DNA from: Candidatus Endolissoclinum faulkneri L2
GTDB lineage: Bacteria > Pseudomonadota > Alphaproteobacteria > Thalassobaculales > Thalassobaculaceae
Direction: 5' to 3'
Assembly: GCF_000319385.1 (NCBI RefSeq)
Contig: NC_019566.1
Coordinates: forward strand, 759,266-823,265
DNA length: 64,000 bases
Both the position numbers and the translations under genes were made by a program. Below the pieces are notes generated by a model. It saw only the letters and a list, made by a program, of their open reading frames with translations, was not told where the DNA came from and did not search any database. This document shows positions 1-64,000 of the stretch, one piece after another. How positions within the stretch are numbered: the first letter of the stretch is position 1; the number at the start of each line of letters is the position of its first letter.

Positions 1-1
1 A

Positions 2-592
2 GTAGTAGATTGCGCTCCGCAACTCGGTATTACCCACCTAACTATGTTTGGTTTTTCCTCAGAAAATTGGAGCCGGCCTCAAGAGGAAATTTCTGAATTG
101 ATGAATATCCTTCGTTACTATTTACAACGCGAAGTAATTGGGTTGCATAAAAATAATGTCTGCATTAGAATGCTTGGAGATCGAGATAGAATGACAGGTG
201 ATATCGTAGCGCTTATTAATAAAGCTGAGCAGCTAACTGCTAGGAATACTGGTCTTAGTTTAAATATAGCGCTAAGCTACGGTGGTCGCTGTGAAATTAC
301 TAAAGCGGTACGTCGCATCGCCAATGCTGTAGCAGATGGTAAACTCTCTCCCTCTGCAATCAATAACGAGATAGTAAATTCTAGCTTGGATACTAAAGGC
401 ATTCCCGATCCTGATTTATTAATTCGTACCAGCGGTGAATACCGAATTTCTAATTTTCTACTTTGGCAAATTGCCTATGCTGAGCTTGTTTTTACCGACG
501 TTCTTTGGCCTGATTTTGGTAAAACCCATCTAGTAAAAGCGCTAGAAGAATTTTCTCGTCGCTGCCGGCGTTATGGTCAGACGACCGTTTAA
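2..592 (+). CDS. uppS: Undecaprenyl diphosphate synthase (UppS), 5' end missing
   Basis: This cis-prenyltransferase extends farnesyl-PP with isopentenyl-PP to make the C55 carrier lipid for peptidoglycan and O-antigen. The reading frame is open from base 2, and codons upstream of the first ATG (base 44) still read as family sequence, ending GITHLTMFGFSSENWSRP, so the gene starts outside the window. Conserved blocks seen are FSSENW, ALSYGGRCEI, DPDLLIRTSGEYRISNF and the LLWQIAYAEL/WPDF tail, which carries the Arg/Ser diphosphate-binding residues. About 197 of the usual 240-250 residues are present. It is followed after 12 bases by cdsA, the normal alphaproteobacterial order (frr-uppS-cdsA-dxr-rseP-bamA). 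Confidence 0.96.
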   Translation, partial: VVDCAPQLGITHLTMFGFSSENWSRPQEEISELMNILRYYLQREVIGLHKNNVCIRMLGDRDRMTGDIVALINKAEQLTARNTGLSLNIALSYGGRCEITKAVRRIANAVADGKLSPSAINNEIVNSSLDTKGIPDPDLLIRTSGEYRISNFLLWQIAYAELVFTDVLWPDFGKTHLVKALEEFSRRCRRYGQTTV

Positions 593-604
593 TGAGGTAG
601 GCAC

Positions 605-1462
605 ATGAAGATCTTCAAGGATGGTAGGATTGAGTATTTATCGGCATTAAATGAACGATTTGGTGATCTATGTAAACGAGTTATTTCCTCTTTGGTATTA
701 CTTCCTGCGACTGGCTTACTAATATGGATAGGTGGCTTAGCATTTGATATCGGTATACTGATAGTCGCCAGTTGCATGTTATGGGAATGGGGTGGGTTGA
801 TTGCTTCTCCTTTCGATCGTTACCGCACTAGACTAATTTTAGCAGTTGTCATGCTAGTATGCTTCTTGATGGCGCTTGCTTTCTGCTTTCCAGCAGGAAT
901 GGTTTGTGCACTATTATTTGCCTCAATTCTTACACTATTCGCCAAACACCTTCGAATAGTAGAACAAATTTGGCTTGGCGTAGCAATAATCATGACAATA
1001 ATCCCCACCTTGGGAATCGTTTGGATGCGGTCATACATAGAATTTGGTTTAGAAACAGTAATCTATGTAATTACCAGTGTGGTAGCTACAGACATTGGCG
1101 CATATGTTAGCGGTAGCATTATTGGCGGCCCGAAGTTATTGCCTAAAGTAAGCCCATCTAAAACCTGGGCTGGATTAGGCGGAGGTATCGCGTCTTCAAT
1201 GCTGATTGCAACTATATTTACTATAGTGCTTGAAGAGGCTCGCATACCTGCACTAGTGCCGATAGCGATTTGCATTACCTTAGTCGCACAAATTGGTGAT
1301 TTATTAGAATCTGCCATCAAACGCCACTTTAATGTGAAAGATTCTGGTACTCTTATTCCAGGCCATGGCGGCGTTCTTGATAGGGTTGATGGTATGATGA
1401 CTGTTTTACCAATGGTTACGTTTGCGATTTGGATAAGCGGAAGGAGCGTTCTAAAGTGGTAG
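605..1462 (+). CDS. cdsA: Phosphatidate cytidylyltransferase (CDP-diacylglycerol synthase)
   Basis: CdsA converts phosphatidic acid plus CTP to CDP-diacylglycerol in the inner membrane, feeding pssA later in this window. The 285-residue protein is mostly hydrophobic, with several membrane segments. Near the C terminus (about residues 232-262) it carries the family signature: SAIKRHFNVKDSG, then PGHGGVLDRVD. The motif KVSPSKTWAG, also conserved, lies at about 180-190. The N-terminal 25 residues are hydrophilic and somewhat longer than in many homologues, so translation could start a little downstream, but the ATG at 605 has an AGGTAGG-like ribosome site before it. The 3' end overlaps the start of dxr. 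Confidence 0.96.
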   Translation: MKIFKDGRIEYLSALNERFGDLCKRVISSLVLLPATGLLIWIGGLAFDIGILIVASCMLWEWGGLIASPFDRYRTRLILAVVMLVCFLMALAFCFPAGMVCALLFASILTLFAKHLRIVEQIWLGVAIIMTIIPTLGIVWMRSYIEFGLETVIYVITSVVATDIGAYVSGSIIGGPKLLPKVSPSKTWAGLGGGIASSMLIATIFTIVLEEARIPALVPIAICITLVAQIGDLLESAIKRHFNVKDSGTLIPGHGGVLDRVDGMMTVLPMVTFAIWISGRSVLKW

Positions 1463-2640
1463 ATAAAGCACGCTCGATCAGTATACTTGGGTCTACTGGG
1501 TCGATTGGCACCAATACAATCGATTTGATTAGTCGTATGCCTGAGCAATTTATCGTATCTGCCTTAGCTTGTAAGTGCAATGCTAGATTATTAGCAAAAC
1601 AAGCAAAGATGTTGCAAGCTGCCTTTGTAGCTATCGCAGACAAGAATGCCTGGCCAGTTTTGCGTGACTCGCTAGCAGGAACAGGAATTGAGGCTGCAGC
1701 TGGTAGCGAAGCAGTGCTGGAAGCTGCAAGACGTCCAGCGGAATGGATTATGTGCTCTATCGTCGGCGCAGCAGGCTTAGCTCCAACTTTAGAAGCAATA
1801 CGTCGCGGCTGTACAGTAGCACTAGCTAATAAAGAAGCATTAGTTTGTGCTGGTTCGCTGTTTATTAGAGAGGCAATGCGTACAGGATGTCAAATCCTAC
1901 CGGTTGATAGCGAGCACAACGCCATTTTTCAACTATTCGATACTCAAAAACGCGATAAAATCGAAAAGATCACTCTTACAGCCTCAGGTGGCCCGTTTCG
2001 TACACTTTCTCGTAAAGAAATGGCTTACAAAACTCCAAAACAAGCAGCAGCACATCCTATTTGGTCTATGGGAAAGAAGGTTTCTATCGACAGTGCTACG
2101 ATTATGAATAAAGGCTTGGAGATTATTGAGGCGCATTATTTATTTGCTATGCCAGAAGTGCAAATAGACGTGTTAATTCATCCTGAATCTGTGGTGCACT
2201 CAATAGTTTCCTACATTGATGGATCAGTCATCGCACAACTTAGCTCTCCAGATATGCGTATACCTATTGCGTATTGCTTAGCTTGGCCGCAAAGAATGAA
2301 AACAATAACGAAAAATTTAGATTTAGTGTCGATTGGTCAGCTTAACTTCTTTACCCTTGATAATGATAGATTTCCAGCCATAAATATTGCACGAGAAGCT
2401 TTACGAACAAAGGGAGATGCACCCTGTGTAATGAATGCAGCTAACGAAGTAGCCGTTGAGGCGTTTGTGGCAGGACGGATTGGTTTTAACGAGATTATCT
2501 CGGTAGTGTATGAAACAATGCAGCGTTGTCCTACAGAAGATATCGATAACCTTGACTCAGTCTTTAGGGCAAATGCTAAAGGGTGTCGTATTGCAAACGA
2601 TATAATATCAGCTTTTACAGGTGTTCAATTGCGAAGATAG
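1456..2640 (+). CDS. dxr: 1-deoxy-D-xylulose 5-phosphate reductoisomerase
   Basis: Dxr makes 2-C-methyl-D-erythritol 4-phosphate with NADPH, the committed step of the MEP isoprenoid pathway that supplies UppS. The NADPH motif GSTGSIG lies about 12 residues from the N terminus. The metal and substrate residues are visible in VDSEHNAIFQ and MNKGLEIIEAH. I choose the GTG at 1456 because AAGGAG (1441-1446) lies nine bases before it. This gives 394 residues, the family length, and overlaps cdsA by seven bases. An in-frame ATG at 1429 would add nine charged residues with no counterpart and no better ribosome site. Confidence 0.95.
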   Translation: MVDKARSISILGSTGSIGTNTIDLISRMPEQFIVSALACKCNARLLAKQAKMLQAAFVAIADKNAWPVLRDSLAGTGIEAAAGSEAVLEAARRPAEWIMCSIVGAAGLAPTLEAIRRGCTVALANKEALVCAGSLFIREAMRTGCQILPVDSEHNAIFQLFDTQKRDKIEKITLTASGGPFRTLSRKEMAYKTPKQAAAHPIWSMGKKVSIDSATIMNKGLEIIEAHYLFAMPEVQIDVLIHPESVVHSIVSYIDGSVIAQLSSPDMRIPIAYCLAWPQRMKTITKNLDLVSIGQLNFFTLDNDRFPAINIAREALRTKGDAPCVMNAANEVAVEAFVAGRIGFNEIISVVYETMQRCPTEDIDNLDSVFRANAKGCRIANDIISAFTGVQLRR

Positions 2641-2724
2641 GGAAGGATATTTACTTTTGCCCAAGTATTTCATCAAAAGTATAAGTGTAATGCATAACAA
2701 GACGCTTAAGGACAAAATATTGTA

Positions 2725-3837
2725 ATGATCGATATTATCACCGACTACATATTGCCGTTTCTAGTGATTATGAGCTTATTGGTTTTTGTTCATGAATTAG
2801 GTCACTACTTTGTAGCTCGACGTAATGGTGTACGAGTTGAGGTTTTTTCTATCGGCTTTGGACTAGAGTTGTTTGGCTGGAGCGCAAAAAACGGCACTCG
2901 ATGGAAGATATGTGCTATTCCGCTTGGTGGATATGTAAAGATGTTTGGTGATGATAAAAGCATTGATGGTATATCCTATACTGAGGAAGATCGACGCGAG
3001 GCTTTTTACTACAAAAGTCCGAATGCTCGTGCAGGAATAGTTATTGCAGGACCAGTCGCAAACCTTATATTTGCTATCTTAGTTCTATCCTTTCTGTACA
3101 TGTGGGTTGGTCAATCATTTGCTCCTGCAGTCGTCGCTAATGTGATCAAAAACTCTCCTGCCGATCGTGCAGGTATAATGTCAGGCGATACAATACTTAG
3201 TGTGAATGGTAAAAAAATAATTAACTTTTCTGATCTTAGACGCATCATCATTGAGCAACCAGGAAAACTTGTTATGCTGGTAATTAAGCGAAATGGAGCG
3301 ACTTACAATGTTCCAGTTACTACAGAGATTGTCGTAGATTTAGACTCATCAGGAAATAAAAAATCCTTGGGTCGCATCGGTATTCAATCTAATCATATGC
3401 TTTTTGATAAGCTTAATCCATTAAAAGCAGTTATGTTAGCCATTACAACAACTTTTTCGATCATTGTACAAACATTTGAAGCGATTGGGGAAATGCTCAT
3501 TGGTATGCGCAGCACCGATGAGCTTGGGGGCCCGTTGCGCATAGCTGAATTGTCCGGTACAGTCACACATAATGGTTTGATAACTACGATGTGGTTTACA
3601 GCTGTGTTGTCAATTAATCTTGGGCTAATCAATATGCTTCCAATACCAATCCTTGATGGCAGTCATTTAATATTTTATGCACTTGAAAGCATCCGTGGAA
3701 GACCTCTTAGTCCACAAGTTTATGAATGGGCTTCTGTTATTGGCATGAGTATTATAGTAATACTCATGCTATTCGTAACATGGAAGGACCTGATAAGGCT
3801 TAATGTAAGCAGCTATTTAAGCTCATTGATTAAATAG
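2725..3837 (+). CDS. rseP: RseP/MmpA-type site-2 zinc metalloprotease
   Basis: This intramembrane protease cleaves membrane-anchored anti-sigma factors and leftover signal peptides. The zinc motif HELGH is at residues 23-27 in the first membrane segment. One PDZ domain spans roughly 120-190 (with SPADRAGIMSGD). The third zinc ligand is the Asp of PIPILDG (about residue 311), followed by a last membrane segment. At 370 residues with a single PDZ, it is the shorter alphaproteobacterial (MmpA-like) form rather than the two-PDZ E. coli form. It lies 84 bases after dxr and before bamA, as in relatives. Its last codons form the left arm of a perfect 19-bp hairpin that spans the stop codon. Confidence 0.95.
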   Translation: MIDIITDYILPFLVIMSLLVFVHELGHYFVARRNGVRVEVFSIGFGLELFGWSAKNGTRWKICAIPLGGYVKMFGDDKSIDGISYTEEDRREAFYYKSPNARAGIVIAGPVANLIFAILVLSFLYMWVGQSFAPAVVANVIKNSPADRAGIMSGDTILSVNGKKIINFSDLRRIIIEQPGKLVMLVIKRNGATYNVPVTTEIVVDLDSSGNKKSLGRIGIQSNHMLFDKLNPLKAVMLAITTTFSIIVQTFEAIGEMLIGMRSTDELGGPLRIAELSGTVTHNGLITTMWFTAVLSINLGLINMLPIPILDGSHLIFYALESIRGRPLSPQVYEWASVIGMSIIVILMLFVTWKDLIRLNVSSYLSSLIK

Positions 3838-3848
3838 CTGCTTACATT
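3802..3848. repeat. Perfect 19-bp inverted repeat spanning the rseP stop codon
   Basis: The arms are 3802-3820 and 3830-3848, with a 9-base loop and no mismatch. The left arm is coding sequence for the rseP C terminus; the right arm includes the stop codon and 11 bases beyond it. There is no T-run after the right arm, so it is not a textbook rho-independent terminator, though it could slow RNA decay or polymerase. Confidence 0.9.
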
Positions 3849-3983
3849 ATCGCAGTATTCGAAATATACAGATAAGTAACCTCCTATGCCTATACTTTCT
3901 AGCGATTGACAAAAATGATTTTTTATGCCGGTATAGTTGGCGCAGGATAATTAAGTTAGTTTAGAGCACTGGGGACTTGAATC

Positions 3984-6275
3984 TTGCGCATAAAACTGAT
4001 CCGTTTTTGTCAGGTGATAGCGCTTACCTTCACGGTAGCTATTGGAGTTGGTCCAATAGCGAAGGCAAAGTTCGCGGAAATAAATAAGAATGTAATTAAA
4101 AATATTGTGATTGAGGGGACAAAACGTATCGATCCAGCTACAGTTCGTTCCTACTTACTGATTCATCCTGGTGATACATTTGATTCGGAAAGACTCGACC
4201 AATCGCTAAAAGCTTTATATAGTACTGGCCTGTTTGCAGATATAACTATGTATCGTGATTCTATTAACATGGTGATTAAGGTGGTAGAAAACCCTGTTAT
4301 TAATCGCGTTGCATTTGAAGGAAACAAGCGAATCGATGATGAAGAGTTAAAGCGCGAAATTCAGCTTCGCCCCCGCTTAGTATATTCCCGCACTCAAGTA
4401 CAACAGGATGTGCAAAGTATAATCAAGACCTATCAGCGTTCTGGATATTATGCTGTAAACGTTGAACCAAAAATCATACAACAAGATCAAAATCGTGTCG
4501 ATTTGATATTTGAGATCAACGATGGGGAACTGACTCGGGTAAGAACTATCAATTTTTTAGGTAATCGGGCATTTACTGATACTGCTTTGCGCGGAGTCAT
4601 TACAACTAAGGAATATGCATTTTACAAATTTTTCACTTTCGATGACACTTATAACACTGACCGTTTAAGTTACGATAGAGAGCTATTGCGTCGATTTTAC
4701 TTAAAAAATGGCTATGCAGATTTTCGCGTGCTTTCAGTCGTAGCTGAGTTTGCGCCAGATAGTAAGTCCTTTGTTATAACTTTTACCGTAGAGGAGGGGT
4801 GCATCTACACTTTTGGATCAAGTGACTTTGAGATATTTTTACCACAAGTTGATTCTAAAGCTTTGCGTAAGTTTGTCCTTACTAAGGAAGGACAAACTTA
4901 CGATGCTGATTTAATCGACGATACAATCTACGCCTTCAATAACTACCTTGGCACTTTAGGATATGCCTTCGTGGACTTAAGTCCTAAAGTGAATACCGAT
5001 GTTAAAAAGCGAATAATTTATATTACCTACCGAATTGGTAAAGCGCGTAAGGTTTTTATTGAACGAATCAATATAAGAGGTAATGTGCGAACGCTAGATC
5101 GAATAATTCGGCGAGAAATAAGCTTTGTAGAAGGTGATGCTTTTAGCATCAACCAGATGGTAATATCTGAGCAACGCATTCGCAATTTAGGATTTTTTAA
5201 AAGCGTTGATGTAAAAAATACTGAGGGTAGTCGGCCAGATCGTATCGTAGTTAATGTTGATGTTGAGGAAAAATCTACTGGTGAAATATCTTTCGGCATT
5301 GGCTTTTCTACAGCAGAATCAATAATCGGTGATGTTGCTATTCGTGAGAGAAATTTACTTGGGCGAGGGCAAGATTTACTTTTTAAAGTAACGACATCCA
5401 ATGTTGCGACCGAATTCGATATAGCCTTTACCCAACCTTATTTATTTAATCGTGATATAGCCGCCGGTTTTAATATTTTTCGTACTGCAAGAGAAAAGAA
5501 AGAAAGTTCCTATGATGAGTTTCGCTTTGGCGGAATGCTGCATTCCTACTACACTCTACAGCCATATCTAACCCAACAAATTAGATATAGACTTGAGCAA
5601 ATAGAAATTAAAGAAGTCGACGAAAATACTTCCCGCTACATCAAAGCTCAGGAAGGAACAAGGATAGTTTCTCAGTTTGGGCAAACTTTAACTTATGATA
5701 AACGCGATAACCGCCTAGATCCGCGCGATGGGTACATCACCCAGATAACGAATGAAGTGGCAGGTGCTGGTGGTGATGAAAGGTTTTTTCGTACCAGTGT
5801 AAAGGCTGGTTACTATTATCCACTAGATGATGTTTGGGGATTGTCATTGCTTATTAATAGTGGATTAATTGTAGGTATCGGTGAAGAAGTTTCCATATTA
5901 GAACGATTTTTTGTTGGTGCTAGTTCCTTCCGAGGCTTTGCGCGTGGTGGTATTGGTCCACGCGATAGTGTTAGCAAAGACGCCTTAGGTGCTAACAATT
6001 ACTATGTAGGATCGATTGAGCTTTCTTTTCCAAACGGCATGCCAAAAGACCTTGGTATGCGCACATTTATCTTTACCGATTTTGGTAGTGTATGGGGGGT
6101 TGACGAAAGCGATAGTAAAATAGCGGATGAGAGTTCAATACGCGCAACTGTAGGACTTGGTTTATCTTTTGCCACTGCACTTGGTACAATACGAGTAGAT
6201 GTAGCTGAAGTATTAGCAAAAGAAGATTTCGACGTTCCTGAAGTATTTCGCTTAAGCTTTGGTACGCAGTTTTGA
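3984..6275 (+). CDS. bamA: Outer-membrane protein assembly factor BamA
   Basis: BamA is the essential beta-barrel insertase of the BAM complex. The start is TTG at 3984 (TTG CGC ATA AAA). It gives a basic then hydrophobic signal peptide, with cleavage likely after AKAKFA near residue 30. Residues from about 30 to 400 form POTRA repeats, recognisable from VIEGTKRIDPATV, VAFEGNKRIDDEE and INFLGNRAFTD. The C-terminal half is the barrel, with the family motif SSFRGFARGGIGPRD and a terminal Phe in RLSFGTQF that acts as the BAM recognition signal. At 763 residues it is full length. BamE is encoded at 34.2 kb; Skp, normally the next gene, appears only as a relic. Confidence 0.97.
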   Translation: MRIKLIRFCQVIALTFTVAIGVGPIAKAKFAEINKNVIKNIVIEGTKRIDPATVRSYLLIHPGDTFDSERLDQSLKALYSTGLFADITMYRDSINMVIKVVENPVINRVAFEGNKRIDDEELKREIQLRPRLVYSRTQVQQDVQSIIKTYQRSGYYAVNVEPKIIQQDQNRVDLIFEINDGELTRVRTINFLGNRAFTDTALRGVITTKEYAFYKFFTFDDTYNTDRLSYDRELLRRFYLKNGYADFRVLSVVAEFAPDSKSFVITFTVEEGCIYTFGSSDFEIFLPQVDSKALRKFVLTKEGQTYDADLIDDTIYAFNNYLGTLGYAFVDLSPKVNTDVKKRIIYITYRIGKARKVFIERINIRGNVRTLDRIIRREISFVEGDAFSINQMVISEQRIRNLGFFKSVDVKNTEGSRPDRIVVNVDVEEKSTGEISFGIGFSTAESIIGDVAIRERNLLGRGQDLLFKVTTSNVATEFDIAFTQPYLFNRDIAAGFNIFRTAREKKESSYDEFRFGGMLHSYYTLQPYLTQQIRYRLEQIEIKEVDENTSRYIKAQEGTRIVSQFGQTLTYDKRDNRLDPRDGYITQITNEVAGAGGDERFFRTSVKAGYYYPLDDVWGLSLLINSGLIVGIGEEVSILERFFVGASSFRGFARGGIGPRDSVSKDALGANNYYVGSIELSFPNGMPKDLGMRTFIFTDFGSVWGVDESDSKIADESSIRATVGLGLSFATALGTIRVDVAEVLAKEDFDVPEVFRLSFGTQF
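4866..4902. repeat. Perfect 15-bp inverted repeat inside bamA
   Basis: The arms 4866-4880 and 4888-4902 pair without mismatch around a 7-base loop, inside a POTRA-coding region (residues KFVLTKEGQTYD). A second 10-bp perfect repeat follows at 4952-4961 and 4982-4991. These are sequence facts; any role is unknown. Confidence 0.85.
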
Positions 6276-6450
6276 ATATTCTTTGTCTGTAGATCAAACT
6301 GTGCTTTTAAAAAAAGCTTCTTAAATAAATAATTACCCCTTAAATGGGATCATAATGGTTTAGATCCGATAAAAAATGATAATAATTTTTTTATTAAAAA
6401 CGATGATCAATTGCAAATCATTAGCTGTGATAGAATCAGCCCTAGAGTAT

Positions 6451-6481
6451 AAAAAAAACAATTGCCTCATTTGTTTTTTTT
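6451..6481. terminator. A/T-run hairpin after bamA, possible terminator
   Basis: The arms 6451-6461 (eight A, then CAA) and 6471-6481 (TTG, then eight T) pair over 11 bp around a 9-base loop, ending in a run of T. It lies 175 bases after the bamA stop. The stem is almost all A-T pairs, so it is a weak terminator candidate at best. Confidence 0.35.
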
Positions 6482-6540
6482 TAGGAAATCATTTCACAAT
6501 ATGAATACTCCTAAATAAATACAGGAAAAATATAATTATA

Positions 6541-6837
6541 TATAGCAAATCTTTTAAACTCGTATCATCCAAAAGGTAAAAAGTTATTGCTTGCGAACGA
6601 AGAAGATTTACAACATTAGTGCTTAATCTTGCCTGCAACTGTTATTTTGAGAGCAACTTATGAAGGTATAAAATGCAGTAGCAAAGAAAAGTCCTTGTTC
6701 AGCCTTTCATTAAGGCAACGAAAAAAGTAATTAACATCTTAATTTCGTTCATTAATGTAATTAATGATTCAATAGACGATATAGTATTTCCTCTTAAGGA
6801 AGTTCATTTTTTTTCAAAAGAAATCAATGAATTGTAG
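6541..6837 (+). pseudogene. skp: Decayed skp/ompH (periplasmic chaperone) between bamA and lpxD
   Basis: In relatives a Skp/OmpH chaperone gene sits exactly here. In the frame ending at the TAG of 6835-6837, the spacer translates with internal stops (TAA 6577, TGA 6661, TAG 6679). It reads ACERRRFTTLVLNL, then QRKVLVQPFIKATKKV, then DDIVFPLKEVHFFSKEINEL. This follows the remembered OmpH C-terminal pattern: an E-x-RRR-x-F coiled-coil stretch, an RR-x-ALD-x-AF motif, then the DLVLPRSQVLF strand and a final helix. No start codon or signal peptide is left. The order and spacing of three motifs in one frame make chance unlikely, but this rests on recall of the family consensus, not a search. Confidence 0.6.
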
Positions 6838-6936
6838 CGAGGCTGCTTTGTCTAGAATAAATAAGCGCTGCCATTAATTAGGATCGAATTGCCACTACTA
6901 AATTGACGAACGATTATGTACGGAGGATGACAAAGC

Positions 6937-7962
6937 ATGGTCGATAGCCGGTTCCACAGCGAAGCTGGGCAATTTACCCTGGAGCAAATACTTGAAATGA
7001 CAGGAGCTAAATTGCATGGAAGTGGGGATCTAGCGCGTTTATTTTATGGTGTCAGCACACTAAATAATGGAGGTGAAAAGGAAGTAACATTCCTAGAAAA
7101 CCGTCGCTACTTGAAAGATTTTCGCACTTCCAAGGCAGGAGCTTGTTTAGTTCCTCCAGCTTTCGCGAATCAAGCACCAGATGGTATGGCAGTACTTATT
7201 ACCGCTATTCCTCGTCGCAGTTATGCTAAATTAGCGCGACTATTTCACCCTGCAGAGATTGCGCCGATAGGAGTGCATCCGACAGCTGTTGTTGATCCTA
7301 CTGCCAGGTTAGGCAATCAGGTTGCCATCGGGCCAGGTGCTGTCATTGGTGCGGAAGCAGTGTTAGGTGATTCAGCTTGGATTGAGGCTAATGCGGTAAT
7401 TGGTGAAGCAGTGAGGATTGGTGAAGGAACACGTATTGGTGTTGGCGCAGTAGTTTCCCATGCTTTGATAGGCGCTAGATGTTTTATCTATCCTGGAGCA
7501 CGAATTGGCCAGCCTGGATTTGGTTTTGAAATGGATGCAGGAGGTACGTTTCTAATACCACAACTAGGACGGGCAATTATCGAGGACGATGTAGAGGTTG
7601 GTGCTAATACTGCAATCGACCGAGGCAGCAATGCAGATACAGTTATAGGACAAGGGTCGATGATTGATAACCTTGTGCAAATAGGTCATAATGTTGTGCT
7701 AGGAAGAGGTTGCATAGTAGTTTCACAGGTCGGAATTTCTGGTAGCACCAGGCTTGGTGACCGTGTGGTGATTGCTGGAAAAGTTGGAATTGCTGGCCAT
7801 CTGGAAATTGGTAGTGACGTACAAGTTGCCGCCATGTCTGGTGTTAACCGTAGTCTGCCTGGAGGAGGTTCCTATGGCGGAGTACCAGCTATTCCGGTGC
7901 GCAAGTGGCGGCGACAAATCTCGAGATTAAAGAAGTTAGGGCAAAACAAACCGACTGCTTAA
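6937..7962 (+). CDS. lpxD: UDP-3-O-acylglucosamine N-acyltransferase LpxD
   Basis: LpxD adds the second hydroxyacyl chain to UDP-3-O-acylglucosamine in lipid A synthesis. The N-terminal 100 residues form the uridine-binding domain, with [12 protein letters not shown] seen. Hexapeptide repeats of the left-handed beta-helix then run from about residue 110 to 310, and the catalytic His is residue 251 in [10 protein letters not shown]. At 341 residues it has family length. The ATG at 6937 is preceded by GGAGG at 6921-6925. It opens the lpxD-fabZ-lpxA-lpxI-lpxB run, the usual alphaproteobacterial lipid A operon. Confidence 0.97.
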
Positions 7963-7991
7963 TCAACGAGCGAGAGGTAAGGCGGAATATT

Positions 7992-8465
7992 ATGAATGAT
8001 GCGGTGAATGAGCCAAGCAGCGGCTATCCTGATATTGATATAATGCGGATAATGGATCTAATTCCGCACCGATATCCGTTCCTCTTAATAGATAAAGTCG
8101 TCAAAATAGATCCTAATGTTGCCTGTATTGGTATCAAGAACGTCACGATTAATGAACCATTTTTTGCTGGACACTTCCCACAGCGCCCTGTCATGCCAGG
8201 AGTGCTGATCATAGAATCTATGGCTCAAACAGCCGGTTGTTTGGTTGTAACAACATTGGGTCCAAAATCTGAAGGGAAGCTGGTTTATTTCATGACAGTC
8301 GATAATGCACGCTTTCGTCGTCCAGTAGTACCCGGTGAATGTATGGAAGTTCATGTAAAAAAGCTGCGCAATCGAGGAAATGTCTGGAAGTTTGAGGGTC
8401 AAGCTAAAGTGGAAGGACTTCTGGTGGCTGAAGCAACTTATTCAGCAATGATTCTAGACCATTGA
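7992..8465 (+). CDS. fabZ: 3-hydroxyacyl-ACP dehydratase FabZ
   Basis: FabZ dehydrates 3-hydroxyacyl-ACP in fatty acid elongation and competes with LpxA/LpxD for the same substrate. The hot-dog fold is shown by [14 protein letters not shown] and the active-site stretch [20 protein letters not shown], with catalytic His61 and Glu75. I start it at the ATG of 7992, which gives 157 residues. The open frame runs back to 7905 inside lpxD, but the extra residues do not resemble the family. The gene lies 29 bases after lpxD and 10 before lpxA. Confidence 0.96.
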
Positions 8466-8475
8466 GGAGCTGGCA

Positions 8476-9279
8476 GTGGCCACGCAAATCCACCCCACGG
8501 CAATGGTTGAGCCTGGAGCCCAGCTTGATGATGGTGTCCAGATTGGCGCCTATTGTCTCGTTGGTACGGATGTTTTGCTGCGCAATGGGTGCGTGTTACA
8601 TAGTCATGTAGTAATCGATGGCCATACCAGTGTTGGTCCACGTACTCAGATTTTTCCCTTTGCTAGCATTGGGCTACAGCCGCAGGATCTTAAATACAAT
8701 GGTGAGTTATCAACTTTAGAAATTGGTGCTGATAATGTAATACGTGAGCATGTAACCATGAATCCAGGAACTGAAGGTGGTGGAATGGTAACCAAAATCG
8801 GTAACGGTTGCTTGTTTATGGTCGGTGTTCATATAGGACACGATTGCCAAGTAGGTAATCAGGTAATTATGGCAAACAACGCTACTTTAGCTGGTCATGT
8901 AACTGTACAAGATTTTGCAGTGCTTGGTGGGTTATCGGCGGTACACCAGTTTGCACGTATTGGCCGTTACGCTATGGTGGGTGGTGTTACAGGAGTTGAA
9001 CGCGATGTAATTCCTTTTGGCTCGGTCATTGGCGATCGGGCACGTTTATCAGGTATTAATATAATTGGCATGAAGCGCCGTGGCTTGTCTCGTGAAGAAA
9101 TTCATGATGTCCGTAAAGCGTATCGATTACTATTTGCAGGTGAGGGTAAGTACCACGAGAGACTAGAGGAAGTCGCTTTAGAATTTCCCTCATCGGCACC
9201 AGTTATAGAAATTATAAATTTTATTAGAGCCGATTCTTCGCGTAAAATTTGTCAACCGGAAGACGTTAACGATCTTTAA
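8476..9279 (+). CDS. lpxA: UDP-N-acetylglucosamine O-acyltransferase LpxA
   Basis: LpxA does the first acylation of lipid A synthesis, adding 3-hydroxyacyl from ACP to UDP-GlcNAc. It is a left-handed beta-helix of hexapeptide repeats (about residues 5-190) with the catalytic His122 in VHIGHDCQVG, then the helical C-terminal domain (DVRKAYRLLF). The start is GTG at 8476, after GAGGAGC at 8464-8470, and gives 267 residues, the usual length. It follows fabZ by 10 bases and precedes lpxI by 7, so the run is almost certainly co-transcribed. Confidence 0.97.
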   Translation: MATQIHPTAMVEPGAQLDDGVQIGAYCLVGTDVLLRNGCVLHSHVVIDGHTSVGPRTQIFPFASIGLQPQDLKYNGELSTLEIGADNVIREHVTMNPGTEGGGMVTKIGNGCLFMVGVHIGHDCQVGNQVIMANNATLAGHVTVQDFAVLGGLSAVHQFARIGRYAMVGGVTGVERDVIPFGSVIGDRARLSGINIIGMKRRGLSREEIHDVRKAYRLLFAGEGKYHERLEEVALEFPSSAPVIEIINFIRADSSRKICQPEDVNDL

Positions 9280-9286
9280 GGAAGTA

Positions 9287-10150
9287 ATGACTGTTCATCC
9301 TAAAGGTAGTCTAGGAATCTTAGCCGGCAGAGGTGTACTGCCGCGACGTATTGCCGATATTGTATTAAACGAGGGACGTACAATATTTATAGTAGCCTTT
9401 GATGGACAAACCGATCTAGCAACTGTTGATGGTTTACCACATGCCTGGCTACCCCTCGGTGCAACAACTAAGACTCTTAAAACTCTTCATGCAGCTGACT
9501 GCACTGAAGTGGTTATGGCTGGATCAATACACCGTCCAGCTTTATCTTCTATAAAACTAGATTTACGTTCCACTGCCTCTATTGCTAGAGCAGGAACGCG
9601 AGCATTTGGTGATGATGGTTTGCTATCCTTGATCGTTGAAGAGATAAAAAATGATGGCATACAAGTAGTTAGCATTGAGGATATATTGGGCGGTTATCTT
9701 GTAACTGCCGGTACCCATACGAAAATCAAGCCAAATGCGTTTGCCATGCAGGATGCTGCTAGAGGAATCACTGTGCTAAAAATTACTGCCTGCGCAGATA
9801 TTGGTCAAGCTGTTGTAGTACAGGAAGGACTTGTATTAGCCATAGAGGCGATAGAAGGAACTGATTCAATGATTACGCGTGCTGCTACTTTGCGTCGCAA
9901 AGCTATTATAGGGCCGATTCTAATAAAGGGCTGTAAAACAGGGCAAAACACCTGCGTTGATAGGGCTACAATCGGCCCAGGGACCATCTCCTGCGCCGCA
10001 TCTTCTGGATTTGCTGGAATTTTTGTGGAAACACTAAAAACCTTAATCATAGATCGTTACGCAACAATAGCTGCTGCCGACGCTGCAGGTCTATTTATTC
10101 ATGCTATGTCTTTTGATGGAAGTAATCGTGAACACCAAATCAAGTGCTGA
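9287..10150 (+). CDS. lpxI: UDP-2,3-diacylglucosamine hydrolase LpxI
   Basis: LpxI hydrolyses UDP-2,3-diacylglucosamine to lipid X and UMP, replacing LpxH in alphaproteobacteria. The 287-residue protein (formerly DUF1009) begins GILAGRGVLPRRIAD and has the conserved EGTDSMITRAATLRR in its C-terminal half. The ATG at 9287 lies after AAGGAAG. Its 3' end overlaps lpxB by about 23 bases. The lpxA-lpxI-lpxB order supports the call. Confidence 0.94.
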   Translation: MTVHPKGSLGILAGRGVLPRRIADIVLNEGRTIFIVAFDGQTDLATVDGLPHAWLPLGATTKTLKTLHAADCTEVVMAGSIHRPALSSIKLDLRSTASIARAGTRAFGDDGLLSLIVEEIKNDGIQVVSIEDILGGYLVTAGTHTKIKPNAFAMQDAARGITVLKITACADIGQAVVVQEGLVLAIEAIEGTDSMITRAATLRRKAIIGPILIKGCKTGQNTCVDRATIGPGTISCAASSGFAGIFVETLKTLIIDRYATIAAADAAGLFIHAMSFDGSNREHQIKC

Positions 10151-11336
10151 GCTAAAAGTACCTTTGATTTATATCATTGCCGGAGAGTCCTCAGGAGATG
10201 TGCTTGGTGCTGGACTGATTAGGGCATTGCGAGCTGAGACTGGAGATAATGTGGAAGTAGCAGGTATCGGGGGTGATCTCATGACTGCTGAAGGATTGCA
10301 AACAATATTTCCTATCAGTGAAATAGCTGTTATGGGTATAATTGAAGTATTACCTAAAGTACCTAAGATACTAGAGCGCATTAGCCAAACTGTAGCTGAT
10401 GTGCAATCTCGTCAGCCAGCAGCTGTTGTGACCATCGACAGTAAAGCTTTTAACATGCGAGTAAATAAAAGGCTGCATACGCTACGTGCTAAAACGGGCA
10501 AGGGGCCAAAACTGATTCATTGGGTGCCACCAACTGTCTGGGCATGGCGTCCAGGCCGTGCAGAAGTTATCGCCAAGTACCTTGATCATCTTTTAGCACT
10601 TTATCCATTTGAGCCACCTTATTTTGTGGCACACGGTTTGCCAACAACTTTTGTTGGTCATCCAGCTGCATTAACACCGGATGTCAACAGTAAATGCTTT
10701 AAAAGTATTTATGGTTTGCCATTAGAATCTCCGGTACTAGGAGTGTTTCCAGGTAGTCGACTAGGTGAGGTAAAACGTCTATTACCAGTTTTTGGCGATG
10801 TAGCCGATCGTTTAGCTATACGCTACCAGGGTTTGCGAGTTGTATTGCCAACGGTATCTTTGGTTGCCGATGCAGTTCGCGAAGCAACAGCCAATTGGCG
10901 TCCACCAGTTAGTATTATAACCGAGCATAGTCATAGAACTGGAGCATTTTCTGCTTGCACAGCGGCATTAGCAGCTTCTGGTACAGTAACACTGGAGTTA
11001 AGTTTGGCAGGTGTGCCAACAGTAGCAGCATATCGTGTTAATGCCTTGTCTGCAACTATTGCTCGACGTTTAATAGATCCAGAGTCAGTAGTATTAACTA
11101 ACAAACTAATGGGCAAACGTGTTATTCCGCAATTTCTGCAAGAGGATTGCACTGCCGACCGAATAACCGTAGCAATTGAGCAGTTATTTGACGATCGCCG
11201 TGCTAGAGCAAAACAAGAAATAGCCAGCGAGTCAATTCGTCAGATGCTTATCGTCGATGGTGAAGACCCTTCCTTCCGAGCAGCACGCACGATATTAACA
11301 CTCCTTCGAGGAAATAATAACTTAACAGCAAATTAG
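10128..11336 (+). CDS. lpxB: Lipid A disaccharide synthase LpxB
   Basis: LpxB joins lipid X to UDP-2,3-diacylglucosamine to form the lipid A disaccharide. The N terminus has YIIAGESSGDVLG, and later family blocks include WVPPTVWAWRPGRA, YPFEPPYF, GVFPGSRLGEVKRLLPVF and SGTVTLELSLAGVPTV. I prefer the GTG at 10128, with GGAAG about six bases before it (402 residues). In-frame ATGs at 10101 and 10116 lie inside lpxI and add residues without homologous look. It is the last gene of the lipid A run; lpxC and lpxK are not in this window. Confidence 0.95.
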   Translation: MNTKSSAELKVPLIYIIAGESSGDVLGAGLIRALRAETGDNVEVAGIGGDLMTAEGLQTIFPISEIAVMGIIEVLPKVPKILERISQTVADVQSRQPAAVVTIDSKAFNMRVNKRLHTLRAKTGKGPKLIHWVPPTVWAWRPGRAEVIAKYLDHLLALYPFEPPYFVAHGLPTTFVGHPAALTPDVNSKCFKSIYGLPLESPVLGVFPGSRLGEVKRLLPVFGDVADRLAIRYQGLRVVLPTVSLVADAVREATANWRPPVSIITEHSHRTGAFSACTAALAASGTVTLELSLAGVPTVAAYRVNALSATIARRLIDPESVVLTNKLMGKRVIPQFLQEDCTADRITVAIEQLFDDRRARAKQEIASESIRQMLIVDGEDPSFRAARTILTLLRGNNNLTAN

Positions 11337-12726
11337 TGTCTTTGCTTACTTTAATTAGATCAACAATCGGCATTTGCTATGATAGAATAAAATTACCGTT
11401 AAGTTAGTTTCTATTTGTGCCAATTGAATGATAAAGTTGCCCAAAATCATACTATAGATAACTACTTTTGTTAAAAATTAATTAAAAGTAAATTTATTGA
11501 ATTAAAATCTTCATATTAAGATTGAATTTTAATCAAGAGGAGAATTGAAGTTTATCTTGTTTATCGATCATTACATCAGATCTTTCAAATATACTTTAAA
11601 GATTAATTAATGCAATTAATTCTAGTTTACAATGTGAAGGAATCGTCATCATTAATGCTCTACCTTTCTAGGTTTTAAGCATCAAAGGCAATACAATGGA
11701 AAAAATACATTATAGTATAATTGCTTAGTATAGCTAAGCGAAAAATATTAAAATTTCTTTCTTCTAAAAATTTAATATTTCTATTTTTTACTTATCTACA
11801 TATTTACATATATTAATAAACTGATTAATTAATTTTCATTAATAAGAGTATTTTGCTACAGCCTTACCTGCTAAAAGAAAAATCAAGAATAAAATCTAAA
11901 ATATAATTTACATATAAAGCTTTTAATTTTGCTAAGAAATATTATAATTTTATTGCCTTATTTGTTTATTTAACACTTACTAAGCAATTAGTGGTAATAA
12001 GAGATGGAGATAATGATTAGATAGTGCAGCAGAGTAAATTTTACTTGGATTAACGTATCTCTTAAGAAGAAGGTAAATGTAAGAATTAATTATGCTTTGT
12101 TTATCTAGTATTAGTGCAAATGAATATAACTGTTCTTTTCGCATTCTTGATATTTGCTCTAATTAATACAATTCTTCTTAAAAGAAAACCAGAAAGCCAG
12201 AATTTGCTATTATAATACTGGTAAATTCCATAAGACAAAAAATTTTTATTGCAATAACTAAAGCTGTAGTTTCAATAATTATATCGCTTATTTGTTTGGT
12301 AACTTAATTATGAAATAATTAATTGGAAAATAATAATTTTTGATTTACTGTTACGGTAACCTTGATAACTATTTCTTCAATAAGCTAATGCTTTCATCGC
12401 AAAAATATCAAAAAAAAAAGAATACAATCGTTTTGATTAAAATTAATCATTTATCAGTAAAACAATTATAGTTTATTATATGTTTATTAAAAAACTATTT
12501 TACTGATATAGTTGTATTATAGATATAAAAAATTTTCATGAAGCATTGTTGATTAATATATCCAGAATAGCTATACTAAAAATCGGAAAATTACAGTCAA
12601 TTTTAGTTTTTATGACAATTAGACTAATCATTGGAAATATTAAAGCAAATTTTACTAATAGTTATTTGTGGTATCTTACTGGATAATAACCAATACAATA
12701 ATGGCTTTGATTTTGGAAGGTATTGT
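11337..12726. other. 1.4-kb AT-rich spacer, no gene seen
   Basis: Between lpxB and gltX the sequence drops to very low GC, with frequent stops in all frames. I see no tRNA, conserved RNA, or translated stretch resembling a protein family. A frame open into gltX from 12631 translates to unstructured residues and is not taken as coding. Confidence 0.6.
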
Positions 12727-14160
12727 ATGTCAGTCGTTACTCGTTTTGCTCCTTCACCCACGGGGTCTCTACATATCGGCGGTGCGCGAACAGCACTATT
12801 TAACTTTATGTTCGCACGCCATCATGGTGGACGTTACTTGTTGCGTATCGAAGATACAGATAAAAAGCGTTCTAACATGAAAATTGTAGATGATATTTTA
12901 AATGGGTTGGATTGGCTTGGTTTGAAAGGTGATGCTGATCCAATATTCCAACATAAGCAAATCAACCGTCACGTTGAGGTTGCTCATCAATTATTGCAAA
13001 AAGACAAAGCGTATTATTGTTACTGTTCGCCAAATGAGCTGAAGTTAATGCGGGAAAATGCTCGTGCTGAAGGACGTCAGCCAAGATATGATAGCAGTTG
13101 GCGTAATCGAAAATTGTCATTAAATGCTCCACAAGTTGGAATTAAACCAGTGATCCGGATCAAGGCACCTCTAAGCGGTGAAACTACTATAGTTGATGCT
13201 GTACGGGGCGCAGTAACCGTAATGAATTCGCAACTCGACGACATGATTATACTCCGTGCTGACGGTACACCAACTTACATGCATTCGGTAGTAGTAGATG
13301 ATCACGATATAGGCGTTACGCACGTAATTCGTGGTGAAGATCACTTAAACAATACCTTTCGTCAAGCGATTATTTACCAAGCTATGGGGTGGAAATTGCC
13401 TACTTTTGCGCATATTCCGCTAATTTACGGTTCAGATGGTTCAAAATTGTCCAAGCGCCACGGAGCACTTGATATAAGTATTTATCGTAAGATGGGTTAT
13501 CTACCTGAAGCGTTGAATAATTATTTACTTCGCTTAGGTTGGTCTTATGGCAACGAAGAGATCATATCACATGATAAAGCTATTGAACTTTTTAACCTTA
13601 GCGGCATCGGTCGTTCTCCCTCTCGGTTTGATTTTGCTAAGTTAGAAAATATAAACGGCCATTATATCCGCAAAGGAGACAATAATCAACTAACCGATAT
13701 GGTTTTAGCCAATTTACGTTCTGATGCAAATAACCTAGATCTAAAAGATTCAATCAAACTTCGTATTTATTTGGGAATGAATGGACTAAAAACACGTGCT
13801 CGCACAATTAATGAATTGTCAAACAACGCGCGATTTTACGCTGCTAATCTTCCACTTAGCTTTGATGAAAAAGCTAGGCATCTACTGGACAATTGCGAGG
13901 CGGACATATTTTCTAGGCTTGCTCAAAAACTAACTGAGCTTAGCTCTTTTCAGGAAAGTGATATTAAAGATGCAATCTGTATTTTTGCTAAAAACAATGC
14001 ATTAAAACTTAATCAAGTAACACAGCCTCTACGCGCTGCCGTTACTGGGTCGGTTAATTCACCTAGTATTTTTGAGATATTGTCAATTCTTGGCAAAAAA
14101 GAATCAATTAGACGCATAGATGCTGTTTTTAGTATTAAAAGAACAAGACTCCCAAAGTAG
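12727..14160 (+). CDS. gltX: Glutamyl-tRNA synthetase
   Basis: This class I aminoacyl-tRNA synthetase charges tRNA-Glu. The start is the ATG at 12727, giving 477 residues beginning SVVTRFAPSPTGSLHIGG. The HIGH-type motif is HIGG near residue 17, and the KMSKS-type loop is KLSKR near residue 240. FVRGEDHLNNT-like sequence (VIRGEDHLNN) and the C-terminal anticodon-binding helices are present. A further 32 in-frame codons upstream have no family similarity. It is followed by gltA after 70 bases, a common alphaproteobacterial pair. Confidence 0.96.
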   Translation: MSVVTRFAPSPTGSLHIGGARTALFNFMFARHHGGRYLLRIEDTDKKRSNMKIVDDILNGLDWLGLKGDADPIFQHKQINRHVEVAHQLLQKDKAYYCYCSPNELKLMRENARAEGRQPRYDSSWRNRKLSLNAPQVGIKPVIRIKAPLSGETTIVDAVRGAVTVMNSQLDDMIILRADGTPTYMHSVVVDDHDIGVTHVIRGEDHLNNTFRQAIIYQAMGWKLPTFAHIPLIYGSDGSKLSKRHGALDISIYRKMGYLPEALNNYLLRLGWSYGNEEIISHDKAIELFNLSGIGRSPSRFDFAKLENINGHYIRKGDNNQLTDMVLANLRSDANNLDLKDSIKLRIYLGMNGLKTRARTINELSNNARFYAANLPLSFDEKARHLLDNCEADIFSRLAQKLTELSSFQESDIKDAICIFAKNNALKLNQVTQPLRAAVTGSVNSPSIFEILSILGKKESIRRIDAVFSIKRTRLPK

Positions 14161-14230
14161 TATCCACGGTCATTGTTGATGATTTATCTTAACTAATTGC
14201 AACTGTGAATTCGAAATAGGATAATCAAAA

Positions 14231-15538
14231 ATGAGCCAAAAAAATATAGGAACGTTTACCATAACAGACAATTCGACTGGGAAAAGCTTTGAACTTCCCG
14301 TGATTAGAGGTTCCCTAGGGCCAGGAGTGATAGATGTGCGCAAACTTTATGCACAAACAGGGCACTTTACCTATGACCCTGGCTTTAATTCTACTGGATC
14401 TTGTGAATCTAATCTAACCTATATTGACGGTGATCTTGGTAAACTACTACACCGTGGATATTCCATAGAAGATTTAGCCGAAAAATCTGATTTCATGGAT
14501 GTAGCTCATATTTTACTAAACGGTGAATTACCAACACCTAAACAGAAAAAGAGTTTTGTTCATGACGTAACTTATCACACCATGTTGCACGAACAGCTTG
14601 CTAATTTCTATCACGGTTTTCGTAGAGATGCTCACCCTATGGCGATTATGTGCGGAGTTGTAGGTGGTCTATCAGCATTCTACCACGATAGTACAGATAT
14701 ATATGACGCACATCAACGTATGGTAGCATCTTTTCGTCTTATTGCTAAGATGCCTACTATTGCAGCTATGACTTACAAATATTCAATGGGCCAACCTTTT
14801 AACTACCCACGTAATGACCTTTCCTACGCTGAAAATTTTTTATATATGATGTTTGCAGTTCCAGCAGAGAAATATATTATTAACCCGGTTATGGCTCGCG
14901 CTATAGATCGAATATTAATTTTACACGCCGATCATGAACAAAACGCTTCCACATCTACGGTTCGTTTGGCCGGTTCATCCGGTGCCAACCCATTCGCCTG
15001 TATCGCTGCCGGCGTTGCTTCTTTGTGGGGTCCGGCACACGGTGGAGCGAATGAGGCTGTGCTAAAGATGCTTGAAGAGATTGGTCGGAAAGAGAATATA
15101 CCAAAATTTATTAAATACGCTAAGGACAAGAACAATCCTTTCCGACTTATGGGCTTTGGTCACCGAGTGTACAAAAATTACGACCCACGTGCCAAGGTTA
15201 TGCAAACGACATGCCACGAAGTTCTGCAAAAACTTAATCTAAATGATCCCCTACTTGAAATTGCTATGGAAATGGAGGAAATTGCTTTATCCGACCCATA
15301 TTTTATAGAGAAGAAATTATTTCCAAATGTTGATTTTTATTCAGGTATTTTATTAAAGGCACTAGGATTTCCCACTTCTATGTTTACTGTATTGTTCGCC
15401 GTTGCACGTACAGTTGGTTGGGTTGCACAATGGAAAGAGATGATTGAAGATCCTGGTCAACGAATTAGCCGCCCTCGTCAACTTTATACTGGTCCTCGTG
15501 AAAGAGACTATATTCCGTTGGAAAAGCGCTGCAAATAA
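14231..15538 (+). CDS. gltA: Citrate synthase (type II)
   Basis: GltA condenses acetyl-CoA and oxaloacetate at the entry to the TCA cycle. The 435-residue protein has the hexameric-type N-terminal domain ([20 protein letters not shown]) and the catalytic triad His270 (PAHGGANEA), His311 ([13 protein letters not shown]) and Asp368 (NVDFYSG). Isocitrate dehydrogenase is encoded at 55.8 kb, so the oxidative TCA branch is at least partly kept. The gene is followed by the longest gene-free stretch in the window. Confidence 0.97.
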
Positions 15539-17876
15539 TGCACTTAGTAATTACTGCAAATACTAGAAAATACCGCTTAAATGTACTAAGATGTTCGTTT
15601 CTTTCTTATAAGAAAATGCGATTGTTAAATTATAATATTGTATGGAACGGTACTAATCGCTATCTATTTCGATAGGTTAATGAATAAATAAAAAAATAAC
15701 TTTTGCTACTGAATACTATACCCCTTGATATAAGGCTAATATTTAATGCCTGATTTCCTACTTATCTTTTCGAACATTATAATTTTATTACGTCCATATT
15801 TATTATTACACCCATAATAAAATCTATCTTACTATAGCTATGAACTAATTCTTATATAATGTTCTGTATTAGTTTGATTATCTTATGTTTATATTGCAAC
15901 AATAATCCAATTATATAGTATTACTTATATGACTAAACTATTAATGACCTGCTTTAATTGTGGACTACTAAGCTAAAATTGTTACGCAAAGAATTTATTA
16001 TCAAGTGTTGATTGTCGATTTTTTACATTGAACGATTAAACTGTAATTGTTAATTAAATTTTGTTGTTTTATAATCTTCTTTCTTTTCCAGAAGAAAAGC
16101 TTATAGTAATTCCAATTAGTATTTTATACATTAGAAAAAATGATTTTTTTCATAAACTGAAAATTTCTCTTGTTTACTAATAAAACCTAATCCAAGTTTT
16201 AAAAAACGAATAACTTATTACACATAATATACAATGGTGTTATATAAGGATAATATTTAAACTAGCAGTTTAACACGGAGTTAATAAGTAAAATAATATA
16301 TTTTTCATGCTAACAAGCATAAAAATTTCGCATTCAGTTAGTAATCAAAAAAAATCTTAAATAAGAACGATAATATTAAACTTTTACTTAATCTTAATAG
16401 CATTTTAAGTCAATAATCGTAAAAATATGTAAAACTTACAGTTGTATTCCTAAGTCTTAGCAAGAGAAATATATAATTGAACAGATAATATAGTACACTA
16501 TAATTGTATATTACTACTTTTGTGTAGAGTATAAATAGTTATCTATTCGCGTTAGAATGAATAAATAAATAAAAAATTGAAACACCCAACCATCCCACTT
16601 GCCTATCTTAGCAGAGTTTCAAATAAAAAAGCCAGCATAAGGATGCTTCATTAATAAATAATTTTGTAAATCTTACTAGCATTATTGCTGATAATGTTTA
16701 TCTATTTATTATAAAATGTGTTTTTAAAGATATATTTTTATGCTTAATTAGCTTAAGCTTTGTATCAAGATATTATATAGTTACTCGAGTATTGAGTAAT
16801 AATTTTTCTCATAAAAACTATTATTTGGTAATGCATAGAATAGTACATATCACATGCGATATGTAGTTATACACAATAATTAATTTATACAATTATTTCT
16901 AATAAAGGTGTTAGCTCATGCTCTTTAAAAAGCAAAAAAATCACATTACCCATAAATTAATTACAATAATACATTATTTTAAACAAAATAGTTAAATATA
17001 ACTTGTTTAATTCTTAAGAATTATGGCAAATAGATGATTTATCATAGTTAGTTTGTATTTTTTTTTGCGATATATTAAATATTTTTAACAATGAATAATT
17101 GCATTGCATCTATATTTTACCTATTATTTATATAATATCAAATATTTATTCATTAAATTAAAATATTTTTTAATGCACATAGTAGTACGATAGATTAAAT
17201 ATGTTAAGGATTACAGATAGTAACCCTGATTATTATACGATAACGATAAAGTGTTTACAAAGGATAGAACCATTGTATTGAAGGGTACAATTAGCTGAAT
17301 TATGCTGCCTTTGTTTAATAATCTCAGAAATAACAAATACTTAACTCTAATAGTAATTTATAATCTGAACAACGAATAATTTCTTAAAATAATACAAACA
17401 TTATTATTTAAGAATGTTTGTATTATTTCCTAATAATTTACTATAATTATCAATTAATTTTTAATAGATACAATAGTAATCTCACAAAAGGTAAAAATTA
17501 ACTCAATATATAGTTGTTTATTGTAGGTTACGATGATTGTTTTATAACGATAAGAGTAGCTGACTACTAAGTAACTTTACTCTAAGTAAACCACTGCATA
17601 CCAATGTGTATTGTTCGTATTTATTAAATGAATTGACAATCATAATTTGAATTAATAAAATTCATTGGTTAGTGAAAGAAAAAAATAATTAAATAACCTT
17701 CCATCCGTAAGTTGCTCTATAGTCTAAATTCTATAGAGAAGAAAATATACTTGTTATATTAAGTTATTGCTAATTATTTTATCTATAATTAAATTTGTTA
17801 TTGGTGTATTTTACTACTGACGACAAAAATTCTTAAATTAACTTTACTTATCTGAATTATTAATAACAAGAAACTA
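15539..17876. other. 2.3-kb AT-rich spacer, longest gap
   Basis: No convincing coding frame, tRNA or structured RNA is visible between gltA and the RND pump. The only ordered elements I found are a 14-base palindrome near 17011-17024 and the inverted repeat at 17387-17428. In relatives lexA or comEC often lie near gltX-gltA; I could not read a relic of either. Confidence 0.6.
17387..17428. repeat. Perfect 16-bp inverted repeat in the gltA-RND spacer
   Basis: The arms 17387-17402 and 17413-17428 pair fully around a 10-base loop. The stem is AT-rich and palindromic A/T ends flank it. It lies about 450 bases past the 3' end of the minus-strand RND gene, too far to call its terminator. Confidence 0.85.
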
Positions 17877-20800
17877 TCAATGCGGAGGTGTAGGCAAAGC
17901 AGGCCTATGACGTCGGCTCAACAATGTATAAGTTACTGGCACTAAGTAAAGCGCTAAAATGGTACCTATTACCATACCACCAACGATAACTGCAGCGATA
18001 TGTTCGCGTCCATTGGCGCCAGAGCCAGTAGAATAAAAAAGCATCGGCAATGCGCCAGATATCATTGAGATGGAAGTCATAAGAATTGGTCGAAGACGAG
18101 TAACTGCAGCATCTACTGCAGCAGTACGAAGATCAAGCCCTCCTTCACGAAGTTGATTTGCGAATTCAGTAACCAAAATACCCTGCTTTGCGATCAATCC
18201 GACCAAAGTAATCATTCCAACCCCACTATAAAGATTTATGCTTCCGCCAATAATCGATAAAGCAACAGTACCCCCAAGAACAGAAAACGGTACTACTAGC
18301 AACACTACGAAAGGATCTCGAAAACTTTCAAATTGAGTTGCCAAAAAACCATAAATAAAAAGAAGAGCAAGTAAAAATACCAAACCCAATGAAGCATTAG
18401 CTTCCTTAAGCTGACGTGTCGCTCCAAGCCAATCTATAGAGGCATCAGGTGGTAAACTTTCTTGAGCTATAGCCTGCAACTCATTAAGCGCTGTACCAAT
18501 AGCAGCTCCACTTCTTAACCCGATTTTAATAGTAGCAGAACGCTGTCCATTAAAATGTTCTAAACTGGTTGCTCCTACAGTAGATTGTATACTAACTAAG
18601 TTGTTTAGCGGGATTAATTTACCTTTGTTGTTAGGTACTTCAAGCAGGCCAATATCTCGAAGAATATTAGAATCCATATCAAGTTCTAATAGAACACTGT
18701 AGTTTTTCCCTCCATAAGTAAAAGTCTTAATTTGAAAATTACCCGTTGCAGTAGCAATTGTGCTAGCAATATCAACTACTTTGACACCAATAATGTCAGC
18801 TATTGAACGATCAACATCAAATTTCAGATAAGAACTATTCATCTCCAGGCTGGAGATTGGATTGCTAAGCGAATTAGTAGCGCTAGCTTTTTTTAGTAAG
18901 ATATTGATGGTTTTTGCTAACGATTCATAATTAGTAATTGTACGCACCACCATCTGTACTGGTTGCTGACCGCCGCCAGAAAGTGAACCAGGATCAAGTA
19001 CGCTAGCATCCAAGCCAGGAATCTCCAATAGCTTTGTCTCCAATATCTTACCTACCTGAAGTGCAGAGCGTTTACGCTCGTTAGACGGAGTAAGCATAAG
19101 TATGCCAATACCAGAACTAGGATCTGGAGTACCCAGTAACACCAAAGAGCTTTTTCTTTCAGGCATTTTACTCATTAGAGTAGACAAAGTTTGACCTATC
19201 TCATGAAGACGATTATAAGAGATTGATGACTCAAAAGAAAACTGTACATAAATGTAATTGCGGTCCTCAGAAGGAGCCACCTCGCTCGGCAGAGACATAG
19301 TAAATATTGTACAAACACCACCAACTAGTAAACTAACAATATAAATAAACCCGCGGTGATGTAGCACCCAATTCAGTGATCTACGGTAGATACCTTCTAT
19401 ATAACCCATTGCCTTTTCAATCAGATAAGGATTATCACGTGCACGCAGTAGGTAGGCACACATCATAGGTGATAAGGTACGTGAGGTAAAACCAGAAATT
19501 ATAACTGCAGCAACCAAGGTGAAGGCAAATTCAGAAAATAGTTTACCCATCATTCCAGGCAAAAAGCCGATCGGTAAATAGACTGATGCCAAAGTAAGAG
19601 TTGTTGCTACAATAGCAAAGCCAATTTCTCGACTGCCGATGAAAGCGGCTCTTAGAGGACTAAGGCCTCGCGAAATTAATCTTTGAACGTTTTCAACGTC
19701 AACGATAGCATCGTCTACTACCAAACCTACTGCAAGAACCATAGCTAGTAATGAAAAGGTGTTTAAGCTATAGTTCATAAATTTCATAAAGGAAAAAGTG
19801 CCGATCAAAGATATTGGGATAGTAATTAAAATAATAAATGCCGCATTGGGAGAACCGAGAAACAACAAAACAACTATCACCACCAGTACCACGGCAATCA
19901 TTAAACTGTTAAAAACCTCTGTAATCGAATCCTGGATAAATACAGTGCTGTCAAACGCTATTTCTATATTAACGTCTCTTGGTAGCATGGTACGAAGTTG
20001 CGGAATCAGTGACTTAACACCTTCAGCTACAGAGACAGAATTAGCATCGCTTGCCCGCAGCACACTAATAGCCAGCCCATTATGTCCATTTATCAAAACA
20101 CCTGTCTCAGTTCTATCGGCCGCAACGATCACGTCAGCAACATCTTTCAATCGCACAGAAAAACGATCGTTGTTTAATACTGAGATATTTTCAAATTCTC
20201 TAACAGTAGCGAGTGCTGTATCAGCTGTAATATTAATTTTTCGCCCCGATAGCTCGATGTTACCCATCGGCATATTAACTGTGCTGCTTTGCACAGCAGC
20301 TTTTATGTCTAAAGTAGTTAAACCATAAGCAGCAAGCTTTGATGGATATATATGAATACGGATGGCATATTTACGTTCTCCCAATAATTTGATTTCACCA
20401 ACCCCTGATACTGTAGTAATTGGTGTGCGAATCACATTTTGAACAAGCTCAGTAAGTTCCATCGCTGAGCGTGTATTACTTGATAGTGATAGATATATAA
20501 CTGGGATTTCATCAGTGTTGTGTTGCTGTAATATCGGAGCATCAGCATCAATAGGCAACTCTGCCATCGCTAAATCAAGCTTAGCACGAATTTTCTCTAG
20601 TGGATTATCAACATTTTCCTTATCTCGAAAAGTGACAACGATCGAACTTATTCCAGGACTGCTAGTTGATGTAATGTAGTCGATTCCTGCAATAGCTCCG
20701 ATACGTTCTTCGATCAGAGAAGTAATTTGGGTTTCGATCTGTTCAGAGGAAGCTCCAGGTAGCGCTGTTGTAACAGTAACTACAGGCACATTGAAAGAAG

Positions 20801-20912
20801 GAAGCTCGCCAACAGATAACTTAAGTAGCCCGTACAAAGAAATAGCGACAACTAAAGTGTTAACAACTATAGCAAAAACCGGACGACGAATAAATATATC
20901 GGAGAGAATCAC
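17877..20912 (-). CDS. RND-family efflux pump inner-membrane subunit
   Basis: This is a proton-driven AcrB/MexF-like (HAE1) exporter of small hydrophobic compounds. The N terminus IFIRRPVFAIVVN forms the first membrane helix. The TM4 proton-relay pair is in GLVVDDAIVDVENV. The last third contains the repeated membrane domain, with LVGLIAKQGILVTEFANQ and TRLRPILMTS. I start it at GTG 20912, giving about 1011 residues, because a longer frame overlaps the adaptor gene by 53 bases and adds sequence unlike the family. It is 19 bases downstream of its adaptor. The substrate cannot be told from sequence, and no TolC-like channel is in the window. Confidence 0.94.
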   Translation of the reverse strand: MILSDIFIRRPVFAIVVNTLVVAISLYGLLKLSVGELPSFNVPVVTVTTALPGASSEQIETQITSLIEERIGAIAGIDYITSTSSPGISSIVVTFRDKENVDNPLEKIRAKLDLAMAELPIDADAPILQQHNTDEIPVIYLSLSSNTRSAMELTELVQNVIRTPITTVSGVGEIKLLGERKYAIRIHIYPSKLAAYGLTTLDIKAAVQSSTVNMPMGNIELSGRKINITADTALATVREFENISVLNNDRFSVRLKDVADVIVAADRTETGVLINGHNGLAISVLRASDANSVSVAEGVKSLIPQLRTMLPRDVNIEIAFDSTVFIQDSITEVFNSLMIAVVLVVIVVLLFLGSPNAAFIILITIPISLIGTFSFMKFMNYSLNTFSLLAMVLAVGLVVDDAIVDVENVQRLISRGLSPLRAAFIGSREIGFAIVATTLTLASVYLPIGFLPGMMGKLFSEFAFTLVAAVIISGFTSRTLSPMMCAYLLRARDNPYLIEKAMGYIEGIYRRSLNWVLHHRGFIYIVSLLVGGVCTIFTMSLPSEVAPSEDRNYIYVQFSFESSISYNRLHEIGQTLSTLMSKMPERKSSLVLLGTPDPSSGIGILMLTPSNERKRSALQVGKILETKLLEIPGLDASVLDPGSLSGGGQQPVQMVVRTITNYESLAKTINILLKKASATNSLSNPISSLEMNSSYLKFDVDRSIADIIGVKVVDIASTIATATGNFQIKTFTYGGKNYSVLLELDMDSNILRDIGLLEVPNNKGKLIPLNNLVSIQSTVGATSLEHFNGQRSATIKIGLRSGAAIGTALNELQAIAQESLPPDASIDWLGATRQLKEANASLGLVFLLALLFIYGFLATQFESFRDPFVVLLVVPFSVLGGTVALSIIGGSINLYSGVGMITLVGLIAKQGILVTEFANQLREGGLDLRTAAVDAAVTRLRPILMTSISMISGALPMLFYSTGSGANGREHIAAVIVGGMVIGTILALYLVPVTYTLLSRRHRPALPTPPH

Positions 20913-20931
20913 GCCGGCGTTTCCATCGCAA

Positions 20932-22041
20932 TCATGACTTAACCAAACTAACAGGCGCGCCATGAAGAACGCTGAAACGACCATCAGTAATTACTAAGTC
21001 GTCGGGTGCTAGACCTTGAACGATTTCGACCATATTATCTTGTTCAATTCCAACATTAACCTGCACGCGCTGAGCAGTGCCATCGACTACCTTAAATACA
21101 AAGGTACCACCCAAAGCAAAAACCAAAGCATCTCTCGGTATAATAATAGCTTCTGATTTTTGCTTCATAGTCAGTGACATAGCTATAAATAACCCAGCGC
21201 GTAATGTTCGGTCATAGTTGGGAATCAAGCCACGAACGAGAACACTCCGGGTAACTGGGTCTATATCGGAAGAAATAAACTTAACCACCCCATTGTTAAG
21301 TACCTCATTAGTAATACCATTCTCTACATCAAATTCCATACCCATGTGAATACGTTTAGCATAACTTTCTGAGATTCTTACATCAACATACAAGTAAGAA
21401 TCATTCCATAACTTGGTAATTACTTCTCCCGAAGTGACAAAAGCCCCGACTGAGTAGTATATCTGGCCAATGACACCATCAAACGGTGCAACAACTTTAC
21501 GATCATTTAATAATCGTTCATTGCGGATAACTTCAGCATGCGAAGCAGCTAGCTTAGCTTCAGCAGTTTGAAGAGACTTACGTGCACCGTAACCTTTTTC
21601 AACTAAAGCTTTAAGCCGATTGTAATTTTGTTGATCAAATTGCAACTGAGTTCTTGAAGCGAGTAGCATGGCAGCAGCCATCTCTGAGTCAAGCTCCATC
21701 AGCACATCACCCATCCTCACATGAGATCCATCTGCAACAGGCAGTGCAACCAAAAATCCACTATTAGGAGACCTAACGTCAATTTTTCGTTCCGAATAGA
21801 GATTACCAACTGCCCTTAACCTTTCCGCTATATAACCAGTCTTAACTGTTGCTGTGCGCACCGGTATTCTTGAGATTTCACCACTGATACTACTAGACAT
21901 CTTCGAGCTGTTAGTTTTTACATCCACTTTGGTAATTTGATCTTGGATCAGCTCCCAATTAAGCGCAGTTAAAAAACTAACTAAAGCTAAAACTATAAGG
22001 AAACTCCATAAAATAAAATTTATACGAATTTTTCCAACCAT
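20932..22041 (-). CDS. RND efflux periplasmic adaptor (membrane fusion protein)
   Basis: This HlyD/AcrA-type adaptor links the RND pump to an outer-membrane channel. Residues about 9-27 form an N-terminal membrane anchor with no lipobox Cys. A lipoyl-like half follows (SPNSGFLVALPVADGSHVRMGD), then a helical hairpin, the second half-motif (VVAPFDGVIGQIYYSVGAFV) and the beta-barrel domain (RTLRAGLFIAMSL). At 369 residues it has the usual length. It is co-oriented with and just upstream of the pump gene, so the two form an operon. No local TetR or two-component regulator is seen. Confidence 0.93.
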   Translation of the reverse strand: MVGKIRINFILWSFLIVLALVSFLTALNWELIQDQITKVDVKTNSSKMSSSISGEISRIPVRTATVKTGYIAERLRAVGNLYSERKIDVRSPNSGFLVALPVADGSHVRMGDVLMELDSEMAAAMLLASRTQLQFDQQNYNRLKALVEKGYGARKSLQTAEAKLAASHAEVIRNERLLNDRKVVAPFDGVIGQIYYSVGAFVTSGEVITKLWNDSYLYVDVRISESYAKRIHMGMEFDVENGITNEVLNNGVVKFISSDIDPVTRSVLVRGLIPNYDRTLRAGLFIAMSLTMKQKSEAIIIPRDALVFALGGTFVFKVVDGTAQRVQVNVGIEQDNMVEIVQGLAPDDLVITDGRFSVLHGAPVSLVKS

Positions 22042-22968
22042 CTGTGCTGGCCTATTGTGACTTGCCCCTAAAAAATAATTAATATTGGTGGAAATTGCCC
22101 TAAATTCGCGAATAAATTAATAAAACTTATTAATTGCCTGTGCAAAAGGTAAACAAGGGAATAAAATAGTTTGCAAAAAATTAAAATAACCAACTACAGC
22201 AGTAAATAACTTTTGCATGCTTGATCTTAAAAAATTTACCAAAACTCTATAAAAAATTAATATTTTATGCTATAAATTTTACTTACATCACAATCTATCA
22301 AATTGCCTCAAACCTATCTGTAAATTAATTTAAGTTTCAGATAAAAAATTTAAAAACCAATCAGGTAATTTACTTATGCGATTGCATGTTGTAAATTTAT
22401 ATTTACTTGCTATTAAGGTCAACATAGAAATTTTCTCAGCTATTAAGGATTATGCCATTTAACAGCAAGTAAATATAACAATAACACTAAAAATATGCAG
22501 TTATAAACACTAAAAATATGCAGTTATAAACACTAAAAATATGCAGTTATAAAAAATTTATATTTAACAAAAGCAACTTTATATCAATAGACTAAGAGAC
22601 TAACAGATCATTAAATGCATACCCAAAAAGTTTTCATTTAACTAATTTTAACTATAAATTTTCATTTAACCTAACGACTCAACAAACCAAGCAAACTAAT
22701 GCCATTATGTATTTAACGACAAAATAAATTTTTCAAAAATCATAATAAGATTGTGTTTAATCAATAATCGAAGTAACACCTAAATAAAGTATTTAGGTAC
22801 AAAAATAAAAATATCAAAATAAAGTTGAAAACAAAAGCCAGGAATGTGAAAACATCATTTATAGCAAAAACAACATATCAATAAGAAGAATACATTTCTT
22901 CAAAAAGTATAAATTACAAGAGTAATTAAAGATATTACAAAAAAGGATAAATATTAAAACTAAAACAA
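22042..22968. other. 0.9-kb spacer with short repeats
   Basis: No gene is seen between the RND adaptor and the MucR-like gene, both on the minus strand. It contains a 14-bp inverted repeat (22398-22411 and 22464-22477), three tandem 23-base units (22483-22551) and a 9-bp hairpin (22778-22798). The adaptor promoter and the end of the mucR-like transcript should both lie in or next to it. Confidence 0.6.
22483..22551. repeat. Three exact tandem copies of a 23-base unit
   Basis: The units start at 22483, 22506 and 22529, begin AACACTAAAAATATG and are identical. They abut with no spacer, so this is a simple minisatellite, not a CRISPR. A 14-bp inverted repeat lies just upstream, its right arm ending at 22477. 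Confidence 0.95.
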
Positions 22969-23418
22969 CTAAACACCTTTGCGACGCCCTCCACGTCGTG
23001 AAGTCTGGCGACCTAAGCCAATTTTCTTTGCAAATTCAGAACGCTGAGTTGCATAATTCGGGGCTACCATTGGATAATAAGCGGGTAGACCCCACTTAGC
23101 CCGATAATCTTCGGGAGTCATATTATAAGTAGTCCGCAAGTGGCGCTTAAGCATTTTTAGTTGTTTGCCATCTTCTAAGCAGATTATATGATCAGGAGTA
23201 ACCGACTTCTTCACCGGAACTGCAGGCTTTGTCGGCTCAGACTCCGGCTCTATACCTACCTCATTGAGATTGTTAAGTGCATCGTGCACTGTATTGATCA
23301 CTTCAGTAATTTGATTAGGGGCGACTGAATTGTTGCTCAGATACGCCGCTACAACTTGCGTTGTCATTTTGATCATTGATTTACCATTGGCTGCTTCAGT
23401 TCCAGCCTCATCACTCAT
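22969..23418 (-). CDS. MucR/Ros-family transcriptional regulator
   Basis: MucR/Ros proteins are alphaproteobacterial DNA-binding regulators of envelope, exopolysaccharide and host-interaction genes that bind AT-rich sites. The 149-residue protein ends with the family core: IICLEDGKQLKMLKRHL, MTPEDYRAKWGLP and MVAPNYATQRSEFAKKIGLG. The metal site differs from Ros: Cys80 is present, the second Cys is Asp83, His93 is present, and the usual second His is Thr97-Tyr98. Related MucR members are known that fold without zinc, so this may be normal. The N-terminal 60 residues resemble the MucR oligomerisation region. Its many possible targets in so AT-rich a genome are not identifiable here. Confidence 0.9.
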   Translation of the reverse strand: MSDEAGTEAANGKSMIKMTTQVVAAYLSNNSVAPNQITEVINTVHDALNNLNEVGIEPESEPTKPAVPVKKSVTPDHIICLEDGKQLKMLKRHLRTTYNMTPEDYRAKWGLPAYYPMVAPNYATQRSEFAKKIGLGRQTSRRGGRRKGV

Positions 23419-23848
23419 TAAAATAAAATCAATAGTATGCTTGCCGTATATACTACAGTTTGACTCAAGATATTAACTAACGTCTGACTCAAAGACAAAG
23501 ATATAAACACATAGCTGATATAGGCAGAAGAGAAAGTCAACATACTACGCGGGAAAAATCTTAACATTTTTTATAGTGCACTCAGTTAATCTAAAAAAAA
23601 TTCCTTACAATAATCTTTTAATAATTGTACTTTATGTATTCTAGCAAGCATTATAGAAAATAATTTTCCTAAGTAAACTTGTATCATTGGCGAATTGTGG
23701 TAAGTAAAGTAGTAAAATTCAACCATAGAATTTTACTAATTTACTCTTTAATCTCGCTAACTAAAAATATTTAAGAAATATTAAGGTATTGGGTTAAATA
23801 TAACGCTTTTTTAGTGGTAAACTGATCCTTAATCAAGGTCATTGCACG
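23419..23848. other. Divergent spacer between mucR-like gene and rpiB
   Basis: This 430-base stretch must hold both divergent promoters. It is AT-rich with several A/T tracts, which MucR proteins favour, so autoregulation is plausible but not shown. I could not pick out a clear -35/-10 pair. Confidence 0.4.
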
Positions 23849-24343
23849 ATGAAATCTGCCGCGATTGCCATTGCTTCTGATCATGCTGGTTTTCCATTAA
23901 AGTCAGATCTAGCAAACTTTTTGCGCGGAAAAGAATTTGAAGTACTGGATCTTGGAATCAATGGGACAACTACCGTAGATTATCCAGATTTTGCCGTGGC
24001 TGTAGCGCGAGCACTGTTAGATGGAAAAGCTTCACGCGGGGTACTTGTGTGTGGCACTGGGTTGGGAATCAGTATTGCTGCAAACCGTTACCCCTGGGTA
24101 CGGGCTGCTTTGTGTCACGACGTAACAACTGCAAGACTTTGTAGAGAACATAACGACGCGAATGTGATTGCTCTAGGTGGTCGACTACTTGGTCTAGAGG
24201 TTGCGCGGGATTGTCTTGAAGCTTTTCTTACTACTTATTTTTGCGACCACCGTCATACCAGGCGGTTAATAAAAATGACTAACCCACCAGACCTCAATAA
24301 TGTAAAAAATAGCTTTAATTATAATATCTTCGATTCTTCCTAA
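23849..24343 (+). CDS. rpiB: Ribose-5-phosphate isomerase B
   Basis: RpiB interconverts ribose 5-phosphate and ribulose 5-phosphate in the pentose phosphate pathway; ribulose 5-phosphate is also the RibB substrate. The protein begins with IAIASDHAGFPLK (phosphate/substrate loop), and the active-site Cys68 is in VLVCGTGLGISIAANR. At 164 residues it is slightly longer than the usual 145-150, with a poorly conserved Asn-rich tail. It lies just before glyA, the standard alphaproteobacterial arrangement. Confidence 0.95.
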   Translation: MKSAAIAIASDHAGFPLKSDLANFLRGKEFEVLDLGINGTTTVDYPDFAVAVARALLDGKASRGVLVCGTGLGISIAANRYPWVRAALCHDVTTARLCREHNDANVIALGGRLLGLEVARDCLEAFLTTYFCDHRHTRRLIKMTNPPDLNNVKNSFNYNIFDSS

Positions 24344-24390
24344 AAAATAACGCCTAATTATTTTGAGGTTCTAAGGAGGCCGCTCTCTTC

Positions 24391-25689
24391 ATGACTCTGA
24401 CAACAAATCTTCGCATAGATACAGAGAACTTTTTTCGTACTAGTTTAGCCGAAAAAGATATTAAACTCAGTAGCGTAATCTCTAAGGAATTATTCCGTCA
24501 GCAATCACGTATTGAGCTCATTGCCTCGGAAAACATTGTATCTCGCGCTGTATTGGAAGCTCAGGGATCCGTTCTAACTAATAAGTATGCCGAAGGCTAT
24601 CCACATCAGCGTTATTATGGTGGCTGTGAGTTTGTCGACATAGCTGAGCAAATAGCAATTGATAGAGCTCAAGAACTTTTTAATTGTTCTTTCGTAAATG
24701 TACAGCCTCATTGCGGTGCTGCGGCTAATCAAGCTGTATTTTTAGCTTTACTTCAACCTGGAGATACAGTTCTGGGAATGTCGCTAGATGCTGGTGGTCA
24801 TTTGACACATGGCGCAAAAGTAAACTTATCAGGTAAATGGTTTAATGCTATAGGTTATGGTTTATCTAAGAAAGATGAGCGGATCGATTACGATCAGGTC
24901 GAGGCTTTGTCTAAAGCCCATAAGCCTGCTATGATAATTGCTGGTGGTTCGGCATATTCACGCAAAATTGAATTCGTACGTTTCCGCCAGATTGCCGATA
25001 GTATAGGCGCTTATTTTATGGTTGACATGGCTCATTTTGCTGGTTTAGTTGCTGCTGGCATTATACCTAGCCCCGTGCCCTATGCAGATGTTGTAACTAC
25101 AACTACTCATAAGACCCTCCGTGGACCGCGTGGTGGCATGATACTATCTCGCGATAAAAACATTGGCAAAAAGATCAACTCTGCTGTTTTTCCTGGTTTA
25201 CAGGGTGGCCCACTGATGCATGTCATCGCCGCTAAAGCTGTGGCTTTTGGAGAAGCGCTTCAACCTGAGTTTAGAATGTATGCTCAAGCTGTGATTGATA
25301 ACGCTACAGCACTAGCCGAAGTATTAAAGGATCGCGGACTAAACCTCGTGTCAGGAGGAACAGATACTCACTTAATTTTAGTTGATTTGCGATCAAAAAA
25401 TCTAACCGGCCTTGATGCAGAACACGCCTTGGAACGTGTTGGCATTACTTGCAACAAAAACGGTGTACCATTTGATCATCATAAACCAATGGTTACCTCT
25501 GGTGTGCGTCTTGGTACTCAAGCAGCTACAACTCGCGGCTTTGGCATAGAAGAATTTCGTCAAGTTGGTAGTATTATCAGCCAAGTAATGAACGGTTTAG
25601 CAAACAACTCACATGGAAATAGCGAAGTAGAGGTAAGAATTCTAGCTAAAGTCAAAGCATTGTGCGATAGATTTCCAATCTATGCATGA
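24391..25689 (+). CDS. glyA: Serine hydroxymethyltransferase
   Basis: GlyA is a PLP enzyme converting serine and tetrahydrofolate to glycine and methylene-THF. The PLP lysine is K241 in [16 protein letters not shown]. Other family blocks are [29 protein letters not shown] and [13 protein letters not shown]. The 432-residue length is normal. A strong AAGGAGG site lies 14 bases before the ATG. The next gene in relatives, nrdR, is decayed here. Confidence 0.97.
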
Positions 25690-25979
25690 GCATAATTGCC
25701 TAATGATGGAGTATAGGCGTGAACTGTTCATTTCATTTAGAATAGTTAAGGTAAAAAATGCAGTTATTTTCCTCTCAAATATACAAAACATAAATATATC
25801 ATCGCCGATCTGGTCTAAGATTCTGCGCTGAATTAAGCAGCTTTAGCTGAGTAAAATTCATGAAATAATGTTTCATTAAGGAAAAAATAACAAGTGTAGA
25901 AAATTAGATCTAACAAGTTAACTCAATTGATACGAACTATTTTATTTGCACCAGTGCCTTAAGTAGTTCCAAAGCGTAT

Positions 25980-26110
25980 CGAATTTCTTGTGAATAAATC
26001 GGTGCTATTGTCAATGTTTATTTAATTGCTTACTTTTAATTAGTAGATTTTACAATAATTTTGATGATGTGCAAAACTTTAAAAACTTCATTGAAAAATT
26101 CATTTCGAGA
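25980..26110 (+). pseudogene. nrdR: Decayed nrdR (ribonucleotide reductase repressor) between glyA and ribD
   Basis: NrdR normally lies between glyA and ribD in alphaproteobacteria. Here, after a TAA at 25994-25996, one frame reads ISRFYNNFDDVQNFKNFIEK. This follows the NrdR C-terminal pattern in which VRFASVYR-x-F is followed by a short acidic/aromatic helix (DF-x-x-FI). Just upstream, a second frame (25980-26036) reads RISCE-stop-IGAIVNVYL, resembling the EIPSKxIGELVMxxL segment. Frameshifts and stops, and the absence of the N-terminal zinc ribbon and ATP cone, show that it is dead. The similarity is from memory of the family and needs a profile search. Confidence 0.5.
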
Positions 26111-26158
26111 ACGAATCCATCAGTTAATGGCGGCCTACCTAGTTTATCCTGGGATGCT

Positions 26159-27280
26159 ATGACATTAGCTTCCTACATTGCACTAGCTGATAGATCTTTT
26201 ATGATGATAGCTTTGCGTCTTGCTCGAAGAGGATTGGGACGTACAGGACATAATCCCTCTGTTGGTTGCGTATTGGTTCGTGACGACAAGATATTAGCAA
26301 TGGCTCGTACTTCCGATGGTGGTCAACCGCATGCAGAAGCTAATGCCTTAGTAAAGGTAGGGCAGGCAGCTCTAGGGGCAACCGCTTATATAACTTTAGA
26401 GCCTTGTATTCATTGGGGCAAAACCCCGCCTTGTTCTCAGGCCTTAATCAAAGCTGGGGTAGCTCGTGTTGTTTTAGCCATAAAAGACCCAGACCATCGA
26501 GTCAATGGGGGCGGGCTTACCATGCTTCGATCAGCTGGAATTGAAGTGACAACTGGGGTCTGCTCGGTGGAGGCCGAAAATGTTATCAGTGGATATACTT
26601 ATCGTAAAAAAATCGGCCGACCTCTTGTAACCTTAAAACTTGCTACCAGCTTGGATGGTTGTATTGCCACATCTACAGGTTCATGCCGCTGGATTAGTGG
26701 CCCAAAAGCGCGTGCAAGAGGACATTTGCTTCGTGCCAAGCATGATGCTATTCTTATCGGTTCAGGAACTGCTGCAGCTGATGATCCGGAACTCACTTGT
26801 CGTTTGCCTGGGCTTGAAGCACAATCGCCCGTCCGTGTAGTGCTTGATAGCAATTTAACTATTTCTCATTGTGCTAAGCTTGTCACTACTGCTGAACAAG
26901 TTCCAACTTGGGTGATTTGCGGTACGAAAACGAATCCTAAAAAACGCGAGAGGCTGGAAGCTTATGGAGTGACTGTACTACCTGATGTGACTGATACAAA
27001 TGGTTGGCCAGCAATTGATGTGGTTATGTCGATATTGGCACAACGCGGCATCAATAATCTCCTTGTGGAGGGTGGGGCTACTGTTGCTGGTGCATTTATT
27101 CGGCATAAAATAATTGATATCATAGCATTATTTCGATCACCTATAGCCATAGGTGACGGAAAAGCATCTTTAAGAGGTCTTTCTGTTATGAATTTACAAG
27201 AGGGGCCACGCTTTATTTCAGAAGGGATAGAAAAGCTTGGCACAGATACTTTAGAAACTCTGCGTCGACCGAGCCTCTAA
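26159..27280 (+). CDS. ribD: Bifunctional riboflavin deaminase/reductase RibD
   Basis: RibD deaminates the pyrimidinone product of GTP cyclohydrolase II, then reduces its ribosyl side chain. The deaminase domain (about residues 1-145) has the zinc site His58-Ala-Glu60 and Cys83/Cys92 in EPCIHWGKTPPC. The reductase domain follows, with KLATSLDGCIA, DSNLTISH and NLLVEGGATVAGAFI. I choose the ATG at 26159, giving 373 residues, the family length. The frame is open back to a GTG at 26069, but those 30 codons look like the tail of the decayed nrdR read through in frame. It is the first gene of the riboflavin run. Confidence 0.94.
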   Translation: MTLASYIALADRSFMMIALRLARRGLGRTGHNPSVGCVLVRDDKILAMARTSDGGQPHAEANALVKVGQAALGATAYITLEPCIHWGKTPPCSQALIKAGVARVVLAIKDPDHRVNGGGLTMLRSAGIEVTTGVCSVEAENVISGYTYRKKIGRPLVTLKLATSLDGCIATSTGSCRWISGPKARARGHLLRAKHDAILIGSGTAAADDPELTCRLPGLEAQSPVRVVLDSNLTISHCAKLVTTAEQVPTWVICGTKTNPKKRERLEAYGVTVLPDVTDTNGWPAIDVVMSILAQRGINNLLVEGGATVAGAFIRHKIIDIIALFRSPIAIGDGKASLRGLSVMNLQEGPRFISEGIEKLGTDTLETLRRPSL

Positions 27281-27289
27281 TCTGATTTT

Positions 27290-27919
27290 ATGTTTACAGG
27301 AATAATTACTAATGTCGGCCGTTTAAGTTCACTTGAAAAACACGGAGGTATACGCTTGGTGATAGATACCAAGGATAACATGGATTGTATGACTATTGGC
27401 GATTCAGTTGCCTGTAGTGGAGTCTGTCTTACAATAATTGCAAATAGTCAAGACAGTTTTACTGTCGATGTATCTGCCGAAACTTTATCTAAAACTACGA
27501 TCGGGACTTGGATTCAAGGCATGCCGATTAATTTAGAACGCTCTATAACTTTAAATTCTAAACTAGGCGGGCATTTGGTTACTGGCCATGTAGATGGATT
27601 AGCCAAAATTCTCTCAATCGAGCGAAAAGATAATAGCTATCGACTCTCTATCGAAGCGCCGGAATACTTGAATAGTTTTATCGCTGCGAATGGTTCAGTA
27701 TGTCTCGATGGCGTGTCTCTAACAGTAAATTCAATTCATGGAAGAAAATTCTCACTAAACTTGGTCAATTATACTTGGAACAATACAACTTTTTGCGAGA
27801 GATCAGTAGGTGATGATTTGAACATGGAAGTGGATTTGATTGCGCGATACGTTGCTCGCTTAGGTGAATCAGGAACACTGCTAACATCTCCTCTAATCGG
27901 CCCAACAATTGAATCGTGA
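27290..27919 (+). CDS. ribE: Riboflavin synthase alpha chain
   Basis: This enzyme dismutates two 6,7-dimethyl-8-ribityllumazine molecules to riboflavin and the RibD product. It begins MFTGIITNVGRL and has two lumazine-binding repeats. The first includes GDSVACSGVCLTI and LGGHLVTGHVDG; the second includes NGSVCLDGVSLTV. At 209 residues it has family length. It follows ribD by nine bases, and its stop overlaps the ribBA start (GTGATG). Confidence 0.95.
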   Translation: MFTGIITNVGRLSSLEKHGGIRLVIDTKDNMDCMTIGDSVACSGVCLTIIANSQDSFTVDVSAETLSKTTIGTWIQGMPINLERSITLNSKLGGHLVTGHVDGLAKILSIERKDNSYRLSIEAPEYLNSFIAANGSVCLDGVSLTVNSIHGRKFSLNLVNYTWNNTTFCERSVGDDLNMEVDLIARYVARLGESGTLLTSPLIGPTIES

Positions 27920-29073
27920 TGTCCAATCAGCGAATATTATACCCATTAAAAGTTTATCCAGGCGTGTTGTCCACTATAGATGAAGTAGTAGAAGAGGCTC
28001 GCTCCGGGCGAATGTTTATACTAGTAGATGACGAAAATCGAGAAAATGAAGGTGACCTCTGCATAATGGCCGAAATGGCTACTCCAGAAACTATCAACTT
28101 TATGGCAAAGTATGCACGCGGGCTAATTTGCCTCTCTTTAACACGAGAGCGGATCGATAAGCTTGGTTTGCCTCTAATGTCCTCACGTAATGAAACAAGG
28201 CATGAAACTGCTTTCACAGTCTCAATTGAAGCAAGAAACGGAGTTACTACAGGTATTTCAGCCCATGATCGTGCTCATACTATCAGAGTTGCCATCGATG
28301 TAAAGTTAGGACGTGAAGACATAGTCACTCCAGGTCACGTTTTACCGCTTATGGCTCGTGAAGGAGGTACTTTGGTACGCGCCGGGCATACTGAAGCTGT
28401 AGTGGATATTGCCCGTATGGCTGGACTAAATCCTTCAGGTGTTATTTGTGAAATTATGAATGATGATGGCACTATGGCTAGGCTACCAGATCTTATGAGA
28501 TTTGCCCAATTTCACAACATGAAGATTGCTACGATTGCTGATCTTATTGCTTATCGCCGGCGAACTGAAAGTATTGTTGATCGTGCAGTAGAAACCTCAT
28601 TGCACAGCAAGTTTGGAGGTGATTGGCGTATGATAGTTTACACTAACAAGGTTAGTTATGCTGAGCATGTTGTTCTTGTTAAGGGTGACATAACTACTAA
28701 AGCCCCTGTGTTGGTACGTATGCATGCACTTAACGTCCTGGAAGACGTATTAGGCCATGATTCTGGTAATCGCGGCGGTATATTGGGGTCTGCAATGACA
28801 ATAATTGGTGATGTTGGGCGTGGTGTTGTCGTATTGATTCGCGAACCAAGTGCTACCTCATTGTCAGACCTAGTACATGACAAACTGCGTGCAGAAGCAG
28901 AAGGCCGTACAGCTAACGAAGAACTTCGTGATTATGGTGTTGGTGCGCAAATACTTCTAGATTTAGACATAAATTATATGATTCTATTGTCCAATACTAA
29001 ACGAACAATTATTGGTTTAGATGGCTACGGCCTTAAAGTTGTCGAACAACGTTCGATAACTATAGATAAGTAA
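27916..29073 (+). CDS. ribB: 3,4-dihydroxy-2-butanone 4-phosphate synthase with degenerate GTP cyclohydrolase II domain
   Basis: The N-terminal domain (about residues 1-215) is a complete DHBP synthase making the four-carbon riboflavin precursor from ribulose 5-phosphate: [40 protein letters not shown] and [15 protein letters not shown] are all present. The C-terminal domain (about 220-385) aligns in layout with GTP cyclohydrolase II. However, the zinc-binding CLTGD and RCDCG block is replaced by [15 protein letters not shown], and the REGRGIGL loop by [10 protein letters not shown], so cyclohydrolase activity is not expected. Similar inactive-domain proteins (RibBX type) are known in other proteobacteria. 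Start is GTG 27916 or ATG 27919, overlapping ribE. Confidence 0.92.
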
Positions 29074-29087
29074 AAAGAATATAAAGT

Positions 29088-29534
29088 ATGTATAAGATAT
29101 TAATAGTTAAAGCTAAATTTTATGAAGAAATAGTTGATGAGCTATTACGTGGCGCAGTTCAGCATCTGCAAATGGTCAGCGTTAAATATAATCAAATAAC
29201 CGTACCTGGCGCTTTTGAAATCCCAGGTGCGATTTCTATGGCCTTTCAAAGCTCTTTAAAAGGAGGAATATCATATGATGGTTATTTAGCCTTGGGTTGT
29301 GTCATCCGTGGTGAAACAAATCATTACGACTATGTTTGTAAAGAGAGTGCGCGTGGCATTATGCATCTTTCTTTACGCAACAACTTAGCGATTACTTACG
29401 GCATATTGACTGTGGAAAACATTCAGCAGGCCTGGGAACGTGCCAAAATAGAAAATGGCAAAAATAAAGGCAAGGAATTTGCAGAAGCTTGTATAACAAT
29501 GATATCCTTGCGCTATCAGTTTTCCCTAACATGA
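29088..29534 (+). CDS. ribH: 6,7-dimethyl-8-ribityllumazine synthase
   Basis: RibH condenses the RibD product with the RibB product to form lumazine, as a 60-mer or pentamer. At 148 residues it has the substrate-binding stretch TVPGAFEIPGAI and the catalytic His79 in GETNHYDYVCKES. The last codons overlap nusB by four bases (ATGA), which suggests coupled translation. Confidence 0.95.
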   Translation: MYKILIVKAKFYEEIVDELLRGAVQHLQMVSVKYNQITVPGAFEIPGAISMAFQSSLKGGISYDGYLALGCVIRGETNHYDYVCKESARGIMHLSLRNNLAITYGILTVENIQQAWERAKIENGKNKGKEFAEACITMISLRYQFSLT

Positions 29535-30025
29535 ACACCAGTATCCAATGTTTAAATCATAAACGTAGTGATAGTAATAAAACTTTGGCTCGTAGATTAT
29601 CGCGTCTAGCTGCTACTCAAGCCCTGTATGAAATAGAAATATCTCAGGCATCTCCGCATGAAGTAGTGCAAGCTTTTTTTTCATTCGACTTTAGTAGCAT
29701 TAGTGATTATGCTACTTCATCTCAAGTTGATGCTTTATTTTTTAAAAATTTAGTGATCAATACGGTTCATGACACGCCAAACCTCGATTCTATGCTAATA
29801 GCAGCATTAGAACCTGATTTTACTCTTCATCGTTTGGAAGTATTGTTACGCTCTATTCTTCGACTAGGTAGTTGTGAACTGCTGTCATTTAGCGAGGTTC
29901 CAGCAAAGGTTATTATCACCGAATATGTAGAAATAAGCCGTGATTTTTTCTTAGCTCGCGAACCAGCGCTAGTGAATGCTGTACTAGACCAAATTGCACG
30001 ATTACTGCGCAAAAGTGAAATATAA
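29531..30025 (+). CDS. nusB: Transcription antitermination factor NusB
   Basis: NusB binds boxA RNA with S10 during rRNA transcription. The start is the ATG at 29531, overlapping the ribH stop by four bases; it gives 164 residues. Family landmarks are RRLSRLAATQALYEIE at the N terminus and RLEVLLRSILRLGSCELL, VPAKVIITEYVEISRDFF near the C terminus. A frame open further upstream lies within ribH. The ribH-nusB-thiL order is standard. Confidence 0.94.
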   Translation: MNTSIQCLNHKRSDSNKTLARRLSRLAATQALYEIEISQASPHEVVQAFFSFDFSSISDYATSSQVDALFFKNLVINTVHDTPNLDSMLIAALEPDFTLHRLEVLLRSILRLGSCELLSFSEVPAKVIITEYVEISRDFFLAREPALVNAVLDQIARLLRKSEI

Positions 30026-30064
30026 AACTAACCATAATAAAGTAGGAGGTCTGAATGGGTTATT

Positions 30065-31057
30065 GTGAGTAAAGAAAATGATCTAATAGATGAGTTTAAT
30101 ATAATCGCTAAATTCTTTACGCCTCTTACCAAGAATGCGTCAGGCACATTCGGATTACTAGAGGACGCTGCTGTACTACCTCCGATTAGCCCGCAACAAG
30201 AATGGGTGGTTACAGTTGATGCCATAATTTGCAACGTACATTTTTTGCCGAATGATCCAATTGAATTGATCGCTCGTAAAGCGTTACGAGTAAATTTATC
30301 AGATTTGGCCGCTATGGGAGCTACGCCATACGGCTATACACTTACCATAGCACTGCGCAAAAATTTGCCGGATTCGCAGTGTTTGCTAAAAAAAGTATCC
30401 AATGGACTAACAATTGATCAAGCAGAATTCGGTATACATCTTATTGGTGGAGATACTGTATCTACGAATGGGCCTATGACTTTGGCAATCACTGCTTTTG
30501 GAATCGTCCATAAAGGTAAGTTGCTACGTCGCTCTGCGGCTATGCCAGGTCAAGATCTTTGGATCAGTGGCACGATTGGTGATGGTGCATTTGGCCTAAA
30601 AGTAGCAAAGGGAATGCTATCTAAACAATACTTGGAACTTGTAGATCGTTATCGCTTACCTCAACCGCGTATATCGCTTGGTTGTCGGTTGTCAGGAATT
30701 GCAGCTGCTGTTATTGACGTTTCAGACGGTTTGATTCGAGATGCTCAACATATAGCGAATCAGTCCAACTGCCGATTAGTCATTGATGGGAGTGCTTTAC
30801 CAATTTCCGAATCAGTTTCTTGCATAATCGCAGATCGTTCAGAAATGCTTAAGTTAATTCTAACGGGTGGTGATGATTACGAATTGTTATTCACCGCGGC
30901 ACCTGATGCTATCACACAAATTCAGCAGGCAAGCTACGAATTAGAAATACCCATCACTCGTATAGGTTGGGTAGATTCAGGTAAGGGTGTTGATGTTTTA
31001 GATTATAACGGTACTAAACTTAATTTGTTGGCAGAATCAGGATGGAGTCATTTTTAA
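30065..31057 (+). CDS. thiL: Thiamine-monophosphate kinase ThiL
   Basis: ThiL phosphorylates thiamine monophosphate to the active diphosphate. It belongs to the AIRS/PurM fold. Motifs seen are LLEDAAVLPP (usually GDDAAV), ALRVNLSDLAAMGATP, GGDTVSTNGPM and VIDVSDGLIRDAQHIA. The GTG at 30065 gives 330 residues, a normal length. The ribosome site is odd: AGGAGG (30044-30049) is 15 bases from this GTG but well placed for an out-of-frame ATG at 30055 that opens a five-codon frame. Confidence 0.93.
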   Translation: MSKENDLIDEFNIIAKFFTPLTKNASGTFGLLEDAAVLPPISPQQEWVVTVDAIICNVHFLPNDPIELIARKALRVNLSDLAAMGATPYGYTLTIALRKNLPDSQCLLKKVSNGLTIDQAEFGIHLIGGDTVSTNGPMTLAITAFGIVHKGKLLRRSAAMPGQDLWISGTIGDGAFGLKVAKGMLSKQYLELVDRYRLPQPRISLGCRLSGIAAAVIDVSDGLIRDAQHIANQSNCRLVIDGSALPISESVSCIIADRSEMLKLILTGGDDYELLFTAAPDAITQIQQASYELEIPITRIGWVDSGKGVDVLDYNGTKLNLLAESGWSHF

Positions 31058-31629
31058 TTGAGATTTAACGTCTAGAAAATTTTACTTATCCTAAAAAGAT
31101 GTTAGTTTATTGTCAGAATGTCGTTTTCGACCTTAAAAAGGTAACGTTTATTGTATAAAAAGTATAAATTTTTTAGTGAGTACAAGCATAATACACATTT
31201 TTATAAACAAAATACTTGTATAGTTATATTGCTAGCTTTTTTGATCAAAAATCTCTTTCTGAATAACAATACTACAATTAATTTATAGCTAATAAAATTA
31301 GTAATTCTTATCGAATTAATATTCCAGCTAAATCTAAACAAGAATATAATATTCTTCTATATAGCAGATTATTTTTTTGACAAATAATTTTTAAATCATT
31401 CAAACTTTTGAAAATTAAACTTAATCATTAGTCAATAACTAATCTACTTCGTATAAATATACCATCCTAGGATGATCTAAAAAGGTCAATATCTATGATA
31501 ATATATTTTATATCATAATTACAATCTGACTATCGTCACAACACTAAATTATGATGCATGAAGGTAATTTTAATTGGCAAAAAATTTATCTTATTATTAC
31601 AATTCTTTAATACTTGAAGAAAATCTTGG
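31058..31629. other. 0.57-kb AT-rich spacer
   Basis: No gene, tRNA or clear signal is visible between thiL and the MFS gene, and stops are frequent in all frames. Confidence 0.6.
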
Positions 31630-32829
31630 TTGCGCATAAAATACTTAATGTTATTCAGTAATCCATTTACTAAAAATATAGCATTGTTAGCAATTTCCCA
31701 AGCGTTGTCGATGTCTGCAATGACTATAAGCATTGCAGTTACAGGGCTATCTGGGAAAAACATAGCCCCTGACCCATCATATGCTACACTTCCACTCACC
31801 TTTCAGTCTGCTGCAACAATGCTGACAACTATGCCAGCAGCTTTATATATGCGTTATGTTGGCCGACGTTTGGGTTTTATTACTGGCGTTTTTATTGGTA
31901 TGACTGGAGCATTTATCGGGATTTCGGCTATATTTTCAATAAATTTTTTATTATTCTGCATAGCTTCTACTCTAATTGGGTCATTTCACGGCTTTGCCGT
32001 GCTGTACCGATACGCTGCTGCTGATACTAGTCCCAATAATTTTCGATCACAGGCAATTTCATTAGTTTTGACTGGAGGAGTGTTAGCTGCCATAATAGGT
32101 CCAGAAATTGCGAAAGCTTCATACGACTGGTTTGCTCCGATTATGTTTGCTGGAAACTTTTTAGCTATCGCAGCTTTGCAAGCAATAACTCTTGTCTTTC
32201 TTGCCTTTTTACGCATACCACGGCCTAATGTCATAATTAATTCTCAGTATTGCCGTCCTTTACTGGAGATTGCCCGTCAACCTAAATTTTTTGTAGCTGT
32301 TATTAGTGCTATGGTAGGATATAGTAGTATGACTTTTATTATGACTGCGACACCATTAGTGATGGAAAAATGTGGATTTTCCTTTCGTCAATCAACATCT
32401 GTAATCCAATGGCACTCAATTGGTATGTTCTTGCCATCATTGTTTACTGGATCACTAATAAATACGTTAGGGGTAATTCGCATAATGCTGGCCGGAGTAA
32501 TTACCTACCTTATTTGTATTGCTATTAATTTTTCAGGAGTTGAATTACTTCAATTTTTTTCCTCAATGATCTTGTTAGGTATCGCTTGGAACTTCTTATT
32601 TATAGGTGGTAGTACTCTTCTTACAGAGTCATGTAGCATCAATGAACGTGAGAAGATTCAAGGTTTTGGTGATTTTTTGGTATTTTCAGCTTCTACATTT
32701 GCTACATTATTCTCAGGTTATATTAGCCATACTTTTGGGTGGCAGGCAGTTAATATTTGCATTCTGCCATTTGTAGTTTTTGCAGGAATAATTATTCTAT
32801 GGTATAATAAATCTGTGTCATCAAATTAA
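31630..32829 (+). CDS. MFS transporter, 12 membrane segments, substrate unknown
   Basis: The 399-residue protein is hydrophobic throughout, with about 12 predicted helices. The first inter-helix loop region has YMRYVGRRLGFITGVFIG, resembling the MFS loop 2-3 G-x3-D-R-x-G-RR motif, and a central charged loop divides two six-helix halves. I take the TTG at 31630 (MRIKYLMLFSNPF), which shares its first 12 bases with bamA; an ATG at 31648 is an alternative. Substrate and direction cannot be read from the sequence. It stands alone. Confidence 0.85.
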   Translation: MRIKYLMLFSNPFTKNIALLAISQALSMSAMTISIAVTGLSGKNIAPDPSYATLPLTFQSAATMLTTMPAALYMRYVGRRLGFITGVFIGMTGAFIGISAIFSINFLLFCIASTLIGSFHGFAVLYRYAAADTSPNNFRSQAISLVLTGGVLAAIIGPEIAKASYDWFAPIMFAGNFLAIAALQAITLVFLAFLRIPRPNVIINSQYCRPLLEIARQPKFFVAVISAMVGYSSMTFIMTATPLVMEKCGFSFRQSTSVIQWHSIGMFLPSLFTGSLINTLGVIRIMLAGVITYLICIAINFSGVELLQFFSSMILLGIAWNFLFIGGSTLLTESCSINEREKIQGFGDFLVFSASTFATLFSGYISHTFGWQAVNICILPFVVFAGIIILWYNKSVSSN

Positions 32830-34169
32830 TAAGATAGATATATCTGCTACTGGTGAATAATATTTTCATCATATTTAACTATGTATGTTTAAATAATAAT
32901 TATATTTGTTGTCATTCAATTTTATTAATTGATAGTTTAATTAAAATTAACAAGCTGCTTTAATACTAACTTAAGCATTTGCATAAGAAGGTATTAAAAT
33001 ATTTTGTAATGATAAATTATCCCATCCGTTGGGTTATATTCGTGTAGTAAAATTTGTTATGTTATGTAAAATATTTTTTATAAAAATCTTTGATTAGTGC
33101 TATTTAAAAAATATGGCTAATAGCAAAAGAAATATTTTTGATTTTTGTTTGTTTGATTAACAAGCAATTCATAATCTTATTTTCCCTTCATAGTCTCAAA
33201 GAGACTTTTTATTGCATATAATTATTGTTAATGTTAAATAATATCTTTGCATTAGTACTATCTAACGAGTTAATATAGCTGTGTTTTGACATCGGTATAT
33301 GGCCAGGATATTTAATAGAGATCAATGAATTAACGATGAGCGAAACAAAAATCAATGATTTTCTACCGCATATTTGTTTGGCTGGTAAGATCAAATAAAG
33401 TGAAAATAAACTAATTTACCCTAGATATTTTTATTGCCATCTTCTGAATAAACGACATTCTACAATATACAATTAGTAATTCATAATAATAGATTAGAAA
33501 ATAAATTTTAGTCGCTTATATATAATGATATTGTGTTAGTAATTATTGATTTTTTAGGTGGAAGTCCTAAACCTCATAGTGTTAAAAGCTTGTTAAAAAA
33601 CAATACAACAAGTATTATGTCATGTTGAAGAAAAAAAGTGTAAGAGGTAGGATTGTTGCGCATAAAATTTAATATCTTCGTCAATTTATTATCACGATTA
33701 TACTTTGCATTTAGCTTTTTGCCTCAAATGGCAATACATTTCCAAACGCATAGATGGTAATTCCCTGTAAATGTTTGTAAACCTAGATCATATTAGTATC
33801 GTTAATTGAGCAACAAATAATCTAATTACTGACAATTTGTTAATTATTGTGTGCATATTGGCTTCATTCGTATCTTGAAGAAGATTTCATTTTGTTTATC
33901 TTGCAATTAACTCTGGAATCTATATTTAATAACAAAAATTACTTTTAATATAATAGATAAGGTCGAATTATATCTTCTAACAAAGAATTTTTTTAAGTTT
34001 TGTATTCCCTAGAATTGCTGAAATTTTCTTTATTAGTTTAATGAAATTTATTATTTTGAATTGAAATTAGCGTCTCATAAGTTTTTGGGCGTTTGAGCAA
34101 AAACTCACTAAAAGTATAAAGATAGATATTAACTAGATTAAATTATATCTTATAAAAGTTAAATTGACT
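32830..34169. other. 1.3-kb spacer between convergent genes
   Basis: No confident gene. A short frame from TTG 33656 to 33760 (34 codons) begins MRIKFNIFVNLL, like a signal peptide, and shares 12 bases with the bamA and MFS starts; it may be the head of a lost exported protein. A small hairpin with a T-run lies at 33192-33210. Other short frames look random. Confidence 0.5.
33192..33210 (+). terminator. Possible rho-independent terminator
   Basis: A 6-bp stem (AGTCTC/GAGACT) around an AAA loop is followed by TTTTT. It is 363 bases past the MFS stop. The shape fits a short intrinsic terminator, but the stem is brief. Confidence 0.35.
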
Positions 34170-34610
34170 TTATTCATCAGGGCTAAAGCGTCCTATATTG
34201 CCGATAAGCTGCTTAAGCAAAGTAATGTTTTGACCAGCAGTTGGAGTTTCGTCTCTGAGAGGAGTAATTTTTTTACCATCATTCAGGTTTAGTACCTTAA
34301 CAGACTTAACTAAACCACTAGATTCAAAATTAATGCAAACTATTCGTCGCTCGATTGTCTTCGGTTTATAAAAAGCCTGACTTTTAATGCGTTGGCTAAT
34401 ATAATACCATTGATCTTCACCAAAATTAGCATAGCTGGAAGGTGAGCCTAATAAGTCAAGGACTTCCGATTGTTCCGTACGACCTAACTTAATGTTAGCT
34501 AGACTTTTCATGTCTACTGTGTTACCGTGATCTTTAATTTGCGGGCTACAAGCAGCAACGATAACAACTAAAACACCAATAAAAAGAGCAACGATGCGAT
34601 GCATGTGCAT
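34170..34610 (-). CDS. bamE: Outer-membrane assembly lipoprotein BamE (SmpA/OmlA)
   Basis: BamE is an accessory lipoprotein of the BAM complex. From the ATG at 34610 the 146-residue protein has a short basic start, a hydrophobic stretch and a lipobox ending V-A-A-Cys21. The mature domain has IKLGRTEQSEVLDLLGSPSS and EDQWYYISQRIKS, the SmpA/OmlA pattern. A second ATG at 34604 is equally possible. The frame continues 63 codons upstream, but that part has no signal-sequence logic. It pairs functionally with BamA at 4-6 kb. Confidence 0.9.
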   Translation of the reverse strand: MHMHRIVALFIGVLVVIVAACSPQIKDHGNTVDMKSLANIKLGRTEQSEVLDLLGSPSSYANFGEDQWYYISQRIKSQAFYKPKTIERRIVCINFESSGLVKSVKVLNLNDGKKITPLRDETPTAGQNITLLKQLIGNIGRFSPDE

Positions 34611-35298
34611 AATAGATAAATTGATTGAGTTGTTTAACTTCGTAAATATTACTTGTATAGTTTCGATAGAAATTAATAAACTACAAATCGAGTGTCGCAT
34701 GAAAAAACCGTTAATTTTTTTAAAAGAAGAATCGTTATAAGTGCTATTAATATCAAAAATTCTGGTCATTATGCTCGTAATTTCTTTCTTGAGAAACAAG
34801 TCAAGTAATCAAGCAAAAGCTTGAAAAGCTGCCAAATAGTATCAAGTTTGTTTGATGCAATCTAGCTCAGCAATTTTCTCAAACAACTATTGCAATTTGC
34901 TCAAACTTTGTACATTCAATCTCACTCTATCTGACTACTTACAGAGTCCCTAATGCAAGGGCATTAAGCGGAAAGTTTACAGAAAGTAGCCTATTTATAT
35001 TCCAATTACTTCACATATCAATTAGTAATAATTGTGATTATGTAGTCTTTAAGTAAAGAAGAAATGTAACCTTAGAATTATAAAATTAGCTTAGTTACGA
35101 TGTTATGTTTTTTTAGTTAGTATAGTCATCTAACTATTATTCCAACCAGTACAAAGAACGACATTTACAAAAATTATATTAAAAAGCTAGCCACTAAATA
35201 ATAGGTATTCGGAATCATAGATGCTTGCTAAAATGATATATATGCTCTTTCGGTATGCTTAGTACACTTGAACCATGTATGTATATAGTATAAAATAA
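34611..35298. other. 0.7-kb spacer upstream of bamE
   Basis: No gene is seen. GC is slightly higher around 34830-34990 than in the deepest spacers, which may mean old coding sequence, but no frame reads as a known protein. Confidence 0.5.
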
Positions 35299-35660
35299 AA
35301 AAATCTAATTATATACTCTGTCAACACACTGTTATTGCCGCTTATTTCATTTATTAGTATAACTCAACGTATAAAATATCACTTTCGAAGCAAATCAATC
35401 GTAGCTTGTTGTGCTATCGGAGCGTTTCGGATTACTAAATCTTTTATCACTCAGGACGATGTCGACAATACACCAGCGCAAGTATACAGATTGGATCGAT
35501 AATGAATAGCACGTTAGCTGCCAGCTTTGTGCTGCAGTGTACGATTATCTTAAAATCAATCGCCAATGAAGTAACAGATGAGATAGATGAGTTGTTTAAT
35601 CACAATCAACAAATCTATAAGTTAGAAGTTAAACTTGACCTAATCGTTAAAGATCTCTAA
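35299..35660 (+). pseudogene. Decayed DUF177 (YceD-like) gene upstream of plsX
   Basis: Alphaproteobacteria usually carry a DUF177/YceD-family gene just before plsX. Here one frame (35299-35502, no good start) reads ISFISITQRIKYHF, then SIVACCAIGAFRITKSF, then QVYRLDR-stop. A second frame opens at ATG 35502, overlapping that stop as TAATG, and reads NSTLAASFVLQCTIILKS, then IANEVTDEIDELF. This follows the family layout: an N-terminal strand, the ERAALARRxGLL helix, then VVQTCVVTLEPV and an acidic F-rich strand. Total length is about 119 residues against roughly 175 expected, with a frameshift. The call is from remembered consensus. Confidence 0.5.
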
Positions 35661-36060
35661 GCTCTGAAAGGAAAATTTCCGACGTTAGGGCAAAATTATA
35701 GCCGCAATTTTATGCATTTTGATTAATCCATATACTCGCACAATTGTTAGTGCATGGAAGATTAACGTTGAGAATAGCAGTGTACAAATAAGGAAATAAA
35801 AGATAGATATTTGCGTAGACTCGCTCTTCGCAGCGCGAGCTTTGTTAAAAACTGCGATATCAAAATAGCATAGCTTACTTGTCAACTGACTAATTCCATG
35901 TGACGTAAAACCCGCCTGGGCGCCAATCGGTAGGTAGGATAGGCGTTTTGCCAATAAAAATCGATGCGCAGCATTGATAAAAACGCCAAAGTTTCTTCGA
36001 TCGATGTTCATAGGTTTGTAATGCTAGTACCTTTTAAAAATTGACAATGAGGATTGACTA
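35661..36060. other. 0.4-kb spacer before plsX
   Basis: It contains a patch of higher GC (about 35810-35970), perhaps more eroded coding DNA. A 108-codon minus-strand frame (35685-36011) has no recognisable family and I do not call it. TTGACA occurs at 36039, but no matching -10 before plsX is evident. Confidence 0.45.
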
Positions 36061-37122
36061 GTGTCAAAAGACCTAAGAATTGCATTGGACGCTATGGGCG
36101 GTGACCAAGCACCTGAAATGATTATTCAGGGTGTTGATATAGCGCTGGAACGAAGCCCAGATCTTAAAATCATTTTAGTAGGAGATAAAGCACTGATATT
36201 GTCTTTGTTAAAAACAACCAAACGTCTCAAAAAACATTTGCCAGAGATTATACACACAAAAAAAGCTATTGCCGATGAAGACAAACCATCAGTAGCTCTG
36301 CGTCAAGGACAAGGTTCTAGCATGCGTCTAGCGATTGACTTGGTGGGAAATGATAAGGCAGATTGCGTTGTATCAGCTGGAAACACCGGCGCTTTGATGG
36401 CACTTTCCAAGAAAGTGCTACGGCTAATGCCTGGAATCGATCGACCCGCGATCGCAGGATTTTTTCCCACTAAACGCGGTGAGAGTGTAATGTTAGATCT
36501 CGGAGCCAATATTGCCTGTGATGCGAAGAATCTAGTACAATTTTCTATTATGGGGCAAATATTTGTACGAACAGTTTTAGGACTTAAACGACCAGTCGTG
36601 GGCATTCTAAATGTAGGTATTGAGGGTCAAAAGGGCAACACTTGCGTTCGTGAGGCAGCAGCTACATTACAAAGAATGACTAACATGCCATTCGAATTCT
36701 ATGGATTCGTGGAAGGAGATGACATACCAGCTGGCACGGTGGATGTGGTTGTCACTGATGGATTTTCCGGTAATATTGCTTTAAAGACAGCAGAAGGCAC
36801 CTCAGAACTAATTAGTCAGTTTCTGCGCGACGCATTTCATAATTCTTTATTGTCAAAAATTGGCTACCTCTTGGCACGCAGCGCTGTTGGCCAACTACGT
36901 CAACGTATAGATCCAAGAAGATATAACGGAGCAATGGTATTAGGCCTTAACGGCATTGCTGTAAAAAGTCATGGTAGCACTGATGCTCTTGGATTTGCTA
37001 ATGCTATCGGTGTAGCAGCTGATATGAAACGTTATAGATTTCTTGAGAAAGTTCGTGAAGAATTAACTAATAACGGTCTTGATCTCCCGGCAGAGCAATC
37101 AAAAGTGGTGGCAACAGCATGA
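36061..37122 (+). CDS. plsX: Phosphate acyltransferase PlsX
   Basis: PlsX makes acyl-phosphate from acyl-ACP for glycerol-3-phosphate acylation. The 353-residue protein starts at GTG 36061, with GAGGA at 36048-36052. It has LRIALDAMGGDQAPEMI, VSAGNTGALMALS, VMLDLGANIACDA, LNVGIEGQKGN and VVTDGFSGNIALKT, all characteristic. It overlaps fabH by four bases (ATGA). Confidence 0.96.
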   Translation: MSKDLRIALDAMGGDQAPEMIIQGVDIALERSPDLKIILVGDKALILSLLKTTKRLKKHLPEIIHTKKAIADEDKPSVALRQGQGSSMRLAIDLVGNDKADCVVSAGNTGALMALSKKVLRLMPGIDRPAIAGFFPTKRGESVMLDLGANIACDAKNLVQFSIMGQIFVRTVLGLKRPVVGILNVGIEGQKGNTCVREAAATLQRMTNMPFEFYGFVEGDDIPAGTVDVVVTDGFSGNIALKTAEGTSELISQFLRDAFHNSLLSKIGYLLARSAVGQLRQRIDPRRYNGAMVLGLNGIAVKSHGSTDALGFANAIGVAADMKRYRFLEKVREELTNNGLDLPAEQSKVVATA

Positions 37123-38123
37123 TAAAACGGTCCATAATGATCGCGACCGGATCTTATCTTCCAGAGCGCGTGGTCAGTAATGAGGAAATCTCCGCATGGG
37201 TGGATACATCCGATAAATGGATTCGTCAACGTACTGGCATTCGACAACGCCATTTTGCTGATCACACAGAACTTACTAGTCACCTCGCCATTAAAGCAGC
37301 CCGCCATGCTCTTGAGATGGCTAAACTTGATGCTGAGGTTATCGATTTAATAGTTGTGGCTACAACAACTCCAGATGATACTTTTCCAGCGACAGCAACC
37401 AAGGTACAAAAAGAACTTGGCGCTTTTAATGGTGCTGCTTTTGACATACAAGCAGTATGTGCAGGATTTATTTATGCTATTGCGGTAGCAGACAACTTCT
37501 TGAAGTCAGGCCAGGCCAGCACAGCCTTAGTAATCGGTGCAGAAACTTTTTCACGCCTACTTGACTGGAAAGATCGAACTACCTGTGTACTGTTTGGCGA
37601 CGGGGCAGGAGCGGTACTTTTACGCGTCATAGATGCTAATAACAACGAAAACTGGGGAGTGCTTTCTACCCATCTGCATACTGATGGATCTGAACGAGAT
37701 ATTCTTTATGTCGATGGTGGTCCTTCAGCGACCAAGACCGTTGGTCATGTACGCATGAACGGAAAAGAAGTTTTTCGCCATGCAGTATCTAAGCTATCTA
37801 GCGTAATAGATGAATCGTTGGAAGATAACGGTTTATCTCCTAACGATGTTGATTGGCTGATACCCCACCAAGCTAATCGACGCATCATTGATTCCATAAT
37901 CAACCGCATGAAAATACCAACTGAGAAAGTACTGGTTTCCATTGAACGTCACGCTAATACCTCAGCAGCCTCGGTCCCATTAGCGCTAGATGAAGCTGTA
38001 CGTGATGGTCGGGTTTGCGCTGGACATTTGCTACTCCTAAGTGCTATCGGCGGAGGACTTGCCTGGGGTGCAGGAGTTGTTCGTTTTGGTCTTCCAGTAC
38101 ATTCTTGGTACTATAGGAAATAG
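37119..38123 (+). CDS. fabH: 3-oxoacyl-ACP synthase III (FabH)
   Basis: FabH starts fatty acid synthesis by condensing acetyl-CoA with malonyl-ACP. The catalytic triad is Cys114 (AVCAGF), His250 (PHQANRRI) and Asn280 (HANTSAAS). At 334 residues it is normal, with a slightly extended C terminus. It is translationally coupled to plsX by a four-base overlap, and ihfA follows after 103 bases, as in other alphaproteobacteria. Confidence 0.96.
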   Translation: MIKRSIMIATGSYLPERVVSNEEISAWVDTSDKWIRQRTGIRQRHFADHTELTSHLAIKAARHALEMAKLDAEVIDLIVVATTTPDDTFPATATKVQKELGAFNGAAFDIQAVCAGFIYAIAVADNFLKSGQASTALVIGAETFSRLLDWKDRTTCVLFGDGAGAVLLRVIDANNNENWGVLSTHLHTDGSERDILYVDGGPSATKTVGHVRMNGKEVFRHAVSKLSSVIDESLEDNGLSPNDVDWLIPHQANRRIIDSIINRMKIPTEKVLVSIERHANTSAASVPLALDEAVRDGRVCAGHLLLLSAIGGGLAWGAGVVRFGLPVHSWYYRK

Positions 38124-38173
38124 GACAAGCAAACAGCTAACTTGCTATCACTCTCTTGAAATCACCGAATTAA

Positions 38174-38202
38174 TTGACGCTTGATTTTCTTTGCGGTAAT
38201 AT
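38174..38202 (+). promoter_or_regulatory. Candidate sigma70-type promoter for ihfA
   Basis: TTGACG at 38174-38179 and TAATAT at 38197-38202 are separated by 17 bases. They end 24 bases before the ihfA ATG, with GAGG at 38217-38220 as ribosome site. The match to the -35/-10 consensus is good; no experimental support. Confidence 0.5.
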
Positions 38203-38226
38203 TTTTTACTAAAAATGAGGATATAA

Positions 38227-38541
38227 ATGACAGGCGAAACTCTCACTAGAGCTCATCTGAGCGAGGCCATTTATCAAGAAGTGGACCTTTCCCGTAATGA
38301 ATCGGCAGATCTCGTCGAATCAGTTCTTGAGGAAATTATTGAAGCTTTGCTTCGTGGAGAAATAGTTAAAATATCTTCTTTTGGCAGTTTCTCAGTTCGC
38401 CAAAAAAGAAAAAGAATAGGCAGAAATCCGAAAACAGGCGAGGAAGTTACAATACTTCCTCGCCGAGTTCTAGTATTTCGTCCATCTCATGTCTTAAGAA
38501 ATAGAATTAACCAAGATTTAGAAGAAAAAAATTCAAATTAA
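38227..38541 (+). CDS. ihfA: Integration host factor subunit alpha
   Basis: IhfA pairs with IhfB to bend DNA in replication, recombination and transcription. The 104-residue protein has [18 protein letters not shown] at the start, [22 protein letters not shown] in the beta arm (with the DNA-intercalating Pro in RNPKTGEEV) and [13 protein letters not shown] near the end. The extra C-terminal tail is short and charged. A MerR-family gene normally follows but is not intact here. Confidence 0.95.
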
Positions 38542-39027
38542 TATAAAACAATACCTCAAGCATAAGGATTTATCTACAAAGCCATAGATAACAGATAAAT
38601 TTTGTATTGTTTACAATCAAGCTGATTGAGCAGTAGTATGTGGAGCTTATCCCATTTATGCTATTAATTTTTAAAGTCAAATATTAACCTTGTTTACTAA
38701 GTAAAAATTAGTAGGTTGCTGTTGTATTGTGTAGGCTACTATAGCAAGCCTAATTATGAATTGAGATTATATTGCGTACTATTAAAAGAAGCTAAGAGTA
38801 CTCAATATTGAGTACTCTTAGCTGATATAAGCAAGTATTGAGGTGATTAGTAAATATTTACAAAAATAAAACACACTTCTCTGAAGAAAGAGCATTAGAG
38901 CGATATCAAGCTAGAAGTAATTCTTGGCGCTAAAATATGCTTAATAATAATTACTTCAGGTAGCAGTAAAATTAAAAAATAATTATTAGTGTTTTAGCCA
39001 ATTCAGATTACCTATATTGCAGTAGTT
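38542..39027. other. 0.5-kb spacer between ihfA and tRNA-Pro
   Basis: No intact gene is seen. In relatives a MerR-family regulator often sits between ihfA and tRNA-Pro. The final 100 bases in one frame read KLEVILGAKICLIITSG, loosely like a MerR C-terminal helix, too weak to call. A 34-base perfect palindrome lies at 38790-38823. Confidence 0.45.
38790..38823. repeat. 34-base perfect palindrome
   Basis: Two 17-base arms meet with no loop (AGCTAAGAGTACTCAAT and its complement). It lies about 205 bases before tRNA-Pro. Uninterrupted palindromes of this size are usually unstable, so its survival is notable. Confidence 0.92.
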
Positions 39028-39101
39028 CGGAGCGTAGCGCAGCTCGGTAGCGCACCACGCTGGGGGTGTGGTGGTCGTGGGTTCGAATCCCACCGCTCCG
39101 A
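39028..39101 (+). tRNA. tRNA-Pro(GGG)
   Basis: A 74-base cloverleaf. The acceptor CGGAGCG pairs with CGCTCCG, with discriminator A. The D arm GCGC/GCGC encloses AGCTCGGTA. The anticodon stem is CCACG/TGTGG with loop CTGGGGG (anticodon GGG). The T arm is GTGGG-TTCGAAT-CCCAC. The 3' CCA is not encoded. Confidence 0.97.
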
Positions 39102-40468
39102 TTATTTTAATTTTGATTTGATTATAGTTTTATTCAATTTATTATTATAAATAATACTGTAATAATTTAATTCTATGTTATTATATGTTTACTAGCTCAG
39201 AATATTCAGAATTAAAATTTTTAAGCTCTAATAATTAAATTGATTTTATCAAGTGCTTTAATTATTTATTGATTTAATGCCGTTATATTGCAGCAAATCC
39301 TACTTTATATATTCCCACTATGATTTTATCGTTGATTAATAAGTCAAAATTAATCTAACTTAAATCCACAATAAGTGTTAGTTAGAAAATTAGTAAAAGG
39401 TATGTCAAATCTAATCATACTTAATATTTAATCTACAGATTAAATATTAAGTATGATTAGATTTTTATTGAATCAAACAAGAGAAAATTTTTTTCTTAAA
39501 CACAATAAATTATTATTACGTATAATTTTTTTTCTATAATTACAGATAGCAGTTAGTAGATCAAAAGTCTATCTGTTATTTAGGATATTCCCGGCAATTG
39601 CCAACATTCGCTGTTATTTTTATAATCTAAGTAGCTACGTAATTAGCAAGAAATATAAAAAAATTAAGTTGATTTCTTTAAGTTATTGGAGTGATGTTAA
39701 CAAACATTACATAATGAATAACGCTAACATTTAGTTTAATTAAAATATTATATAATGTTTTTTATTAAAAATAAATTTTATTTTATCGTTAATTAACAAG
39801 ATAGAATATTATTTTTGCTAAAATATTTGGTAAAACTTGTTATTTATAAATAGTTAAATTATTTTAATACTATAGGGTATAGTATAAGCTAATTTTTATG
39901 CGTAGAATATAAACTAAATTATTCGTCATTGATTTATGAAAATAAGCTTAAGTAATATAATTACCTGAATTAAGTTTAATGAACTACGTCTACTTTCTTT
40001 TACAGTATTCTTAATTAATTGTAAATCGTCTAGCAGTTTATTAGTCTAAGTATTGAACTAATCATACACTGAAATTATTAGGAATGACCTGCATAATATA
40101 TCTAAATATTTAGCAATTAAAATTATCTTAGTAATAAAAAAAATAGACTTAGTATTAATTGCTATAAATTTTGACGCGTAAAGAAGTATAATTAGCAAAT
40201 ATCATTTATCAACTATAGTAAATTTGCTAAATAAATCAACAGATTAATTATAATATCATGCAATTATATATTAATTATTGACTATAAAATTTCAGAGAGA
40301 AAAATAAGTCCATTACTTAAAGTTAAATATAAAATCAAAAACTTCCCTATAGTAATTAAGGATAAAGTATCTATCTCTGCATCACTGTCGTTTCATAAAT
40401 TTAAGCCTACCATATAAATGGTCGAAATTAGTCAAAAGCCAAAATATGACTATTTTAGTGACTTAGCT
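39102..40468. other. 1.4-kb AT-rich spacer after tRNA-Pro
   Basis: No gene is seen between tRNA-Pro and the 3' end of the minus-strand ppiD-like gene. It contains the strongest inverted repeat of the window (39407-39464) and otherwise dense stops and A/T tracts. Confidence 0.6.
39407..39464. repeat. Perfect 28-bp inverted repeat, 2-base loop
   Basis: The arms 39407-39434 and 39437-39464 are exact complements around AC, and further T residues follow. It lies 305 bases after tRNA-Pro. A transcript would fold into one long rod. The short T-run could allow termination, but the stem is A/U-rich. Confidence 0.93.
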
Positions 40469-42337
40469 TTAGTTAAGTGCTAATAATTGATAGACATTGC
40501 TAGAATTTACAACAACTTTGTTCTTTGATTTAAGATCAGCTACTAACAGATCAAACAAATCTTTAGCCCTACCGCTAGCAAACTCACGATTGAGCTGCTT
40601 CTCTACGGAAGCAGTATTAGGTATGTTTTTGATGATTTTTTTCAAAGAAATTATCGCGCTTCCCTCTTTACTGCTAAGTGCTTTAGCGTCACCAACTTTT
40701 TGCTCAAACAAGGCTTCCACTGTTGCGATAGGCCAACCAGAAGGAAGGAAATCACCCTTTCGGGTAATTGCTGACAGTCTCTCGATTTGTAGTCCGTGCT
40801 TAGTCGCTGAATGCAATAACGACGTACCATTAGTCACGTCATGAATAATAGCATTCGCAATCTTCTTGCTTTTCTCTAAACGTTCCTCTCTCATCCAATC
40901 TAAAACTACTTTCTCTCGTATATCCTTTAGCTGTGGAATTTGAGAAGGAGTAACACCATTCACCTGCAAAATAAAGAATGTATTGCCGTCATTAGTTTTA
41001 GTTACCCCACTATAAGCACCGTTTTCAGTTTTTAAGGCAATATCTAAAAACGGATCGTCAGGTAACTTGTTAACCTGCATACTTTCCACTAGGCTACCAA
41101 CACGCGATAAAAATGAAATCTGATGCAAAGGAATCTTCATTAATTGCGAAACCTCTTCAATGGTCAAACCACTGGCCAGTGCGTCTTCCATGGAAGAAGA
41201 GCATTTTAACAATTGTTCATAGGCTCGCTCTGATAAAACATCGTGCTTTAAATCATCTCGTACGTCTTCAAAATTGACCGAAGCCCCAACTTCGAGATCA
41301 CTTATACTCAATAATGTCCAACCAAATTCAGTCTTTATCGGCTTACTCACAGTGCCTGGTTTGCTGATATTAAACACAGCATTAGCAACAAGATCATCAA
41401 TAATTTTATTACGAGTGACTTTGCTAACATTAAGATTATCAGCGTTCCGGCCTGTCATTTCCTTAACTACAGCAGAAAAAGATTCACCGGCCTGAATTCG
41501 ATTATAAGCAATACGAGCATTTTCTTTAGTCTGAAAAATTGCCTGATTAATCCTGCGAGAATCTTTTGTATTGAATAAATTTTTGCGTTCTTCAAAAATA
41601 TCAATAAGTTCATCATCAGATATTTTAATGTTTTGTGCTATATTATCTACCGATAAAGCGATCCAACTTATCTTACGGTATTCTGGAGTCTTGTATTTAT
41701 TTTTATGTTTATCGTAATAAGCTAAAATTACCGAGTCGTTGGGTAACTTAGGGCAAGGTAAGCGAGCAGCGTTAATGCGCACAGCGTCTGCAATCCGGCG
41801 TTCTTTTCGATATTCATTCAAGGCTTTTACAAAGACTTCTGGGACAATACTTGAATCGTCATTGATTATAGCTGTAAGTAGTTGATCGCGAAGCATGTCT
41901 TGTCGTATACTTCGTATAAAATTTACTTCTTCCCAGCCATTGTTGGACAAAAAGCTTTTATAAGCCACACGATCAAACTGACCTAAGCTATCGCAGAATT
42001 GCTTATGAATCATACGTACAATTTCTCTATTACTGATCGATATACCTAAACGATTGGCAGTTGTTAAAATGAGACTTTGCTCGCTGAGTTTGCGCATAGT
42101 TTGCTTTAGCAGACCGATTTTCATTGCTTGCTCTGCTGTAATTGGAACGCCAAATTGTTGACGTATGCGCTCAAATTCTTTTTTTACATCGACCGCAGTA
42201 ACTAGTACTTCGCCATTAACACTAATAGCATCGTCGTGATTATTAAAGCTACTGAAAATGACATCACCCGTACTCCAAATCAGAAAACTAATAATCAGAA
42301 GTACAAACAAGATCTTAAGGAATAATGATCTAACCAT
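40469..42337 (-). CDS. PpiD-like periplasmic peptidyl-prolyl isomerase/chaperone
   Basis: The protein is anchored by an N-terminal membrane helix (about residues 5-23) and has a SurA-type chaperone region next (VLVTAVDVKKEFERIRQQFG, then the EQSLILTTANRLGISISNRE stretch). A parvulin-like domain lies at about 250-350 (INQAIFQTKENARIAYNRI, and SKPIKTEFGWTLLSIS), followed by a long C-terminal chaperone part. At 622 residues it matches the PpiD/SurA_N family of alphaproteobacteria, where the gene usually lies by tpiA or trpE. It is likely a helper of outer-membrane protein folding. With Skp apparently lost, it may be the main remaining periplasmic foldase in view. Confidence 0.88.
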   Translation of the reverse strand: MVRSLFLKILFVLLIISFLIWSTGDVIFSSFNNHDDAISVNGEVLVTAVDVKKEFERIRQQFGVPITAEQAMKIGLLKQTMRKLSEQSLILTTANRLGISISNREIVRMIHKQFCDSLGQFDRVAYKSFLSNNGWEEVNFIRSIRQDMLRDQLLTAIINDDSSIVPEVFVKALNEYRKERRIADAVRINAARLPCPKLPNDSVILAYYDKHKNKYKTPEYRKISWIALSVDNIAQNIKISDDELIDIFEERKNLFNTKDSRRINQAIFQTKENARIAYNRIQAGESFSAVVKEMTGRNADNLNVSKVTRNKIIDDLVANAVFNISKPGTVSKPIKTEFGWTLLSISDLEVGASVNFEDVRDDLKHDVLSERAYEQLLKCSSSMEDALASGLTIEEVSQLMKIPLHQISFLSRVGSLVESMQVNKLPDDPFLDIALKTENGAYSGVTKTNDGNTFFILQVNGVTPSQIPQLKDIREKVVLDWMREERLEKSKKIANAIIHDVTNGTSLLHSATKHGLQIERLSAITRKGDFLPSGWPIATVEALFEQKVGDAKALSSKEGSAIISLKKIIKNIPNTASVEKQLNREFASGRAKDLFDLLVADLKSKNKVVVNSSNVYQLLALN

Positions 42338-43859
42338 AGCGAAGATACGCTGAAGATAATAGTTCGTTAAGGATATTTATAGTGTGTTAAGGATATGGTG
42401 TATAAGGTCATATATGAGATCTCCAATAAATTTCCCTAGATATAGTTTAACTTATAAACTGATACGCAGCAAAAATAACTGCTGTCAATAGCATATTTTA
42501 AGGGAAAAATATCGAATTAAATGACGAAAATATATTATTCGAGGAAGTGCAAACTATAATATATTTTTCTCAACTGGATTGTGAGTTATGCAAAAAAAAA
42601 TAATTATAACTACAGCGATAAATACTTTATAAATCTTTACAATACTATCAATCAAAAATTATAAATGTCCTAATTCTTAATTTAATTGAGATTCCGATGA
42701 GAATACGAAAAGTCAAGTATAAAAATAATTTTCGTACGTTGCTCCTTAACGGCATAAAAGTCTTAGTGATTTTTGCCCATAAGTTAAGCGCAAAAATTAG
42801 TATATTAGTTAAAAGTTAAATTATTCTTTCCGCAATTCTGCATTAAACCCTAATAGATAAATTACTCCTAATTTTAATTACATTACTGATAACTTGCGAT
42901 TTAAAATAGCAAGTTATCTACACACTCTAACACTTAAACAAAATTTTACTAGCAAAAATTCTGATTGTTATCTTGTCTTAAAAGATTATTAATTTTTATG
43001 GCAAAACATAATCAAATTATTAGTTACAAGAGGTTTTGAGTAAAAATACAACGATCTTTTTTTTCTTTTAATGCAGATACTCTAAAAGAGGCAAACTAAT
43101 TGCTCTTTATTGTTCTAGTAAAATAGCACAATCAATTACTGGCCAAATCAAATATTTTTTCAACCATTACATGATTGCTATTAAATACAAAAACTAGATT
43201 AATGCCAAAATAATTTAATTTTCGCTATCATGAAATAGCGTGCTTAAACTATTAATTTTTAGATTACCAAATATATTAGTAACGTATTTTTATACGATAA
43301 ATTACTCTTAATATTATTGCAAAGAAAGACAGCATACGGTGCACAGAAAGTAAGATCTTATGGGTAATACTGTAAATTAATGTTTAATGCTTACTTGGAG
43401 TAAAGTTGCTAGCGATTTCTTTTCAAGAACATAAAGCAGCCATAGTTAATGAATAAACGAATAGCTAAATTTAAAGTTTATTAAAAAAGCACATCTCTAT
43501 TTACAATAGCTATTTTCATATATTTTAAGATTTACCATTAGCAAAAAAAATCTTATTCCGGATTAAATTATCAAAACATTTAATTGCTTAATGAATTGAC
43601 AAAAATCTCTCATTTGCTTTATAGCAAAGTAAATTTATAACAGATAAAAACAATATTGTATATTGCGATTTAGCTTACATAGCAGTATTACCTTATCTCT
43701 ATGACGATCTCTTCTAGAGATGACATGAAATTCCATATCAAATCTGGCACTGGAAGATGAACTAACTAGCGTTTTCAAATACAAACATCTAAAAATCTAT
43801 TAATAACTTCTCCATTAGGAAAATATTCTTTAAATTTAAGCATACCGCTAGAGAAAATC
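42338..43859. other. 1.5-kb AT-rich spacer with possible rfb promoter
   Basis: No gene is seen between ppiD and rfbB, which are divergent. An 11-base direct repeat (GTTAAGGATAT) occurs twice just upstream of ppiD. A promoter-like pair lies at 43596-43625. The last 150 bases have slightly more coding-like text but no firm relic. Confidence 0.5.
43596..43625 (+). promoter_or_regulatory. Candidate promoter upstream of rfbB
   Basis: TTGACA (43596-43601) and TATAGC (43620-43625) are 18 bases apart. This would leave a leader of about 230 bases before rfbB, which is long, so the assignment is weak. Confidence 0.3.
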
Positions 43860-44915
43860 ATGATAAAACCGCAAACGATTGTTGTCACTGGGGGGGATGG
43901 ATTCATTGGTTCTGCGGTTATTAGACTGCTGATCGCAGAAACGGATGTTAGGGTGGTTAATTTAGATAAGCTAACCTACGCAGCTAGTGGAACTGCTCTA
44001 CGCGGGGTAGAAAACAGTGATCGTTACAATTTTGAACAGGTTGATATTACAGACCTTGCATCCTTAAAGCAAGTGTTTAATAGTTACGATCCAGATGCAG
44101 TAATGCATTTAGCAGCAGAATCTCATGTAGATCGCTCTATTAGCATGCCTGAATCATTTATTCAAACCAATGTAATTGGAACATTTCGTTTGTTGCAAGC
44201 AGCGTACCAGCACTTTGCAATTTTAAAAGAAGACAGAAAAGATAATTTTCGATTTCATCATATCTCTACTGATGAGGTATTTGGATCACTTGGAATGAAT
44301 GGCATGTCCTCTGAGGAGAGCTGTTACAATCCAAGATCACCCTATTCTGCGTCCAAGGCATCGTCTGACCATCTAGTAAGAGCTTGGGGTACAACTTATG
44401 GTTTACCTATAGTGGTATCAAGCTGCTCTAATAATTACGGGCAGTTTCATTTTCCCGAGAAGCTTATACCGTTAATGATAATCAAAGGAATTCGTGGAGA
44501 ATCAATGCCAATTTATGGCGACGGTAGCAATATTCGTGATTGGCTCTTTGTAGAAGATCATGCTAAGGCTCTTTGGAAAGTTTTATCCAAAGGCGCAGTG
44601 GGTAATAGCTATAACATTAGCGGTTATAATGAAATTTCTAATCTAGAGGTAGTTGAAAAGATCTGCGACCTGTTGGATTTATATGCACCGCCACTTGCTT
44701 GTTGCAAATCTAGACGTGAACTGATTACATTTGTTACCGACCGTTTAGGCCACGATTTCCGCTATGCACTTAATGCAGCCAAAATTAAACACGATCTGGG
44801 GTGGAGGCCAGAGGAAACTTTTTCTAGCGGAATTGAAAAAACTGTAAGATGGTATATAGATAATGAAGCATGGTGGCGGCCATTGTTGGATCGCAAAATG
44901 CTAATACCAAACTAG
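43860..44915 (+). CDS. rfbB: dTDP-glucose 4,6-dehydratase
   Basis: RfbB makes dTDP-4-keto-6-deoxyglucose, an early step of dTDP-rhamnose synthesis for surface polysaccharide. It is an extended SDR with the NAD motif GGDGFIGS at residues 11-18, AAESHVDRSI, the acid pair in STDEVFGSLG, and catalytic Tyr162/Lys166 in YSASK. The usual RPFNNYGP is SCSNNYGQ here. At 351 residues it is normal. It leads the rfbB-rfbD-rfbA run. Confidence 0.94.
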   Translation: MIKPQTIVVTGGDGFIGSAVIRLLIAETDVRVVNLDKLTYAASGTALRGVENSDRYNFEQVDITDLASLKQVFNSYDPDAVMHLAAESHVDRSISMPESFIQTNVIGTFRLLQAAYQHFAILKEDRKDNFRFHHISTDEVFGSLGMNGMSSEESCYNPRSPYSASKASSDHLVRAWGTTYGLPIVVSSCSNNYGQFHFPEKLIPLMIIKGIRGESMPIYGDGSNIRDWLFVEDHAKALWKVLSKGAVGNSYNISGYNEISNLEVVEKICDLLDLYAPPLACCKSRRELITFVTDRLGHDFRYALNAAKIKHDLGWRPEETFSSGIEKTVRWYIDNEAWWRPLLDRKMLIPN

Positions 44916-44969
44916 ATTATAAATTCCCCCTAATGCTGATAAATCTATTAGCCCTAAAAAGGTTTAATC

Positions 44970-45872
44970 ATGCGCATTCTAATTACTGGGGCAGCCGGCC
45001 AGGTTGGCGGAGCGCTCCTTCGTTTAGATAACAAGAAAGTTTCTGAAGGAATTAAAATTATTGGTCTTAACAAGAATAGACTTGACATTACTCGAATCGA
45101 AATGATTGATCATGCGTTGGATTTGATCCGCCCTGACTTAATAGTCAATGCCGCTGCCTATACATCGGTAGATGCCGCTGAACAAGCGCCAGAGCAAGCT
45201 TTCCTAGTCAACAGGCAAGGACCTGCTTATTTAGCAGCTGCATGTGATCAGCGATGTATTCAGCTAATTCATATCTCCACTAATTACGTGTTTAGCGGTA
45301 AAGCAACACAACCTTATCTTCCAAGCAATGCCGTATCACCACTAAATGTATACGGTGCTTCCAAGGAGGCTGGTGAGAATGCGGTTCGCAACATATTGGT
45401 TAACCACATAATCCTACGTACTGCATGGGTCTATGACGCCTATAGCGATAATTTTATGAATACCATGTTACGTATTAGCAAAGAAAGAACAGAAGCGCGT
45501 GTAGTAGCAGATCAATATGGTACTCCAACGACAGCAATTGATGTAGCTTTTACCATCATGGCTATAATTCGGGCTCAAATGAATGCTATTCATTTAGTAC
45601 CTGGAACCTATCATTACACAAACGAAGGTAAAACCACATGGTACGGCTTTGCTCAAGCAATTTTTGATCGAGCGGAAAAATGTTGCTGGCAACGACCAAA
45701 GATTCAGGCAATTAGTACATTTGATTATCCCAAACCAGCAAAACGTCCGCTTTATTCAGTCCTTAAAACTTCGTCACAAATAGATGCGTTGCCAAACGTG
45801 CCTCATAGGAGCTGGCAGTTAGGCTTGGATGAAGTTTTTGCTGAACGCATGACTTACAAAGGAGACGTTTAA
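44970..45872 (+). CDS. rfbD: dTDP-4-dehydrorhamnose reductase
   Basis: RfbD does the last step to dTDP-L-rhamnose. The SDR-like protein begins MRILITGAAGQVGGAL and has VNAAAYTSVDAAEQ, ISTNYVFSG, YGASKEAGE (active-site Tyr/Lys) and LRTAWVYD. At 300 residues it is normal. It lies 54 bases after rfbB, and its stop is followed immediately by the rfbA ATG. Confidence 0.94.
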   Translation: MRILITGAAGQVGGALLRLDNKKVSEGIKIIGLNKNRLDITRIEMIDHALDLIRPDLIVNAAAYTSVDAAEQAPEQAFLVNRQGPAYLAAACDQRCIQLIHISTNYVFSGKATQPYLPSNAVSPLNVYGASKEAGENAVRNILVNHIILRTAWVYDAYSDNFMNTMLRISKERTEARVVADQYGTPTTAIDVAFTIMAIIRAQMNAIHLVPGTYHYTNEGKTTWYGFAQAIFDRAEKCCWQRPKIQAISTFDYPKPAKRPLYSVLKTSSQIDALPNVPHRSWQLGLDEVFAERMTYKGDV

Positions 45873-46751
45873 ATGAAAGGGATTATTTTAGCTGGAGGAT
45901 CAGGCACTAGGCTTTATCCTTTAACTTTGGTAACTAGCAAGCAGATTTTGCCAGTTTATGATAAACCAATGATCTATTATCCATTAACCACTCTAATGTT
46001 AGCTGGTATACGCGAAATTATGCTGATTAGCACACTACAAAACCAGGAAGCATTTCAACGCCTGATTGGCGATGGCAATAAGTGGGGAATCGAAATTACC
46101 TACGCAATTCAATCACAGCAGAAAGGCTTAGTCGAAGCATTTATTATTGGACGTGAATTTGTCTCTAATGATCCGGTCGCACTAGTGCTCGGAGATAACA
46201 TATTCTATGGCCATAGATTAACTGCCATCCTGCAACATTCACGAGAAGAAGCAGTAACAAACCCAGGAGCAACAATATTCGCCTATTATGTCAGCGACCC
46301 AAAACACTACGGCGTTGTTGATTTTGACAATAATGGTCAAGCCAAATCTCTTGTTGAGAAACCAGCGAACCCAATGTCTAACTGGGTTGTAACTGGATTA
46401 TATTTCTATGACAATAAAGTACTTGATATAGCAGGCATCATCAAGCCTTCACCCCGTGGCGAATTAGAAATTACCGACTTAAATAAAATTTATCTAAATA
46501 ATGGTACACTCAGAGTTAAACAAATGGGACGTGGGTATGCTTGGTTTGATACAGGTACCCATAGTAGCCTGTTACAGGCTTCAGAGTTTGTACGTACAAT
46601 AGAAGAACGCCAAGGACTTAAAATCGCCTGCATTGAAGAGATAGCCTATCGCATGGGTTATATCGATATCGAGCAGGTTTTAAGACTAGCTGCGCCTCTG
46701 GCGCAATCAGGGTATGGCAAATACTTGCAACAAATAGTTTGCTCAAAATAA
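45873..46751 (+). CDS. rfbA: Glucose-1-phosphate thymidylyltransferase
   Basis: RfbA forms dTDP-glucose from dTTP and glucose 1-phosphate. The nucleotide-binding motif [11 protein letters not shown] is at residues 8-18. [51 protein letters not shown] and [15 protein letters not shown] complete the family set. At 292 residues it is normal. AAAGGAG sits inside the end of rfbD. The fourth pathway gene, rfbC (3,5-epimerase), is not seen in the window. Confidence 0.96.
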
Positions 46752-47288
46752 TCAACTAGCTAAATTGAGCACTACCATCAATATATATTCTTAGTAATTG
46801 AGTCAACAATTCATTGTACTGTTTATAGTTATTTAGATAATAACTATCCCTTTGTATAAACCTAAAATATATTATCATTCTAGCTAAATACTTAATGTAT
46901 TTTTTATTCAGCAGACATCCACTCAGTAGTTTGCTGAATAAATATAAAAATAATCAATTACTTTTTATTGATATATTCATCAGGTAAAGTAATTTCTCAA
47001 TTACATTAATTAACAAAAAAATATTTTACAAAGAGTAAGGATATGCCAAGAAAATTTTTAATAAAATATAATTTCTACTATTCTTCAATAAGAAACTCTT
47101 TATCATCCTATAAAGTAATAAAAATGCAAAATATTTATCTTCAATATTATGATTTATTTGACTTTACAAGAGTACGCAATAACAATAAGAAATTCATCTA
47201 GCTGATCGTTTTCTTGATTGTAATTTAGAACATATACCAGCTACTCTCTTAGAGTTAATCTAAAATAAATTAATAATGTAATAACTAA
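46752..47288. other. 0.5-kb AT-rich spacer after rfbA
   Basis: No gene is seen. An rfbC gene, which would complete dTDP-rhamnose synthesis, is absent both here and just upstream of rfbB. Confidence 0.55.
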
Positions 47289-47444
47289 AATCCAAGTAAT
47301 AAGCAGTTCATTAGAAAAACTACTCATATAAGAATAGTACAAATAAGCAATCAAGAAAAATTAATTAATCTTATCGCTATATCCTACGTTTCTAGATTGA
47401 TTTTTAATCAACTTGTAATAAAGTTACTCTATTTCTCTTTGTAA
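47289..47444 (+). pseudogene. Possible relic of a DnaJ-domain gene before cobS
   Basis: In many alphaproteobacteria a J-domain gene directly precedes cobS-cobT. Here one frame, open from 47289 to the stop at 47444 without a usable start, reads FIRKTTHIRIVQISNQEKL, then INLIAISYVSRLI. This resembles the second half of a J domain: a basic helix ending in HPD (here H-I-R), then (E)EKLKxINxAYxxLR. The first half and any other domain are gone. The match is short and judged by eye only. Confidence 0.35.
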
Positions 47445-47484
47445 ACTAATAAAATCAGATCTACTGATAGACAGGAGTTCGTGC

Positions 47485-48489
47485 ATGAGCAATGATAACG
47501 TTATTAAGCATAAGCTTGCCCATCCACTTCTCGTTCCTGACATAAAAGTCCAAGCAAGAGATCTTTTTAAGCTCGATATAGACTTAGAATTGCCAGCATT
47601 TAGTAAACCGAGCGAATATGTACCAGTTAAAAACGAATCTTATCTGTTTAACTATGATACTACCTTAGCAATTCTAGCTGGTTTCGCGCGTAATCGACGA
47701 GTCATGATCCAAGGCTATCACGGTACAGGTAAATCAACGCATATTGAACAAGTGGCATCGCGTCTTAACTGGCCATGTATGCGAATTAACTTAGATAGTC
47801 ATGTTAGTCGTATAGATTTAATTGGTAAATACGCGATAGTTCTGCGTGACGGCAAGCAAGTAACAGAATTTCAAGATGGCATTCTTCCGTGGGCTTTAAA
47901 TAATCCGTTAGCCTTAGTGTTTGACGAATATGATGCCGGCCGTGCCGACGTTATGTTTGTTATTCAACGCATACTAGAAATTAATGGTTGTATGACTCTA
48001 CTTGATACCAATGAGGTAATTATTCCTAATCCCTATTTTCGTTTATTTTCAACTACTAATACTGTCGGATTTGGTGATAATACTGGATTATATCATGGTA
48101 CGCAGCAAATTAATCAGGGTCAAATGGATCGTTGGAATATAGTAACTACCCTTAACTATCTACCAAAAGATGCGGAAATTAGCATCGTTCTTGCTAATAA
48201 TCCAAGTTATGCTAGTGAAAAAGGCAAGAGTTTGATATCTAAAATGGTAGCATGTGCTCATTTGACTCGCGCTGGCTTTCTCGCCGGAGATATATCCACG
48301 ATTATGTCTCCACGTACAGTCATTACCTGGGCTGAAAATGCCGATATCTTTGGTGGCGATATTAATCTTGCTTTTCGTTTGACTTTTCTTAATAAATGCG
48401 AAGAAATTGAGCGGACAATTGTAGCGGAATACTATCAGCGTTGCTTCAATGAGGAGCTAACTGAGGTTGGCATCAAACTTTCTAATTGA
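47485..48489 (+). CDS. cobS: Cobaltochelatase subunit CobS (AAA+ ATPase)
   Basis: CobS forms, with CobT, the AAA+ motor of aerobic cobaltochelatase that works with CobN. The Walker A is GYHGTGKST at residues 77-85, and the Walker B region is ALVFDEYDAGRADVMFVIQ. The N terminus has the conserved PDIKVQARDLFKLDIDL-like segment, and LFSTTNTVGFGDNTGLYHGT is typical of CobS. At 334 residues it is full length, with AGGAG seven bases before the ATG. No CobN or other B12 gene is in the window. Confidence 0.95.
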   Translation: MSNDNVIKHKLAHPLLVPDIKVQARDLFKLDIDLELPAFSKPSEYVPVKNESYLFNYDTTLAILAGFARNRRVMIQGYHGTGKSTHIEQVASRLNWPCMRINLDSHVSRIDLIGKYAIVLRDGKQVTEFQDGILPWALNNPLALVFDEYDAGRADVMFVIQRILEINGCMTLLDTNEVIIPNPYFRLFSTTNTVGFGDNTGLYHGTQQINQGQMDRWNIVTTLNYLPKDAEISIVLANNPSYASEKGKSLISKMVACAHLTRAGFLAGDISTIMSPRTVITWAENADIFGGDINLAFRLTFLNKCEEIERTIVAEYYQRCFNEELTEVGIKLSN

Positions 48490-48501
48490 TATCAGACAAC
48501 A

Positions 48502-50352
48502 ATGAATGTGATAAAAACTAGTAATCATTCCAATGATCAAGCCTTTGAATGCTTCAAAACTTCAATAGCAGCTTGCTTAAGAGCGATGTCCGGTAAAGTT
48601 AATCTTGAAGTTATCTACAGTACACAACTAGCACTGAATTCTAGCAGCAGTGCTTATTTGCCTTTACCAGCAAAGCAATTAAATCCAGATACTCTTGCAT
48701 ATTTACGCGGAGAGGCTGATTCAATTGCTTTATATTTAAAGCATCACAATAAGGAAATTCATGCACGTTATGCCCCTAAAAGCCAAACAGAGCGTAAAAT
48801 TTTTGATGTGATGGAGCAAGCAAGAACTGAAGCTTTGGGTGCACTTTGTATGCCTGGAGTGGCTCATAATCTATCCGTTAGGCTTAATAATAATTTTAAG
48901 CCTAAAGAAGATCTAGATAGAGGCAAAAAAAATGAATTATCCTTAGAAGATGTAATGTATTTGATAGCATGGGAATCGATTACTGGTGAATTACCTCCAA
49001 AATACGTTCAAGAGTTGATTGGTTTATGGCGCCTTTGGCTACATAACAAAGTTGGGAACAGCCTTAAACAATTAATTATCAATATAAAAAACCAAAATGC
49101 TTTTGCCCAGTTAGTTTGCCAAATAATCACAAATCTTGAGCTGGTGGAGCCTGACACCTGCAAAGAAACAACAATTGATAAATATCCAACTATCAACAAT
49201 AGCGAGTATTACAATGTAATAAATCAAAGTAACGATCTAACAAATGCCAAAGCACAAACCAAGGACAATAACATTCTAAAAGATGTAGAGATCAGTAGAA
49301 GGCTTGCTGGATATGATGAGATCAATAAAGAAGAGGATACTAAGCTACTTCCAGACTGTAGCTTCTCAAAGAAATATGGCAAACCAAGTAACAATTACAC
49401 AGCAAAATATAAAGAATACTACCGTATTTATACCACAGAATATGATCAAGTAGTACAAGCAGAAAAGCTCTGTAGCGCTGAAGAGTTACAAAATTTGCGC
49501 GTAAAGCTTGACCAGCAGATTAACCATTTACAAAGTTTTATCAGTAAGTTAGCTAATCGTCTTCAACGTTATTTAATTGCTCATCAAAGTCGTTCTTGGG
49601 AATTTGATTTGGATGATGGCCTCCTAGATACAAGTCGATTGTCCCGAGTGATTGCATCTCCGCTGTATCCACAGTCTTATAAGATTGAGAAAAAAACAAG
49701 TTTTCGGGATACTGTCATCAGTTTATTAATAGATAATTCGGGCTCTATGCGCGGTAGGCCAATTACGATCTCAGCAATTACCGCCGATATACTAACTCGC
49801 ACGCTAGAGCGCTGCTACGTAAAAGTCGAAATTCTGGGCTTTACCACTGTAGATTGGAATGGCGGATCGGCACGCAAACGCTGGATTTCTTCAGGTAGCC
49901 CTAAACAACCCGGTAGACTTAATGCTCTACGACATATTATCTACAAGTCAGCTAATCTTCCTTGGAGACTATCTCGTAAATCTCTTGGCTTGATGCTACG
50001 TGAAGATATATTGAAAGAGAACATCGATGGAGAGGCTTTGATGTGGGCATACAATCGCATTATTAGTCGTCCAGAAAAACGACGCATTCTAATGGTAATC
50101 TCTGATGGAACACCAATGGATGACAGCACTTTATCAGTAAATTCCCGCAATTACTTGGAGGATCATTTGCGTAAAATTATCAAATATATTGACTCAAGCT
50201 CTTCTGTGGAACTTGTAGCTATTGGAATTGGTTATGACGTTAAACAATATTACCGCCGCGCGACGACTATCGTCGATGCTGAACAGCTTGGAGATACAAT
50301 CATGAAACATTTGATATTACTATTCAATAAAAAGAACAAAGTTGCGTTGTAA
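48502..50352 (+). CDS. cobT: Cobaltochelatase subunit CobT
   Basis: CobT partners CobS in cobalt insertion into hydrogenobyrinate diamide. The N-terminal half includes [14 protein letters not shown] and [17 protein letters not shown]. An acidic/polar linker follows (about 220-320). The C-terminal von Willebrand A domain has the MIDAS motif DNSGSM at residues 411-416, then [12 protein letters not shown] and [15 protein letters not shown]. At 616 residues it is complete. It is 12 bases downstream of cobS. The usual strongly acidic linker is eroded to an Asn/Lys-rich stretch, probably from AT drift. Confidence 0.94.
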
Positions 50353-51926
50353 TGGGTAATATGCGAAATAAATATTTAACCTTATACTTTGAGTATTTTT
50401 TACTAATATCCTATAATCTAAAACAAAATCACAAAAAATTTTTTATAATATGTAGTTTAAAACAATTTAAATCATCAACTAAAGAAATTTCTTCGATTAT
50501 CTTTAATAAAAGCTAAAAACAAATCATCGCGCTAAGTAAATTTTTATCTACAAAAAAAACTTTATACATTATCCTGACATAGTATCTAAAATAATAATAT
50601 TTTTTTGAATAAAGCTAATTAACCTTTTAAGGTAGGTAATTAAAGTTTAAATATTAAACAACTAATAAAAGCGAATGTTAAAATTACCCAAATAGTATTA
50701 TTGTCTAACCATTAGTTATGGTAAATGTATTAATTCTCCAATCCAAGAGAAAGTTAATATGAGTCATCTATATAATATTTTCTCATACGATATCACAAAA
50801 AACCTCACTTAAAAAATCGTATTCTTGTATGTGATTATTTTAGTAGGTGATATTTCAAAACATTTAAAGTGTATTGGGCAATTACTTTTTTACTTCATAG
50901 CTTAGTCATTAGTAGTAAATGCAATAAGTCACAATGAATAATAATAATTACAAACTAGAAAACGTTACATCAATTATCAAAACGACTACTATTGTTATAA
51001 TTTGTGCAAACTAATCAACGGCTAACTAGAATTTACCTGCTAGGTATCTGGAAGATAGGTATAAGTAAAAATTTCAATGCTGGATAAATTATCCTAATCT
51101 AAATTGTCTATTGCGCTAATAAATGATTATAAATCAAAACAAAAACAATATGATGCTTTTATATTGAAAACAGATCACTACAAAACTATTATCTGCTTAA
51201 CAAGCTAATACTTTATTTATTATAAAGCATACAGTAACCTGATATCTAAATGACCAATGTCGTTAAGCGGTAACTTATTAAGGACATATTCACCTTCAAT
51301 CTATAAAAATTATGATTATAAAAATATAATCATCCATGATTACGCTAATATCTCTTAATTTTTAAGCTTATCACTATCTTTAGCCTATTACTTCTACCTA
51401 ATAACAAAATAACTATAAATTTTATCAACAAATTTTTTTTATAACAAGCAAAGTTTTTACTTATTAATCATATATTAAAGTAATAACAATCATTATTCAA
51501 TAAGACATTAAATCATGATCAAAAAGCTTTCTTTGCATCTAAAGCTAATTATTTATTGCAATAGTAAAATTGTTTAAAAAATGTATATAAAATATCTAAA
51601 AGTGTCCGTAAAATACGCTAAATCAAGCTGTTAAGCTAATACTCAACAACTTGAGTTAAAAGACGAACAATCATCCAATGCTGTTAATTTAGAAAATTTT
51701 TGCCTTAATAATCATAGAATTCAATATTATATCGAGTAACAAATAGCAAATTATTTTTGGTTACAAAAACTCTTATTCACGTAGATAATTGCATTGATTG
51801 ACATAATCAATTAATAACTGGCTATTTTACTGTATAAATTTGTACAGTAAAATACAAATTTATACAGTAAAATACTAAGAAAATATTTTTATTGTACATA
51901 AGATTATTCCAATTGAATTGGATTAA
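50353..51926. other. 1.6-kb AT-rich spacer between cobT and bolA
   Basis: The genes converge here. No coding frame or RNA gene is recognisable. A 9-bp hairpin occurs at 51312-51333, and the large inverted repeat at 51823-51874 sits just beyond the bolA 3' end. Confidence 0.6.
51823..51874. repeat. Perfect 22-bp inverted repeat after bolA
   Basis: The arms 51823-51844 and 51853-51874 pair fully around an 8-base loop. The loop plus right arm also gives a direct repeat of TACAGTAAAATAC. It starts 52 bases past the bolA stop, and a run of T and A follows on the minus strand, so it could end bolA transcripts. Confidence 0.9.
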
Positions 51927-52208
51927 TTAATTTTTTTTCCAAAATTCATTAGGCGAACACAGCATCATAGAAACAGCATGAACAGCATTTTCCAACTCGT
52001 TTGCAATAACATTATGGACCATCCTATAACGCTGTACTCTACTTAATTTATCAAAAATAGGCGATACAATAATTATACGAAAATGAGTTTCTGATTCCGA
52101 TCGTTTACCAGCATGACCAATGTGCATGTCAGACTCATCTGTGATCTCCATCATAGATGGAGCAAAAGCTTTTTGTAGCTTAATCTGTATGGTTTCAGCT
52201 ATAGTCAT
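51927..52208 (-). CDS. BolA-family protein
   Basis: BolA proteins work with monothiol glutaredoxins in iron-sulfur handling and stress regulation. The 93-residue protein has IQIKLQKAFAPSMMEITDES, then HIGHAGKRSESETHFRIIIV (the conserved His and the HFR strand) and SRVQRYRMVHNVIANEL. All the family core is present. In relatives bolA is divergent from the dnaJ-cobS-cobT run; here it lies on the far side of cobT, so the locus has been rearranged. Confidence 0.93.
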   Translation of the reverse strand: MTIAETIQIKLQKAFAPSMMEITDESDMHIGHAGKRSESETHFRIIIVSPIFDKLSRVQRYRMVHNVIANELENAVHAVSMMLCSPNEFWKKN

Positions 52209-53034
52209 TTGTAGAATTCTTTCTGCTAATCCAATAAAATTCCTATTACAATGTAATTAAGTCTCAAATTTGTTTCTAGATAATTAATGGATAAATAGAT
52301 TTCGCACAATAAAGATTCATATCTAATGTCAGACTATTATTTAAAGGATACCAATAACTTATTAAGATTTTGTGGCTTATATTATCAATATATTAAGCCA
52401 CAACATAGCATGAGAAAAGCATTTTCTTATAAGAAGGAAATTATATAAGACTGATACGCTTATAATAAAAAGTTATTTTTATCATTTTGATTGGGTAAGA
52501 TGATACTTAAGAGCAAGGGCGGTAAATAGCATCTTTATGTAATGCAATAGCTAATTAAAACTTTGCATTCAAAAAATAACAAAATATGACAAATAATAAC
52601 AATATCACTTTTCAAATCTAGCAATACTCAAGTTGATTAGATAAGATAGATTAGTAATTCTATTTTATAACTAAATATAAATTCCTCTAAAAGGCTTTAA
52701 ATAATCGATTAACCAATAATTTCTTCGAAAAAAAGATATTTTATAAGATATTTGCCAGAACACTTGAACAACTCGTTATAAGGTATAACTCTTACAACTT
52801 AAAGTAGGTAAAACTTCATATATTTGACCTTCTTAATAAGCTATTATCTTAATCACTACAGCATGATAGATAATTAGAGCAACTAATAAATTGAATGATC
52901 ATTTCTGTTTTTATTTCATGAAATTTCTATACGACAAATACTATTTGATGTATATGTGAATTTGTCTTCACTAACATAGTGCGCAACATGAATGTTGTGT
53001 AGAAAATTAACTGTATTTATCTTGAGGAACTGTT
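52209..53034. other. 0.8-kb AT-rich spacer
   Basis: This divergent spacer between bolA (minus) and the short-chain dehydrogenase (plus) should hold two promoters. No clear pair or gene is visible. Confidence 0.5.
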
Positions 53035-53715
53035 GTGCAAACAATCTTTATAACCGGTGCTAATCGCGGCATTGGACTTGAACTTGCCAAGCAATATGCT
53101 TCCGACCACTGGCATGTTATCGCAACTTGCCGCAATCCTCTTACCGCAGATAGACTTAAAGCTGTGAAGGGAGATGTTGTAATCTACCAACTAGATGTAA
53201 GTGACATTAATGCCATTGATTTGTTAGTCGATAAACTAAAAAGTCAGCCAATTGACGTGTTGTTTAATAATGCTGGGATAAATATAAACAAGGGCATATC
53301 GATTGGAGACATAGATTATGATGCTTGGGCTAGAACTATGGAAACTAATGTTTTTGCACCAATCCGTTTAGCTTGGAAGTTCAAAAAGAACGTTTTAAGT
53401 AGTGCTCGGAAGGTGATGGCTTTCACTAGCTCACTAATGGGATCTATTCAACTTAACCGTGGAGGAAATGTTGTGTATAGGTCGTCCAAGACAGCTTTAA
53501 ACATGGCAGCAAACTGTTTAGCAAGGGAGTTGACTTGTCAAGGTTTGATCGTAGCTATACTGCATCCTGGGCATGTAAAAACTGATATGGGAGGTAAAGA
53601 CGCGCCGGTAACAGTCATTGATAGTGTTAGGGGAATGCGGAATATTATCGCTAACTTAACGCCAGAAGACAACTTTTGTTTTATGAACTATGACGCTAAA
53701 CGGTACCCTTGGTAG
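53035..53715 (+). CDS. Short-chain dehydrogenase/reductase, C-factor-like
   Basis: This 226-residue classical SDR has the NAD(P) motif TGANRGIG at residues 6-13, LDVSD, LFNNAGI and the catalytic Ser and Tyr-x3-Lys (YRSSK). The end, FMNYDAKRYPW, matches the GxxxPW ending common in CsgA/C-factor-like SDRs. It starts with GTG at 53035 after GAGGA. It stands alone between long spacers, so its substrate cannot be inferred. Confidence 0.88.
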   Translation: MQTIFITGANRGIGLELAKQYASDHWHVIATCRNPLTADRLKAVKGDVVIYQLDVSDINAIDLLVDKLKSQPIDVLFNNAGININKGISIGDIDYDAWARTMETNVFAPIRLAWKFKKNVLSSARKVMAFTSSLMGSIQLNRGGNVVYRSSKTALNMAANCLARELTCQGLIVAILHPGHVKTDMGGKDAPVTVIDSVRGMRNIIANLTPEDNFCFMNYDAKRYPW

Positions 53716-54264
53716 GGTTGACAGGTTTACAAATGAAACTCTTGAGGATCAAGTATTTACACCTAATGATAATTATTATTTAAATATACTAGAAGATAGT
53801 TTTTAATAAATTGTGTTAACGTTGTTGCGGAATATATAACCAACGTATATAATGAAGCTATTTACAAATCAATTAAATTAAACTTATAGAACAAATAGCT
53901 ATAGGCCTTCTTATTCAATCCTAATAAATTTTATGCAGTATCCCAACTATAGGACGTTCGATCAGATTTATAATTTATAAATTATAACTTTATAGCTAGA
54001 TCATTAAAAGTAAAAAATGATTTATTCACAAATAATTGTCTATCCCTAACTAATTATATTTTATAGATATTTTTAATCACTTGACCAATAATACATCGCC
54101 CTTATTTTAAGATTCATTTTGAATGTATTATTTTTATTAGAACTAAATAAGTATAGTAGTAACTACAGCTTATAAACAAAAGCAAATAAAGAGTGCTGAA
54201 GAAACTTTATTCTTTCTAGCAAAAAGAAGCTATCGTTTAGGTAATATAGTTCAACGAGAAATAA

Positions 54265-54296
54265 ATAGTATATTCTATGGGCATAGAATATACTAT
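54265..54296. repeat. Perfect 15-bp inverted repeat
   Basis: The arms 54265-54279 and 54282-54296 (AGTATATTCTATG-type) pair around GG in a gene-free region. No associated gene is near. Confidence 0.85.
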
Positions 54297-55530
54297 ACTG
54301 AGATGATAATCAGAGATCACACAGGCCAATATAATATGCAGTTAGACATTATTATTTAATTTAAAATTAACTTTATGGTAAAATCACAATAAAATTATCA
54401 TCATTTCATAATTTTATTAACTGTAGTAAAAATAACCTCGATGCATCTTTTGCAACAGTTCAATGATTTCTTAACAAGATTTATTATTTATTAATTAGCT
54501 ACAATATTGTTAATATAAAATCAAATAATGCAAATCATCATGATAATGCTAAAAAGTTAACGCAATGTATAATCGAACAATGGTGGAATGTTGTTCGCAG
54601 AGACAAAACTTGACCTTAACGATTGCAAGAATGCGCGTAATTAAAATAATACAGCTATTTTTAACTTTACAAACAAGCGAAAAACTTATTATTGATTATT
54701 GGAATTTTTCTCTCCCTCCTGAAGAGGAAAATGCTAAAAGCTATAAACTTCAATAACTTTTCCAACGTAATAGCTTTAACATACTGCATATATTTTAGAT
54801 TGGTTAACCAACAATACATAAAGATTTGCAGCCAAAATAAATGATTAAAACCTATTAAATACAATTATCTTCTACTAAACGGGCAGGCGAGTAATAAACT
54901 AAATTTCCTAAAATATCTTAAATTAACAACATAACCTACGAAGTAGCCAGTTAAGCACCATAAGCAATGTAGCTTACTTAGCTATACAATCACAATAATT
55001 ATAATTACAAAATTTCTCTAATTTAGGACTCTAAAAGAAAAAAAACTACGCAAACTATCTTCATTATTCTACAGAACATACTCCCTATTCGCGAATTAAG
55101 AACTAATACAAAAAACATCATTGAATAATGCCGTTAATGCATTAAAATAATTATGCATCATTACCCAATACTGCTTGGCAGGCAGCCATACTACGATTGT
55201 TATAAAAAAAGAATGATTAAAAAGTCAAAAATTTTAATATTTATTTCACATCTTGCCAAAATCATAAATTTTAATGACAAAATTATGTAGCAACATTGCT
55301 AGTTTTCTTTACTAAGAAAGAAGTCATATATCTTTGATATAAAGATGCATTACCTATAAAAACCTGTATCTATCAATCAGTAAAATCAATGATAACTGGC
55401 AAAATTTAAACTATAGACCGCTAACTAGCGGCCAGCTAATAATTTATTAACTTTATTATTCAATGATAATTTAAATTTTATCGCTAAAGTAGCCGTTAAA
55501 ATTGCTCCATTAGTTAAGCAAGCTAAATTG

Positions 55531-55570
55531 TGACACACTCACTGTTATTGGCCTAACAGTGAGTGTGTCA
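55531..55570. repeat. Perfect 17-bp inverted repeat downstream of icd
   Basis: The arms 55531-55547 and 55554-55570 pair around TTGGCC. With about 7 G-C pairs, it is the most GC-rich stem among the spacer repeats. It lies about 190 bases past the icd stop and may act as a terminator or 3' end stabiliser of icd, though the flanking T-run is short on both strands. Confidence 0.88.
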
Positions 55571-55762
55571 TTTGCTTAGGTGCGAAAAGAAAGGAAGGCT
55601 TTAGCAAAGGCATATGGATCTAGTGCGCGTTAACATGATTGTATCTCAATACAATCAAATAATTAGACCAGAAATCCATCCTAAACATCTCACCCAATAT
55701 TGCTAGAATCCACATGCAGCTAAATTTTAGGGCGATAGTAAATAAAATATCTTACATTTATT

Positions 55763-56977
55763 TCACAAGTTGATTGCCTTCTGCAAATTATTATCCAGCC
55801 GAGCAATAAATTCCTGTGTACTCAGCCAAGGTTGATCCGGGCTGATCAATATAGCTAAATCTCTAGTCATAGAACCACTTTCTACAGTTTCCATACAAAC
55901 CTTCTCTAAGGTATTAGCAAAATTGGCAACTTCAGGAGTATCGTCAAACTTAGCTCTAAAAAACAAACCGCGGGTCCAAGCAAATATTGATGCGATAGAA
56001 TTAGTTGAAGTAATATAACCTTGCTGATATTGGCGATAATGACGAGTTACTGTACCGTGAGCAGCCTCAGATTCAACAATTTTCCCATCTGACGTCATGA
56101 GCACTGATGTCATCAAACCAAGCGAACCAAAGCCCTGAGCTACTGCGTCAGATTGCACATCACCATCATAGTTTTTACATGCCCAAACAAATTTTCCAGA
56201 AGACTTAAGCACCCATGCAACCATGTCATCAATTAATCGATGTTCATAGAAGATACCTTTAGAGTCAAAATCGGATTTGAACTCATCTTTAAAAACTTCT
56301 TCAAATAGATCTTTAAAGCGACTGTCATAGCTTTGAAGGATAGTATTTTTAGTAGATAAATATAAGGGCCAGCCAATATCACAGGCGTAATTAAAGCAAG
56401 CTCGTGCGAATTTACGAATTGAATCATCTATGTTATACATTGCCAAGGCAATACCACTGCTTGGAAAAGTGCAAACATCTCGAGTGATGGAATCGCCATT
56501 TTCCGGCTGAAAAATAATTTTTAATTTACCTGGGCCGTCGACAGAGAAATCAGTAGCTTTGTATTGATCACCGAAAGCGTGACGACCTATAACAATAGGC
56601 TGGGACCAACTAGGCACAAGACGAGGAATATTATTAAATATAATCGGATGGCGAAACACCGTACCGCCTAAAATGTTACGTATCGTACCATTCGGTGAGC
56701 GCCATATCTTTTTTAGGCCAAATTCATCAACCCTATCGTCATCAGGAGTAATTGTTGCACACTTGATACCGACACCATATTCTTTAATGGCTTCAGCAGA
56801 GTCAACAGTGATTTGGTCTTTCGTTTTGTCACGAACCTTAATGCCAAGATCATAGTACTTTATATCAATGTTTAGATATGGCAAAATTAATTTCTTCTTG
56901 ATTATTTGCCAAATAATCCTTGCCATTTCATCGCCATCAAGTTCTACTATTGGCCTGTTTACTTTAATCTTACCCAT
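55763..56977 (-). CDS. icd: NADP-dependent isocitrate dehydrogenase
   Basis: Icd oxidises isocitrate to 2-oxoglutarate. The 404-residue protein is the eukaryote-like homodimeric type: [15 protein letters not shown] at the start, then [35 protein letters not shown] (substrate Ser and Arg residues) and [19 protein letters not shown] (NADP site). With gltA at 14 kb, it shows part of a working TCA cycle. The 17-bp inverted repeat lies downstream. Confidence 0.96.
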
Positions 56978-57078
56978 TTATCAATCCCGTAACAATTTTA
57001 TAGTTCTTTACCTCATTAAAGTAAGTAAGCGTAACTAAAAAATTTTGACAATATATTACAACGTGGCTTTTATTGTGA

Positions 57079-57648
57079 TTATTTTTCTTGAGCTGACCAA
57101 TTACCAATCACGTCAAATACTTCACTTGTTGTGCTAACTGCTTTATAGAGATTCCGATTCTCTTCGGATGTAAAACCAGCAGCTATAGTATGATCAATCA
57201 GTGCAAACATTGGCCTCCAAAAATCATTAATATCAAGCATAACTAATGGCTTATCCAACAATTTAAGCTGTAACCAGACTAGCACTTCCATAGTTTCATC
57301 CATAGTACCTAGGCCACCTGGCAATATGATAAAAGCATCAGCAAGATCATACATGAGACGTTTACGTTCGTGCATACTATCCGTTACCAATAGTTTATCA
57401 TATCTTGCATGGCTAATTTGCAAATTTTGCAAGACTTTTGTGATTACGCCAATTACCTTGCCACCCGCCGCTAAAGTAGCATCAGCAACTATTCCCATCA
57501 AACCAAGTCGGCCACCGCCATAGATTAGCGTGTAACCACGTACACCAATTACACAACCTATTTCTTGCGCTGCTTTTTTATAAAGCTCATCAACTTCAGA
57601 AGATGATCCACAAAAGACGCAGATAGATTGAGATAATGAATTACTCAT
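57079..57648 (-). CDS. LOG-family nucleotide 5'-monophosphate phosphoribohydrolase
   Basis: LOG proteins split nucleoside monophosphates to base and ribose 5-phosphate; in plants they activate cytokinins, and in bacteria the role is often unclear. From the ATG at 57648 (189 residues; GAAGG eight bases upstream) the motifs are ICVFCGSSS, YGGGRLGLMG, MHERKRLM and the signature PGGLGTMDE at 110-118. A GTG at 57663 would add five residues and is less likely. It is 101 bases upstream of icd on the same strand. Confidence 0.93.
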   Translation of the reverse strand: MSNSLSQSICVFCGSSSEVDELYKKAAQEIGCVIGVRGYTLIYGGGRLGLMGIVADATLAAGGKVIGVITKVLQNLQISHARYDKLLVTDSMHERKRLMYDLADAFIILPGGLGTMDETMEVLVWLQLKLLDKPLVMLDINDFWRPMFALIDHTIAAGFTSEENRNLYKAVSTTSEVFDVIGNWSAQEK

Positions 57649-58543
57649 ACAAAAAGCCTTCACAGTGTTTAACCCGCAAGGTCATGATAAGTTTATTGCA
57701 ATTTAAATTAAATACAACACTAAGCTATCAGATAACACATAACAATAAAAATGAATAACTGCTATCAATATCTGCGAGATAGGATCAATTATATTTATTA
57801 TGTGCGTAATCTATACTATAAAAATGATATATTAAGAGGCAATGAGCAAAACATTAGTGCCTAAAAAACTACAACTTTGATGTATAGAATAGTAATTTAG
57901 TGATTAGGATAAAGAAAGATAAATTAATCTTTAAAAAGTCTGCTAGACAATCTCAGGATATCGTAAATCAACCGTTAATTTTTGCCAGCGCTCGACTGCC
58001 ATTATTTTATAAAGTTTTAGTAATTAATAAATAAGAAATTTAACATCAACCTTTACCATATTGAAGTAATATACGAAATGTTTTAGTATAATTAAAAATT
58101 AGTGCCTTTAGGTAAATATATTATAAAATAGCAAGCAATTTTTCATTTCTTATTCCTTAGTAGTCAAGTATTAATACAAAAGGTTAAATGGCAAATCAAA
58201 TCCATTAGATACATTGTATTCGATACTAAAAATCGTTAAGCCATAGAGTGAAGATATAAAGTTATTAATTTACTTAGGCAATAATAATTGCAAATATTTA
58301 AAACTATATCGTAATACTCTAACTATTACGATTCGTTGTCTCGTAATCTTTTGCAAAATGCAACAATCATATTGATCCAATTATTAATTAAAGATAATTA
58401 GCAATACTAATTTCACTCACGCCAAAACTATAGTTGTATTCACAAATTTACATTACTTAGTCGAATTAAAAATTTATCATCGGTACAACCTATCATTAGC
58501 AGATTACTCTATAGTAATGACAGACCAATAGACTAAAGTTATC
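57649..58543. other. 0.9-kb AT-rich spacer
   Basis: This is the divergent spacer between the LOG gene and psd. No gene, RNA or clear promoter is recognised. TATAAT-like hexamers are abundant simply from composition. Confidence 0.5.
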
Positions 58544-59230
58544 ATGCTAAATTTAATTATAACGCAGATCTCCCGAGAAGGGTTGCCATTTATAGTATTT
58601 TTTGCTGTAGCAACAATTATCTTATCCATAATAAATAATTGGCTAGTTTTACCTGGTTTGGTAATGACAATAGGATGCACGTATTTTTTTCGTGACCCAA
58701 ATCGAATAACGCCGGTGCGTCATGGGTTAATTATCAGTCCAGCCGACGGTGTTGTTGTTTCAATTAGCCAAGTATCATGGCCAGAGGAACTTGGCATTAA
58801 TCCAGGGACAGTGCAGCGGATCTGCATTTTCATGAATGTTTTCGATGTTCACGTAAATCGCATCCCTATTGATTGCCAGATCGTTAAGCTTACCTATCTT
58901 CCCGGTACGTTTATTAACGCTTCGTTTGACAAAGCAAGCAAGCAAAATGAACGACAACTCATAACAATGGAAACTCAAGACGGGCAGCTAATTGTTTTAG
59001 TACAAATTGCTGGACTAGTAGCTCGTCGAATAGTATGTAAAATTAGCGAAGGGCAGGTCATGCTAGCAGGTGAACGAATTGGCATGATATGCTTTGGGAG
59101 TCGGGTGGATATTTACCTGCCTCCTAAAGTTGCGCCACTAGTAGCGCTCGGCCAACGTTGTATCGCTGGTGAAACCGTGATCGCTGATCTTAATAGTACA
59201 GAGGCTTTGCGGGAAGGGGTGATGCGATGA
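58544..59230 (+). CDS. psd: Phosphatidylserine decarboxylase proenzyme
   Basis: Psd converts phosphatidylserine to phosphatidylethanolamine. This is the short (type II) form of 228 residues: two N-terminal membrane segments, FFRDPNRITPVRHGLIISPADG, then FMNVFDVHVNRIP and the self-cleavage site ICFGSRVDIYLP. There cleavage between Gly185 and Ser186 would create the pyruvoyl group. It overlaps pssA by four bases, coupling the two steps of PE synthesis. Confidence 0.95.
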   Translation: MLNLIITQISREGLPFIVFFAVATIILSIINNWLVLPGLVMTIGCTYFFRDPNRITPVRHGLIISPADGVVVSISQVSWPEELGINPGTVQRICIFMNVFDVHVNRIPIDCQIVKLTYLPGTFINASFDKASKQNERQLITMETQDGQLIVLVQIAGLVARRIVCKISEGQVMLAGERIGMICFGSRVDIYLPPKVAPLVALGQRCIAGETVIADLNSTEALREGVMR

Positions 59231-60075
59231 ACCGACTAAGCCGACACCAAAGTCAACGTTTTAGTGTTTTGTCGTTTAATAAGCTATTGCCTAATATGAT
59301 CACCGTAATGGCGTTATGTTTTGGCATGTCTTGTTTACGTTTTGCTTTCGCTGAGCGTTGGAAGTTTGCAGTTGGCATGATATTGCTAGCAGCGGTATTT
59401 GACGCACTTGACGGTCGTATGGCTCGTTTGCTGCGCGCGCAGTCTAGATTTGGGGCAGAGCTAGATTCCTTATCTGATTTTTTGTGTTTCGGCGTGGTCC
59501 CTGCCGTGTTAATATTTTTATGGTCTATGATCAAGTTACAAAATCTTGGTTGGATGGTAGTATTGTTTTTTGCTATTTGCTGTGTGCTAAGACTAGCCCG
59601 TTTTAATGTGCGTCCGGAAGACAACGAGGCATCTATACTTGCTCATAATTACGTTATTGGAGTCCCAGCTCCAGCTGGAGCTGGTCTAGCATTACTGCCA
59701 TTAATACTTGATTTCCAGTTCTATCTCGGTCTGAAAGATACTCCAATATTTGTTGCGATTTGGCTCATAGGTGTCGGATTACTGATGGTAAGTCACATCC
59801 CGACTTATTCCTTCAAGCAAATAAAACTATCTCAGGGCTGGATAGTTCCAACCTTGCTATTTTCTGGGCTAATTACAGCCACATTAATCAGTGTACCATG
59901 GTTCACACTAAGTATTCTACTAATCCTTTATCTCTCTAGCATACCACTTTCCCTAAACACCTACCGTAAACTACTAATTGCAGCTGAGAAGATTGCTGAG
60001 AAGATGCAGCAAGATTCAGATAACGTCAAAGCAGTAGTAGATTTTAAAGCTAATCATTCTAATATTGTCGATTAA
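59227..60075 (+). CDS. pssA: CDP-diacylglycerol-serine O-phosphatidyltransferase
   Basis: PssA makes phosphatidylserine from CDP-diacylglycerol (the CdsA product) and serine. The CDP-alcohol phosphotransferase motif is complete: D62-G63-x2-A66-R67-x8-G76-x3-D80-x3-D84. Six or more hydrophobic helices follow in the 282-residue protein. A 20-base perfect palindrome lies in the gene (59665-59684, coding PAPAGAG). The ATGA overlap with psd indicates coupled translation. Confidence 0.95.
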   Translation: MNRLSRHQSQRFSVLSFNKLLPNMITVMALCFGMSCLRFAFAERWKFAVGMILLAAVFDALDGRMARLLRAQSRFGAELDSLSDFLCFGVVPAVLIFLWSMIKLQNLGWMVVLFFAICCVLRLARFNVRPEDNEASILAHNYVIGVPAPAGAGLALLPLILDFQFYLGLKDTPIFVAIWLIGVGLLMVSHIPTYSFKQIKLSQGWIVPTLLFSGLITATLISVPWFTLSILLILYLSSIPLSLNTYRKLLIAAEKIAEKMQQDSDNVKAVVDFKANHSNIVD

Positions 60076-60623
60076 TTTTAATTATTTTTTTACTAAACAC
60101 GATTACTTACTCTATTTTTGACATAAAACATCTAAGTAAATGTTATGTCTAAATTCAAACGTATAGAAAATTTTATCTTGCTCAACCCCCCATCGACAGT
60201 TGCGAATTTTGAATTAGCTAAACTATTATTTGTTTCCTCGCAATATATTTATCTCCTCACGAGGATTTTAAGATGAATTAAGACAGAAACAGATAATAAC
60301 CTAAATATAACTAGTTTCAACAAACACTTAATCAATTGAGTTTTTAAATAAATGTCAATTAGATGAACAAATCTATGAGTTATAAATTAATTAGCTACAA
60401 TACTTTTTTACATAAATTAGCCACACAGTAAATATACTAATAAGTAAATGCCTAATAAGCATTGTAATATTATCATATTTTTTTGTTACATCAAAATTGA
60501 TTTTTCATAGAATATGAAGTGTTGTAACGATATTCTTTTAAACTATATGAATTTTATAAGTCCTAAAAAATCTATAGCGGTTACTGAATAAATTATTTTT
60601 GAGGTGAGGAATATCTTAATTCT
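60076..60623. other. 0.55-kb AT-rich spacer
   Basis: No gene is seen. The promoter of the sugar ABC importer should lie here. CTCCTCACGAGGAT-like sequence near 60253-60267 forms a small GC-richer hairpin (CTCACGAG), of unknown role. Confidence 0.45.
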
Positions 60624-60673
60624 TAAGATAAGGGCATGTATTGCAAATTAAGATAAGGGCATGTATTGCAAAT
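60624..60673. repeat. 25-base tandem duplication covering an RBS and start codon
   Basis: Two exact copies (60624-60648 and 60649-60673) each hold AAGGG, a six-base gap and TTG. The second copy supplies the start of the sugar-binding protein at 60666; the first is 25 bases upstream and out of frame. The first eight bases after the second copy (AAAGATAG) resemble the beginning of a third. Confidence 0.93.
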
Positions 60674-61964
60674 AAAGATAGCATATACAATAGCGATCCT
60701 GCTAATCGTTGCCAGTAGCATGATCATCAGTGCGCAATCAGCGAGATTGATTGCTAAAGAGGGCCATGAATTATCTATATCATGCGGTTCCATCGGCGTA
60801 GAGCTTAAACTTTGTAGAGCTGCTGTAGAGGCATGGTCAAAAAATCATGGCGTAGAAGTTGAGATTATACCTACACCAAATTCTTCCATTGAGCGTATGG
60901 CTATGTATCAGCAGATCCTTGCTAATCAAGGTGACGATATCGACATTATGCAAGTTGATGTAGTATGGCCGAGACTATTGTCTGCACACACGATAGATCT
61001 GCATGAATATGATGCCAATGCTGGCAAAGGACATTTCAAAGCTATTATTGAGAACAACACAGTAGACGAGAAACTTCTTGCTCTTCCTTGGTGGACGGAA
61101 CTAGGTCTTCTTTACTACCGTAAGGATTTGTTAAAAAAATATCACTTTGGTTTACCAAAAACATGGGAAGCAATGAGAACTACAGCCAAAGCAATAATGG
61201 AAAAAGAGCGTGCAGCAGGCAATCACGCTATGTGGGGATACGTTTGGCAAGGAAGAAATTATGAAGGCCTAACATGCAATGCACTTGAGTGGATTAAAAG
61301 CTATGGTGGTGGCACTATTGTTGATAAAGATGGTAAAAGCACTGTCAATAATCCACAGGCCGTAAAAGCTTTACAAATGGCCTCTTCTTGGATAGGGGAT
61401 ATTACCCCGCTAGGGGTACTAAATTACGATGAGGAAGAATCGCGAGGTGTATTTCAGTCTGGTAATGCTGTATTCATGCGTAACTGGTCTTATGCTTGGG
61501 CTTTAGTACAAAGCAAGGATAGTCCAATTAAAGATAAAGTCGGATTGGCAGTTTTACCCAAAGGAGGTACTAATGGCAATCATACGAGTACGCTTGGTGG
61601 GTGGAATCTATCAGTTTCTAGATATTCTAAAAATCCTACACTTGCAGTAGATCTAGTTAAATATTTAACTAGTCCAGCACAGCAAAAGCTGCGTGCTATG
61701 TACTCATACAATCCAACTTATCCGCAATTATATGAGAATAGAGAATTGCTGGAAGCTAATCCATTTTTTTCTATTATAAGGCAAACCCTATCTAATGCGG
61801 TTGTTCGTCCCTCGGCAAATTCAGGTGAATATTATAACCGATTGTCATATCAATTTTGGTCGGCTATCCATAACGTTCTTTCCGGACAAAAAGATTCTAT
61901 TTCTAGTTTATCTAAACTTGATAATAGCTTAAACCGTATCAACCATCATCACGGTCGATTATAA
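60666..61964 (+). CDS. Sugar ABC transporter substrate-binding protein (trehalose/maltose type)
   Basis: The first gene of an ABC importer. The TTG at 60666, with AAGGG six bases upstream, gives a 26-residue signal peptide (basic QIK, hydrophobic core, SAQSA). The mature protein is a family 1 binding protein similar in feel to ThuE/AglE: ANQGDDIDIMQVDVVWP, LPWWTELGLLYYRKDLL, GNAVFMRNWSYAWAL and TLGGWNLSVSRYSKN. The length of 432 is normal. Which sugar it binds cannot be settled from sequence. The two permeases and the ATPase follow at once. Confidence 0.93.
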   Translation: MQIKIAYTIAILLIVASSMIISAQSARLIAKEGHELSISCGSIGVELKLCRAAVEAWSKNHGVEVEIIPTPNSSIERMAMYQQILANQGDDIDIMQVDVVWPRLLSAHTIDLHEYDANAGKGHFKAIIENNTVDEKLLALPWWTELGLLYYRKDLLKKYHFGLPKTWEAMRTTAKAIMEKERAAGNHAMWGYVWQGRNYEGLTCNALEWIKSYGGGTIVDKDGKSTVNNPQAVKALQMASSWIGDITPLGVLNYDEEESRGVFQSGNAVFMRNWSYAWALVQSKDSPIKDKVGLAVLPKGGTNGNHTSTLGGWNLSVSRYSKNPTLAVDLVKYLTSPAQQKLRAMYSYNPTYPQLYENRELLEANPFFSIIRQTLSNAVVRPSANSGEYYNRLSYQFWSAIHNVLSGQKDSISSLSKLDNSLNRINHHHGRL

Positions 61965-61992
61965 TGGTCTCGAAATAACTAAATTCGGAGCG

Positions 61993-62937
61993 ATGGAGCA
62001 GAGGTTAAAATCTGAGGACACTAAATTATCCTACCAGAAAAGAAAGGTTTACAGTGCTTGGCTGTTGCTATTGCCTATGTTAGTAGTCTTACTAATAGTG
62101 GCAATCTGGCCATTGTGTTATACGTTTTTTTATGCTTTTACTGACGCATCTTTATCTACTCTAACTAATTATAGCTTTATTGGTTTTGATAATTTCTTGG
62201 TTCAGGATAATGGATGCTGGTATGGATTAGTTGCCGATCCGCTTTGGTGGTATTCAGTTTGGAATACTATAGTTTTTGCAATAGGATCAGTAGTTATAGA
62301 AATATTATTGGGAACGATAATTGCATTAGTAATGCACACCAAATTTATCGGATGCTCCTTGTTTCGTGCTGCCATGTTAATCCCCTGGGCAATCCCGACT
62401 GTAGTATCGGCAAAGATATGGAACTGGATGCTCCATGACCAATTCGGCGTGATAGACTATATATTGGTAAAATTACAACTAATTGCCAATCCAATTTCTT
62501 GGCTTGCTGATCATAATCTTACAATGCTCACAGTAATTCTTGTCGATTCATGGAAAACCGCTCCATTCGTCGCTATGCTAGTATTAGCAGCACTACAAAT
62601 GTTACCTAATGATTGCTACGAGGCCGCTAAAGTTGACGGCGTCCACCCAATAAAGGTATTTTTCGGTATAACTTTACCTTTAATTAGACCGGCGTTAATT
62701 GTAGCAGTGCTTTTCCGATTAATCGAAGCTTTGCGAATATTTGACGTAGTGTATATTATGACAGGTAGCGCAGAATCAACTATGACTATGTCAGTATATG
62801 CCCGCCAGAATCTTGTGAACTTTCAAGATCTAGGTTACGGCTCAGCCGCCTCGACTATGTTATTCATAGTGATTTTCTTCATAATCGCGCCTTGTTTAGC
62901 AATAATGCGTGTAGACGTAATGAAAGAAGTTCACTAG
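61993..62937 (+). CDS. Sugar ABC transporter permease (MalF/ThuF type)
   Basis: This 314-residue permease has six main membrane segments and the cytoplasmic EAA loop YEAAKVDGVHPIKVFFGITL near residues 212-232 that contacts the ATPase. The start ATG at 61993 follows GGAG. It lies 28 bases after the binding-protein gene and one base before the second permease. Confidence 0.94.
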   Translation: MEQRLKSEDTKLSYQKRKVYSAWLLLLPMLVVLLIVAIWPLCYTFFYAFTDASLSTLTNYSFIGFDNFLVQDNGCWYGLVADPLWWYSVWNTIVFAIGSVVIEILLGTIIALVMHTKFIGCSLFRAAMLIPWAIPTVVSAKIWNWMLHDQFGVIDYILVKLQLIANPISWLADHNLTMLTVILVDSWKTAPFVAMLVLAALQMLPNDCYEAAKVDGVHPIKVFFGITLPLIRPALIVAVLFRLIEALRIFDVVYIMTGSAESTMTMSVYARQNLVNFQDLGYGSAASTMLFIVIFFIIAPCLAIMRVDVMKEVH

Positions 62938-62938
62938 A

Positions 62939-63778
62939 ATGACAATCTATCATAACTCGCTAACTGTAAAAATTGGATTATTTATGATAGTTAGCGTACT
63001 GCTGGTAGTATTTTTATTCCCATTTTATTATGCCTTAATCACTTCTTTTAAATCTGGTTCATCTATTTTTGAGGTAAGCTTTTTCCCAGAAAAGCTTACT
63101 TTAGAAAATTATATTGCTGTATTCGAGGAGCAGCCATTCGGAAAGAATTTTTTGAATTCACTAACTATATCGATTGCGTCAGGGTTAATATCATTGTTAT
63201 TTGGCATGACTGCTGCCTTACCGCTTGGCAGATTTCGTTTCAAAGGCCAGCGCCTAATTCTCCTAGCTGTCCTTATCATATCTATGTTTCCACAGGTCGC
63301 TGTGCTGTCGGGTATGTTTGAGCTAATTCGTGCACTTGGTTTATTTAACAACTGGCTTGGGTTAGTTTTATGCTATTTAATTTTTACTTTGCCATTCACG
63401 GTTTGGGTTTTGACTACCTTCATACGTAATTTACCTGTCGAAGTTGAAGAAGCAGCTATACTGGATGGAGCAAATCCATGGGTTTTACTGACTAAGATTT
63501 TTTTTCCGATGATGCGGCCAGCAATAATCACCACGAGCCTTCTAGTCTTTGTTGTTGCATGGAACGAGTTCTTGTTTGCAATGACATTTACTCTAAGCAA
63601 CCATCAGCGCACCCTGCCTGTAGCAATAGCGCTAATTAGTGGTGGTAGCCAGTTTGAGGTGCCATGGGGAAAAATCATGGCTGCTTCTGCAATAGTGACT
63701 GTACCAATGATCGCCCTGGTATTGATCTTTCAGCGCCAAATTGTTTCGGGGCTAACTACTGGTGCTGTAAAAGGATAA
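62939..63778 (+). CDS. Sugar ABC transporter permease (MalG/ThuG type)
   Basis: This is the second permease, 279 residues, with an N-terminal helix, an intact EAA loop (EEAAILDGANPWVLLTKIFF) and the typical WNEFLFAMTF near the last helices. It starts one base after the upstream permease stops, so translation is likely coupled. It completes the heterodimeric channel of the carbohydrate importer. Confidence 0.94.
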   Translation: MTIYHNSLTVKIGLFMIVSVLLVVFLFPFYYALITSFKSGSSIFEVSFFPEKLTLENYIAVFEEQPFGKNFLNSLTISIASGLISLLFGMTAALPLGRFRFKGQRLILLAVLIISMFPQVAVLSGMFELIRALGLFNNWLGLVLCYLIFTLPFTVWVLTTFIRNLPVEVEEAAILDGANPWVLLTKIFFPMMRPAIITTSLLVFVVAWNEFLFAMTFTLSNHQRTLPVAIALISGGSQFEVPWGKIMAASAIVTVPMIALVLIFQRQIVSGLTTGAVKG

Positions 63779-63787
63779 GGAGTGCGA

Positions 63788-64000
63788 ATGGCTGACGTTA
63801 CCATGCGTGACTTACATAAAAATTTCGGTGATACCGAGGTAATTAATGGAATTGACTTAAGTATTAAAGATGGCACTTTCTGTGTTTTAGTCGGGCCATC
63901 CGGTTGTGGAAAATCTACACTATTACGGATGATTGCTGGATTAGAAGAAATAGATGCTGGTGAATTATCGATTGGCGGACAGGTCATGAATAACATTGAT
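63788..64000 (+). CDS. Sugar ABC transporter ATPase (MalK/ThuK/UgpC type), 3' end missing
   Basis: This is the start of the importer's nucleotide-binding subunit: 71 codons are visible, beginning [15 protein letters not shown]. The Walker [10 protein letters not shown] lies at residues 36-44, and [16 protein letters not shown] follows. The gene runs past the end of the window. The ATG at 63788 follows AAGGAG at 63776-63781. Confidence 0.94.

Follow-up and report, generated by a model that had tools for sequence, protein, structure and literature searches.

The spacer between bamA and lpxD in Candidatus Endolissoclinum faulkneri L2 very probably holds a dead skp (ompH) gene

What occupies the spacer between bamA and lpxD in Candidatus Endolissoclinum faulkneri L2, at the place where relatives carry skp? 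The organism is a symbiont of the tunicate Lissoclinum patella, and L2 and L5 form a published strain pair whose divergence was dated to 6-31 million years (PMC3851785). The L2 genome consists of one contig of 1,481,191 bases and is rated 99.95% complete. The window, i.e., the whole stretch of 64,000 nucleotides analysed here, covers its positions 759266-823265. Comparisons were made with Candidatus Endolissoclinum faulkneri L5 (NZ_CP006745.1; locus L001), the closest named relative with a BamA 84% identical to that of L2, and with four congeners (G002-G005) of the same GTDB genus, which have genomes of 4.7-5.6 Mb and are assumed to be free-living.

The bamA-lpxD interval and its match to Skp

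Both neighbours of the spacer are intact and lie on the forward strand. On the left, bamA (3984-6275) encodes 763 amino acids (Omp85 E 4e-64, POTRA E 7e-63), and on the right lpxD occupies 6937-7962 (LpxD E 9e-18, hexapeptide repeats E 5.5e-28). The relatives' loci examined show the gene order bamA-skp-lpxD, and the spacer of the window lies in the same syntenic place. The L2 spacer measures 661 nt and that of L5 (L001:7287-7961) 675 nt, versus 666-699 nt in the four congeners with intact skp. As the interval length resembles that of the congeners, the gene has decayed almost without net deletion.

A family profile of 191 columns was built from 21 Skp proteins: the symbiont's own GTDB family supplied 17, including those of the 4 congeners, and other families supplied 4. 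The whole spacer was scored against it with a custom program, not a published tool, which allows frameshifts, stops and gaps. The L2 spacer reaches 78.9 versus 29.0±3.5 for 300 dinucleotide shuffles (z 14, 0/300). For the spacer of L5 the score is 73.5 versus 27.6±3.5 (z 13, 0/300). In none of five parameter sets did a shuffle match the observed score of either strain. Among 576 tiles of the window (660 nt, both strands) those on the spacer are top by far, the best unrelated tile scoring 50.3. With a same-genus profile, L2 and L5 score 113.5 and 109.3; leaving the genus out of the profile yields 67.6 and 57.7, and a profile of the four other-family members is significant on L2 (59.1), not on L5 (36.4, z 1.8). 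Unrelated FtsZ, FtsA and FtsQ profiles score 25-30 on the spacer.

The first-pass annotation had proposed a ghost of skp in this syntenic place, and the scores far above shuffled spacers bear it out. The check that it recommended would have failed, since the single forward frame 6541-6837, with X at the stops, gives no match to Pfam OmpH (PF03938) up to an E value of 10. Against a family-specific HMM this frame yields only 8 bits. The spacer is recognised as Skp/OmpH only through a profile of relatives with frameshifts permitted, and not by PF03938 on a single frame.

This missing Pfam match could be taken as a sign of chance resemblance, in which AT-rich, Lys/Ile-rich intergenic DNA is read as a coiled coil. 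The GC content of the spacer and fossil (about 29-30%) and the promiscuity of coiled-coil profiles point in the same direction. Against it stand the z values of 13-14 in two strains, the 150 column-shuffled profiles, which never exceed 49.1 on L2 and 46.8 on L5, and the fact that synteny, interval length and stop position all fit skp. Shuffle, tile and column-shuffle controls refute chance resemblance, and we regard its probability as practically negligible.

Anatomy and age of the fossil

According to the frameshift-tolerant profile alignment, the readable part of the skp fossil extends on the forward strand over 6498-6906 and corresponds to Skp residues about 47-189 of 189. The path of the same-genus profile runs from 6498 to 6900 (residues 47-188 of 189) and is followed by the codons AAT and TGA. 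The presumed 5' part, comprising signal peptide and N-terminal strand, would lie at 6276-6497, a position deduced from the interval length only; it is unreadable now. Compared with the Skp of congener G004, 43/125 aligned residues of the L2 fossil are identical (about 34%). Its C terminus reads IELPLLN-stop, matching VDLPPLD-stop. The probable original stop codon, TGA at 6904-6906, precedes the ATG of lpxD by 30 nt, and the corresponding distance in the four congeners is 23-29 nt.

In L2, the best path crosses six stops and about five frameshifts, the exact positions of the latter depending on the penalties used; the set in L5 is partly different. Three premature stops occur at homologous places in both strains, as located by the profile path and DNA alignment: at Skp position 53 (6516-6518; L001:7516), at position 66, which is Gln in 4/4 congeners (6555-6557; L001:7555), and at position 86, a TAG where relatives mostly have Gln (6617-6619; L001:7616).

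As originally described, the frame 6541-6837 has three stops within it and shows QRKVLVQPF and DIVFPLKEV in this order; a further stop closes it. The readable part is larger than this frame, which lies within it, and continues past 6837 after frameshifts. The proposed QRKxLxQxF motif is confirmed by the alignment of QRKVLVQPF with RRRALDQAF. DIVFPLKEV had been placed in the correct region (L5 reads KLIPVKES there, against QVVLFKEQ), but the best L2 path moves into the next frame at this point. The E-RRR-F text probably arose by coincidence: in that stretch the best path uses another frame, with LLANEEDLQH* matching LRAAEQELQQQ.

Could the locus still yield a functional Skp, either shortened or recoded? 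The identity of about 34% to the congener protein over 125 residues would be compatible with this, as would the conservation between L2 and L5, which is 0.754 at first and 0.664 at third codon positions, a small and possibly insignificant trend. The six stops and about five frameshifts of L2, together with the partly different set of L5, argue against it. Stops interrupt all frames, and neither a start nor a signal peptide is readable. Furthermore, the spacers of L2 and L5 are 70.5% identical, whereas four-fold sites in seven flanking genes reach 74.4%, and the spacer alignment contains many indels not divisible by three. An identity that does not exceed that of four-fold sites, combined with frame-breaking indels, is what would be expected of unconstrained sequence. 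We consider a functional product of this locus highly improbable.

The same comparison bears on a further alternative, namely that the stretch survives because it harbours a promoter of lpxD or a regulatory element for this gene. Between L2 and L5, identity is 77% over the 30 nt directly upstream of lpxD, GGAGG site included. This short conserved stretch represents a ribosome-binding site of the ordinary kind. Taken as a whole, the spacer shows lower conservation than four-fold sites, and no Rfam family comes near its gathering score on the spacer, where the matches are at chance level. Retention for regulation is thus very unlikely.

What the spacer contains is a disrupted homologue without constraint, carrying stops and indels both shared between the strains and private to each. 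Its status as a pseudogene is judged from the sequence, and the absence of a protein product is predicted. With high confidence, we identify the spacer as a dead skp (ompH) gene that point mutations and small indels have degraded in place while its net length stayed almost the same. This reading is based on the sequence match, synteny, ancestral spacing, the lack of a detected intact copy, broken frames in both strains and shared stops. The three shared stops suggest that skp was already dead before L2 and L5 split; since its inactivation, the sequence would have drifted without detectable constraint.

Loss of skp and the remaining assembly pathway

No intact skp was detected in the L2 or L5 genome by PF03938 or by the family profile, a search that could miss a highly diverged copy. 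In the large-genome congeners, PF03938 gives clear matches in 4/4 and the family profile in 2/2 searched. These searches support the suggested genome-wide loss of skp from L2. Two other alphaproteobacteria, G013 (2.9 Mb, 93% complete) and G059, likewise gave no OmpH match above the cut-off, for which incompleteness is a possible cause.

BamA, BamE and a PpiD-like protein are intact within the window, as had been noted at first reading. Elsewhere in L2, intact frames exist for SurA (453 codons), DegP, LptD and BamD. lptD and surA are neighbours at G000:C1:836309-838137, with a pdxA-like frame after them, all of them open. With lptD and surA open, the SurA route and an LPS export protein remain, though late LPS steps are reported missing. 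To call Skp the main periplasmic holdase, as the first-pass annotation did, was an overstatement: SurA is regarded as the principal chaperone of E. coli, with Skp as its back-up (PMC2635482), and SurA and DegP are intact in L2. In a host-restricted symbiont, skp may have become dispensable because the retained SurA and DegP would carry its outer-membrane protein clients.

As a control of the method, we turned to ftsQAZ. An ftsZ pseudogene was sought by Kwan and Schmidt and not found (PMC3851785). On the 2-kb ddl-lpxC spacer of L2, the FtsZ, FtsA and FtsQ profiles give null scores only (z -0.8 to 0.2), which indicates that the method does not report ghosts indiscriminately. This spacer is unreadable and has 21% GC (L066:10581-12610; G000:C1 about 1096580-1098610). 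In L5 the ddl-lpxC interval is nearly deleted (about 100 nt, L067:12673-12770); it spans about 4.2 kb with ftsQ-ftsA-ftsZ in G002. Besides ftsZ, ftsA is missing too. At the skp locus, the spacers of both strains (L2: 6276-6936) have stayed within about 5% of the ancestral interval length despite many small indels. This suggests a weak deletion bias at the skp spacer, unlike at ftsQAZ in L5.

Comparison with known systems

The loss of skp in Ca. E. faulkneri is real and, within the literature searched, apparently unreported. skp is not listed in Table 2 of Kwan and Schmidt 2013, and skp/ompH is absent from the main text (PMC3851785). The biology is ordinary, i.e., the decay of a back-up chaperone gene in a shrinking symbiont genome. 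It adds a shared gene loss predating the strain split to a genome reported with strikingly few recognisable pseudogenes, and illustrates that fossils in Ca. E. faulkneri are readable once synteny and a close profile are combined. Whether the "empty" 43% of Ca. E. faulkneri consists largely of full-length gene fossils, decaying by substitution with little deletion, is a more speculative matter; we hold it to be possible, though rather doubtful. BLASTX of the intergenic regions found very few recognisable pseudogenes (PMC3851785). If the 43% were filled with fossils, synteny-guided, frameshift-tolerant profiles should read them where BLASTX reports almost none, skp being one example, and the published view that recognisable pseudogenes are few would be revised.

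The fossil resembles the Skp/OmpH genes of G002-G005 in that it lies between bamA and lpxD, occupies an interval of similar length, ends at a similar distance from lpxD and matches them at the C terminus up to the last residues. It differs from them by its stops and frameshifts, a GC content of 30%, an unreadable N-terminal third and its non-functional state. Like the Ca. E. faulkneri pseudogenes of Table 2 in PMC3851785, some of which are common to L2 and L5, it is frameshifted and stop-ridden in place. Buchnera is likewise an endosymbiont without Skp; for Buchnera the absence is stated (PMC3246468), whereas in Ca. E. faulkneri the wreck can still be read in place. Anaplasma and Ehrlichia, also intracellular alphaproteobacteria, have lost one of the two periplasmic chaperones as well (PMC2635482), but in the opposite direction: they lost SurA and kept Skp and DegP, whereas Ca. 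E. faulkneri lost Skp and kept SurA and DegP. Given SurA as the major chaperone, this reverse loss and the Skp-less Buchnera, the loss of skp is tolerable and not without precedent.
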